Positions 1-43,050 of a stretch of DNA of 43,050 nt are shown piece after piece. Origin of the DNA: Bermanella sp. WJH001. Lineage in GTDB: Bacteria > Pseudomonadota > Gammaproteobacteria > Pseudomonadales > Oceanobacteraceae. The notes under the pieces were generated by a model, which worked only from the letters and a program-made list of their open reading frames with translations, did no database searches and was not told the DNA's origin. How positions within the stretch are numbered: the first letter of the stretch is position 1; each line of letters begins with the position of its first letter. Location of the stretch: positions 1 to 43,050 of the forward strand of contig NZ_JASJOO010000003.1 in the NCBI RefSeq assembly GCF_030070105.1, given 5' to 3'. Made by a program: the position numbers and the translations under genes.

Positions 1-27
1 CTGAGCCATGATCAAACTCTTCAGTTT
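1..27 (-). rRNA. rrs: 16S ribosomal RNA, 5' end only (partial)
   Basis: Read on the minus strand, the first bases of the window give the canonical 16S 5' end, including AGAGTTTGATCATGGCTCAG. It differs from the E. coli first 27 bases at one position by my recollection. The gene continues outside the window to the left. The upstream leader and three promoters confirm that this is the start of an rRNA operon transcribed leftward. Confidence 0.95.
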
Positions 28-270
28 AATTTTTAAGTCCTAATTAAAGGACTGCTCAAGTATTAAAAACTACTGTTAAATAAATTTGACAGTGTTTCGA
101 CTTACTCGAAAAAGTCTGTATTGCTTCCTAAGAAGCTGTACATCTCGACTCTCGGTAAGTACCCACACGAATTGTCTGAATTCGTTTTTAAAGATCGTGA
201 CCGTCGCTCGGACTGGCCATTTCTTTTCTGCTTTCTAACTTAGTTAGTGCAGAGCTTCTCTCGAAGCGAG
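28..270 (-). other. rRNA operon leader (transcribed spacer upstream of 16S)
   Basis: This non-coding stretch lies between the mature 16S 5' end and the promoter-proximal -10 element. It holds a boxA-like sequence followed by the motif CAATTCGTGTGGGTAC on the minus strand, which is typical of gammaproteobacterial pre-16S leaders. The leader normally forms part of the RNase III processing stem with sequence downstream of 16S, which lies outside the window. No ORF is supportable here. Confidence 0.8.
184..197 (-). promoter_or_regulatory. boxA-like antitermination site of the rrn leader
   Basis: The minus strand reads GATCTTTAAAAAC, close to the E. coli rrn boxA (GCTCTTTAACA). It sits between the promoters and 16S, as expected for a NusB/NusE loading site. 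I identify it by motif and position only. Confidence 0.6.
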
Positions 271-276
271 GCGCGT

Positions 277-304
277 ATTCTACAGAACCGCTTTCCTATG
301 TCAA
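277..304 (-). promoter_or_regulatory. rrn promoter, 16S-proximal
   Basis: On the minus strand the -35 TTGACA (299-304) and -10 TAGAAT (277-282) are separated by 16 bp. They are followed by a GC-rich discriminator (ACGCGCC), the hallmark of stringently controlled rRNA promoters. It is the closest of three promoters of the same design. Confidence 0.85.
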
Positions 305-394
305 CCTTAATTTGTAATTTTGTTTTTAAAAACAAGACCTTAAATCAAGGGGCTTAAGCATTTTCCAGAAGATCTCTGCTCAAGCGAGGCGCGC

Positions 395-422
395 ATTCTA
401 CAGTGATAATCACTTGCGTCAA
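395..422 (-). promoter_or_regulatory. rrn promoter, middle
   Basis: The minus strand shows -35 TTGACG (417-422), a 16-bp spacer, -10 TAGAAT (395-400) and the discriminator GCGCGCC. A very AT-rich tract lies immediately upstream (423-490), consistent with an UP element that contacts the RNA polymerase alpha subunit. Confidence 0.85.
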
Positions 423-539
423 CCTCTTTTTGAAAGTTTGTTTCAAACTGCTTTTAAAACACTTTAAAACTTATTTTTTCTTTCAAAATCAACAATTTAG
501 TTTCGATTTAATAATCGGCTTGCCTTGTTGAGGTGGCGC

Positions 540-567
540 ATTCTACGCACCTGAGGTTTTGAGTCAA
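540..567 (-). promoter_or_regulatory. rrn promoter, distal
   Basis: The minus strand shows -35 TTGACT (562-567), a 16-bp spacer, -10 TAGAAT (540-545) and a GCGCC discriminator. It lies just downstream of the msrQ stop on the same strand, so read-through from msrPQ could also enter the rRNA operon. Confidence 0.85.
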
Positions 568-601
568 CCACTATTTGAAAATGATTTTCTCTTGGAGCGT
601 T

Positions 602-1237
602 CTATAGATTAGAAGACGTTTTCCTATGTGCAAGCTGACTTGGTAAAAATCTTAAAATAAACATAATTAGTAGAATAAATGTCATGGTACTAGCCAGTAA
701 GAATCCAGCCCTGACTTGCCACCATAAATGTATAAGCACCAAAACAGCAATTGGATATACAAGTAAATGTAACGTCTTCCATTTTCGCTTTAGTCTGCGC
801 TGCCAGCCCTTTGTTGATGTGAGCGCTAGAGGCAACATCAATATAAGTGCCAGTGCTCCCACTAATATATAAGGGCGCTTTTGAATATCCACCGCCAACT
901 CAGAAAACTCAAAGCCCAAAATCAGCGCTGTATAAGCCATCATATGCAATAAGGCATAAATGAAGGCAGCCAAGCCTAATCTTCGACGCATTGGTTGTAG
1001 ATTGAATTTCAACCAGCGCTTTAAATGCCGAACCGATAATACGACAAATAAAAAGCTCATGGCCCATAAACCTAATGAGTGCACAACGGCCTTTGCTGGT
1101 TCAGGGCCGTAATAAAAAATGTCACCCGCAAACTGAACTTGATAGAAGCCATATCCCAATTGGACCAAAGGGAAAAAAACCAATAGCCATATAAAGAGGC
1201 TCAGATACGCCTGCTTATTATTCTTGTTGTTATTCAT
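602..1237 (-). CDS. msrQ: MsrQ, heme b membrane subunit of periplasmic methionine sulfoxide reductase
   Basis: This 211-residue polytopic membrane protein belongs to the YedZ/MsrQ ferric-reductase-like family. It passes electrons from the quinone pool or a flavin reductase to periplasmic MsrP. About six hydrophobic segments are visible, with histidines inside them near residues 53, 98 and 164 that are the likely heme ligands. Its ATG overlaps the msrP stop by one base (TAATG), so the two are translationally coupled and form the usual msrPQ pair. Length and gene order are normal for the family. Confidence 0.93.
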   Translation of the reverse strand: MNNNKNNKQAYLSLFIWLLVFFPLVQLGYGFYQVQFAGDIFYYGPEPAKAVVHSLGLWAMSFLFVVLSVRHLKRWLKFNLQPMRRRLGLAAFIYALLHMMAYTALILGFEFSELAVDIQKRPYILVGALALILMLPLALTSTKGWQRRLKRKWKTLHLLVYPIAVLVLIHLWWQVRAGFLLASTMTFILLIMFILRFLPSQLAHRKTSSNL

Positions 1238-2205
1238 TAATAATTCCGCGTTAAATCCATGCCTTTATAAAGATGCGCCACTTGCTCTTGATAGCCATTG
1301 AACATCTGAGTAGGTATGCGCTTTAAATTAAAGAAGCTTGTTGGCAATCTTCGCTCGCTCGCCTGACTCCAGCGCGGATGATCCACTGTCGGATTAACAT
1401 TGGCATAGAAGCCGTACTCACTGGGTGCGATCTGGCTCCAAGTGGTTTGAGGCATTTGATCAGTGAAACGTATTTTTACAATGGATTTGATGCTTTTAAA
1501 GCCGTATTTCCAAGGAACAACTAAGCGAATTGGTGCGCCATTTTGATTAGGCAATGTTTTGCCATATAAACCTGTGGCCATAAACGACAATTCATTCATG
1601 GCTTCATCCATGCGTAAACCCTCGACATAAGGCCAATCAATGGTGGAAAAAACGCTTTTTTGTCCGCTCAAATTTTTAGGGTCATAGATAGATGTAAACT
1701 CAACATATTTAGCTTTAGATGTTGGCTTAAACTGTTTGAGCATATCTGCCAGCGAGAACCCCACCCAAGGAATCACCATTGACCAAGCTTCGACACAACG
1801 CAAACGGTAGATACGTTCTTCCAGTTGTTGTTTTTTGATGATGTCTTCAAGGGCGAATTTACCGGTTATTTCGGCATGCCCTTCTATTTCGATGGTCCAG
1901 TCCTGAGTCTTAAGTTGAGAAGCGTTTCTAACGGGGTCTTCTTTGCCTGTGCCTAACTCATAAAAATTATTATATGAAGTAACCGCTTCTTCAGGTGTTA
2001 GAGTTTCTTTAGCACCGTACTGGGTAGTTTTAAAGTTGAGCTTATTGGCAAATAATGAAGGTGAAAGACCAGTAAAAGCGGTGGCGGCTAAGCCATATAA
2101 ACCTTGCCGCATGAATTTTCGGCGATCTCGATAGATAGACTCAGGGGTGACATCTGCTTCGGTGAGGTTAGAACTGGATTTGAATTCGTGAGGCTTGATG
2201 ATCAT
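1237..2205 (-). CDS. msrP: MsrP, molybdopterin catalytic subunit of protein-methionine-sulfoxide reductase
   Basis: MsrP (YedY) is a periplasmic Mo-molybdopterin enzyme that repairs oxidised methionines in envelope proteins. The start is placed at the ATG at 2205 (protein MIIKPHEF...) because AAGGAG lies 7 bases ahead; an in-frame upstream ATG at 2241 has no such support. A twin-arginine signal (DRRKFM, residues 27-32) precedes a hydrophobic stretch. Cys137, in the context YRLRCVEAW, corresponds to the Mo-ligating cysteine of the family. The product is 322 residues and coupled to msrQ. Confidence 0.94.
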   Translation of the reverse strand: MIIKPHEFKSSSNLTEADVTPESIYRDRRKFMRQGLYGLAATAFTGLSPSLFANKLNFKTTQYGAKETLTPEEAVTSYNNFYELGTGKEDPVRNASQLKTQDWTIEIEGHAEITGKFALEDIIKKQQLEERIYRLRCVEAWSMVIPWVGFSLADMLKQFKPTSKAKYVEFTSIYDPKNLSGQKSVFSTIDWPYVEGLRMDEAMNELSFMATGLYGKTLPNQNGAPIRLVVPWKYGFKSIKSIVKIRFTDQMPQTTWSQIAPSEYGFYANVNPTVDHPRWSQASERRLPTSFFNLKRIPTQMFNGYQEQVAHLYKGMDLTRNY

Positions 2206-2261
2206 GTCTGGTCTCCTTGAGATAAGGATTAGACCAGACATGTTAAGAAAGTTCGATTAAC

Positions 2262-3053
2262 TTACTTTTGAGCAGATTTACGCTCTTTAAACATTTTTTT
2301 TGCAGTCACGACTGGACCAGATAAACCGTAAACCAAGAAGATGGCCAGAAGGATTAAAGGTGGATCAATTGCTACCACGGCAAAAACACCCACAACGGCC
2401 AGCATGGCCACAAACGGCACCTTACCTTTAAGGTCAAAGCCTTTAAAGCTGTGATAAAGAACATTGCTGACCATTAAGATACCAGTGGCACCGACCACAA
2501 GCGCCATTAGGATGGAGACTTGCTCGCCTGTCACACCGTAATCATTGAGCGCCCAAACCGTACCGGCCACAATGGCAGCCGCCGCTGGGCTTGCTAAACC
2601 AGTGAAGTAGTTTTTATCTGCGGTATCAATTTGAGTATTAAAACGCGCTAAACGCAAAGCAGCACCGGCCACATAAATGAATGCAGCAATCCAACCTGCT
2701 TGGCCCAGAGATTGTAACGACCAGCTAAAAGCCACTAACGCAGGGGCCACACCAAAGCTCACCATGTCAGCAAGTGAGTCGTATTCTGCACCAAATTCAC
2801 TTTGTGTATTTGTCATGCGAGCAACACGACCATCTAAGCCGTCTAAGATCATGGCGATAAAGATGGCAATGGCAGCTTTATCAAAATGACCATTCATAGA
2901 CGCCACTACGGCATAAAAACCGGAAAACAAAGCGCCTGTTGTAAATAGATTTGGCAGTAAATAAATGCCTTTACTACGTAATTTTTCTTTTGCCGAAACC
3001 GGCTCTTGATCTTGGTTCAATGAAACGACCTTTTGTTCATCTGCTTGAGACAT
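2262..3053 (-). CDS. pssA: CDP-diacylglycerol--serine O-phosphatidyltransferase
   Basis: PssA makes phosphatidylserine, the precursor of phosphatidylethanolamine, in the inner membrane. The CDP-alcohol phosphatidyltransferase signature is visible: DGLDGRVAR, followed by G and two Asp in the pattern GAEYDSLAD. Multiple membrane helices run to a lysine-rich C-terminus. I chose the start MSQADEQ (263 residues, AGGT 6-9 bases upstream). The ORF stays open to 3119, but the extra 22 residues are basic, non-hydrophobic and unlike the family N-terminus. It lies upstream of msrPQ on the same strand, 56 bp away, and may share a transcript. Confidence 0.92.
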   Translation of the reverse strand: MSQADEQKVVSLNQDQEPVSAKEKLRSKGIYLLPNLFTTGALFSGFYAVVASMNGHFDKAAIAIFIAMILDGLDGRVARMTNTQSEFGAEYDSLADMVSFGVAPALVAFSWSLQSLGQAGWIAAFIYVAGAALRLARFNTQIDTADKNYFTGLASPAAAAIVAGTVWALNDYGVTGEQVSILMALVVGATGILMVSNVLYHSFKGFDLKGKVPFVAMLAVVGVFAVVAIDPPLILLAIFLVYGLSGPVVTAKKMFKERKSAQK

Positions 3054-3147
3054 ATTAGACCTATTATTATTCACGCAGCGCGATTCTACTTGGAATCGTT
3101 TGCGCTTCATAGGTCTCATATAACCAGAGTCTAGCTGTAATTCACAT

Positions 3148-4038
3148 TTATTGCTTTAACCAGTCTTCGCTGACCTGCCAAAACGCATTTACTAGGGGGT
3201 GACTCATGTGCTGATTCACCACGCACAAGCCTACCGAAAAGGGCTCTAAACTAGGGGTGATACTAAGTACTTTCACTTTTTCAGCGATGGGGCTATTGGT
3301 TAATACCAGCTCAGGCACAACCCCAACACCAAAACCAAGGGCCACCATAGACACAATGGCCTCATTGCCTGAGACCTGTCCGTAAATATTTGGTTTTATG
3401 CCTTGTTGTTTAAACCAGCGTTCAACCCTAACACGCCCAAGCCCTTGCTCAGACAAGATCATGGGCACGTTCTGCCAGTTAATACTTGTTTCAGCCAAAG
3501 CATCGGCCACCGGCCCAGGCTGATTCGGTGCTATGAAAGCTAATGGCACCTGGGTCACTGGTTTAAATGATAGCCGAGGCGATAGTTGATCGGGCCGAGC
3601 TGCAATAGCAATATCGACCTCTCCGTTGAGAGCCATATCAACCGCTTGCGCCGCGTCACCAGTACGCAGCCGAATATCCACTTTAGGGTGGCGCTCACGA
3701 AACGCCCTTAATAAGTCGGATAAAAAGCTGTAACTCGCTGTTACCGTACAATACAAACTCAGCTCACCTTGCAACTCACTGGCTTGGGTATGCAATTGAC
3801 GCTGAAATTGCTGGTATTGCTCTAAGGTGCGTAAGGCAAACTCTTTAAACTCAGCCCCAGCTTGGGTTAAGCGCACATCTCGACGGTCCCGTTCAAACAA
3901 ACGCTGACCCACTTCTTCTTCTAGCTTTTGTACAACCCGAGAAATAGTCGAGGCCGATGTGTGGCATTTTTGTGCCGCTTGACCGTAATGCAGGGTGTCA
4001 GCGAGCACAATAAACTGAGATAAGTCTTTGAAATCCAT
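3148..4038 (-). CDS. ilvY: IlvY, LysR-family activator of ilvC
   Basis: This 296-residue LysR-type regulator has an N-terminal winged HTH (residues 1-60, with SASTISRVVQKLEEEVG) and a C-terminal effector domain. It is transcribed divergently from ilvC across a 157-bp intergenic region, the classical ilvY-ilvC arrangement. IlvY activates ilvC when acetolactate or acetohydroxybutyrate accumulates. Sequence character and context agree, so the assignment is firm. Its stop lies 94 bp from the pssA start. Confidence 0.92.
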   Translation of the reverse strand: MDFKDLSQFIVLADTLHYGQAAQKCHTSASTISRVVQKLEEEVGQRLFERDRRDVRLTQAGAEFKEFALRTLEQYQQFQRQLHTQASELQGELSLYCTVTASYSFLSDLLRAFRERHPKVDIRLRTGDAAQAVDMALNGEVDIAIAARPDQLSPRLSFKPVTQVPLAFIAPNQPGPVADALAETSINWQNVPMILSEQGLGRVRVERWFKQQGIKPNIYGQVSGNEAIVSMVALGFGVGVVPELVLTNSPIAEKVKVLSITPSLEPFSVGLCVVNQHMSHPLVNAFWQVSEDWLKQ

Positions 4039-4085
4039 TTATATATACCTGCTATATAAGCAGCAAGAGAATATAAATGGATTAT

Positions 4086-4102
4086 ATTGCATTTTCTGCA
4101 AT
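4086..4102. promoter_or_regulatory. Candidate IlvY operator in the ilvY-ilvC intergenic region
   Basis: A perfect dyad, ATTGCA (4086-4091) and TGCAAT (4097-4102) with a 5-bp spacer, sits between the divergent starts. LysR-type regulators bind such TTGC-N-GCAA sites. A second, GC-flanked dyad (GCG TTTTA CGC) follows near 4119-4130. Binding is inferred from position and symmetry. Confidence 0.55.
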
Positions 4103-4195
4103 AAGCTATTTCAAATATAGCGTTTTACGCAACAGCGTTTTTTGCCTACACTGCACGGGATTTTTACATATCCACTCATTGATAGGAGTCACCCC

Positions 4196-5686
4196 ATGGG
4201 TCAGAACTACTTCAACACTCTAAATTTACGCGAGCAACTAGACCAACTTGGTCGTTGTCGTTTCATGGACCGCAGCGAATTCGCTAACGGTTGTGAAGCG
4301 CTTAAAGGCAAAAAAGTTGTGATCATCGGTTGTGGTGCACAAGGCCTTAACCAAGGTCTTAACATGCGTGACTCTGGTCTAGACGTTTCTTACGCATTGC
4401 GTGAAGCGGCCATCACTGAAAAGCGTCAGTCTTGGAAAAACGCCACAGACAACGGTTTCACTGTTGGTACTTACCAAGAATTGGTTCCAACTGCTGACCT
4501 AGTATGTAACCTAACACCTGACAAGCAGCACACTGATGCAGTTACTACTGTTATGCCGCTTATGAAAAAAGGCGCAACCCTAGGTTACTCTCACGGTTTC
4601 AATATCGTTGAAGAAGGCATGCAAATCCGTGAAGACTTAACTGTCATCATGGTTGCACCTAAGTGCCCAGGTTCTGAAGTACGTGAAGAATACAAGCGTG
4701 GCTTTGGTGTTCCGACTCTTATGGCGGTTCACCCAGAGAACGATCCTGAAGGTAAGGGTCATGAACAAGCTAAAGCTTGGGCGTCTGCCACTGGTGGCGA
4801 CCGTGCTGGTGTTCTAGAAAGCTCTTTCGTTGCTGAAGTGAAATCTGACCTTATGGGCGAGCAAACTATCCTTTGCGGTATGTTGCAAACTGGCGCCATC
4901 CTAGGTTATGAAAAAATGGTTGCTGACGGCATCGATGGCCCATACGCTGCCAAACTAATTCAGTTCGGTTGGGAAACGGTAACTGAAGCACTGAAAATCG
5001 GCGGCATCACTAACATGATGGATCGTCTATCTAACCCAGCTAAAATCAAAGCGTTTGATATGGCTGATGATCTTAAAGTGCTAATGCGTCCATTGTTCCG
5101 CAAGCACCAAGACGACATCATGACCGGCGAATTCTCTCGCACCATGATGGAAGACTGGGCGAACGACGATGCGAACCTGCTAAAATGGCGTGAAGAAACC
5201 GCTGAAACTGGCTTCGAAAAAGAAGTAGCTTGTGATGTTGAAATTGACGAGCAAGAGTTCTTCGACAAAGGCATCATGCTTGTAGCGATGGTTAAAGCGG
5301 GCGTTGAGCTTGCATTCGAAACCATGGTTGAGTCTGGTATCGTTGAAGAGTCTGCATACTACGAATCTCTACACGAGACTCCACTAATTGCTAACACCAT
5401 CGCTCGTAAGAAACTTTACGAAATGAACGTGGTTATCTCTGATACTGCAGAATACGGTTGTTACTTGTTCTCTCACGCAGCGGTTCCATTGCTACGTGAA
5501 CAGTTCATGCCTAACATCACGACAGAAGTGATTGGTAAAGGTCTAAACCTTAAGTCTAACTCTGTAGACAACGCACGTTTAGTTGACGTTAACGAAGAAA
5601 TTCGTGAGCACCCAGTTGAGTGGGTTGGCCAAGAACTTCGTGGTTACATGACTGACATGAAGCGCATCGTAGAAGCATCTAAGTAA
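4196..5686 (+). CDS. ilvC: Ketol-acid reductoisomerase, class II (long form)
   Basis: IlvC carries out the NADPH- and Mg-dependent isomeroreduction in valine, isoleucine and leucine synthesis. The start is ATG 4196 with AGGAG 7 bases upstream. The ORF is open for 18 more codons, but the homologous N-terminus begins at [12 protein letters not shown]. The product is 496 residues, the enterobacterial long form with two knotted C-terminal domains. The Rossmann motif GCGAQG (about residues 46-51) and the metal-binding acidic stretches are intact. Codon use is strongly biased, as expected for a highly expressed gene. Its 3' end is the seed of the repeat array downstream. Confidence 0.97.
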
Positions 5687-5706
5687 TTCTTAGATAGCTA
5701 ATATCC

Positions 5707-5739
5707 AAAAGCCTAGGCAGTGATGTCTAGGCTTTTTTT
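5707..5739 (+). terminator. Native ilvC intrinsic terminator
   Basis: Inverted arms AAAAGCCTAGGC and GTCTAGGCTTTT (one G-U pair) are followed by a run of T. It lies 20 bp after the ilvC stop and is the first of five terminators. Confidence 0.92.
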
Positions 5740-5842
5740 GTTTCTAGACGGTCAAAAACACCACGTGGTTACATGACACTACTTAGACGAGCTTGAAACG
5801 TATCGTAGAAGCATCTAAGTAATTCTTAGATAGCTAATATCC

Positions 5843-5875
5843 AAAAGCCTAGGCAGTGATGCCTAGGCTTTTTTT
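5843..5875 (+). terminator. Array terminator 2 (type A)
   Basis: A perfect 12-bp stem, AAAAGCCTAGGC / GCCTAGGCTTTT, with loop AGTGAT and a T-run. It differs from the native terminator by one change that restores Watson-Crick pairing. Confidence 0.9.
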
Positions 5876-5980
5876 GTTTCTAGAAGGCCATATACCACGT
5901 GGTTACATGACACTACTTAGACGAGTTTGAAACGCATCGTAGAAGCATCTAAGTAATCATTATTTAAATAGCTACTACTC

Positions 5981-6012
5981 AAAAGCCCAAGTAGAAATAC
6001 TTGGGCTTTTTT
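5981..6012 (+). terminator. Array terminator 3 (type B)
   Basis: Stem AAAAGCCCAAGTA / TACTTGGGCTTTT closes on a GAAA tetraloop, followed by T residues. Its stem sequence differs from type A on both arms while pairing is kept. Confidence 0.9.
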
Positions 6013-6115
6013 ATTTCCCTATGTAATCAAGGTCAAAATGGATACATGACACTATTTAGACAGGCTTGAAACGTATCGTAGAAGCATCTAAGTAATTCTT
6101 AGATAGCTAATACTC

Positions 6116-6148
6116 AAAAGCCTAGGCAGTGATGCCTAGGCTTTTTTT
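6116..6148 (+). terminator. Array terminator 4 (type A)
   Basis: Same perfect stem and loop as terminator 2, with a T-run. It belongs to the second A-B dimer. Confidence 0.9.
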
Positions 6149-6253
6149 GTTTCTAGAAGGCCAAATACCCCGTGGTTACATGACACTACTTAGGCAAGCT
6201 TGAAACGTATCGTAGAAGCATCTAAATAATCATTATTTAAATAGCTAATACTC

Positions 6254-6285
6254 AAAAGCCTAAGTAGAAATACTTGGGCTTTTTT
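6254..6285 (+). terminator. Array terminator 5 (type B)
   Basis: Stem AAAAGCCTAAGTA / TACTTGGGCTTTT with a GAAA loop. One base change relative to terminator 3 turns a C-G pair into a U-G wobble, so the fold is retained. Confidence 0.88.
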
Positions 6286-6350
6286 GTTTCCCCATATGAT
6301 CAAGATCAAAATGGATACATGAGGCAATCTAAACAAACATGAAGAGTGTT

Positions 6351-6837
6351 ATTGAAAAATGACTAATACTTAATTATTAGCTAACAAAAATTATCCGCTT
6401 TTTTGTGCAGAATAAATACGTCCTTTTTCCGTCGATGCACACCTTACAAATTCAAAAAAACCACCCTCTAAAGTACGGCAATACCTTTCATGACTATAAA
6501 CCAATACAAATCGAAAATAAGTCATTTTATGCCAACTTTATCTTTTAAGTCGTTTTCTTACATACATTCAAATATGAACTCATATAATACTTGATATTAG
6601 CGAACCCCATAGCAGGGTCTGATTGGTTAGGTTATATACCTGATCGGTTGTACTTTGAAGTGTCACAAAACAGAAACAATAACATTTCTAAATAACAGAT
6701 CCTGCAAAGATAAACAGGCCATTTTTACTATTAATCGTAAAACGAGCGGCTAACATAAGCTGAATTTTAAAAATAAAAATGTAACACCCTAATCAAAAAG
6801 CTGGATGCACAAAATAATACCGAGCCAAAGGATTGAT
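6351..6837 (+). promoter_or_regulatory. Long AT-rich upstream region of the TonB2 operon
   Basis: No gene is supportable in these 487 bp. A consensus -10 TATAAT occurs at 6583-6588, with only a weak -35 about 18 bp upstream. Downstream are two direct repeats, TGATTGGTT (6620-6628) and TGATCGGTT (6641-6649), offset by exactly 21 bp. That is two helical turns, as in regulator sites bound on one face of DNA. I see no convincing Fur box. Which regulator is involved is unknown. Confidence 0.45.
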
Positions 6838-7629
6838 ATGCACATCATAACGCCACTCTGCCTGATAGTTAGTCTGTTTTTCATGGCTTCTGCTCATGCA
6901 GAGCAGAACCTTTTACAAGAAAGTTTCGACATCACTCATAAAACCCAAAAAATGGGACAAGACAGTCAGCAAGTGGTCGATAAACTTGCCAAACAACAGC
7001 AAGAATTACTACAGCAATATCAAAGATTGCTACGTAAAACAGAGTACCAAAAGGAATATAATCAAGAGCTACTTTTGTTAAAAGAAGAACAAGCAACCAG
7101 CATAGTGACACTTCAGCAAAAAATTGAAGACGTAAAATTAACTAAACAACAGCTATTACCCTTATTAAGGGAAATGACTAAAACACTAGAGCAGTTTATC
7201 CAACTAGACCTTCCTTTCCACAAAGAAAATCGCTTAATGGGTATCAATGACTTAAAAAAATTATTGAGCCGAAGCAGCGTCACTATTACTGAAAAATTTC
7301 GACGGGTCATGGCCTTTTATCAAGCCGAGAATGACTACAACTATGATCTAGAGGCTTACCGTGACAATATAATATTAAATAGCGAATCACGCTCTGAACA
7401 AATATTACGTGTCGGTAGAAATGCTCTGTATATGCAAACGCTTGATGGTCAATTAAGCGCCTTATGGAATAAAAATACGCAAGACTGGCAAATACTCAAT
7501 AATAACTTTAATCGCCCTATCCAAAAAGCAATCAGAATTACAGAACAAAAAGCAGCACCGAGCTTGTTAACTCTACCCTACTTAACATCCCTTGATCACT
7601 CATCAAATGAATTGAATAAAGGGGAATAA
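6838..7629 (+). CDS. DUF3450 family periplasmic protein of a TonB2-type system
   Basis: This 263-residue protein has a signal peptide (MHIITPLCLIVSLFFMASAHA) and a long glutamine/lysine-rich coiled coil (about residues 30-110). DUF3450 proteins typically open TtpC-exbB-exbD-tonB operons in marine gammaproteobacteria, where they are thought to assist the TonB complex in the periplasm. The start ATG 6838 has AAAGGA 7 bases upstream; an in-frame ATG at 6805 would add 11 polar residues ahead of the signal and lacks a site. The next gene begins 2 bp after its stop. Confidence 0.85.
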   Translation: MHIITPLCLIVSLFFMASAHAEQNLLQESFDITHKTQKMGQDSQQVVDKLAKQQQELLQQYQRLLRKTEYQKEYNQELLLLKEEQATSIVTLQQKIEDVKLTKQQLLPLLREMTKTLEQFIQLDLPFHKENRLMGINDLKKLLSRSSVTITEKFRRVMAFYQAENDYNYDLEAYRDNIILNSESRSEQILRVGRNALYMQTLDGQLSALWNKNTQDWQILNNNFNRPIQKAIRITEQKAAPSLLTLPYLTSLDHSSNELNKGE

Positions 7630-7631
7630 TA

Positions 7632-9059
7632 ATGAAAATTACTTTAACTCAGTTGATCATAATTTTTTTCCTATTCATCAAAAACAGTGCCTATGGCGAC
7701 ATATTAGACGACAAGGGCATTAAATCATTAGATGAGCTTTTAATAACCACTAAAAATCTGCAACAAAAAGAGCAGCTAATTTACAAAGAAAGAGAAGCTC
7801 GATTTCTACGTGAAAAGAATCAACAACAATTAATCGTTGATAACGCCAAGTCAGACTGGGAAAAACAACAAGCTATCGGCAACCCCCTTATAAAAGTTAC
7901 CCAAGATCAAAAAAGAAAGCTAGATGAACTACAAAAAGAGCTGGATAAACATGTGAGTGAACTCGGCGATATACATAGCTTATACAGCCAATTCAGCGGT
8001 GATTTTATCGCTCGCCTTCAAGATTCCTTAGTTCAAGCACAAATACCTGAGCGCCAAAAAAACCTAACAAAACTACAAGAAGGCCAAACACTCGCTAGTA
8101 TAAAAGATATGAAAACGCTATGGCTTCTGGTAATGACAGAAATGACAGAAGCTGGAAAAAACTCAACTTTTCAGGCAACGGTTGTTACCCCTGAAGGTAA
8201 AAGTTCTACACAAAACATAATACGCATGGGGACATTCAGTGCATTTTCGAATGGCCAGTTTTTACACTACATTCCTCAAAACCAAGAACTATTGGTCATT
8301 GCCGAGCAACCTAGTGAACATAGTTTAATCCAAGAATTTAGCTCAATAGCTTTAAATAATACAAACACTAAACAAAGTACGGAGCCTGTATTGAGTGTGA
8401 TTGATCCAACACGAGGTGAATTGCTTGCCCTACTTGGACAAAGCCCAAGTTTATATGAGCGATTACTACAGGGTAAAGAAGTAGGCTATGCCATTGTTAT
8501 ATTAGGTGCCATCGGAATATTCATCATTTTATATCGTTTAATATTCCTCGGAGTCGTTTGGAAAAAGACTAATATACAGCTGAACAATCTAGAAAATCCG
8601 AACAATGACAACCCATTAGGTCGTATTTTTTTACAAGTGAAAAGTATGAATCCAGAGCAACGACAAGATGATGAGAGTCTGCAACTGGTATTAGACGAAG
8701 CCATAATCAAAGAATTACCAAAGCTTGAACAAGGTCATAGCTTAATTAAACTATTTTCTGCTATTGCCCCTTTACTTGGACTACTTGGCACAGTGATCGG
8801 AATGATCGCAACGTTTCAGAGTATCAGTTTATTTGGCAGCGGTGATCCGAAATTAATGGCATCGGGAATCTCTCAAGCCTTAGTAACAACCGTACTAGGT
8901 TTATTGGTTGCAATACCATTATTGCTTGGCCACAACATACTTGTTTCATTCAGTAAAATATTATTGCAAATTCTCGATGAACAAAGTGCTGGTATATTAG
9001 CCAAAGAACGCGAGTCATCCCAAGGAATCTTCAATAAAGAAGAAGTCAAACATGCTTAA
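7632..9059 (+). CDS. TtpC-like MotA/TolQ/ExbB proton-channel protein with periplasmic N-terminal extension
   Basis: This 475-residue protein has a signal peptide, an N-terminal coiled-coil domain (about 30-105), a periplasmic region, a membrane segment near residues 282-305 (VGYAIVILGAIGIFIILYRL) and a C-terminal ExbB/TolQ domain with APLLGLLGTVIGMIATF. That layout matches TtpC, which Vibrio TonB2 systems require in addition to ExbB2. It follows the DUF3450 gene by 2 bp, and its last 8 bases overlap the next gene (ATGCTTAA). I use no symbol because orthology was not tested. Confidence 0.88.
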   Translation: MKITLTQLIIIFFLFIKNSAYGDILDDKGIKSLDELLITTKNLQQKEQLIYKEREARFLREKNQQQLIVDNAKSDWEKQQAIGNPLIKVTQDQKRKLDELQKELDKHVSELGDIHSLYSQFSGDFIARLQDSLVQAQIPERQKNLTKLQEGQTLASIKDMKTLWLLVMTEMTEAGKNSTFQATVVTPEGKSSTQNIIRMGTFSAFSNGQFLHYIPQNQELLVIAEQPSEHSLIQEFSSIALNNTNTKQSTEPVLSVIDPTRGELLALLGQSPSLYERLLQGKEVGYAIVILGAIGIFIILYRLIFLGVVWKKTNIQLNNLENPNNDNPLGRIFLQVKSMNPEQRQDDESLQLVLDEAIIKELPKLEQGHSLIKLFSAIAPLLGLLGTVIGMIATFQSISLFGSGDPKLMASGISQALVTTVLGLLVAIPLLLGHNILVSFSKILLQILDEQSAGILAKERESSQGIFNKEEVKHA

Positions 9060-9606
9060 CGAATCACTAATTGTTTTATTTCAACAATTTTTTGAACAAG
9101 GTGGGAACATTATCCCCGCTTTATTTCTGTTAGCGCTAATTTTATGGACTCTCATCATAGAGCGTTTTTATTTTATTAAAGTAACTTATCCAAAGCTGTC
9201 GAAACATCAAATAAACAGCTGGTCCATAAGAGAAGATAAGCAGTCTTGGAATGCACATAAAATTCGAGAACAGCTCATCTCAAAAAATAATGCTCAATTA
9301 CACCTATGGTTATCTAGCATCAAAGTCTTGATTGCGATCTGTCCGCTGCTAGGTTTGCTCGGAACGGTAAGTGGAATGGTGACAGTATTTGATGTAATTG
9401 CAGTAACAGGAAACAGTAACGCCAGGGCCATGAGTTCTGGTATCTATAAAGCCACACTACCCACCATGGTTGGATTGTGTTTGGCATTATCTGCATTGTA
9501 TTTTAGTCACAACATTAAACAATTAGTACTGAAACACAGCGCCCAATTTGAAGACAGATTAAACGTCCGAAAAAATACACCTCAGCATTCACAGGGGGCT
9601 TTATGA
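9052..9606 (+). CDS. exbB: ExbB-type proton channel subunit
   Basis: A 184-residue MotA/TolQ/ExbB protein with three membrane segments: about residues 17-36, then the pair in CPLLGLLGTVSGMVTVF and LPTMVGLCLALSALYF. With ExbD it converts the proton gradient into work on TonB. It is shorter than enteric ExbB (about 244 residues), as is usual for exbB2-type genes paired with TtpC. The start overlaps the preceding gene by 8 bp and the end overlaps exbD by 4 bp (ATGA). Confidence 0.9.
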   Translation: MLNESLIVLFQQFFEQGGNIIPALFLLALILWTLIIERFYFIKVTYPKLSKHQINSWSIREDKQSWNAHKIREQLISKNNAQLHLWLSSIKVLIAICPLLGLLGTVSGMVTVFDVIAVTGNSNARAMSSGIYKATLPTMVGLCLALSALYFSHNIKQLVLKHSAQFEDRLNVRKNTPQHSQGAL

Positions 9607-10007
9607 GCACGCGTCGTCATCATGTTCAACAGGACGAAAGTGATTTAGATATCACCCCTATGCTGGATATTGTATTTATCATGCTTATCTTTTTTATTGT
9701 CACGACTTCATTTGTGAAAGAATCGGGCATCGAGGTAAATTCCCCCTCAGCGGTCACATCCGTGAATCAAGATAAAGCCAGTATCTTCATTGCCATCAAC
9801 GAAAATTCAGAGGTTTGGATTGATAAGCGACAAGTGGATATCACGACTGTACGAGCAATTATTGCACGGCTTCATACCAGCAACCCTGATGGTTCTGTGG
9901 TTATTCAAGCAGACAAACTTGTATCGGCCGATCAACTCATGACGGTAATGGATCAAGTTAGACAAGCCGGTGTTCATAACATTGCCTTGGCAGCGAAGAG
10001 TCAATAA
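9603..10007 (+). CDS. exbD: ExbD-type biopolymer transport protein
   Basis: A 134-residue protein with one N-terminal membrane helix carrying the proton-handling aspartate in the motif DITPMLDIVFIMLIFFIV, followed by a periplasmic domain. It partners the ExbB proteins encoded just upstream. The ATGA overlap with exbB and the TAATG overlap with tonB indicate coupled translation and fixed stoichiometry. Confidence 0.93.
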   Translation: MSTRRHHVQQDESDLDITPMLDIVFIMLIFFIVTTSFVKESGIEVNSPSAVTSVNQDKASIFIAINENSEVWIDKRQVDITTVRAIIARLHTSNPDGSVVIQADKLVSADQLMTVMDQVRQAGVHNIALAAKSQ

Positions 10008-10693
10008 TGCGTATAGTATTATCTTTATGTATATCTGTTTTTATCGTCATCTCATTATTTTATGTGATCATTGGCTTGATTCATCAAGATATCTCTTCTG
10101 TGGAAATAGAAGAAGAACTGGTACGGGTCAATATTGAAAATGTAAAAAAAGAAGCACATAAAGAAGAAACAAAACCTAGAAAAAAAACGCTCATAGAGCC
10201 AGAGCCAATTCTAAAAAGTGACATTAAGCCTAATCTTACTCAAAAATCTAACAACTCAAATCAACCATTCATTAACTTAAGTGGTGCTAAAACGGAATTT
10301 CAATTTCAATCGAAAGACATGCCAAAGTTTCAAGAAAACTGGGTTCAACCGAACACATCCGCCCAAGCAGACGCAGAAGCATTAGGCGAAAGCATTGGCG
10401 ATAACCCTGAAACATTACGAAAAGTCATCCCCATTAGTACTCGACAACCTCAGATCCCTAAAATTGCATGGGAAAATAAAATCAATGGCTGGGTGTTGGT
10501 GTCATTAGAGGTGAAGCCTTCAGGTCGCACTGAAAATATACAAGTTGTAGATGCCTCCCCTAGAGGTGTATTTGAAGATGAAGCGGTAGCAGCCGTTAGC
10601 AGTTGGTTATATGAATCATCTAAAGGGGGAAATCGCAGGTTGCTACAAAACATTGAATTTCAATGGAAGAATTACCCATACAACTGGGAATAA
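10007..10693 (+). CDS. tonB: TonB family energy transducer
   Basis: The 228-residue protein has a single N-terminal membrane anchor (residues 4-26), a Lys/Glu/Pro-rich spacer (about 40-75, KKEAHKEETKPRKK) and a C-terminal TonB fold (about 140-225, with VKPSGRTENIQVVDASP and DEAVAAVSSW). It spans the periplasm and pulls on outer-membrane receptors. The spacer is short for a TonB, as in other TonB2 systems. No receptor is encoded in the operon; the nearest TonB-dependent receptor starts 15 kb away. Confidence 0.9.
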   Translation: MRIVLSLCISVFIVISLFYVIIGLIHQDISSVEIEEELVRVNIENVKKEAHKEETKPRKKTLIEPEPILKSDIKPNLTQKSNNSNQPFINLSGAKTEFQFQSKDMPKFQENWVQPNTSAQADAEALGESIGDNPETLRKVIPISTRQPQIPKIAWENKINGWVLVSLEVKPSGRTENIQVVDASPRGVFEDEAVAAVSSWLYESSKGGNRRLLQNIEFQWKNYPYNWE

Positions 10694-10701
10694 ACAAAAT
10701 A

Positions 10702-12009
10702 ATGAAATACTCACTTCTCACAACTATATACCAAGCACTTATATGTACCCTCATCATAAGTGCTAGTAGCAGTTATGCTGATCAATACGAAAGTTTTAGT
10801 ATCGTTACACAAGAAAAAAAAAGCACTGAAGAAGCTAAAAAAACTATTAGTGAATTAGAACAAGAGCTCAGTACACTTGAAGATAGTTACACCCGTGACA
10901 GTACTGCTCGTTTTCTAGCTAGGCACTACGCCCAAAAGAAAGGTGAAGGCAATATTGAAAAGGCTCTCGCATATTACCAACAAGCACTTTTAGGTAATGG
11001 ACTGTCTGATATAGCCAAACAGGAAATGATCATTGAAGTGATCGAGATTCAATATTTTTTAAAAGACTACGAACTCGTTATACAATCCATCAAGCAATAT
11101 CAAATATATGGTGGTTCACTCTCTATTGATCTTCAATTAAAGCTCGCACTAAGCCTTCATTTTTCAAATAAACCACACGCCGCTATTTTCAACGCTGAAA
11201 AGCTATATGAGTTTATTAGAACCACTTTATTTAATCATGCCACCGATCCTTATGTGAATCCTAAGCTGGATATGAGCACGGAACAGCTTACCCAGCTTCT
11301 GTTTGTTTTCTTCGAAAACAAACACTATAAAACCAGTATTGAAATACAAACCATCATTTTAGAGCAAAATAACTTGATTTCTGAACACTGGGTTAGGCTT
11401 AGTCAGATTTATCTAGTTGACGGCCAAACAGAAAAGGCAGCTGATACATTATTGCTAGCGGTTCAAAAAGGCATTGAATTAAAGCAAGAGCAAATCTTAT
11501 TATTAAGTGATTTGATGGCACAAAATAAAAACCCGTATGTTGCCGCACGATTTTTGGCACAAATGATCAATGAATTTCAAGTGACCGCCGAATTCACACA
11601 CTATGAAAAACTGTTTTCATACTGGTATACCGCTCATGAAATTGAATCCGCCATTAAAGTCGCAAACATCATGGTTAAACTTCTACCAAGTGTTGAGCGA
11701 CAATTAGACATTGCAGAAATGTATTATAAGACTCAAAACTGGGATCTTATGAGATCAACCATTTTAAAGGCCTGTGATAATGGATTAGATAAAGAACTGG
11801 TAGGTCGTGCTAGCTACCTGTTAGGCGTCAGCGAATTTAAATTGGATAACTATGACGCTGCCAAACAAGCCTTTATTAATGCCACACTAATAGGCGGTTA
11901 TCAAAAAGACGCTTTTGAGTTTCTTGATTATATGAATGTCGATACTAAATTTTCTTATAACCCCGCCTATTTGCGCCGCCATGAAGGCCCATGTGGGCCA
12001 AACAATTAG
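10702..12009 (+). CDS. Tetratricopeptide-repeat periplasmic protein of the TonB2 operon
   Basis: The protein is 435 residues from the chosen start. It has a signal peptide (MKYSLLTTIYQALICTLIIS, then ASSSYA) followed by helical TPR-like repeats, clearest near the C-terminus (RASYLLGVSEFKLDNYDAAK). An in-frame ATG at 10663 lies inside tonB and would put 13 polar residues before the signal, so ATG 10702 is preferred. TPR proteins commonly close TtpC-type operons; their role is not settled. Confidence 0.82.
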   Translation: MKYSLLTTIYQALICTLIISASSSYADQYESFSIVTQEKKSTEEAKKTISELEQELSTLEDSYTRDSTARFLARHYAQKKGEGNIEKALAYYQQALLGNGLSDIAKQEMIIEVIEIQYFLKDYELVIQSIKQYQIYGGSLSIDLQLKLALSLHFSNKPHAAIFNAEKLYEFIRTTLFNHATDPYVNPKLDMSTEQLTQLLFVFFENKHYKTSIEIQTIILEQNNLISEHWVRLSQIYLVDGQTEKAADTLLLAVQKGIELKQEQILLLSDLMAQNKNPYVAARFLAQMINEFQVTAEFTHYEKLFSYWYTAHEIESAIKVANIMVKLLPSVERQLDIAEMYYKTQNWDLMRSTILKACDNGLDKELVGRASYLLGVSEFKLDNYDAAKQAFINATLIGGYQKDAFEFLDYMNVDTKFSYNPAYLRRHEGPCGPNN

Positions 12010-12039
12010 TTTAAAAATAATTGATAACAAGGTGAAAAA

Positions 12040-12204
12040 CTATATCTCTACCATCTCAAACGCATCTTTTCCCACACCGCAGTCTGGGCACAACCAATCA
12101 CTGGGCACATCCTCCCACTTTGTGCCCGCAGCGATACCTTCTTCGGGCCAGCCTTTAGCTTCGTCATAAACAATTCCGCAAACAACACATTCCCAAATTT
12201 TCAT
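12040..12204 (-). CDS. Rubredoxin (54 residues)
   Basis: A complete small ORF reads [20 protein letters not shown] and continues to ...[18 protein letters not shown]. The four iron ligands form two CxxCG motifs (Cys6/Cys9 and Cys39/Cys42), and length is exactly that of a classical rubredoxin. GAGGT lies 6 bases before the ATG. It starts 25 bp downstream of the hydroxylase gene on the same strand, so the two are probably one transcript, with rubredoxin as electron donor to the di-iron enzyme, by analogy with AlkG/AlkB. Confidence 0.95.
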
Positions 12205-12229
12205 ACTGCACCTCTTTGCACGATTTTGC

Positions 12230-13099
12230 TTATCGACCCGGCATGTATTTTTTCACATTGGTATTAAAATAACGTTTTAAAACACTATTAGCTTCATCGT
12301 CAGATTGACGCCAGCCATAAATTTCAGGTTTAGTAGTTTCGATTACAAGGGTTTTAAAAATGAGCCAATCATAAATCGCTAACGTCGCAGTTACGTTTTT
12401 TGCCGAATTTTTACCACGTGAGTGATGTTGGTGGTGCTGCGTAGGAAAACAAATCACATGACACAATGCCCACATTGTGTTGCGCACCCACTTGTATTTG
12501 TGGTTTAAAAAATACAAATCGTAATTCCAATTCACATGAGTATGAGCAGACCACAACCCTTTAAACACCGTAGCAATGATAAAAACTTCGGTTAACCCTA
12601 AATATAAGCAGGTAATTTGAAACCAAAAATTAGGTAAGATAAACCACCACGCCCAACCATTAATAAACGTTTGAGTTACCGTTAGCTGCCCCTTGTTGTC
12701 TTGCCCTCCAGATAAATGATGAGGGCGATGGCTCATTTTATAAAAGGCTTGAATCCACTGTAGCGTTTTGTTTTTAGGGCGCTTCATATGCGCAAACAAG
12801 TGAGAGCTGCCGTGTAAAAACTCCTCAATACAAAAATAGCCAATCAAGGCAAACCAAAAGTACTCTTCCTGCAGCCAAGCCAGACTGCCCGCACTGTTTG
12901 GAAATACGCCCGACAGCATCACACTCACCACTATGGCTAATACTGGGCGCTGCACCACTGCCATCATAAAAGTTGCCAGAAAGGCCATTTGCCAGTCCTG
13001 TTTGGTTCGTTTGCCACCTCTATCTCTGCCGGAAGCAAACTCCCAGACGGCTGCAACGACAATAAACACCATCACCGCGACTTTTAACAAATCTTCCAT
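12230..13099 (-). CDS. Fatty acid hydroxylase / sterol desaturase superfamily membrane di-iron enzyme
   Basis: A 289-residue integral membrane protein with the histidine clusters of this superfamily: H96xxxH100 (with H104), H124xxHH128, H186xH188 and H222xxHH226, embedded among several hydrophobic helices. Such enzymes use O2 and two electrons to hydroxylate or desaturate lipids or isoprenoids such as carotenoids; the substrate cannot be read from the sequence. The rubredoxin gene directly downstream is a likely redox partner. A LysR gene, here broken, is divergently oriented and could have been its regulator. Confidence 0.85.
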
Positions 13100-13194
13100 T
13101 GGGGCACCTCTTTTAAATTATTATGATTAGGACCATTTCAAGGTAGGCCAAAATCATTTATATTGAAATTCGATATTACTGATAAGTAACTTCC

Positions 13195-14108
13195 ATGAAG
13201 CTGAATTTACGATCCATTGACCTTAACCTACTGCCCGTTTTTGAAGCAGTGATGGAAACTCGCCAATACTCTAAAGCAGCAGAACGCCTAGCCATGAGCC
13301 AGCCATGAGCGCAGCGGTACAACGGTTACGTGACACATTGAACGACCCATTATTTGTGCGCACCAGCAAAGGGGTTGTTCCTACCCCAAAGGCCGAGTTA
13401 CTTTATCAAGATATTCAAGGTGGATTATCACTGTTGCGCCAGGGATTAAGCCAACAACGAGGGTTTAATCCAAAAGCTCAACCCCATAATTTTCGTATAT
13501 TAAGCGGGGATTATTTTGAGTTTGTGCTGTTACCCCAGCTTATTGGTGCAATAGAAGGTGGTGGACTACAGGTTCGCTTTAACCTAAAACCCATTTTTGA
13601 TGATTCTGCCAAACAGCTGGTTCACGCTCAGGCTGATGTGATGCTGGATGCGTTTCCTATCAAAGATGAGCGCATTCATTGTGAAGTGGTAACAGAAGAA
13701 ACGCTTGTGGTCGTTGCCCGAAAGGATCACCCAGACATACAAGACGCTCTGAGTTTGTCAGATTTTTTCAGTGCCACTCATGCCGTGCTGCCAAATCGTG
13801 GACGTTTATTACCTTTAGATAAAATACTCGACAAACCTCTCAAACAAGAGCGCAAGATCGGCGTGCAAGTGACCCAGTACATTAGCTTGTTAGCCGCGGT
13901 GGCTAACAGTAATTATATTGCGACAGCCCCTAAACAACTGGCAAACCGTTATGCTGATGCACTGGGGTTGCTAATCTATGACTTTCCAATACCGGTACCA
14001 CCAGTGCCGATTTATATGATGTGGTCAAAAGCATTTGATCATGACCCAGCCCATCAATGGTTGCTGAAAAAATTACGGCTGATCATTAATAATATGAACC
14101 TAGAATAA
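13195..14108 (+). pseudogene. LysR-family transcriptional regulator, frameshifted
   Basis: From ATG 13195 the reading frame gives a normal LysR start (MKLNLRSIDLNLLPVFEAVM ... RLAMSQP) and hits TGA at 13306-13308. The remainder (AMSAAVQRLRDTL onward) continues in another frame from 13305 to 14108. The join sits in two adjacent AGCC units (13297-13304). A third AGCC would give MSQPAMSAAV, which restores both frame and the family consensus SQPAxS. The HTH is thus split; the effector domain is intact. It could be a mutation, a slippage-switched gene or a sequencing error. The divergent neighbour is the hydroxylase. Confidence 0.88.
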
Positions 14109-16208
14109 ATCCACATCACCTTGTTCTTGAGGGGCAACAGTCTGATCATGAGTGAGCGTTGGACTAGCTAACTCTTCCCCTTCAACCACCTTAAAACGGC
14201 CAACAAGCATGCTGAGCTGCTGGGTCAGGCTGTTAAATTCATTAGTAACCGCAACCATACTATTCACCACAGAGATTGAATCCTCAACTGATACTTCAAT
14301 TGTGCCTATGTGATCTTTTGCATTGGCCGATAATTGACTTTGCGTTTTTGCATCCGTGGCGATAGTAGAACTGCTTTGATCAATTTCTTCACTGGCATTA
14401 AATATAACATGCAAAGATTCAGAAGCTTTTGTTGCACATTCAATGGTATTTTGTGCTGACTGTGTGTTTGCTTGCATTTGCTTGACCACACCATCAATAC
14501 AAATACTGAATTGAGCCGTCTTTTCACTAATTGTTTGTGTGCTTTTAACCGTATTATTAGCGAGGGTACGCACCTCATCCGCAACCACTGCAAAGCCCCT
14601 CCCTTCTTCTCCTGCTCGAGCGGCCTCTATTGCCGCATTTAATGCAAGCAAATTAGTTTGATCTGCAATTTCTTTAATACCCGTCAAAACCCCTTCAATC
14701 TCATGACCGATTTCTTCTAATGTTTTAATCGCTTCACTGGAGTGAGCAATATTTTTAATTAAATCCTCAATTGCGCTTAAAGCTTCATCGAGTTTTTTTA
14801 CACCTTCCGTTGATTGCTGGTTTATGTTTTTTGATAAGGTCGAATTAGACTGAGTTTGACCTGCGATATGTATGGTTGATGATGCGATTTGTTGAATCTC
14901 TTGCGTTAATTGCAGCGTGTCTTTTTGCTGGGAATTAATAGCACTACGACTCAGTGCCGCTGTATCCCCTAACTTATTAGATAAGGTAATCACATCTTCA
15001 CTGGTGCCTTTTACCAGTACTACGACCTCCCTAATATTTTGTATCATCAAATTAAATCCCTGAGAGAGTAAACTTAATTCATCATGAGTTACTTGCTCCA
15101 TCACCACGGTCAAATCACCGTTAGTGGCTTTTTTTGCATCACTTGCAAAATGGCGGACAGTTGTAATTATTGACAAATACATGCCCCACATAAGGTAAAA
15201 AATAAATATTAATAGTCCAAATGTACAAGCTAAAAACAACACCACCGAAAGTTGTAAGCCATCGATACGTTGTTCTAGCTTTAAACGCGTAAATGGAATT
15301 AGAAAATTCGCCAGCTCATAAACATGGCTCATATGAGCGCTAGATTGTTCAAAAAATTCAGACCACGGCATATTTAACTGCATGGCTTCAATAATATTCA
15401 AACCAATACTATCTCGAAGGTCTAACATACTTTTTGCTGCCTTTTCTGACAGCCCTTTTATTTGCGTTAAATACTCTGGCGGCAACTGTATGAAGGTGGT
15501 ATGTAATGCTGCGGCATCCGTTGTTAAATCAAGATAGACTCGATCTAGTTCGTCATATAATTCACTACTGAGGTATTTCTGACTTAACGCATAACTGCTC
15601 ATAGCGCGACCCACACCCATATTTTCGGTGGCTTTGTGCAATTGTTGCGTTAAAATATTGATCAACAAATCTGTCCCTTGGTCGGGATCTAAAACAAGAC
15701 GGCTTACATTTGCCGTATCAACAATTAATATTAAAATAGCGTTAACAAATGCATCATAATATTGGAATTGGGTTCTCACCCCACCTTGTGCACCTGCGGT
15801 ACCTTCTTGAATAGTAAGCCATAAATCATTCAAGTCTTGATAACTTTTCATGAGTGGCATATTTTCAAACACTGCGATCTTAGGTTCAATTTCCGCTAAA
15901 AGTTGCTTGGTCTTGTTTATGGATAATTGTACTTGTTGCTGAAGATGGTCTGATTGATCAACGCGTAGGAGTGTAGATAAATCTCTGAATTGCTCAGCTT
16001 GCTCAACAAGCAAGTAGATATGCTGTAAAGCATCCAAACCTAAAATTTCTTCTCTAGCCTGCTGTGTTTTTTGGCTGACTTGGTCCACCAAGCCATAACC
16101 TAATATAAAAATAGGCAATACAAACAAGCTACTAATGACCGAGAACTTCCAGGCAAAGCTCAAACGTCCCATCAGCCACTGCGCAGGGAATAGCAGCACA
16201 CTAAACAT
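14100..16208 (-). CDS. Methyl-accepting chemotaxis protein
   Basis: A 702-residue chemoreceptor with TM1 (about residues 16-42), a large periplasmic sensor (about 45-318, helical, unidentified ligand), TM2 (about 319-344), a HAMP-like linker and a cytoplasmic signalling domain. The last includes the highly conserved hairpin tip ([20 protein letters not shown]). I chose ATG 16208 because AAGGA lies 8 bases upstream; the frame is open to 16292 but that would overlap the neighbouring gene. Its stop overlaps the convergent LysR end by 9 bp. Confidence 0.93.
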
Positions 16209-16261
16209 AGATATATCCTTACAATCTATTTTTAGTGTAGTTAAGAATCGAGGATTTTTAC

Positions 16262-16780
16262 TTAAAAGCGCACACCGGCAGTTAAAAACCAACTATCCAC
16301 TTCTTTATAACGAATACGGTTGCTTTCAATAAAAAACACCGTGCCTGTTTCATTAAACAGCCAGCCACCGCCCACTGTGTTTGAACAACCCGAACCACTC
16401 CAAATGTTCACCGCTTGAAACGCATTAGCACTCCAACAATGGCGACCAAATTTTGCATATGGCCCTTCACCTGGAAGTTGTAATAGAAGATTACTTCCGA
16501 TACTCAAACCCGCAAATTTAAAATCATACTCTTCATTTTCAGCTGGGTACCACGCGCTGGTATTCACTTCCAATGCCAAAATGGGCAACACTTCAATACC
16601 CAGGCCAGCACTTAAGGCCTCACCTGAACTCACATGCCAGCCTTCATCCCCTTGATCCATTCGATAAAACCCCATTTTAATGGATACGGTTTTATACATT
16701 GAGGGCGTGCTCGCATGTGCCTCACTCCAAAACACATTCAAGCTTAATAGTAACAACCCACACCACAGCATCTTTGCCAT
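16262..16780 (-). CDS. Small outer-membrane beta-barrel protein of unknown function
   Basis: The 172-residue product has a signal peptide (cleavage after SEAHA), alternating hydrophobic/polar strands, and a C-terminal phenylalanine preceded by aromatic and aliphatic residues (FLTAGVRF), the BAM recognition signature. Two cysteines may pair in a loop. The start is ATG 16780, with AAGGA upstream. An OmpA-like or PagL-like barrel is possible, but I see no conclusive catalytic motif. The MCP gene follows after 53 bp on the same strand. Confidence 0.7.
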
Positions 16781-16869
16781 CAAACTATCCTTCTACACCT
16801 TGTTTTTGTATTGCCTAGTGCCGCCAACTGCATTAGAGTAATTGCACTAAAAATAATACGAGTCATACC

Positions 16870-18126
16870 ATGATCGAACAACCACTCACCTTACCCTGTG
16901 GCCACACCATTAAAAACCGCTTTATAAAAGCCGCCATGACAGAAGGGCTGGCCACGCCTGCGGATAATGCCACAACTGCCCACCAAGTTTTATACAAAAC
17001 CTGGGCAAAAGGCGGGGCTGCGGTGTTAGTAAGCGGTAACATCATGGTGGATCGGCGCTATCTAGAGCGCGCTGGTAATGTGGTGGTAGAAGATGAACAA
17101 GCCCTTGCACAACTCAAAGCATGGGCCAACGAAACCCATGCAGGTGGCAGTGAATTATGGGCACAAATCTCACACCCCGGCCGTCAATGCCCACGCCTTG
17201 TGAGCACCCAACCCATTTCAGCCAGTGATGTGCAATTAAACATGATCGCCAACTTTGGCAAACCCAGAGCCGCCAGCCTAGATGACATCAATGATATTGT
17301 GCAGCGCTTTGCGACCACGGCCAAAATTTTAAAAAAGGCCGGTTTTGATGGTGTGCAAATTCACAGCGCCCACGGCTATTTACTCAGCCAGTTTTTAAGC
17401 CCCATTACCAATAAACGTGATGATGAATACGGTGGGTCTTTAGAAAACCGCGCCCGCTTATTATTGCGGGTGATTAAAACCGTGCGTGATGCGGTTGGGC
17501 CTGACTTTCCTATAGCCGTAAAACTCAATAGCTCGGACTTTCAAAAAGGCGGTTTTAGTGCAGATGAATGCATCCAAGTGGTTCAATGGCTAAACGATGC
17601 AAACATTGATTTATTAGAAGTAAGCGGTGGCACGTATGAGCAATTGGAGTTCTTCCAACAGTCGGACCAAAAGGTGCGCGCCAGCACCCAAAAACGTGAA
17701 GCCTATTTTTTAGAGTACGCACAAAACATTAAAAAAGTCGCTAACATGCCCGTCATGGTAACCGGTGGTTTTCGTACCCTGGATGGCATGGAAAGCGCGC
17801 TTAAAAACAAACAAACCGATGTCATCGGTTTAGCACGCCCATTTTGCTTGAATCCTAACTTCCCTAACGAAATGATCAGCCAATCACTGACTCAACTGGA
17901 CGACGTAGAAAGCACACTTATTTTAGGCAAAGGATTTTGGGGGCCAACCAGTTCCTCTAAATCTGTGCAAGCGTTAAACAACCAATGCCAAGCCGGTTGG
18001 TACTACCATCAAATTGAACAACTTGCCCAAGGTAAATCCAGTGACGAAAATTTCTCGCCACGAAAAGCCTTGTTTGCGCATTTTCGTAAAGATTTTAGCC
18101 GCGCGATTAAGCGTAAGTTTGCTTAA
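16870..18126 (+). CDS. NADH:flavin oxidoreductase, old yellow enzyme family
   Basis: The 418-residue protein is a FMN-binding TIM barrel. Family marks are KNRFIKAAMTEG near the N-terminus, the substrate-binding pair H165/H168 in IHSAHGY, then FLSP, EYGGSLENRARL and VTGGFR. It lacks the C-terminal 4Fe-4S/FAD domains of the 670-residue 2,4-dienoyl-CoA reductase FadH, so it is a single-domain ene-reductase type. The nearby dienoyl-CoA isomerase suggests, but does not prove, a role with unsaturated acyl substrates. Confidence 0.88.
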   Translation: MIEQPLTLPCGHTIKNRFIKAAMTEGLATPADNATTAHQVLYKTWAKGGAAVLVSGNIMVDRRYLERAGNVVVEDEQALAQLKAWANETHAGGSELWAQISHPGRQCPRLVSTQPISASDVQLNMIANFGKPRAASLDDINDIVQRFATTAKILKKAGFDGVQIHSAHGYLLSQFLSPITNKRDDEYGGSLENRARLLLRVIKTVRDAVGPDFPIAVKLNSSDFQKGGFSADECIQVVQWLNDANIDLLEVSGGTYEQLEFFQQSDQKVRASTQKREAYFLEYAQNIKKVANMPVMVTGGFRTLDGMESALKNKQTDVIGLARPFCLNPNFPNEMISQSLTQLDDVESTLILGKGFWGPTSSSKSVQALNNQCQAGWYYHQIEQLAQGKSSDENFSPRKALFAHFRKDFSRAIKRKFA

Positions 18127-18163
18127 TTTAGACGCCCGATGTGAAGTCCCTGCTGGTAATAAA

Positions 18164-18235
18164 CTTGTCAAACCCGCATCTGCGGGTGACAAGTGATTCA
18201 CTCGCAGGTGCGAGTTCGTACGTTGAAGATGTACG
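18164..18235. repeat. Cluster of three hairpins between convergent genes
   Basis: Three dyads follow one another. The first is CTTGTC-AA-ACCCGC / GCGGGT-GACAAG (18164-18193). The second is ACTCGCA-GG-TGCGAGT (18200-18215). The third is CGTAC / GTACG (18217-18235). No T-run follows, so classical intrinsic termination is unlikely; a REP-like or mRNA-end-protecting element shared by the two convergent transcripts is more plausible. Confidence 0.7.
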
Positions 18236-18245
18236 TCGTTTCAAT

Positions 18246-19088
18246 TTAAGACTCAAACAATTCTTTCACTGGCCAAACACCATCAAACTTGGCTTCGGTT
18301 TTAGTGGCTTTTGCCGCAAAGGTTTTCATCATGTCATTGGGGCGAAACATTCCCGACTGCCACGTGGCCATGTATTTTAAGCTGTCTTCTACCGAATGAT
18401 CACGGCTGTAATTCAGCATTTCTTTGCAACCCACCACCGCTAACGGCGAGTTTTTCGCAATGCTTGCCGCGATTGCCATCACGCCATCCAATAACGCTTC
18501 ATGGGTATCAAATACTTCATTTACAAAGCCTAAGTGTTTGGCTTCTTGAGCCGTGAATTTACGGCCGGTATACGCAAGCTCACGCACCACACCTTGTGGC
18601 ATTAATTTTGGTAAACGCTGCAATGTACCCACGTCGGCGGTCATACCTAACTCGGTTTCTTTAATGGTGAAGTAAGCATCGGCAGAGCAATACCGGCTGT
18701 CGCTTGCGCACACCATATCTAACGCGCCGCCAATGCAGCCCCCTTGAATCGCGGTTAATACCGGAATTCGCACTTCTTCTAACGAAGATAAACTTGCTTG
18801 TAATTGCATCACTACTCGACGCAGATTTTCACCCATGCGACCTGGGTCACCTGTCATGGGCACCGCTTTGGGATTACTAAACACACTTAAGTCCATGCCG
18901 GCGCTAAAGTGTTTGCCTGTGGATGAAATCACAATGACACGGGCCTCACCGCTGGCATCAATGGCTTTGACACATTGTGGTAACTCAAGCCAAAACTCGG
19001 TATTCATGGAATTCATGGCTTCTGGGCGACTCAATTGCACATGGGCAATATGGTCTTTTATGTCAACGTTAAACGATTTGTAATCCAT
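18246..19088 (-). CDS. Delta3,5-delta2,4-dienoyl-CoA isomerase (crotonase family, ECH1-like)
   Basis: A 280-residue crotonase that moves conjugated double bonds so that unsaturated acyl-CoAs can enter beta-oxidation. The oxyanion loop FSAGMDL and the ECH1-type segment IQGGCIGGALD ... KETELGMTADVGTLQRLP are present. The three acidic residues of rat ECH1 (Asp176, Glu196, Asp204) align at Asp124, Glu144 and Asp152 with identical spacing, which separates it from ordinary hydratases. It is divergent from the TetR gene, with which it likely shares control. Confidence 0.9.
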   Translation of the reverse strand: MDYKSFNVDIKDHIAHVQLSRPEAMNSMNTEFWLELPQCVKAIDASGEARVIVISSTGKHFSAGMDLSVFSNPKAVPMTGDPGRMGENLRRVVMQLQASLSSLEEVRIPVLTAIQGGCIGGALDMVCASDSRYCSADAYFTIKETELGMTADVGTLQRLPKLMPQGVVRELAYTGRKFTAQEAKHLGFVNEVFDTHEALLDGVMAIAASIAKNSPLAVVGCKEMLNYSRDHSVEDSLKYMATWQSGMFRPNDMMKTFAAKATKTEAKFDGVWPVKELFES

Positions 19089-19123
19089 CTGATTCCCTCA
19101 AATTATGTTTTTATTGTTATTTA

Positions 19124-19166
19124 GACACCGTCAAGATAAGCCAGTATTTGGACATCGTCAAGATTA
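19124..19166. promoter_or_regulatory. Paired direct repeats in the isomerase-tetR intergenic region
   Basis: GACACCGTCAAGATA (19124-19138) and GACATCGTCAAGATT (19151-19165) are offset by 27 bp. On the minus strand each contains TTGACG, a good -35 for the isomerase gene, so the repeats may mark two promoters, a regulator site, or both. The divergent TetR protein is the obvious candidate ligand. Confidence 0.5.
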
Positions 19167-19206
19167 GGTTTAAACTAGCCTTTATATTCCAAGTTATGAC
19201 CTGACC

Positions 19207-19851
19207 ATGAAAGACACCTCCCGCACCAGTAACCTCAAAGCCAGCGCCAATCAGCCGTATCACCACGGCAATCTGCGCTTGGCTTTGTTAAATGCCAGTG
19301 TGGATATCATTCGGTCACAAGGTGTAGCCGCCCTTTCATTGCGTAAATTAGCTGATGTGGTGGGCGTATCACGCACGGCCCCTTACCATCACTTTAAAGA
19401 TAAAGACGCATTATTGGCCGCCGTGGCCAGCCAAGGGTTTGAAGAGCTAAGCCAGCTATTAAGTAGTGTGGTCAATGATGAGCAAACCCAGCTGCAACCC
19501 AAACTAACACAAGCGGTCATGGGGTATTTACACTTTGCCATAGAGCACCCTACCCAGTATGAACTTATGTTTGGTCAAGCCTTATGGAAAGACAGCGAGC
19601 AAGATGGGTTTCGTCGCACCGCCAAAGATTGCTTTCGTCAATACGTCAAACTGTTCGAGCTTTTTTCAGACCAAGGTTTAATCAACAACCAAGAGCCACC
19701 CCTACGCTTAGCCCAAATGACCTGGGCCAGTTTGCACGGTCTGGCCCGTTTAGCCAGCGATGGTATTTTTGCAAAACAAGACGACATACACGACATTGCG
19801 CAGACCGCCGTACGTCATCTTGAGTTAATCTTGCAGAGCAAACCCGCTTAA
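19207..19851 (+). CDS. TetR/AcrR family transcriptional regulator
   Basis: A 214-residue regulator with an N-terminal HTH (about 30-75: ALSLRKLADVVGVSRTAPYH, then HFKDKDALLAAV) and a C-terminal ligand domain of the type ending in WASLHGLARL. It begins 118 bp from the divergent dienoyl-CoA isomerase and lies just ahead of the thiolase. It is therefore likely a repressor of the local lipid-degradation genes with an acyl-CoA-like inducer (inference). No strong ribosome site is visible before the ATG. Confidence 0.88.
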   Translation: MKDTSRTSNLKASANQPYHHGNLRLALLNASVDIIRSQGVAALSLRKLADVVGVSRTAPYHHFKDKDALLAAVASQGFEELSQLLSSVVNDEQTQLQPKLTQAVMGYLHFAIEHPTQYELMFGQALWKDSEQDGFRRTAKDCFRQYVKLFELFSDQGLINNQEPPLRLAQMTWASLHGLARLASDGIFAKQDDIHDIAQTAVRHLELILQSKPA

Positions 19852-20009
19852 TTGCCACTCGCTTAACCCCTTCTTCGCTGTGAAAACTTCCGCCACTGTT
19901 AACGTCATATATGGCCATTGGTCACGGACTCGCCCCTGCTGTACTGTTAAAGCACACTGACGATGTTTGTCATTTTCTAATACGGCTGATAACAATAAAA
20001 AGGTCCAAC

Positions 20010-21218
20010 ATGAGTACAGATGCATTTATCTATGACGCCATTCGCACCCCTCGTGGCAAAGGCAAAAAAGACGGCTCATTACACGCGGTAAAACCGGTTT
20101 CGTTAGTGGTGGGGTTAATGAAAGCCCTTGAAGAGCGCAACCAACTAGACACCAGCAAAGTTGAAGACGTGGTATTAGGTTGTGTGACCCCCATTGGTGA
20201 TCAAGGGGCCGACATTGCCAAAACCGCCGCCCTTGCCGCGGGCTGGGACGAAAAAGTATCCGGCGTTCAGCTAAACCGTTTTTGTGCATCCGGCCTTGAA
20301 GCGGTGAACATGGCGGCCATGAAAGTGGCATCAGGCTGGGAAGATTTAATTGTGGCCGGTGGTGTGGAATCCCTATCGCGTATTCCCATGGGCAGTGATG
20401 GTGGCGCATGGGCCATGGACCCTGCTACCAATTTTCAAACTGGGTTTGTACCACAAGGTGTGGGCGCCGATTTAATCGCCACCCTTGAAGGCTTTAGCCG
20501 TGATGATGTGGACGCATTCGCGGTGAACTCACAAGCCAAAGCCGCCGCTGCAAGTAAAAGCGGTAAATTTAAAAAATCACTCATTCCAGTTACCGATCAA
20601 AACGGCATCACCATTTTAGATCACGATGAATTTATTCGTGAAGGCACCACAGCGGATGATCTTGCGAAACTTAAACCGTCTTTTCAAATGATGGGGCAAA
20701 TGGGGTTTGATGACAGCGCCAAGTTAAAATATCCACAAGTTGAAGACATCAACCACATGCACCACGCCGGCAACAGCTCAGGCATTGTGGACGGTGCCGC
20801 CCTTGTGTTAATTGGTAACGAAAAAATCGGTAAAGAACTAAACATGAAACCCCGCGCCCGTATCGTAAGCGTGGCGCTGACATCAACCGAACCCACCATC
20901 ATGTTAACTGGCCCAGGCCCTGCTTCATTAAAAGCTCTAGAAAAAGCTGGCTTAACCGTGGACGACATTGATTTATTTGAAGTCAACGAAGCGTTTGCAT
21001 CCGTTGTGATGAAATTCCAAAAAGACTTAAACGTGCCATGGGAAAAAATTAACGTAAACGGCGGCGCCATTGCCATGGGTCATCCGCTGGGTGCAACCGG
21101 TGCCATGATTTTAGGTACCTTGTTAGATGAATTAGAGGCCCAAGAAAAACGTTATGGCCTCGCCACCTTATGTGTTGGCGGTGGGATGGGGATTGCCACC
21201 ATCATCGAACGTTGTTGA
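20010..21218 (+). CDS. Acetyl-CoA C-acyltransferase (thiolase)
   Basis: The 402-residue thiolase carries the acyl-accepting Cys92 ([12 protein letters not shown]), the NEAFA motif, the active-site His in [15 protein letters not shown] and the second Cys in LCVGGGMG. It performs the thiolytic last step of beta-oxidation. The ATG at 20010 has AAAGG upstream; the 33-codon upstream extension is rejected as unlike the family. A fadB-like gene follows on the same strand after 303 bp that hold a repeat element, so co-transcription is uncertain. Confidence 0.92.
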
Positions 21219-21250
21219 ATATGGGCTAGCTACATAACTTGGCCTTTGTT

Positions 21251-21310
21251 AAAAAAAGTTTCGATGTTGTCATTTAGGGAAAACTAAAATCCGCCATCTC
21301 AACTTTTTTT
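21251..21310. repeat. Inverted repeat AAAAAAAGTT / AACTTTTTTT
   Basis: Perfect 10-bp arms at 21251-21260 and 21301-21310 flank 40 bp. The right arm provides a T-run after the thiolase and could help termination. It lies next to the larger palindromic element at 21385-21503. Confidence 0.6.
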
Positions 21311-21384
21311 GCCTCGACCAAGTGTCTTCGCAAACGCCCTAACTAAAATTTTTTATTTTAAAAAGTAACTATATACAATTTTTT

Positions 21385-21503
21385 AAAAACGCAACCGAGG
21401 CAGCTAAGACAAGGCAGTTTTCACATTTAACGAGGCGCATAGCAGCGCTATGTAACGAGTTAAATGTTAAAAGTAACGCCGTATTAGCAACGCAGGTCGT
21501 TTT
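21385..21503. repeat. Nested palindromic intergenic element upstream of the fadB-like gene
   Basis: A layered dyad about 119 bp long. The outer arms are AAAACG and CGTTTT. The middle arms are ACATTTAAC (21423-21431) and GTTAAATGT (21459-21467), and the inner arms are CATAGC and GCTATG with an AGC loop (21438-21452). The segments between are imperfectly complementary. By memory it resembles recurrent 100-130 bp intergenic elements of marine gammaproteobacteria and may be a MITE-like or REP-like copy. It ends only 18 bp before the fadB-like ATG, so it would be in that gene's leader or promoter. Confidence 0.75.
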
Positions 21504-21521
21504 ATACGATAGGAACAAGAT

Positions 21522-23669
21522 ATGACAGACGCCATTCGTTTTGAAAAAGATAAAGACAATATCGTCACCTTAACCATGGATATGCCAGGGCAAAGCGCCA
21601 ATACCATGAACGCAGACTTTCGCGAAGCGATTCTAAAGATCGCCGATCGCATTGAAACAGAAATCGATTCCATCAGCGGTGTAATTTATGCCTCTGCTAA
21701 AAGCACGTTTTTTGCAGGTGGTGACTTAAAAGAACTGATTCAAGTTGAAAAAGAAAACGCCGCTGAGTTTTTTCAAATGGTTGAAAAAATAAAAGCGCCA
21801 CTGCGTAAAATTGAAACCCAAGGAATTCCGGTTGTGGCCGCCATTAACGGCGCAGCATTAGGTGGCGGTTTTGAAATTTGTTTGGCCAGCCATCATCGTA
21901 TTGCCATTAATAATCCAAAACTTAAAGTCGGTTTACCGGAAGTATCACTGGGCTTATTACCCGGCGGTGGTGGTGTTGCACGCATGGTGCGTTTATTAGG
22001 TTTAGAAGCGGCGTTTCCATTTTTAATGGAAGGCAAACAAGTGAATCCAGAAAAAGCTTTAAAAGCGGGTTTGATTCACGAACTGGCGGATGACGCCACG
22101 GACTTAATCTCAAAAGCCAAAGCTTGGATTAAAGCCAACCCCAAATCCAGCCAACCTTGGGATGTAAAAGGTTATAAATTACCGGGCGGCGCTCCAAGCC
22201 ACCCGGCGGTTGCACAAAAATTAGCGATTGTGCCTTCAATTCTTCGTCAAAAAACCAAAGGCTGTTACCCAGCCCCTGAAAAAATATTGGCCGCTGCTGT
22301 TGAAGGGGCACAGGTAGATTTTGATCAAGCTTGCACCATTGAAAGCCGTTACTTTACCGAATTAACCACCAGTCAGATTGCAAAAAACATGATTGGTACC
22401 TTTTGGTTCCAGCTTAACGAAATCAAAGCCGGTGGCTCACGCCCTAATGGCATTGATGCCTACACCACAAAAAAAGTGGGTGTACTGGGCGCCGGCATGA
22501 TGGGGGCTGGCATTGCGTATTCCACCGCCATGAGCGGCATTGAAGTGGTACTTAAAGATATATCCGTTGAGGCCGCTGAAAAAGGCAAAGCCTACAGCGA
22601 AGGGTTATTAAAAAAACGTGTATCGCGCAAACAAATGACCCAAGCAAAAGCCGACAGCGTGTTAGCGCTGATTAAACCGACTGCTAATGCCGAAGATTTA
22701 GATGGCTGCGATTTAATCATCGAAGCAGTATTTGAAAACCGTGAACTTAAAGCCAAAGTGACCCAAGAAGCCGAGCAGTTCATGGCAAAAGACGGGGTGT
22801 TTGCATCCAATACGTCTACCCTACCAATAACTGGTTTAGCTACGGCAGCAAAAGACGCACAAAAATTTATTGGTCTGCATTTCTTTAGCCCTGTGGATAA
22901 AATGCCATTGGTTGAAATTATCAAAGGTGAACAAACCAGTGATGAAACATTAGCCCGCGCCTTTGATTATGTGTTGCAAATTAACAAAACCCCAATCGTG
23001 GTAAACGACAGCCGTGGCTTCTTTACTAGCCGCACCTTCGGCACCTTTGTGGGCGAAGGTTTAACCATGTTAAGCGAAGGCATTCATCCACAATTTATTG
23101 AAAGCGCTGCACTACAAGCGGGTATGCCAATCGGTCCGCTTGCAGTACAAGATGAAGTGTCCATGACACTAAGTCGTAAAGTGGTGGATCAAACCCGTTT
23201 AGATCTACAAGCCGAAGGCAAAGACTTACCGGTGACACCAGCTGAAGAATTGACCAATAAAATGTTGGATGAATTCAAGCGTGAAGGCAAAGCGGCTGGG
23301 GCGGGCTTTTATGACTATCCAGAGAAAGGCAAAAAGAAACTATGGGCAGGTTTAACCGAACACTTTGTGAAACCAGAGGTCAGCATTTCACTCGAAGATG
23401 CCAAAGAGCGCATCTTGTTTCGCCAAGCCATTGAAACCCTACGCTGTTATGAAGAAGGGGTTTTAACCAGCGTGCGCGATGCGAATATTGGTTCAATCTT
23501 TGGAATCGGTTTTGCACCTTGGACAGGGGGCGCAATTCAATACGTAAATCAATACGGCGTGCGTGCGTTTTATCAGCGTGCCAAACAATTAACTGAGCTG
23601 TATGGCGAACGTTTTGAGCCACCCGCGATTTTAGTTGAGCATGCTGAAAAGGGAGAAATATTTAAATAG
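21522..23669 (+). CDS. FadB/FadJ-type enoyl-CoA hydratase / 3-hydroxyacyl-CoA dehydrogenase
   Basis: A 715-residue bifunctional beta-oxidation enzyme. The N-terminal crotonase domain (1-200) has the two catalytic glutamates Glu118 (GFEICLA) and Glu140 (LPEVSLG). The dehydrogenase domain begins with the NAD-binding motif GVLGAGMMGAGIAY (about 328) and includes HFFSPVDKMPLVEI with the catalytic His. AGGA lies 8 bases before the ATG. Length equals FadB/FadJ; I leave the symbol open between the two. A strong terminator follows. Confidence 0.93.
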   Translation: MTDAIRFEKDKDNIVTLTMDMPGQSANTMNADFREAILKIADRIETEIDSISGVIYASAKSTFFAGGDLKELIQVEKENAAEFFQMVEKIKAPLRKIETQGIPVVAAINGAALGGGFEICLASHHRIAINNPKLKVGLPEVSLGLLPGGGGVARMVRLLGLEAAFPFLMEGKQVNPEKALKAGLIHELADDATDLISKAKAWIKANPKSSQPWDVKGYKLPGGAPSHPAVAQKLAIVPSILRQKTKGCYPAPEKILAAAVEGAQVDFDQACTIESRYFTELTTSQIAKNMIGTFWFQLNEIKAGGSRPNGIDAYTTKKVGVLGAGMMGAGIAYSTAMSGIEVVLKDISVEAAEKGKAYSEGLLKKRVSRKQMTQAKADSVLALIKPTANAEDLDGCDLIIEAVFENRELKAKVTQEAEQFMAKDGVFASNTSTLPITGLATAAKDAQKFIGLHFFSPVDKMPLVEIIKGEQTSDETLARAFDYVLQINKTPIVVNDSRGFFTSRTFGTFVGEGLTMLSEGIHPQFIESAALQAGMPIGPLAVQDEVSMTLSRKVVDQTRLDLQAEGKDLPVTPAEELTNKMLDEFKREGKAAGAGFYDYPEKGKKKLWAGLTEHFVKPEVSISLEDAKERILFRQAIETLRCYEEGVLTSVRDANIGSIFGIGFAPWTGGAIQYVNQYGVRAFYQRAKQLTELYGERFEPPAILVEHAEKGEIFK

Positions 23670-23677
23670 TTCTCAGC

Positions 23678-23709
23678 AAACAGCCAGAGGATAATGACTC
23701 TGGCTGTTT
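23678..23709. terminator. Bidirectional terminator between fadB-like gene and the receiver-domain gene
   Basis: A perfect 12-bp stem, AAACAGCCAGAG / CTCTGGCTGTTT, with an 8-nt loop separates two convergent genes. T-rich flanks are short on both strands, so efficiency is uncertain. Confidence 0.75.
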
Positions 23710-23716
23710 ATTAACA

Positions 23717-25066
23717 CTACTGCAAATAAAACTCTAAGCGATTATTTACTGCGGCGATTGCGTTCCAATCTTGTGCGGTTTCAATACTATCAACACCTGA
23801 CACAATCACTGGGTATTCTTGTTTGGTATAACTTGAGCCCATGTTTTCAAATTCGATATAAAAACCGTTATAGCTGTTGTTCCACTGCTCTACCAATAGC
23901 TCCCAGTTTTTAACTTGGTTGACATCGGCGAGTTCAATTTCACTGCGTTTTACACACTGGCTGATAGGGGTTTTACTTTTGGCTAAACTGAATACGCCTT
24001 TTTCAATTTTTTCACAAAAATGACCGGTGTGGTATCTCAAGGTTAATGTACCGTTAAAGCCTTCTTGCTCTAAACGTAACAGTAGTTCGTTCATGTGATT
24101 TTGCATGCGCACACTGGTGAGCGGTTCTTGATAGACCAACTGGTTATTTTGATTAAGGGCCCACTGTAATGTTTGTATTGGTAAAGCCAAGGTTTGTGCA
24201 TTTTGTGTATTAGAGCTTGTGGTTGTATTAATCGTGGTGAGCAGTTGATTTGTTTTTTCACTGCTAAGCATGTGTACTTGGGTCAGCTTATCTATTTTTG
24301 GGGCTAGGCTATCGTCAGCGTTTAGCCATAAACCCAACACGCCTACAAAAATAGCACCCGTTAAACCCAAGCCCCATTTTTGCCAACGTACGGTTTGTTT
24401 GCCCAGTTGCGTAACCGCTGGGCGTACTTCTTTCACCATGGTGGCCAGTAATTCGTGTTGATCTTGTTTGATGCGATCGCGCTGCTCTAAAAATAACTGG
24501 CGAAACAATTGGCGCATGGAATCTTTTTCTAAATCTTCACTGGCACTGCGAGAAAGCTCTTCAAGTGTACTACGGGTCTCTGCTATCACTTCTGTTTGCG
24601 CTTGCTCCACCTGTTCAGCTGATTGGGTTTTAGGTGTCGCCTCTAATGGGGCTTTTATAATTTGGGCACTATCAAACGGAATCAATTTTAACTGCTGTAG
24701 TACACGCTCAAGTTGTACGGGTTTTAGCTTTTTAGGTAATACACCCACCGCCCCTAAAGCTCGGGCTTGATTCACATAGACCCCTTCGTCTTTGGAGGTA
24801 TACATTAAAATGGGGATTTTGGCGGTAGTGGGGTCATTTTTAATGGCTTGCACCGCTTGAAAGCCATCCATGCCTGGCATCATGTGATCCATAAATATCA
24901 CATCGGGCTTTTGCGCACTTAAAATGCCAAGGGCTTCTTCTGCGGACTCAGCCGTGTCGACCTTGATGGCATGAGCCAGCAGCATTTCTTTTAAGACATA
25001 GCGGGCAAGTTTTGAGTCATCCACCACCAATGCTGTTTTTTGGGAATGAAGCGTCTCTGCATTCAT
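23717..25066 (-). CDS. Membrane-anchored response-regulator receiver protein with C-terminal extracytoplasmic domain
   Basis: The protein is 449 residues. Residues 10-125 form a CheY-like receiver with acidic pocket D16/D17, phospho-acceptor D60 (VIFMDHMMPGMDG), T90 and K111/K112. A charged, partly coiled-coil linker (about 150-225) leads to one hydrophobic helix (231-249). About 200 further residues, with two cysteines, have no DNA-binding or enzymatic signature that I recognise. With the receiver in the cytoplasm and one helix, the C-terminal part should be periplasmic, which is unusual for a response regulator. No histidine kinase is adjacent. Confidence 0.8.
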   Translation of the reverse strand: MNAETLHSQKTALVVDDSKLARYVLKEMLLAHAIKVDTAESAEEALGILSAQKPDVIFMDHMMPGMDGFQAVQAIKNDPTTAKIPILMYTSKDEGVYVNQARALGAVGVLPKKLKPVQLERVLQQLKLIPFDSAQIIKAPLEATPKTQSAEQVEQAQTEVIAETRSTLEELSRSASEDLEKDSMRQLFRQLFLEQRDRIKQDQHELLATMVKEVRPAVTQLGKQTVRWQKWGLGLTGAIFVGVLGLWLNADDSLAPKIDKLTQVHMLSSEKTNQLLTTINTTTSSNTQNAQTLALPIQTLQWALNQNNQLVYQEPLTSVRMQNHMNELLLRLEQEGFNGTLTLRYHTGHFCEKIEKGVFSLAKSKTPISQCVKRSEIELADVNQVKNWELLVEQWNNSYNGFYIEFENMGSSYTKQEYPVIVSGVDSIETAQDWNAIAAVNNRLEFYLQ

Positions 25067-25196
25067 GCTTTGCCCTGATCCAATTAAAAAATCGGCACTA
25101 TAATCAAATTCGATTTTTCAATAAGGGGCTTGGGTCACATTCGGCGGCTAATTTGAATGTTTTGTGATGGGGCATACAAAAAAACATGGCTAACCG

Positions 25197-25982
25197 TTAG
25201 ATTTCATTAAGCTCTTTTAGGTCTAGCTCAAACTGGTCAACAAGCATGCGCAGCCCCCAAAATGACATAGTTGCTTGCCATGTTTTATCTTCTTTTAATT
25301 GGGCGATGGTTTTATTGATCAAGGGCAGCCATTGTTCATAGTTTGCAGACACAAGAACATGACGTGAAAAAGCATCTTGTGGGGTGATCGAAACATAAAA
25401 ATCAGAGGTTAGGATTTTTTGTTTTTGCATATACAAAATAGTCGAGCGGCTATCTAAAAAGCCATCAATCTTACCGGCCTTTAAACGTTGATAATTTTGA
25501 TAGCTACTTTTTGCATCGACCCGCTGAACAAAACCGGCTTTAAACAAAGGATTCAAATCAGAATAAAAATGACCTTCGCGCACCCCAATATTTAAACCTT
25601 CAAGGTCAGTTGCCTGGTGGTACTTTATTGTGTTCTTTTGGCCACTGACTAACGTGTCAGCATCCCAAAATATAGGATCACTGCTTAACACACCTTTATC
25701 TCTATGTTTAAACCACAGCTGATTTGCCCACAGTATGAAGTATGGTTTGCCTGTCTCGACTATGGCATTTAGCTCAGGTCGTTTAATATGCTGCAGGTGT
25801 AACTGCAAAGCTGATTGCTTTTCATTGAATGCACTGACCCATTGCTCAGATAAATCTGTTTTTGCATCAATAAAAAACGGCGCATCATCATGATACACAT
25901 AGATGGGCACACTCAGAGAAAAAGCCAAAGAGCTGCAAGCAAGGCAAAAAGTAAATACCGTAAGTCGACAAATGATAAGCAT
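25197..25982 (-). CDS. Periplasmic solute-binding protein, family 3-like (orphan)
   Basis: The 261-residue protein has a signal peptide (MLIICRLTVFTFCLACSSLA) and the two-lobed amino-acid-binding-protein pattern (DLEGLNIGVREGHFYSDL, then AGKIDGFLDSRSTILYM). GAGGAG lies 6 bases before the ATG. No ABC permease or ATPase is nearby, so it may serve as a sensor protein rather than a transporter part. It is divergent from a TonB-dependent receptor gene. Confidence 0.8.
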   Translation of the reverse strand: MLIICRLTVFTFCLACSSLAFSLSVPIYVYHDDAPFFIDAKTDLSEQWVSAFNEKQSALQLHLQHIKRPELNAIVETGKPYFILWANQLWFKHRDKGVLSSDPIFWDADTLVSGQKNTIKYHQATDLEGLNIGVREGHFYSDLNPLFKAGFVQRVDAKSSYQNYQRLKAGKIDGFLDSRSTILYMQKQKILTSDFYVSITPQDAFSRHVLVSANYEQWLPLINKTIAQLKEDKTWQATMSFWGLRMLVDQFELDLKELNEI

Positions 25983-25998
25983 TTTTCTCCTCTATATT

Positions 25999-26016
25999 GG
26001 TAACAGTATAGTTACC
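25999..26016. promoter_or_regulatory. Dyad GGTAAC-N6-GTTACC in the solute-binding / receptor intergenic region
   Basis: Perfect 6-bp arms (25999-26004, 26011-26016) lie 16 bp upstream of the solute-binding protein start. Its position suggests an operator or leader hairpin for that gene. No regulator can be named. Confidence 0.4.
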
Positions 26017-26217
26017 CATTGGTACATATGACTAACTTTTGCAAATAAGTATATATCTCTGTCTGCAGCAATAAAACTAGCACTAGAGTACACGTTAAAA
26101 TCTAACCATGAAAAACACACACTAAGTCGAACCCAATAGCTATACTAAGGTATTGAGTTCTCTCGTAATTTCATTAATTTAGACTAATCTAATAATAAAT
26201 CATGAGTAATGCACTAT

Positions 26218-28338
26218 ATGTATCGTCACATTGCCCTAATTTGCAGTCTTTGCGCATGTGAGCTTATCCACGCGGATGACTTATTCGATTTAAGTCTCGA
26301 AGAGTTGCAAAGCATCAAAATCGAAGTTGCGTCGCTATTTGAAGACAGCGCACTCGATGTGGCCTCTTCTACCGCGGTTTTGCACAGAAAAGACTGGCAA
26401 CAGCGCGGTGCCAGTACTTTAGGGCAAGCTTTAGAAGCCGTGCCTTCTGTGGCTGCAAACACCACATGGGGCGGCAGTGAAGTGCTTGCTATTCGGGGCT
26501 ATGCCACTGAACTATCCGTTCGCGGCATTGCATACACCATGAACGGTATTCCCCTTGGCTCTTATACCTATGCCAACACTGGCTATTCCATTCCTCGTAT
26601 GCCCTTGCCGCTGATACAACAGGTCGAAATGATAAGGGGCCCCGGATCGGCTATTTACGGTAACGATGCCTTTCATGGGGTTCTGTCGTTTGAGTTAGCG
26701 AATGCACCGATTTCTCAGTCAACCGGCTATACCCAACTTGGGGTGAATAATCAGCAATTAGGTTTCTTAAACAGTTTTTTTAATGGGCAGTGGCAAGTTC
26801 ATTCGGGTATCGCCTATGAGCAAGATGGCCCATATAACCAAGCCTATGATTATACCGACCCTAATTCAGGGGATTCTCTTTCCAGTGAGCGTGAGCAATC
26901 ACTTAAAAATATCAGTGCGTATTTAACCGCTGATTATGGCAATATCAGCGAGCAAGGTAAGTGGTCATCTTTATTATTTTATAATGAGTTAAATGCTGAC
27001 GGCTTTACGGGTATTGGCCGTCAGTTCTTCTTGCCATTGGCTGCAGCCTTTGACCTAGATAGCACAAGTTTATCCACCTTTACTGATATAACCGATACGG
27101 ACTCTCAATTTCTACTAACTGGGTTAAGTCACGAAATATTATTGGATAATCAAATACAAATTAAAAACCAAGTGTATTTTTGGCAAAGTGAACACTTATG
27201 GACATTTGATAATCGCGGCTACCCAGACACACTCACCACACTGACTAATGTCACGTTACCTTGTAAAACCAATGAAAATAGCCTTTCGCCAAATCCTTTG
27301 TATTGCCAACATATTCGCACCCAACAAGATGATGAACAGCGCATTGGTTATCAAGTACAAGTCAAACAAAAAGAAAATGCGTTTAACACCCAGTGGGTAA
27401 TCGGCGCAGGTTATGACGAAATTAAAATCACAGACAGCCGCTTTGAAAGGCGCGATCTGAATGGCAATTTAATGATCGGTTATGACAATGCTTTTAAAAA
27501 TGATGAGCGTTTTTTAAGCCATGTATTTGCCCAAGCGCGTACTGGCTTCAATGACAACACATGGCTGCTTAGTTATGGCATACGCTGGGACAGTTATAGC
27601 GATGCAGACGAACATGCCTCCCCTAGAATCGGTTTAGTGCATAAAATTAATGATAACTGGCGTCAAAAATGGTTATACGGCCATGCATATCGCGCCCCCA
27701 CCGCACTGGAGCTAAAAGGTTCTAGTTCGTCGGTGTTAGGCAATACCGACTTAAAACCTGAGATCATCGACACCTACGAGTACGTTATTATGTACCATCA
27801 ACCCAACTTCCAATTAGAAGGGGTTGTATTTGCGAGTGAATGGCAAGATGCCATTGCATTAGTGCCAGTACCTGAGGTTAGCAGTACTAACCAATACCAA
27901 AATATAAAAAATAATCATGCACAAGGGTTAGAGCTCACAGTAAGCACACTCATACATGATTGGTTTGTCAAAGGTAATGCAAGCTATGTAGAAAGCGAGA
28001 ATAAAAGTGACAATATTGATTACCAAGCATTTCCTAAGATCATGTTCAGTTTAAATAGCGAGTATCAATGGAGCCCGTCATCACGCTTTGGCCTGTGGTA
28101 TCGCCACATGCAAGATTATGCGCTAGGCGATGATACTCAGTTATTCACAGACACTGATGAAACCTACCAGCGTGTTGATCTATACGCATCACATAAACTT
28201 TCAAGTGACACCACGTTAGGTGCTAACGTATACAACCTTCTTGATAGCTCATTGCCCATTCCTTCTTATTATGGTTCTGAAGGCGGCCTAGAAGACAGAG
28301 GCCGTGAAATCAATCTATATTTAGAGCAGCGTTTTTAA
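26218..28338 (+). CDS. TonB-dependent outer-membrane receptor
   Basis: About 706 residues from ATG 26218, with a signal peptide (MYRHIALICSLCACELIHA), a plug domain (about 45-160, with LGQALEAVPSV, VLAIRGY and VEMIRGPGSAIYGNDAFHGV) and a 22-strand barrel ending in an aromatic C-terminus (INLYLEQRF). The N-terminus LFDLSLEELQSI belongs to a receptor subgroup often annotated as vitamin B12-like, but the substrate is not readable. An in-frame ATG at 26209 adds three residues. The ribosome site is weak. It should draw energy from a TonB such as that encoded at 10007. Confidence 0.9.
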   Translation: MYRHIALICSLCACELIHADDLFDLSLEELQSIKIEVASLFEDSALDVASSTAVLHRKDWQQRGASTLGQALEAVPSVAANTTWGGSEVLAIRGYATELSVRGIAYTMNGIPLGSYTYANTGYSIPRMPLPLIQQVEMIRGPGSAIYGNDAFHGVLSFELANAPISQSTGYTQLGVNNQQLGFLNSFFNGQWQVHSGIAYEQDGPYNQAYDYTDPNSGDSLSSEREQSLKNISAYLTADYGNISEQGKWSSLLFYNELNADGFTGIGRQFFLPLAAAFDLDSTSLSTFTDITDTDSQFLLTGLSHEILLDNQIQIKNQVYFWQSEHLWTFDNRGYPDTLTTLTNVTLPCKTNENSLSPNPLYCQHIRTQQDDEQRIGYQVQVKQKENAFNTQWVIGAGYDEIKITDSRFERRDLNGNLMIGYDNAFKNDERFLSHVFAQARTGFNDNTWLLSYGIRWDSYSDADEHASPRIGLVHKINDNWRQKWLYGHAYRAPTALELKGSSSSVLGNTDLKPEIIDTYEYVIMYHQPNFQLEGVVFASEWQDAIALVPVPEVSSTNQYQNIKNNHAQGLELTVSTLIHDWFVKGNASYVESENKSDNIDYQAFPKIMFSLNSEYQWSPSSRFGLWYRHMQDYALGDDTQLFTDTDETYQRVDLYASHKLSSDTTLGANVYNLLDSSLPIPSYYGSEGGLEDRGREINLYLEQRF

Positions 28339-28416
28339 CCCTTCATTCTTTTTTCTGATGTGATTCAAGGCAATAACTGGCATATTGCCTTCATTCTTTT
28401 TCAAAACTGCGTGATC

Positions 28417-30357
28417 ATGGATAACCTAACTCTCTTACTCAAGCAAACATTTGGCTTTGATGGCTTTCGCGATGGTCAGCAACAAACGGTCTCCCAGTTA
28501 TTACATGGGCAAAGCTCCCTTGCAATTTTCCCTACTGGTTCAGGAAAGTCCCTGTGTTATCAACTAACCGCCCTACAACTGCCCCACTTAACATTGGTTG
28601 TATCGCCTTTATTAGCATTAATGAAAGATCAAATTGATTTTTTAAAATCAAAAAATATTGCAGCGGCCAGTCTTGATTCCATTTTAAGCAGTGATGAATA
28701 TCGTCAGGTGATGCAGGATGTGCGACAGGGCACTATAAAAATTTTAATGATCAGTGTTGAACGATTTAAAAATGAGCGTTTCCGTGAATTCATCAATAGC
28801 GTAGCCATATCCATGTTGGTTGTAGATGAAGCACACTGTATTTCAGAGTGGGGGCATAATTTTCGCCCTGATTATTTAAAGTTACCGAGTTATCAAAAAT
28901 CTCTCAATATTCCACTAACGCTTTTATTAACCGCCACTGCAACAAAAAAAGTAAAGCTCGACATGGCTGAAAAATTTAATATTCAGCCTCAGCACATTGT
29001 ACAAACTGGATTTTATCGAAAAAATTTAGACTTAAGTGTGCTCCCAATTAAAGAGCAGGATAAAAATCAGGCTCTCGTAAATGCCATCAAACAGCAAGTT
29101 GGCGCTGGTATTGTATACGTGACGTTACAACATACGGCGGAAAAAGTAGCTGCATACTTAAATCAAGCAGGCATTATTGCCTCAGCTTATCATGCGGGCT
29201 TTGATAGCGAAAAACGCCAAAATATCCAAGCCAACTTCATGGCTGACAAAGTACAGGTGATTGTCGCCACCATTGCATTTGGTATGGGCATAGATAAAAG
29301 TAATATTCGGTTTGTCATGCACTATGACTTACCAAAATCCATTGAGAACTACAGTCAAGAAATCGGCCGCGCAGGTCGAGATGGTCATGCTTCAAAATGC
29401 ATAACCTTTGCAAATTTAGACGGCATAAACACGGTTGAAAATTTTGTCTACGCCGACACACCAGAGCACGTATCCATTGAAACCTTACTTTCTCACATAA
29501 TAGAGAATACGAACCACAAACAGTGGGAGATGCAGACACTATCCCTGTCTAAAACCACCAATATCAGAGCCCTGCCCCTGAAAACGCTGTTGGTTCAACT
29601 TGAGATACTAGGAGCCATTGAACCTGCCTACAGCTATTACGCAGAATATCGCTTTAAATTATTAGCGGATAAAACCACCCTTCTTAATCAGTTTGATGAG
29701 CGCAGACAAGCGTTTTTACAACAAGTATTTCACCACACAAAATTCAACAAGTTATGGGCTGTACCTGATTTAAGTGCCTGTTATGAACAATCCAAGCTTG
29801 AGCGCAGTCGAATACTCGCGGCACTGGAATACCTGCATGATAAAAACCTAATCGAACTTGAAAGCAAACAAATGACAGAGGTTTACCATGTCAACCTTGA
29901 TAAAATTACACAACCCGATTTAGCAATAAACCTATTTAATTATTTTAAAGACAAAGAAACCAAAGAGATCAAACGCATCGCCGCTTTGGTTCGTTTTTTT
30001 GAATTAGATAAGTGTCTCAGCAACATGCTGTCTCGTTATTTTGATGATCAAGCTTCACCGCTGCAGTGTGGTCATTGTTCTGTTTGTCGCGGGAACATTG
30101 CAAAACTTGAGTATTCTCAAACACCGCTCTGGCCTGATAATGACACACTTAAAAGCATTCTCACTAATCTGACTCAACACGTTGCAGGTCTTTCTGATAC
30201 ACCATTAAGTATCGACTCGATATGTCGCTACTTAGCAGGCATGACGACACCTCTGATTACACAATTAAAACTGAAGAAAATTGAAGGGTTTGGTTCATGT
30301 GAGCATCTTCGTTATGAAGAAATCAAGGCAAAAACTGGCTCAATTTTAATGAAATAA
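28417..30357 (+). CDS. RecQ-family ATP-dependent DNA helicase
   Basis: The protein is 646 residues from ATG 28417. Helicase motifs are complete: FRDGQQQ, Walker A PTGSGKS, DEAH box in VVDEAHCISEWGHNFRP, TATA, and motif VI QEIGRAGRDG. A zinc-binding cysteine group lies at the end of the RecQ-C region (KCLSNML ... CGHCSVCRG). No HRDC domain is evident. The frame opens with a GTG at 28360, only 22 bp after the receptor stop, but the family N-terminus matches the later start. Whether it is the main RecQ or a paralogue cannot be said. Confidence 0.92.
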   Translation: MDNLTLLLKQTFGFDGFRDGQQQTVSQLLHGQSSLAIFPTGSGKSLCYQLTALQLPHLTLVVSPLLALMKDQIDFLKSKNIAAASLDSILSSDEYRQVMQDVRQGTIKILMISVERFKNERFREFINSVAISMLVVDEAHCISEWGHNFRPDYLKLPSYQKSLNIPLTLLLTATATKKVKLDMAEKFNIQPQHIVQTGFYRKNLDLSVLPIKEQDKNQALVNAIKQQVGAGIVYVTLQHTAEKVAAYLNQAGIIASAYHAGFDSEKRQNIQANFMADKVQVIVATIAFGMGIDKSNIRFVMHYDLPKSIENYSQEIGRAGRDGHASKCITFANLDGINTVENFVYADTPEHVSIETLLSHIIENTNHKQWEMQTLSLSKTTNIRALPLKTLLVQLEILGAIEPAYSYYAEYRFKLLADKTTLLNQFDERRQAFLQQVFHHTKFNKLWAVPDLSACYEQSKLERSRILAALEYLHDKNLIELESKQMTEVYHVNLDKITQPDLAINLFNYFKDKETKEIKRIAALVRFFELDKCLSNMLSRYFDDQASPLQCGHCSVCRGNIAKLEYSQTPLWPDNDTLKSILTNLTQHVAGLSDTPLSIDSICRYLAGMTTPLITQLKLKKIEGFGSCEHLRYEEIKAKTGSILMK

Positions 30358-30412
30358 AAAAGGGCCTGACAACTCGCATGCCCAAAAAATAAAATTCGAT
30401 TGGTTTCTAACC

Positions 30413-30455
30413 AAAAAACGTCATCCCCGACGCGCGAAGCGCTTTGATCGGGGAT
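30413..30455 (-). terminator. REP-like hairpin acting as candidate terminator for corA-mscS
   Basis: Arms ATCCCCGA (30423-30430) and TCGGGGAT (30448-30455) enclose a second small hairpin, GCGC-GAA-GCGC. On the minus strand the structure is followed by GACGTTTTTT, so it can terminate the leftward mscS transcript. Its style matches the dispersed TCCCCG-type repeats of many gammaproteobacteria. Confidence 0.7.
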
Positions 30456-30520
30456 CAACCTCTACTTTTTAACTTATGGTCCAGCAGTGCTGTTATACCC
30501 TTTGTTAAGACCATCAATAT

Positions 30521-31375
30521 TTATTTTTGTTTAATATGCACATCGCGCTGTGGGAACGGCACTTCAATATTGAACTCTCTAAATGTGTCATCAAGGGCCC
30601 ACAAGTAATCAGAGGTTAACAACGCAGGTCGCTTAACACTTTCGGCTTTTACCCAAACCAGCAAAGAAAAATCCAAACTGCTCTCGCCAAATCCTGTCAT
30701 CAACACTTGAGGGTCACGGCTTTTACCCGTAAGGGTGTGATGAATTTTTAAAGCCGAATCAAGCACACAACGTTTAACCAGTTCTTTATCGGTACCATAG
30801 GCCACTGAAAAAGGTATCCGAAAACGACGTACGTCTTCTTCTAGTGTCCAGTTAGTTACTCTGCCGTTAATAAACTCTGAATTGGGCACCAAAATATCAA
30901 CATTTTCACCGGTACGTATCATAGTTGAACGGATACTGATTTCTTTTACCTCACCAAAAGTGCCTGATTCTAATTCAATAAAGTCACCCATTTTTATTGA
31001 TCTATCAAAAAGAATGATAATGCCACTGACAAAATTATTCACAATATTTTGTAAGCCAAAACCAATACCAACACCTAATGCACCCACCACTATGGCCAGC
31101 TTATCAAAACTAAGGCCTAGAAAGCTGCTTCCCATTAAAAATGCTAACACCAGAATCACATAATGAATTACACGATTGATTGTATATATTTGAGCTTGGT
31201 TATTTTGGCTTCGTTCAGCGTATCGCCCTAAACTTTTACGAATAATACGAGATATCCAATAAGCCGCCAGCATGGTTACAATGGCGGCCATTAACATGCC
31301 AAGGTGCAAAGTATATTCGCCCATGGATAGTATTTTTATCGACAATGTATCTTGAAGAATATCTAAATATTGCAT
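30521..31375 (-). CDS. Small-conductance mechanosensitive channel, MscS family
   Basis: The protein is 284 residues from ATG 31375. Three membrane segments are visible, and the pore-lining TM3 is GALGVGIGFGLQNIVNNFVS with glycine/alanine packing. The beta domain (GDFIELESGTFGEVKEI) and C-terminal cage follow. It releases solutes under hypo-osmotic shock. The ATG overlaps the corA stop (TAATG), implying coupled translation; a GTG nine bases earlier is an alternative start. Confidence 0.92.
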   Translation of the reverse strand: MQYLDILQDTLSIKILSMGEYTLHLGMLMAAIVTMLAAYWISRIIRKSLGRYAERSQNNQAQIYTINRVIHYVILVLAFLMGSSFLGLSFDKLAIVVGALGVGIGFGLQNIVNNFVSGIIILFDRSIKMGDFIELESGTFGEVKEISIRSTMIRTGENVDILVPNSEFINGRVTNWTLEEDVRRFRIPFSVAYGTDKELVKRCVLDSALKIHHTLTGKSRDPQVLMTGFGESSLDFSLLVWVKAESVKRPALLTSDYLWALDDTFREFNIEVPFPQRDVHIKQK

Positions 31376-32331
31376 TACAACCACTTTTTAAAACGGAACA
31401 AACTAATTAGCGATACGCTAAGGGTTAACATAAAACCAACCACCATAAAGTAGCCGTACTTAAATTTAAGTTCAGGAATGTATTCAAAATTCATCCCATA
31501 TAGGCCAACAATAAAACTTAACGGTACAAACACTGCCGTAATCACCGTGAGTACGCGCATGGTGCCGTTTAATTTATGGGAGGCCATTGACAACATACTG
31601 TCTAATAAGTCGCCGGTTAGTTCGTAGTACATTTGGCTTAAACTACTTAAACGTTCATTTTTATCTAACACATCATGCAGGTGATACGAAATTTCATTAT
31701 CACTATTTAATTCTTTATAGATATCACCCAAAGCCATAGATGATTTTTCATGGTAACTAAAGATCCGTTTTAGGCGACGTAATCGTGTTCGATAACTGGT
31801 CAGCTCCATCAAAACTTCATCAGATAATGCTGCCTGCAAATCATCTTCAATTTCAGATAATGTATTTTCAAATTCCAACATGACCTCAAGATAACGACTG
31901 GCCATGGTATTTAAGATACGAGAGACCAGCAAAATGGGGGCACGACTTAGGTAATCTTGGGTTTGGCTGTTTTTCCACCAAGCATTGACACTTAAAGAGT
32001 CAGTATGATGAAAGGTGATAACAAACTGCTGCCCAATAAAGAACGAAATCTGTACATGTTCAAAGGTTAAATCGGCATCAAAAACCTTAATACCACGCTG
32101 CAATAAATAGATATAGTTTTCAAACCGTTCAACCTTCGGCGGATGACGCTTACGCTGGGCATCCGATAGGCTTAAGTCGTGCAAGTCGAATTGTGTACAA
32201 ATATTATCCGGGATCAGGTTGCCACAAATATCAACCCAAACGCGATGCCCTGCACTCGCATCATATTGCGCCAACAACTCGGGGCCGCCACTGCTTAAGT
32301 GACCATCTTTGACTAAATTAACTCTTACCAT
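31375..32331 (-). CDS. CorA-family divalent cation transporter
   Basis: A 318-residue protein with a large N-terminal cytoplasmic domain, a long stalk helix and two C-terminal membrane helices separated by the signature loop YGMN (VGLYGMNFEYIPEL). Mg2+ (or Co2+/Zn2+ in ZntB-like members) is the expected ion. Start ATG 32331 is preferred over a TTG six bases earlier; AGG lies 7 bases upstream. It is coupled to mscS. Confidence 0.9.
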   Translation of the reverse strand: MVRVNLVKDGHLSSGGPELLAQYDASAGHRVWVDICGNLIPDNICTQFDLHDLSLSDAQRKRHPPKVERFENYIYLLQRGIKVFDADLTFEHVQISFFIGQQFVITFHHTDSLSVNAWWKNSQTQDYLSRAPILLVSRILNTMASRYLEVMLEFENTLSEIEDDLQAALSDEVLMELTSYRTRLRRLKRIFSYHEKSSMALGDIYKELNSDNEISYHLHDVLDKNERLSSLSQMYYELTGDLLDSMLSMASHKLNGTMRVLTVITAVFVPLSFIVGLYGMNFEYIPELKFKYGYFMVVGFMLTLSVSLISLFRFKKWL

Positions 32332-32468
32332 TATCAAACCTATATATACACGCTTACAATGCAGTATAGTGCCTCAAGACATTACACGAATACATTTTTT
32401 TAAATCGTATATTCACTAACCACCTAGGCTGTGGCTATGACTTGCGATTCAACCGTTTAAGGAGCGTT

Positions 32469-32921
32469 ATGAGAATTTGGGTAGACGCTGATGCCTGTCC
32501 GGTAGTGATTAAAGAGATTCTATTTAAAGCCGCAAATCGTACGCAAATTGAAACAACGTTATTAGCAAACCACTACATGTCGGTTTTAAAATCGCCATAC
32601 ATTCACTTTGTGCAAGTTAGCCAAGGTTTTGATGAGGCTGATAATGAAATTGTCGAGCGCTGTCAAAGTGGGGATCTGGTCATCACCAGTGATATTCCAT
32701 TAGCGGCGGATGTCATCGCCAAAGGTGGGCAAGCGTTAAGCCCTCGTGGCGAACTGTTTACTAAAGAAAACATTAAAAGTCTATTGGGCATGCGTGACTT
32801 TATGGACACCATGCGCTCAAGTGGCGAACACACGGGCGGGCCTGCGCCGATGAACCAGAACGACCGTCAGCAATTTGCTAACCAACTGGATAAAATCATC
32901 AGCCGCTTTCAACGCCGCTAA
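32469..32921 (+). CDS. YaiI/YqxD family protein (DUF188, PIN-like)
   Basis: This 150-residue protein begins [18 protein letters not shown], the family signature, and has ITSDIPLA and the C-terminal TGGPAP motif. AAGGAG lies 4 bases before ATG 32469; the nine-codon upstream extension is not supported. The fold is PIN-like with conserved aspartates, but the biological role of the family is not established. Confidence 0.9.
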
Positions 32922-32934
32922 TTTTTATTCACAT

Positions 32935-32970
32935 AAAAAAGCCCGAAGCATTTCGGCTTCGGGCATTTTT
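32935..32970. terminator. Bidirectional intrinsic terminator
   Basis: A 9-bp stem, GCCCGAAGC / GCTTCGGGC (32941-32964), is flanked by AAAAAA on the left and ATTTTT on the right. It serves both the yaiI-type gene (rightward) and the lipoprotein gene (leftward). Confidence 0.92.
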
Positions 32971-33000
32971 ATTATTATTTTTACGTTTATGTTGTAATTA

Positions 33001-34854
33001 TTAATTTACATTGATTTGATAAACCGAAGTCGTACCTGATACCTCATTACCCACTGCAATAAAATGTTTGTTATCACGGGTAAAATACTCAATTGATTCG
33101 GGCCCAAGGTCACCCGCTGCCACGTTATACTCTGCGTTATCACAATCTGTTCCATCTACTTGCGTACAGATATCTGCTGTAAAATCACGATTATTAACAT
33201 AAGTTAAAAACGTCGCTTTACTAGGTGTCGTAACATCATAAGCGGCAATGCCCCCTTGACGTTCTAAACCAATAAACGCAATGTGTTTATCTAGGATTTG
33301 AGCAACTTCTATGGCCTCAGGTTCCACACCTTTATCATCCGAACGATCATCGTTATCTTGATTATCATTACTGGTATTAAAGTGGCTAGTGGTATTGGCT
33401 TGTTTAGATAATTCATCACCTGAGTCAAATACTTGTTCACCATTCATATCCCAAATTGAAAATGAACGAGCACCATAGGTATATACATTTTCATTGGCGG
33501 CCACATCTTCATGATCCGCTACCACCTTGATGCGCCCTAATGTGTTTTTGTTTTCAATGGTGCCATCTTCACCATAAACCGCTTTGTTCATAAGTGGATG
33601 ATCTATATGTACGTTAAGATCTTTACCGCGCGCTTCATCTGTATACGAAATACAATCTTCTACTTCATTAACGTATTTAGTCGCATCTTCATCATCGCCG
33701 CCTACTTGGTACTCTTTGCCGTCCCACTCATGATTTGCGTTATCACAGGTTTCTTGTGTTGTTTCATAGATATACTCACGACCATCCCCTTCGTTTGCGC
33801 TTAACACAAAATCTTGCCCGTCGACACTAAACGAAGCCAAGCTATCTGGCATGTAATAACCCACCAGCTGAGGGTAACTGGCATAACTCAGTACTTCATC
33901 TTTGTTGGTGACGTCTAACTGATAACCTTGGCCACCATCGGCAACACTGGCCCAGCTTTTAACCCCTAGACCTTTTATTGACTCTATTAATGCTGTTGCA
34001 ATATCAATTACGGCAAAGGCATTGTTTTCTTGTAATGCAACCACGGCTTTATTGTTGGATGTTATAGCAATGTATTCCGGCTCTAAGTCTTGTGAAACAC
34101 TGGCACCATGTGGCGCTGGTAAACGCACATTTTGCAATTCCCCATGACGTGACTGGCCAGCATCAAATGCATTAAAGTTAATTTGCGTGACCACTGCTTT
34201 TTCATCTGTGTTACCCGCTGACATATTAATTAAGGTCACTGAGCCTTCTGGGTCATGACTGTAATCACCATTAGGCTCACCTTCATTGGCAGCAATAATA
34301 TAATGGCCATCATCTGTCATGGTTACCATGTCAGGTAAAGCGCCTGCGGAAAAAGTGTTAATAAGTGACAGATCGCTACTTTTATAAAGTGCAATAATGC
34401 CGTTATCTTGTTTTGTTGCGTTCTCAATGGCCACTGCAACCAAACCATTTTTAGCCACGACCGAATTGGCAGCACCAATGGTGATACCCGCATCGGTTGC
34501 CGCTGATTGCAAATTAATGGTGCTGTGTTTAACGGGTTTGCCTTGTGCATCAAACGTTAACACATCAACACTTTTATCTTGTGCATTGACCACATACAAA
34601 CGGTCGGTGGTTTGATCGTAAGAGACTATTTCAGCTGAAGAGGTATCAAATTCATTACCCGACACATAAGTGCCAACCAGTTCGAGGGTTAAATTTGAAA
34701 AAGTCGCAGGGGTTTTATCATCAACACTCGGCTGATCAACAGATGGTGTATCCATCACAGGCTCTTTACTGCTCTGATTATTATTACTGCTACCGCAACC
34801 GGTTAGTGCCGCCAAACCCGCCGCTAACATTAGGCTCATTAAAGTTGGTTTCAT
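33001..34854 (-). CDS. Choice-of-anchor I family lipoprotein (beta-propeller-like)
   Basis: The 617-residue protein has a lipoprotein signal with lipobox LTGC (Cys20), a low-complexity Ser/Asn/Asp linker, and then repeated blade-like segments (DRLYVVNAQDKSVDVLTF, IIAANEGEPNGDYSHDPEGS, FVLSANEGDGREYIYE). The recurrent ANEGEP/ANEGDG and DLEPEYIA / LGPESIEYF motifs are those of the choice-of-anchor I group, often seen with phosphate-starvation or alkaline-phosphatase-like proteins. Enzyme activity is not evident. Negative charge is high, as in marine surface proteins. A candidate Pho box is upstream. Confidence 0.88.
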   Translation of the reverse strand: MKPTLMSLMLAAGLAALTGCGSSNNNQSSKEPVMDTPSVDQPSVDDKTPATFSNLTLELVGTYVSGNEFDTSSAEIVSYDQTTDRLYVVNAQDKSVDVLTFDAQGKPVKHSTINLQSAATDAGITIGAANSVVAKNGLVAVAIENATKQDNGIIALYKSSDLSLINTFSAGALPDMVTMTDDGHYIIAANEGEPNGDYSHDPEGSVTLINMSAGNTDEKAVVTQINFNAFDAGQSRHGELQNVRLPAPHGASVSQDLEPEYIAITSNNKAVVALQENNAFAVIDIATALIESIKGLGVKSWASVADGGQGYQLDVTNKDEVLSYASYPQLVGYYMPDSLASFSVDGQDFVLSANEGDGREYIYETTQETCDNANHEWDGKEYQVGGDDEDATKYVNEVEDCISYTDEARGKDLNVHIDHPLMNKAVYGEDGTIENKNTLGRIKVVADHEDVAANENVYTYGARSFSIWDMNGEQVFDSGDELSKQANTTSHFNTSNDNQDNDDRSDDKGVEPEAIEVAQILDKHIAFIGLERQGGIAAYDVTTPSKATFLTYVNNRDFTADICTQVDGTDCDNAEYNVAAGDLGPESIEYFTRDNKHFIAVGNEVSGTTSVYQINVN

Positions 34855-34897
34855 AATACTCTCCCCTTTATTTTGCTGGGAAGAGTACGTAAGTTTT

Positions 34898-34915
34898 ATG
34901 AATGATTTTTTACAG
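34898..34915 (-). promoter_or_regulatory. Candidate PhoB box upstream of the choice-of-anchor I lipoprotein
   Basis: The minus strand reads CTGTAAAAAATCATTCAT, 14 of 18 positions matching the CTGTCATAAATCTGTCAT pattern I recall for Pho boxes. It lies 43 bp before the ATG, suitable for an activator replacing a -35 element. No clear -10 confirms it. Confidence 0.35.
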
Positions 34916-34989
34916 GATTATTGCACTTAGAAGTTAAATTCAAGATTCAATTTCAAGAAGGTAACAATCACTTCAAACATTAAATTCAA

Positions 34990-36165
34990 TCAGGCAATGA
35001 CTTTATGTTGTTTTAACTGCTCTATTTCCAGTGGACTAAAGCCTAGGTCCTTTAATATGTTTTGTGTGTGCGCGCCTATTTTTCCACCGGTATTTTGTAT
35101 GCCGTGATCTTTCATAATGGGATTGGTGAGTTGTTTAATCTCTTTTTCATTAACATGAGCGGCTTTTACCCATTGACGCTCTTGTGCTTGAGCACTGCAT
35201 GCCGCTTCTGCAAATGAAAGCACGGGTTCAACACAGCAATCTAATGTTTCAAATACTTGGCACCAGTGTTTAAAGTCATGCTGTAAAAATGCATCGCGCA
35301 TAACATCTTTAAACTCAGCTACCTCATCTGATTTTTGGCTACCGGCTTTGCCTATGTGTTGTTGTATATTAAGTGTTTGGCAAAGCTGCATTAAAAATGG
35401 CGGCTCTAACGAACCCACACTCATGTAACGGCCATCACTGGTTTCATAATAATCATAAAAACTGCCGCCGTTTAACATGGTGCTTTCGGCCTGCGGTTCG
35501 ATTTGCCCCCCTAAATAACCAGAAGCAAACATGGCGTTTAGGCTAAATGCACAATCTGTCATGCTGATATCCACATGCTGGCCAAGGCCTGTGTGTTCAC
35601 GCTCAATTACCGCAGCCAAAATTCCCATCACCGCATGATGGGAGCCACCCGCAATATCTGCAATCTGCACCCCTTGAGGCACGGGCTTTTCACCTTGGCG
35701 GCGCGAGTAATCTGCCACACCGGATAACGCTAAATAATTAATATCGTGCCCGGCGCGATCTTTAAGCGGGCCAGTTTGACCATACCCCGTAATTGAGCAA
35801 TATATGACCCTTGGATTAATCTCTCGCAGCTGCTCAAAACCTAAACCCAAGCGCTGCATTACCCCTGGGCGAAATTGCTCTAAAACAATATCGTATTTAT
35901 CTAACAATTTTTTAACGATATCCAAGGCCGCTGGTTGTTTTAAATCAAGGGCTATCGCTTGTTTGTTACGGTTTAAATAACTGTGGGCGGCACTTTGCCC
36001 TGAGGCATCTAACGGCGGTAACGCCCTAACCAAGTCGGGTCGAGTTGGGCTTTCGATGCGCAGCACATTGGCCCCCATATCCGCCAGCATCAAACTGGCG
36101 TAGGGCCCTGGCAATAAGGTGGAAAAATCTAGAATATTCAGCTGGCTTAGGGCTTGGCTCGACAT
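34990..36165 (-). CDS. Alpha-methylacyl-CoA racemase (CaiB/BaiF family)
   Basis: The protein is 391 residues. It interconverts R and S 2-methylacyl-CoAs so that branched chains can be oxidised by S-specific acyl-CoA dehydrogenases. Compared with the M. tuberculosis enzyme (His126, Asp156, Glu241), the residues His140 (AGHDINYLALSG), Asp170 (IADIAGG) and Glu254 (SVGSLEPPF) fit in order and context. The segment FYDYYETSDGRYMSVGSLEP separates racemases from CoA transferases. It is divergent from an AraC regulator and near an acyl-CoA dehydrogenase. Confidence 0.92.
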   Translation of the reverse strand: MSSQALSQLNILDFSTLLPGPYASLMLADMGANVLRIESPTRPDLVRALPPLDASGQSAAHSYLNRNKQAIALDLKQPAALDIVKKLLDKYDIVLEQFRPGVMQRLGLGFEQLREINPRVIYCSITGYGQTGPLKDRAGHDINYLALSGVADYSRRQGEKPVPQGVQIADIAGGSHHAVMGILAAVIEREHTGLGQHVDISMTDCAFSLNAMFASGYLGGQIEPQAESTMLNGGSFYDYYETSDGRYMSVGSLEPPFLMQLCQTLNIQQHIGKAGSQKSDEVAEFKDVMRDAFLQHDFKHWCQVFETLDCCVEPVLSFAEAACSAQAQERQWVKAAHVNEKEIKQLTNPIMKDHGIQNTGGKIGAHTQNILKDLGFSPLEIEQLKQHKVIA

Positions 36166-36303
36166 GGTCTGTGCTCATTTTTTATTATTATGGCTCACCA
36201 TATCAGGCTCTATGGCGCCGGCCTATACCAAGAGCGATCAGAAAAATTGGCCAAAGCCATCAGCCGCTCGTTGGCGAAAAGCTTCTAATGAGTTGCACAA
36301 ATG

Positions 36304-36320
36304 TCCTGACTTTGTCAGGA
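36304..36320. promoter_or_regulatory. Perfect dyad TCCTGAC-TTT-GTCAGGA between racemase and araC-type gene
   Basis: Seven-base arms surround a 3-bp centre, 31 bp upstream of the AraC-type start and 138 bp from the divergent racemase start. The position suits a regulator site or autoregulatory operator; the binder is unknown. Confidence 0.45.
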
Positions 36321-36351
36321 TGTGCCACTGTGAATTCAGGTTCAGTTGTTG

Positions 36352-37383
36352 ATGAAAACATCCACCATTGCCAGTCATTATGTGCGAGCGGCCCTTGCTG
36401 GGGCTTTGGCTCAAGGCCATGATGCTAAAGACATTCTACAAAAAGCCGGTATTGGTCTTGAAATATTACAAGAACCAAAGGCACGGGTTTACCCAGAAAA
36501 AATGGCGAAACTGCTGCGTATTCTGGTGACCTTGCTTGATGATGAATTTTTAGGGCAAGACCGCAAACCTAGCCAGCCTGGAAGCTTTGAAACCCTGTGC
36601 CAATTGATACTGCCTTGCTCCACATTGGGTGAAGCACTGGAGATGGGAACCCGTTACTACCGCTTGTTTGATCTGGCCCTGCACACACAATTTGAGCAAA
36701 CCGAAATGGGTGGCTCGTTAGTGGTCAATCAGCACCACCATTGTTTAAACAAGTCCCACTATCTTACTGAGTTTCAGCTGGTGTTATGGCATCGCTTATG
36801 TTGCTGGTTAACGGGCAAACGTATCCCCATTAAAATGGCCGAATTTGCATACTCAAGGCCCAGCCATGCGGACGAATACCAATTATTCTTTTATGGCGAA
36901 CACAAGTTTAACCAAGCCAGAACCTTACTGCGCTTTCATCAAAAAGATCTCGACCTGCCCATTATTCGTTCGCGCCAAGACTTACCCGAGTTAATGAAAG
37001 AAGCGCCCTATGTGTTTTTGGTCAAACCCAACAACACGGCCAGTATCAACGCGCAGATTCGTCGCATCTTAGAAGTGAACACCGAAAGCGAAATGCCCGA
37101 TTTTGAATCCGTGGCGTTTCAGTTAAACACCAGCACACAAACACTGCGTCGACGCTTAAAAGACGAAAACACTTCCTTTCAAGCCATCAAAGATCAAGTA
37201 CGCCGTGATTTAGCCATCTGCCATCTCAGTGAAAACAAATACAGCATTAACGATATTGCACTGAAAGTGGGGTTTACTGAGCCCAGCACCTTTCATCGCG
37301 CCTTTAAAAAATGGACAGGTGTTACACCTGGGGATTATCGCGCAGGAGAAACCCAAGACAGCTCAAGCGCTACCACGGCCTAG
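36352..37383 (+). CDS. AraC-family transcriptional regulator (OruR/ArgR-like N-terminal domain)
   Basis: A 343-residue regulator with an N-terminal arabinose-binding-like domain of the AraC subgroup used by many lipid and amino-acid catabolic operons, and a C-terminal double HTH (about 235-330: NTSTQTLRRRLKDE, then YSINDIALKVGFTEPSTFHR and AFKKWTGVTPGDYR). ATG 36352 is chosen; two in-frame TTG codons precede it. Placement between racemase and acyl-CoA dehydrogenase suggests that it controls both. Confidence 0.9.
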   Translation: MKTSTIASHYVRAALAGALAQGHDAKDILQKAGIGLEILQEPKARVYPEKMAKLLRILVTLLDDEFLGQDRKPSQPGSFETLCQLILPCSTLGEALEMGTRYYRLFDLALHTQFEQTEMGGSLVVNQHHHCLNKSHYLTEFQLVLWHRLCCWLTGKRIPIKMAEFAYSRPSHADEYQLFFYGEHKFNQARTLLRFHQKDLDLPIIRSRQDLPELMKEAPYVFLVKPNNTASINAQIRRILEVNTESEMPDFESVAFQLNTSTQTLRRRLKDENTSFQAIKDQVRRDLAICHLSENKYSINDIALKVGFTEPSTFHRAFKKWTGVTPGDYRAGETQDSSSATTA

Positions 37384-37568
37384 TCGACCTATCACAGCAC
37401 TCTCTTGAGAAATCCATACACGGGTTCAAGAGTGTGCCATATGCCCACTACCCTCCTATCATTCACGCCACTCTATCTGGAATTTTTGATCATTGAGCGC
37501 CAAGCTCAGCACTGACATAGTGAAATCACGCACCAACTGATAATAACTATTTCATACAGAGGTTTGCC

Positions 37569-38714
37569 ATGATCCCACGTACTTTATTCGACAGTGACTT
37601 AGAAGGCTTTCGCGACAGCGTTCGTAAATTCCTAGAAAAAGAAGCGGTTCCATTTCATGCCCAGTGGGAAAAAGACGGCCAAGTGAGCCGTGAGCTTTGG
37701 ACAAAAGGCGGTGAGATGGGCTTTTTATGCCCAACGGCCCCTGTTGAATACGGCGGTTTAGGCTGCGACTTCCGTTACAGTGCCGTGGTCATGGAAGAAA
37801 TCTCGCGCACCGGCTGCTCAGGTATTGGTTGGCCACTGCACAGTGACATCGTGATGCCTTACATAGAAAACTGGGGCACCGAAGAGCAAAAACAAAAATA
37901 CATTCCTAAACTCATCAGCGCTGAAAATATTGGAGCCATCGCCATGACCGAACCGGGCGCGGGCTCTGATTTACAAGGCATCAAAACCACCGCCATTAAA
38001 AAAGGCGATCACTACGTATTAAACGGCAGCAAAACCTTTATCACTAACGGTCAAATGGCTGACCTTGTAATTGTGGTGGCCAAAACCGACCCAACCAAAG
38101 GCGCTGCCGGGATTAGCCTATTTTTAGTCGAAGCTGGCATGGAAGGGTTTGAAAAAGGCAGCAACTTAGAAAAAGCCGGCATGAAAGCCCAAGACACCAG
38201 TGAACTGTTTTTTAACGATGTAAAAGTCCCAGTTGAAAACTTGTTAGGTGGTCGTGAAGGCACAGGTTTTATGGCATTAATGCAAGAGTTACCACAAGAG
38301 CGTTTGCTGGTTGCCTTAACGGCTGTAGCAGCTTGTGAAGCGGCCATCGATTGGACCAAGGACTACATCAAAGAACGTAAAGCCTTTGGCAAACCCATTT
38401 GTAAGTTTCAAAACACACGCTTTAAAATGGCTGAACTGATTACCGAAACCAATGCGCTGCGTGTTTACACCGACCGTTGCCTTGAGCTGCACCTAGATAA
38501 AAAATTGGATATTCCAACCGCCGCTGGCTTAAAACAAATCACCACTGATTTACAGTTTAAAGTGATGGATGAATGTGTGCAGTTACACGGCGGTTATGGT
38601 TACATGACCGAATACCCAATCTGTCGTGCATGGGCCGATAGCCGTGTGCAAAAGATCTATGCGGGTACCAACGAAATCATGAAAGAAATTGTGGCCCGTG
38701 CTGAGCTAGGCTAA
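37569..38714 (+). CDS. Acyl-CoA dehydrogenase, long-chain/isovaleryl type
   Basis: This 381-residue flavoenzyme performs the first oxidation of beta-oxidation. FAD-binding motifs AMTEPGAGSDLQGIKT and TFITNG are present. The usual MCAD catalytic Glu in YEGT is replaced by Ala (IYAGTNEIMKE). Instead Glu244 in LPQERLL matches the catalytic Glu of long-chain and isovaleryl dehydrogenases, so the enzyme should be active on long or branched acyl chains. AGAGG precedes the ATG by 7 bases. A terminator follows. Confidence 0.92.
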   Translation: MIPRTLFDSDLEGFRDSVRKFLEKEAVPFHAQWEKDGQVSRELWTKGGEMGFLCPTAPVEYGGLGCDFRYSAVVMEEISRTGCSGIGWPLHSDIVMPYIENWGTEEQKQKYIPKLISAENIGAIAMTEPGAGSDLQGIKTTAIKKGDHYVLNGSKTFITNGQMADLVIVVAKTDPTKGAAGISLFLVEAGMEGFEKGSNLEKAGMKAQDTSELFFNDVKVPVENLLGGREGTGFMALMQELPQERLLVALTAVAACEAAIDWTKDYIKERKAFGKPICKFQNTRFKMAELITETNALRVYTDRCLELHLDKKLDIPTAAGLKQITTDLQFKVMDECVQLHGGYGYMTEYPICRAWADSRVQKIYAGTNEIMKEIVARAELG

Positions 38715-38738
38715 TTTTTTTAGTCTCAGTTTTGCAAT

Positions 38739-38768
38739 AAAAAAGGCGCATCCAAGATGCGCCTTTTT
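38739..38768. terminator. Bidirectional intrinsic terminator
   Basis: An 8-bp stem, GGCGCATC / GATGCGCC (38745-38763), with a CAA loop and A-run before, T-run after. It separates the convergent acyl-CoA dehydrogenase and efpL genes. Confidence 0.93.
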
Positions 38769-38790
38769 GCATTTAAGGAAACCGCAGCGG

Positions 38791-39363
38791 TTATTTTTCT
38801 GCGCGACCCATAAACTTACGCTCTTCAACATTGATCTTAATACGATCACCCGTTGAAATGTGCTCAGGCACTTGCACCGTTAAACCGGTTGATAATTTAG
38901 CGGGTTTTGTACGGGCTGTTGCTGAACCACCTTTTAAAGAAGGGTCTGTTTCAACAATTTCAAGCTCAACACTTGATGGCATTTCTAACGCGACTGGCAT
39001 GTCGTTAACGAGGATAACCTGCAAGCCTTTGGTATCTTCTGCGATGAACAAAAGCTCATCTTCGATCGCACTTTTATTGATGCTGTACATGGTGAAGTCT
39101 TCGCTATCCATGAACACGTATTCGTCACCGTCAGAGTATGAGAATGTTGAAGCACGACGAATAAGATCAGCAAGATTCAACATGTCTGAGTCTTTAAAGG
39201 TTTCATCGATTTTGTGGCCGGTGACCACGTTGTACATACGCATACGGTAAATGCTGCCACCAGCACGGCCTTGTGGCACTGAGCGCTCGATATCTCTTAC
39301 GATATAGGCGCCGCCGTTATAGTCGACAGCAGTATTCTTTTTGATTTCACTGGCTTTAGGCAT
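38791..39363 (-). CDS. efpL: EfpL (YeiP), elongation factor P-like protein
   Basis: A 190-residue three-domain EF-P paralogue. The tip loop of domain I carries Arg33 (PQGRAGGS) at the place where EF-P has its modified lysine, as in E. coli YeiP. Family stretches [47 protein letters not shown] and [14 protein letters not shown] are present. EfpL helps ribosomes past specific stalling motifs without needing the EpmA modification. No modification enzyme is encoded nearby. Confidence 0.94.
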
Positions 39364-39588
39364 CTTGCTTAACTCTAAGATAAATTTTCGGCAGCATTAT
39401 AATCCAATAAAAGATGAATGGATAATCGAAAATAAGGCCTGCAACCACCATAAATATAGCTTTTGTGTTTAATGATATGTGATTGATAGAACTTTTAAGC
39501 CTCTATGAAATGAGATCAGCCCCATTTTTGATTTTTGCGCTGTTTCACTCTAACTTACGGTATATCTTGCAAAAGGCGGGAGCCCCTC

Positions 39589-41241
39589 ATGAATAAACTA
39601 CTTTCACTGCTTACTTTAAGCACCTTCACACTCCTATCCTCTTGTTTCGATTTTGGCAGCGACGATGACGATGACTCAGGTGGCACGGAGTACTTTGGCT
39701 ATTTTTTAGATACTGGTGTTGTTGGCCTAAGTTATAGCCCAAACAGTGGTTTCGAATGGACCGAAGGTAACGGCCGCTTCTTTTATAACCCAGGCCAAAG
39801 CACTGACTTCTCAATCCTTGGTTTAAGCTTAGGCAGCGCCACAGTCGATAGCGAAAACCCAGTGGTCACACCTGCCACTCTTCTGGGTGAAGGCAGCCTT
39901 ACTAAAGCGCAAATGGAAACCTTACTTAATGGCAGCTCTGCTACGGCTCAAGCGATAAAAAATCAGTTAGTACTGCTACAGACCCTCGACTTTGACCAAA
40001 ACCCAGATAACGGTATCGACCTACCAAAGCCTGTGGCCTTTGATACTGAGTTTATTCCCAGCAAAAACGCATTAAGCGATTTAAACTTAAATGCAAGCAC
40101 CACGGATTTTGCAGCGGCGCTTGAAGAAAAATTAGTGACATTTCGCTCCAATGGCACCCTAAACCAATCATCTGTCGTTATCAGTGAGGAGGATGCCGTT
40201 GCACACTTTTTAGAAACACTCGACGGTTTAGAAGCCCTTGCCGACTATGAAGGGCGCTGGGCAATGCGCAGTGGTGGAAGCGGTGATGTCAGCGCCATGT
40301 ACACCTTTAACTCAAACCTAAGCATTGAATTAATTGAATACGATGGCTGCCCAGGCAATTTATATGGCGCTTCTGAGCAGTCTTTAATCGAACACTGCTC
40401 ACCTGTTGAGATTAACCAAACCTTTACCACCAATGGCACCCAGTTCATTTTAAAAAATGATGACATTACGGATACCTGCGTCACCCTGTCGGCAAATAGC
40501 CATGAAATTTTTGCCAGTTGTAATTTCCAAGGCTCAGGTTTAGGCAGCGAAGTGATTCGTTTGCAACGGGCACCATTAGAATTTAATGCTCTTTCCTTGC
40601 ATAGCCAATATAAAGAATTGCAAGCGGGCTCCAGTACCATCACCACATTCAATTTTAATACGGACAATAACACCGGTAGTTATTCCAGTAGCGATGAAAG
40701 CGGCAACATCACATGGTCTTTTGAGGACTCTGGTGACGCGTTACAGTTTACCACTGACTTTGATGACACCACTCACCAATTTAATTACAAAGGTTTTGTT
40801 AAAGGCAGTTGGTTAACTGGCTCGACTAACGTTACCAACATTCTTCGCAATGTAGAAAACACCACAACCGCCACACAGCTCAAACAATCAGGTTTTTTTG
40901 GCGTATTTGATATTACCCCTGGTAGCGCAACAGAAGGTGAGTGCAAAGAAGTACGTTTTGGTAATTCCACTAGCAGTAATCAAATTACATTTGATACCTA
41001 CGCCAATGCCAGCAGCCAACCTTATGCCTGTGACTACCCAAGTAATTGGGAAGAATTAACCGCAACAAAAATAGAGACATTTAACATCAATAGTGCCTAT
41101 ATCGAATCCACCACTAATAATGATGATCGTCGCTGTTATTTATTAGGCATAGACGATTACGAGCTGGATAACTTATATGTGGCCTGTGAAGTATCAGGCA
41201 ACCACAGTCAGTTTGAAATAGAGCTATGGCGTGGCCTATAA
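39589..41241 (+). CDS. Unrecognised secreted lipoprotein
   Basis: The protein is 550 residues. Its lipoprotein signal is MNKLLSLLTLSTFTLLSSC with lipobox Cys19, followed by FDFGSDDDDDSGG, an acidic flexible tether. Phe at +2 predicts outer-membrane sorting. The mature part is Ser/Thr/Asn-rich, predicted mostly beta, with scattered cysteine pairs (CPGNLYGASEQSLIEHC, CVTLSANSHEIFASC, CKEVRFG...YAC, CYLLG...CEV) suggesting about four disulfides. I recognise no enzyme motif. ATG 39589 is preferred to upstream TTG 39535, as it starts the signal peptide. Confidence 0.75.
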   Translation: MNKLLSLLTLSTFTLLSSCFDFGSDDDDDSGGTEYFGYFLDTGVVGLSYSPNSGFEWTEGNGRFFYNPGQSTDFSILGLSLGSATVDSENPVVTPATLLGEGSLTKAQMETLLNGSSATAQAIKNQLVLLQTLDFDQNPDNGIDLPKPVAFDTEFIPSKNALSDLNLNASTTDFAAALEEKLVTFRSNGTLNQSSVVISEEDAVAHFLETLDGLEALADYEGRWAMRSGGSGDVSAMYTFNSNLSIELIEYDGCPGNLYGASEQSLIEHCSPVEINQTFTTNGTQFILKNDDITDTCVTLSANSHEIFASCNFQGSGLGSEVIRLQRAPLEFNALSLHSQYKELQAGSSTITTFNFNTDNNTGSYSSSDESGNITWSFEDSGDALQFTTDFDDTTHQFNYKGFVKGSWLTGSTNVTNILRNVENTTTATQLKQSGFFGVFDITPGSATEGECKEVRFGNSTSSNQITFDTYANASSQPYACDYPSNWEELTATKIETFNINSAYIESTTNNDDRRCYLLGIDDYELDNLYVACEVSGNHSQFEIELWRGL

Positions 41242-41291
41242 GACGAATGAATAACGCTTAGTCGTTATCACCAAACAACTCCATTTTTGAT

Positions 41292-41324
41292 AGCCCCTCA
41301 TTGACCAGTGCAGGGGCTTTTTTA
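41292..41324 (+). terminator. Intrinsic terminator after the lipoprotein gene
   Basis: Stem AGCCCCT / AGGGGCT (41292-41298, 41312-41318) is followed by six or more T. It ends the lipoprotein transcript before the marR promoter. Confidence 0.88.
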
Positions 41325-41355
41325 TATTTCACCCAGCCTGTTAAAAATGGCCTTG

Positions 41356-41405
41356 CAAACTATTACACATATGAACTATATTTAATTCACATGTGTAATA
41401 GTTTG
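41356..41405. promoter_or_regulatory. Long palindromic operator over the marR-hydrolase promoter
   Basis: Left arm CAAACTATTACACATATGAA (41356-41375) and right arm TTCACATGTGTAATAGTTTG (41386-41405) are inverted copies with 19 of 20 positions matching and a 10-bp spacer. A plausible promoter, TTGCAA-18 bp-TATATT (41353-41382), is embedded, so binding would block RNA polymerase. The MarR-type protein encoded 9 bp downstream is the natural binder. Confidence 0.8.
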
Positions 41406-41413
41406 GCAAAATC

Positions 41414-41827
41414 ATGGATCAACGTCTTTTTTATCTGCTTAACCTAGCTCGTCAGCGTGTTTATAAATATGCCGACCAACATACCGAAACCCACCTTGGT
41501 ATCAGCATTACCCAGCTAGGGGCGCTTTTGCTGATTCAGCAAAATGAAGGCTGTTTACTAAAAGAGATCGCCAAAGATTTAAACCTCAACAACTCCGCAC
41601 TAACGGGCCTTGCTAACCGTATGGAACAAAACGGACTGGTCACACGCAAACCCTGCGAGTTAGATGGTCGCGCCTCACGCATGTACTTAACAACATTAGG
41701 TCGTGAAAAAGTCCAACTGTCCCTGCCGTTGATTAAGCAACTCAACAGCGCCATGAGCGCAGGGTTCAGTGACGATGAAATCAAAGTGATATTAAAATTT
41801 TTAAACCACTTACTGACTGCGTTTTAG
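41414..41827 (+). CDS. MarR-family transcriptional regulator
   Basis: A 137-residue winged-HTH protein with the MarR recognition helix and wing (LKEIAKDLNLNNSALTGLAN, RMEQNGLVTRKPCELDGRAS). Cys residues at about 46 and 78 could be oxidation-sensitive, as in OhrR/MarR types, but this is inference. It is followed 22 bp later by an alpha/beta hydrolase in the same direction, and a large palindrome overlaps its promoter, so it likely autorepresses the two-gene operon. Confidence 0.92.
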   Translation: MDQRLFYLLNLARQRVYKYADQHTETHLGISITQLGALLLIQQNEGCLLKEIAKDLNLNNSALTGLANRMEQNGLVTRKPCELDGRASRMYLTTLGREKVQLSLPLIKQLNSAMSAGFSDDEIKVILKFLNHLLTAF

Positions 41828-41849
41828 TCATTGTATATGCGAGGATAAT

Positions 41850-42734
41850 ATGAATATTCAAGCCGTAGAAAAATCCGCCTTACCCGAGCCACAAGATATC
41901 ATCATTGAAACTCAAAACGGGCGCAGAATAGGCGCACGTATTTTTAGAGCCAGCCACGCCACTTCGGTAGTCATTATTGCCGGAGCCATGGGTGTGGCTC
42001 AACATTGTTATGAAAAGTTTGCCAAGTTTTTAAACGACAACGGCCATCATGCGATTACCTTTGATTATTATGGTTATGGCCAATCAATCCATAAACACGT
42101 TAAACACTGCGATACCGATATTTTAGAGTGGGGGCAACAAGACTGTCACGCGGTGATTCAATATGCCAAAAACCATTTTAATCATGTGCCTGTGCAATGG
42201 ATTGGTCACAGTGTTGGCGGGCAACTCATGGGCATGACACCGAACTTTAATCAAATAACAAACGCCGTGACCGTTGCCTGTGGCAGTGGTTATTGGCGTG
42301 AAAACTCACCGCCAACAAAACGCATTGTTTGGCTGGTATGGTATTTTTTAACGCCTGCATTGGTGTCATTTTTGGGATACTTTCCGGGTAAAAAACTCAA
42401 CATCGTTGGTAATTTACCTGGGCGAGTCATGTGGCAATGGCGACGCTGGGCATTAAACAAAGATTATGCCGTTGGCGCTGAAGGTGAAGCGATGCAGTCA
42501 CAATTTGATAGTGTCAAGGTACCGATTACATCCCTTTCGTTTAGTGACGATGAAATGATGTCCAAAGAAAATATTGATTCACTACACAGTTTTTATCGAG
42601 GATCAGATGTCACCATGATTCGGGTAACAGCTGAGCAATTAGGTGAACGTTTTGTGGGGCATTTAGGCTGGTTTCGTGAAAAGTTCAAAGATTCCATTTG
42701 GGCTGGGCAGATTTTGCCATTGTTAGAACGTTAA
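41850..42734 (+). CDS. Alpha/beta hydrolase
   Basis: The protein is 294 residues. The nucleophile elbow is GHSVGG (Ser121); a candidate acid lies in SFSDDEM, and the C-terminal His in RFVGHLGWF completes the triad. The oxyanion region VVIIAGAMGVAQHCYEKFA precedes. A hydrophobic lid segment (WLVWYFLTPALVSFLGYF) suggests a lipid-like substrate, not identifiable here. AGGA lies 7 bases before the ATG. The last 22 codons are duplicated downstream in a tandem array. Confidence 0.88.
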   Translation: MNIQAVEKSALPEPQDIIIETQNGRRIGARIFRASHATSVVIIAGAMGVAQHCYEKFAKFLNDNGHHAITFDYYGYGQSIHKHVKHCDTDILEWGQQDCHAVIQYAKNHFNHVPVQWIGHSVGGQLMGMTPNFNQITNAVTVACGSGYWRENSPPTKRIVWLVWYFLTPALVSFLGYFPGKKLNIVGNLPGRVMWQWRRWALNKDYAVGAEGEAMQSQFDSVKVPITSLSFSDDEMMSKENIDSLHSFYRGSDVTMIRVTAEQLGERFVGHLGWFREKFKDSIWAGQILPLLER

Positions 42735-43050
42735 ACAGCGCAACACATTTCAACCGTGCATTAACCTAAAGTGGATTCCCGCCTTCGCGGGAAAGACGCT
42801 TTAAAATATCTGTACGAGGGTGGTTTCGTGAAAAGTTCAAAAATTCCATTTGGCCACGGCAAATTTTACCGCTGTTAGAAGGTTAAACAGCGCAACACAT
42901 TTCTACGCTTCATTAACCTAAAATGGATTCCCGCCTTCGCGGGAAAGACGCTTTAAAATATCTGTACGAGGGTGGTTTCGTGAAAAGTTCAAAAATTCCA
43001 TTTGGCCACGGCAAATTTTACCGCTGTTAGAAGGTTAAACAGCGCAACAC
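42669..43050 (+). repeat. Tandem array echoing the hydrolase 3' end, 152-bp units (continues past the window)
   Basis: Units start at 42669 (inside the gene), 42821 and 42973, exactly 152 bp apart; the third is cut by the window edge. Each has the codons for WFREKFK.SIW..QILPLLE., a TAA stop, the block TAAACAGCGCAACACATTTC, and a hairpin TTCCCGC-CTTC-GCGGGAA (42776-42793, 42928-42945). Units 2 and 3 are identical over the visible part. They differ from unit 1 partly by synonymous changes (CAG/CAA, TTG/TTA, CCA/CCG, TTG/CTG) and partly by replacements (D to N, AG to PR, final R to G). No other gene lies in 42735-43050. Confidence 0.95.

Follow-up and report, generated by a model that had tools for sequence, protein, structure and literature searches.

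Tandem ilvC 3' ends in Bermanella sp. WJH001 and related arrays of gene ends with intrinsic terminators

In a 43,050-nt stretch of the Bermanella sp. WJH001 genome (the window), the 3' end of the ketol-acid reductoisomerase gene ilvC is multiplied in tandem behind the gene. A unit of the array comprises the coding end, a stop-codon-spanning hairpin and an intrinsic terminator; its successor begins within 10 nt past the T-run of that terminator. The same plan recurs in the host at glnA, at fusA and, as a single copy, at a ferredoxin gene, and it is also found at the glnA of other genera. A terminator has been retained in most of the recognisable copies, some of them with one unlike that of the gene. 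The explanation that we tentatively prefer is that these are old, maintained tandem duplications of transcript 3' ends, which may act as redundant terminator modules.

Results

Anatomy of the ilvC array

Repeat searches and TRF bore out the earlier note on this DNA, which had described the terminal ilvC codons (KRIVEASK and stop), the linker and the terminator as recurring four more times, with a degenerate sixth start. The stop codons end at 5686 in the gene and at 5822, 5956, 6095 and 6229 in the copies, with spacings of 136, 134, 139 and 134 nt (features in Table 1). The units follow the order A-A-B-A-B, in which copies 2-3 and 4-5 form a 273-nt super-unit; TRF reported periods of 134 (4.6 copies) and 273 (2.0 copies), and the repeat search found two 273-nt copies that are 93% alike. 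In their 3' parts, B and A units differ by 19-24% within this genome. The ilvC end does recur, as had been claimed, but copies 2-5 do not simply repeat the coding end: about 16 other bases replace 5 between YMT and KRIVE (net +11), and the frame is shifted. The delimitation of the units also needed a correction, their boundary lying at or a few bases past the terminator T-run and not at the coding start. Elsewhere in the genome there is a single 39-nt match and no second ilvC end, and the units are not dispersed.

A terminator scan found seven sites, against 0.8 (s.d. 1.0) expected in shuffled sequences; five belong to the ilvC units and two are weak sites on the minus strand. A GC-containing stem-loop followed by a T-run, our definition of an intrinsic terminator, is present in all five ilvC units. 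Types A and B indeed keep their terminator stems despite different stem sequences, and the U-G wobble reported for one B unit is found in unit 5, where unit 3 has C-G; unit 1, of type A, also has a G-U pair. The second stem, across the ilvC stop codon, was absent from the earlier description.

Table 1. Features of the ilvC array and its surroundings, in window coordinates
Feature	Position	Strand	Basis or remark
ilvC (ketol-acid reductoisomerase), parent gene	4196..5686	+	ORF; Pfam KARI_N 2.9e-56, KARI_C 4e-40
Unit 1, type A: ilvC coding end, stop codon, linker, terminator to T-run end	5627..5739	+	
Unit 2, type A copy	5740..5875	+	T-run ends; 97% to unit 1 (coding end, UTR and terminator)
Unit 3, type B copy	5876..6012	+	Sequence comparison, T-run ends
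Unit 4, type A copy	6013..6148	+	Sequence comparison, T-run ends
Unit 5, type B copy	6149..6285	+	95% to unit 3 over 3' part
Degenerate start of a sixth unit, without terminator	6286..6360 (recognisable ~6298-6360)	+	By eye; weak repeat-search match
Copy-specific replacement, unit 2 (16 nt vs 5 in gene)	5778..5793	+	Homologous in units 3-5 and in copies of relative G002
Stop-codon-spanning hairpin, unit 1 (AUCUAAG/CUUAGAU)	5677..5695	+	
Stop-hairpin equivalents, units 2-5	5813-5831, 5950-5966 (B), 6086-6104, 6223-6239 (B)	+	
Intrinsic terminator 1	5707..5736	+	13-bp stem, one G-U, T7
Intrinsic terminator 2	5843..5872	+	
Intrinsic terminator 3	5981..6010	+	B stem
Intrinsic terminator 4	6116..6145	+	
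Intrinsic terminator 5	6254..6283	+	B stem, U-G wobble
Downstream same-strand genes: DUF3450, two ExbB-type, ExbD, TonB	6805..10693	+	Target of any ilvC read-through

ilvC arrays in relatives

The host genome (G000; 3.6 Mb, 6 contigs) was compared within its own genus, represented by nine genomes (G000-G008). Copies of the ilvC end occur in five of the eight own-genus species in which that end was seen (G000, G001, G002, G003 and G007): G002 has the gene and two copies, G007 has two ends, and the arrays of G001 and G003 are decayed. No copies were found in G005, G006 and G008, and ilvC itself was not found in G004. Uniform scoring gave copies at four of seven own-genus ends and in none of 30 species of other genera (G003, where a contig end cuts the gene, is outside this set). 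The ilvC arrays are therefore dispensable, being absent in three of eight congeners and in all 30 other-genus species. Among 103 ilvC ends from the family and other gammaproteobacteria, a set with eight unreadable loci, a clear copy was present only at four own-genus ends; four other ends scored 1-2 points above their own shuffles, at least 600 nt downstream.

The worry that the array might be an assembly artefact has been removed, because independent assemblies share ilvC copies with the same copy-specific sequence. Inspected by eye, the copies of G001, G003 and G007 have intact terminators unlike that of the gene. The downstream neighbours of ilvC differ between congeners (by eye). Palindromic insert-like segments of about 130 nt were also seen by eye inside the G003 ilvC copy and in the G008 ilvC 3' UTR (L016/L159, L008); in G008, what follows the segment is the terminator sequence of the window's B units.

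glnA arrays across the family

The glnA end was examined in 38 of 44 family genomes, and copies were scored in 11 of these 38 species, which belong to five genera (four of seven species in the own genus, seven of 31 in four other genera). G003 (below score) and G006 (outside the scored set) have additional copies recognised by eye. Scored copies number five in G058 and one to four elsewhere. Fourteen species from the order's other families gave no glnA copies (five more were unreadable and two had no match at the threshold). By alignment, a copy-specific stretch is common to G032 and G016, from two other genera, and the own genus, and is not shared by the G064 copy. On the simplest reading, the glnA array would predate the genera of G032 and G016 and the own genus, with transfer between genera as the alternative.

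The glnA terminator of G006 and G003 stands behind the copy, and the terminator scan found no gene-proximal one in either genome (both by eye in G003). This arrangement fits the prediction of redundancy. The glnA copies of G007 and G032 carry intact terminators that, by eye, are unlike the gene's.

Arrays behind other host genes

A sample of 1.16 Mb (32%) of the host genome, with 990 ORF ends, was scanned for coding-end copies close downstream. Seven ends have a copy that reaches the stop, namely those of ilvC, fusA, glnA, the ferredoxin gene, an ORF ending at 42734 and two others; five further rows were duplicate, array-internal, distant or partial. The fusA array has a period of 167 and 3.3 copies (L168 18480-19060), the glnA array a period of 141 and 4.6 copies (L240 8740-9480), and the ferredoxin gene (Fer4 + DUF3470) two ends, i.e. 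one copy (L300 ~5490-5840, minus strand). Every unit of the ilvC, fusA, glnA and ferredoxin arrays has an intrinsic terminator, except for decayed last units. Copies of fusA occur in two of seven own-genus species (by eye also in G001, degenerate) and in none of 20 others. Applied to 353 ends of G005, the scan returned two rows, one of which is a 500-nt duplication and the other partial; applied to 355 ends of G019, it returned three that are weak or partial, among them one of low complexity.

Codon adaptation served as a proxy for expression. Among 855 host genes, ilvC ranks 8th, fusA 9th and glnA 11th, in one genome and for three genes, against a reference of the top 25 that was grown from two EF-Tu-like ORFs and includes these three genes themselves. 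The other three ranked genes with end duplications stand at 109th, 653rd and 790th.

The window holds a second gene-end array, at 42665-43050 and on to ~43370 of the contig (L165 665-1370), with a period of 152 and at least 2.5 copies; this array and one other in L165 border N-gaps, which makes their copy numbers uncertain. Its unit comprises the last 70 nt of the alpha/beta-hydrolase-like ORF that ends at 42734 and the hairpin TTCCCGCCTTCGCGGGAA, which is dispersed in the genus. Long tandem arrays with a period of at least 60 number 21 in the 1.16 Mb of the host (20 if two pieces next to the same N-gap are counted together), compared with 3 in G005 and 2 in G019 per ~0.4 Mb. Long hairpin repeat arrays flank small ORFs at L165 4494-5957 and L227 14212-15524; from their motif, we take these ORFs to resemble REP-associated transposases, and a Pfam scan of the L165 ORF gave no match at 1e-5. 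A GCGGGAA-palindrome array has 17 of its 22 G005 matches within 85 kb (G005:C1 ~1390000-1475000), possibly a repeat-rich island or an integron-like array.

RNA structures

At the ilvC stop codon, the folding z averages -2.37 in 30 family loci (one of them, L016, a mis-set end) and -0.47 in 68 loci outside the family; the mean for 35 ORF ends of the window, with ilvC among them, is -0.006. When 3' UTRs were swapped between species, native combinations paired better than swapped ones for ilvC (37 species; -10.76 vs -7.56 kcal/mol), glnA (25 species; -8.38 vs -6.67 kcal/mol) and fusA (27 species; -10.87 vs -7.11 kcal/mol), each with 0 of 2000 permutations. With one ilvC per genus, the mean p was 0.0009. 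The controls were silent: ilvY ends (29 species) gave 552 of 2000, and segments from +22 to +44 gave 316, 1827 and 1824 of 2000. This covariation between coding end and UTR supports a predicted stop-codon-spanning hairpin in ilvC, glnA and fusA, from the last codons to about +22, throughout the family. Stop-spanning hairpins are not general among host ORFs: a z below -2 at the stop was reached by 9.7% of the 176 terminator-bearing ORFs and by 8.5% of the 669 that lack one. Palindromes around the stop, with z of -1.8 and -2.1, were also seen in two EF-Tu-like genes (L168 19189, L233 15994; identified by eye).

In a census of 35 scored copies at 22 loci, 31 are followed by a terminator, a figure that favours well-kept copies since they were picked by coding-end likeness, with five of the 22 loci giving no copy at the score. 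One of the 31, behind fusA copy 4, precedes a convergent EF-Tu-like gene and was assigned to that gene by position and strand, which leaves 30. Last array units are often truncated or lack terminators. The suggestion that RNA structure is conserved, made from the window alone, gains from these 30 of 35 pairing terminators and from the family-wide covariation of the stop hairpin with the 3' UTR.

The 5' part of the copies has a candidate hairpin of its own. In seven glnA copies, from G064, G032, G016, G058 and G062 of other genera and from G006 and G003 (G022 and G012 were left out), its arms fit each other better when both come from the same species than when they are swapped between species (28 of 20000 permutations). 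The same swap test on four own-genus glnA copies gave 6626 of 20000 and no support. Together with a mean z of -0.51 in 19 own-genus copies (ilvC, glnA, fusA and ferredoxin), against -1.02 in ten gene segments, this led us to reject a copy-specific hairpin in own-genus copies. Of 14 other-genus copies, 12 have z between -1.5 and -4.5 and two lie at +0.63 and -0.73. All eleven glnA copies together gave 0 of 20000, a result that base composition may inflate.

Evolution of units and junctions

The 5' parts of the glnA copies are 64-82% alike across species and 47-66% alike to the genes. For their 3' parts (coding end, UTR and terminator), identity is 94-100% inside each of G000, G002 and G008, as against 64-85% between species; the exception is G007, with 80% within the species. 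Since the 3' parts are alike within species and divergent between them, the glnA copies stay in step with the gene end. Judged by these identities, the glnA array is old and, in three of the four species compared, evolves in concert with the gene end through gene conversion or unequal exchange. Homogenisation seems to reach only to the point beyond which exchange would damage the gene.

The 5' parts of the ilvC copies are 78-82% alike between G000 and G002 and 47-52% alike to the genes. The type A 3' parts are 94-97% alike between these two species, the same as within each, and the two ilvC ends of G007 are 65% alike. Homogenisation is not shown at ilvC, and we would limit concerted evolution to glnA. 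At 4-fold sites, genes upstream of ilvC differ by 50-68% between G000 and G002, G007 or G008, ordinary genes by 50-74% even within the genus, and ilvC and glnA themselves by 16-30%. The ilvY-ilvC intergenic identity to G000 is at shuffle level in G002 (48 vs 51%) and 59-63% in G007 and G008. The species are thus far apart and their arrays old. Third positions of ilvC differ between G000 and G002 in 84 of 400 codons, as against 12 of 97 at the 3' end. We do not claim purifying selection on the ilvC copies from their 94-97% identity, since this drop allows a later exchange; an exchange of the ilvC gene end between the two lineages is possible.

In right-anchored alignments, homology to the coding sequence starts 0 nt after the T-run in glnA (G000), 2 nt in ilvC (G001; G003 against the G006 coding end) and 3 nt in the ferredoxin gene; the offset is 6-16 nt in other copies and 22 nt in fusA. 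This suggests that the founding duplications may have ended at the point where transcription ends, a lead from four loci and not a proof.

Discussion

Under the preferred explanation of redundant termination, genes with very strong transcription would undergo duplication close to their termination point, and the units would be retained because each one terminates and structures whatever RNA has passed the terminator before it, giving redundant, insulating termination. For the ilvC array, fail-safe termination is the best reading of a role that is predicted and unproven. Several points weaken it. Five or more units exceed the need for termination, since two or three strong terminators in a row should suffice to stop nearly all transcription; terminator preservation could be largely passive, via gene conversion from the gene's own end; and the ilvC arrays, as noted, are dispensable. 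A bolder version, possible but somewhat doubtful in our judgement, is that 3' ends of some of the family's most strongly expressed genes have repeatedly founded multi-copy non-coding RNA modules that are structured, selected and linked by conversion and form a graded cascade of termination and RNA release behind glnA, ilvC and fusA. The copies would then no longer be gene copies but modules of a copy-specific 5' part, a stop hairpin and a terminator.

The main rival, which we think rather unlikely, is an array of 3'-UTR-type small RNAs: units would be processed from ilvC or glnA read-through RNA and act in trans, and additional copies would raise dosage or vary the targets. Its precedent is GlnZ, an Hfq- and RNase E-dependent sRNA from the glnA 3' UTR in Enterobacteriaceae (PMC9731577). 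A hairpin followed by a terminator with a U-tail is also an sRNA-like layout, and OmrA-B matches were found in the window at 3500-7000, all below the Rfam gathering score of 40 (30.2 and 28.1 bits, in units 2 and 4, and 21.3 bits). However, a consensus scan found no promoter-like site on the + strand in 5500-6900, so that downstream units would rely on read-through of strong terminators; the GlnZ seed UUGCCGUGGAAA has no exact match in 415 loci; and no common unpaired seed was noticed by eye, with A and B units differing in their 3' parts as described. The copy-specific hairpin argues both ways, pairing better within species in the seven glnA copies and giving no such signal in the four own-genus ones. 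Neutral amplification, in which strong transcription and hairpins favour end duplication and drifting copies still look intact owing to unequal exchange with the gene end, itself under selection, is to our mind unlikely. It agrees with the homogenisation at glnA, with last units that are truncated or terminator-less, with presence that varies among congeners and with a host rich in other long tandem arrays. It would account for homogenisation and for changing copy numbers, yet not for the fact that intact, non-homogenised terminators persist, nor for a glnA copy-specific stretch still recognisable in three genera (G032, G016 and own) despite the divergence of 4-fold sites within the genus.

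Two further origins seem very improbable. Gene 3' ends are classic attachment sites, and the arrays could be attachment-site copies left by site-specific integrating elements, as the differing neighbours downstream of ilvC would allow. But the host has no second ilvC end beyond the one short match, a scan of 13 window proteins (with 20 more of its ORFs left aside) found no integrase, the unit ends track the terminator, and the same plan recurs at four unrelated genes. Equally far-fetched is an RNA-templated origin, in which cDNA of abundant mRNA 3' ends, made from the transcript end, was re-inserted beside the gene. Several units end at a T-run, and codon adaptation is among the highest for three of the genes, as this would have it, yet in-register tandem insertion is not expected from cDNA, and the reverse transcriptase family PF00078 is unmatched in seven of nine genus genomes, G000 included (some are incomplete drafts).

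In a literature search, no ilvC, glnA or fusA 3'-end arrays were recognisable by title or start of abstract among the matches listed, most subscription papers being outside its scope. What looked like one odd repeat becomes a recurring class, in which gene ends multiply behind busy protein genes, are long-lived and, at glnA, coevolve with the gene. Similar arrays in related bacteria, behind further highly active genes such as glnA and fusA, suggest an RNA element that recurs and persists rather than an isolated oddity. They offer a natural system for the study of selection on layered termination and of gene conversion between a gene and its own 3' tail, and they bear on how mRNA ends may give rise to new non-coding RNAs. 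The stop-codon hairpin predicted for ilvC, glnA and fusA across the family is an RNA-structure finding in its own right, open to direct testing.

Comparison with known systems

Tandem (double) terminators place several intrinsic terminators in a row behind one gene, as is the case here; in the ilvC array, each additional terminator sits inside a gene-end copy. REP/BIME palindrome arrays likewise put tandem hairpins behind genes, and the host has such arrays elsewhere. They are dispersed genome-wide, whereas the ilvC units are not and carry gene-specific sequence.

The earlier note had drawn a parallel to the rtT repeats of E. coli (tyrT/tyrV, rttR). It holds for the layout, since in NC_000913 (L318), as in the ilvC array, tandem units start with the last bases of the upstream gene. 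It does not extend further: rtT has a tRNA-Tyr parent, a 178-nt spacing and no T-run of 5 or more, whereas the ilvC array has a protein-gene parent, a spacing of 134-139 nt and intrinsic terminators, and the 18 Rfam matches with E up to 5 in the window at 3500-7000 do not include rtT. The ilvC-type arrays are thus not members of rtT and resemble it in layout only. PMC2965389 places rtT-like elements among the BIMEs.

GlnZ and the glnA arrays both make an RNA module of the glnA coding end or 3' UTR with its intrinsic terminator. GlnZ comes from a single 3' UTR, with no downstream copies mentioned in the accessible text of PMC9731577, whereas the arrays described here are multi-copy and have no exact match to its seed. 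By analogy with GlnZ, arrays of protein-gene ends with intrinsic terminators are a possible source of 3' UTR RNAs.
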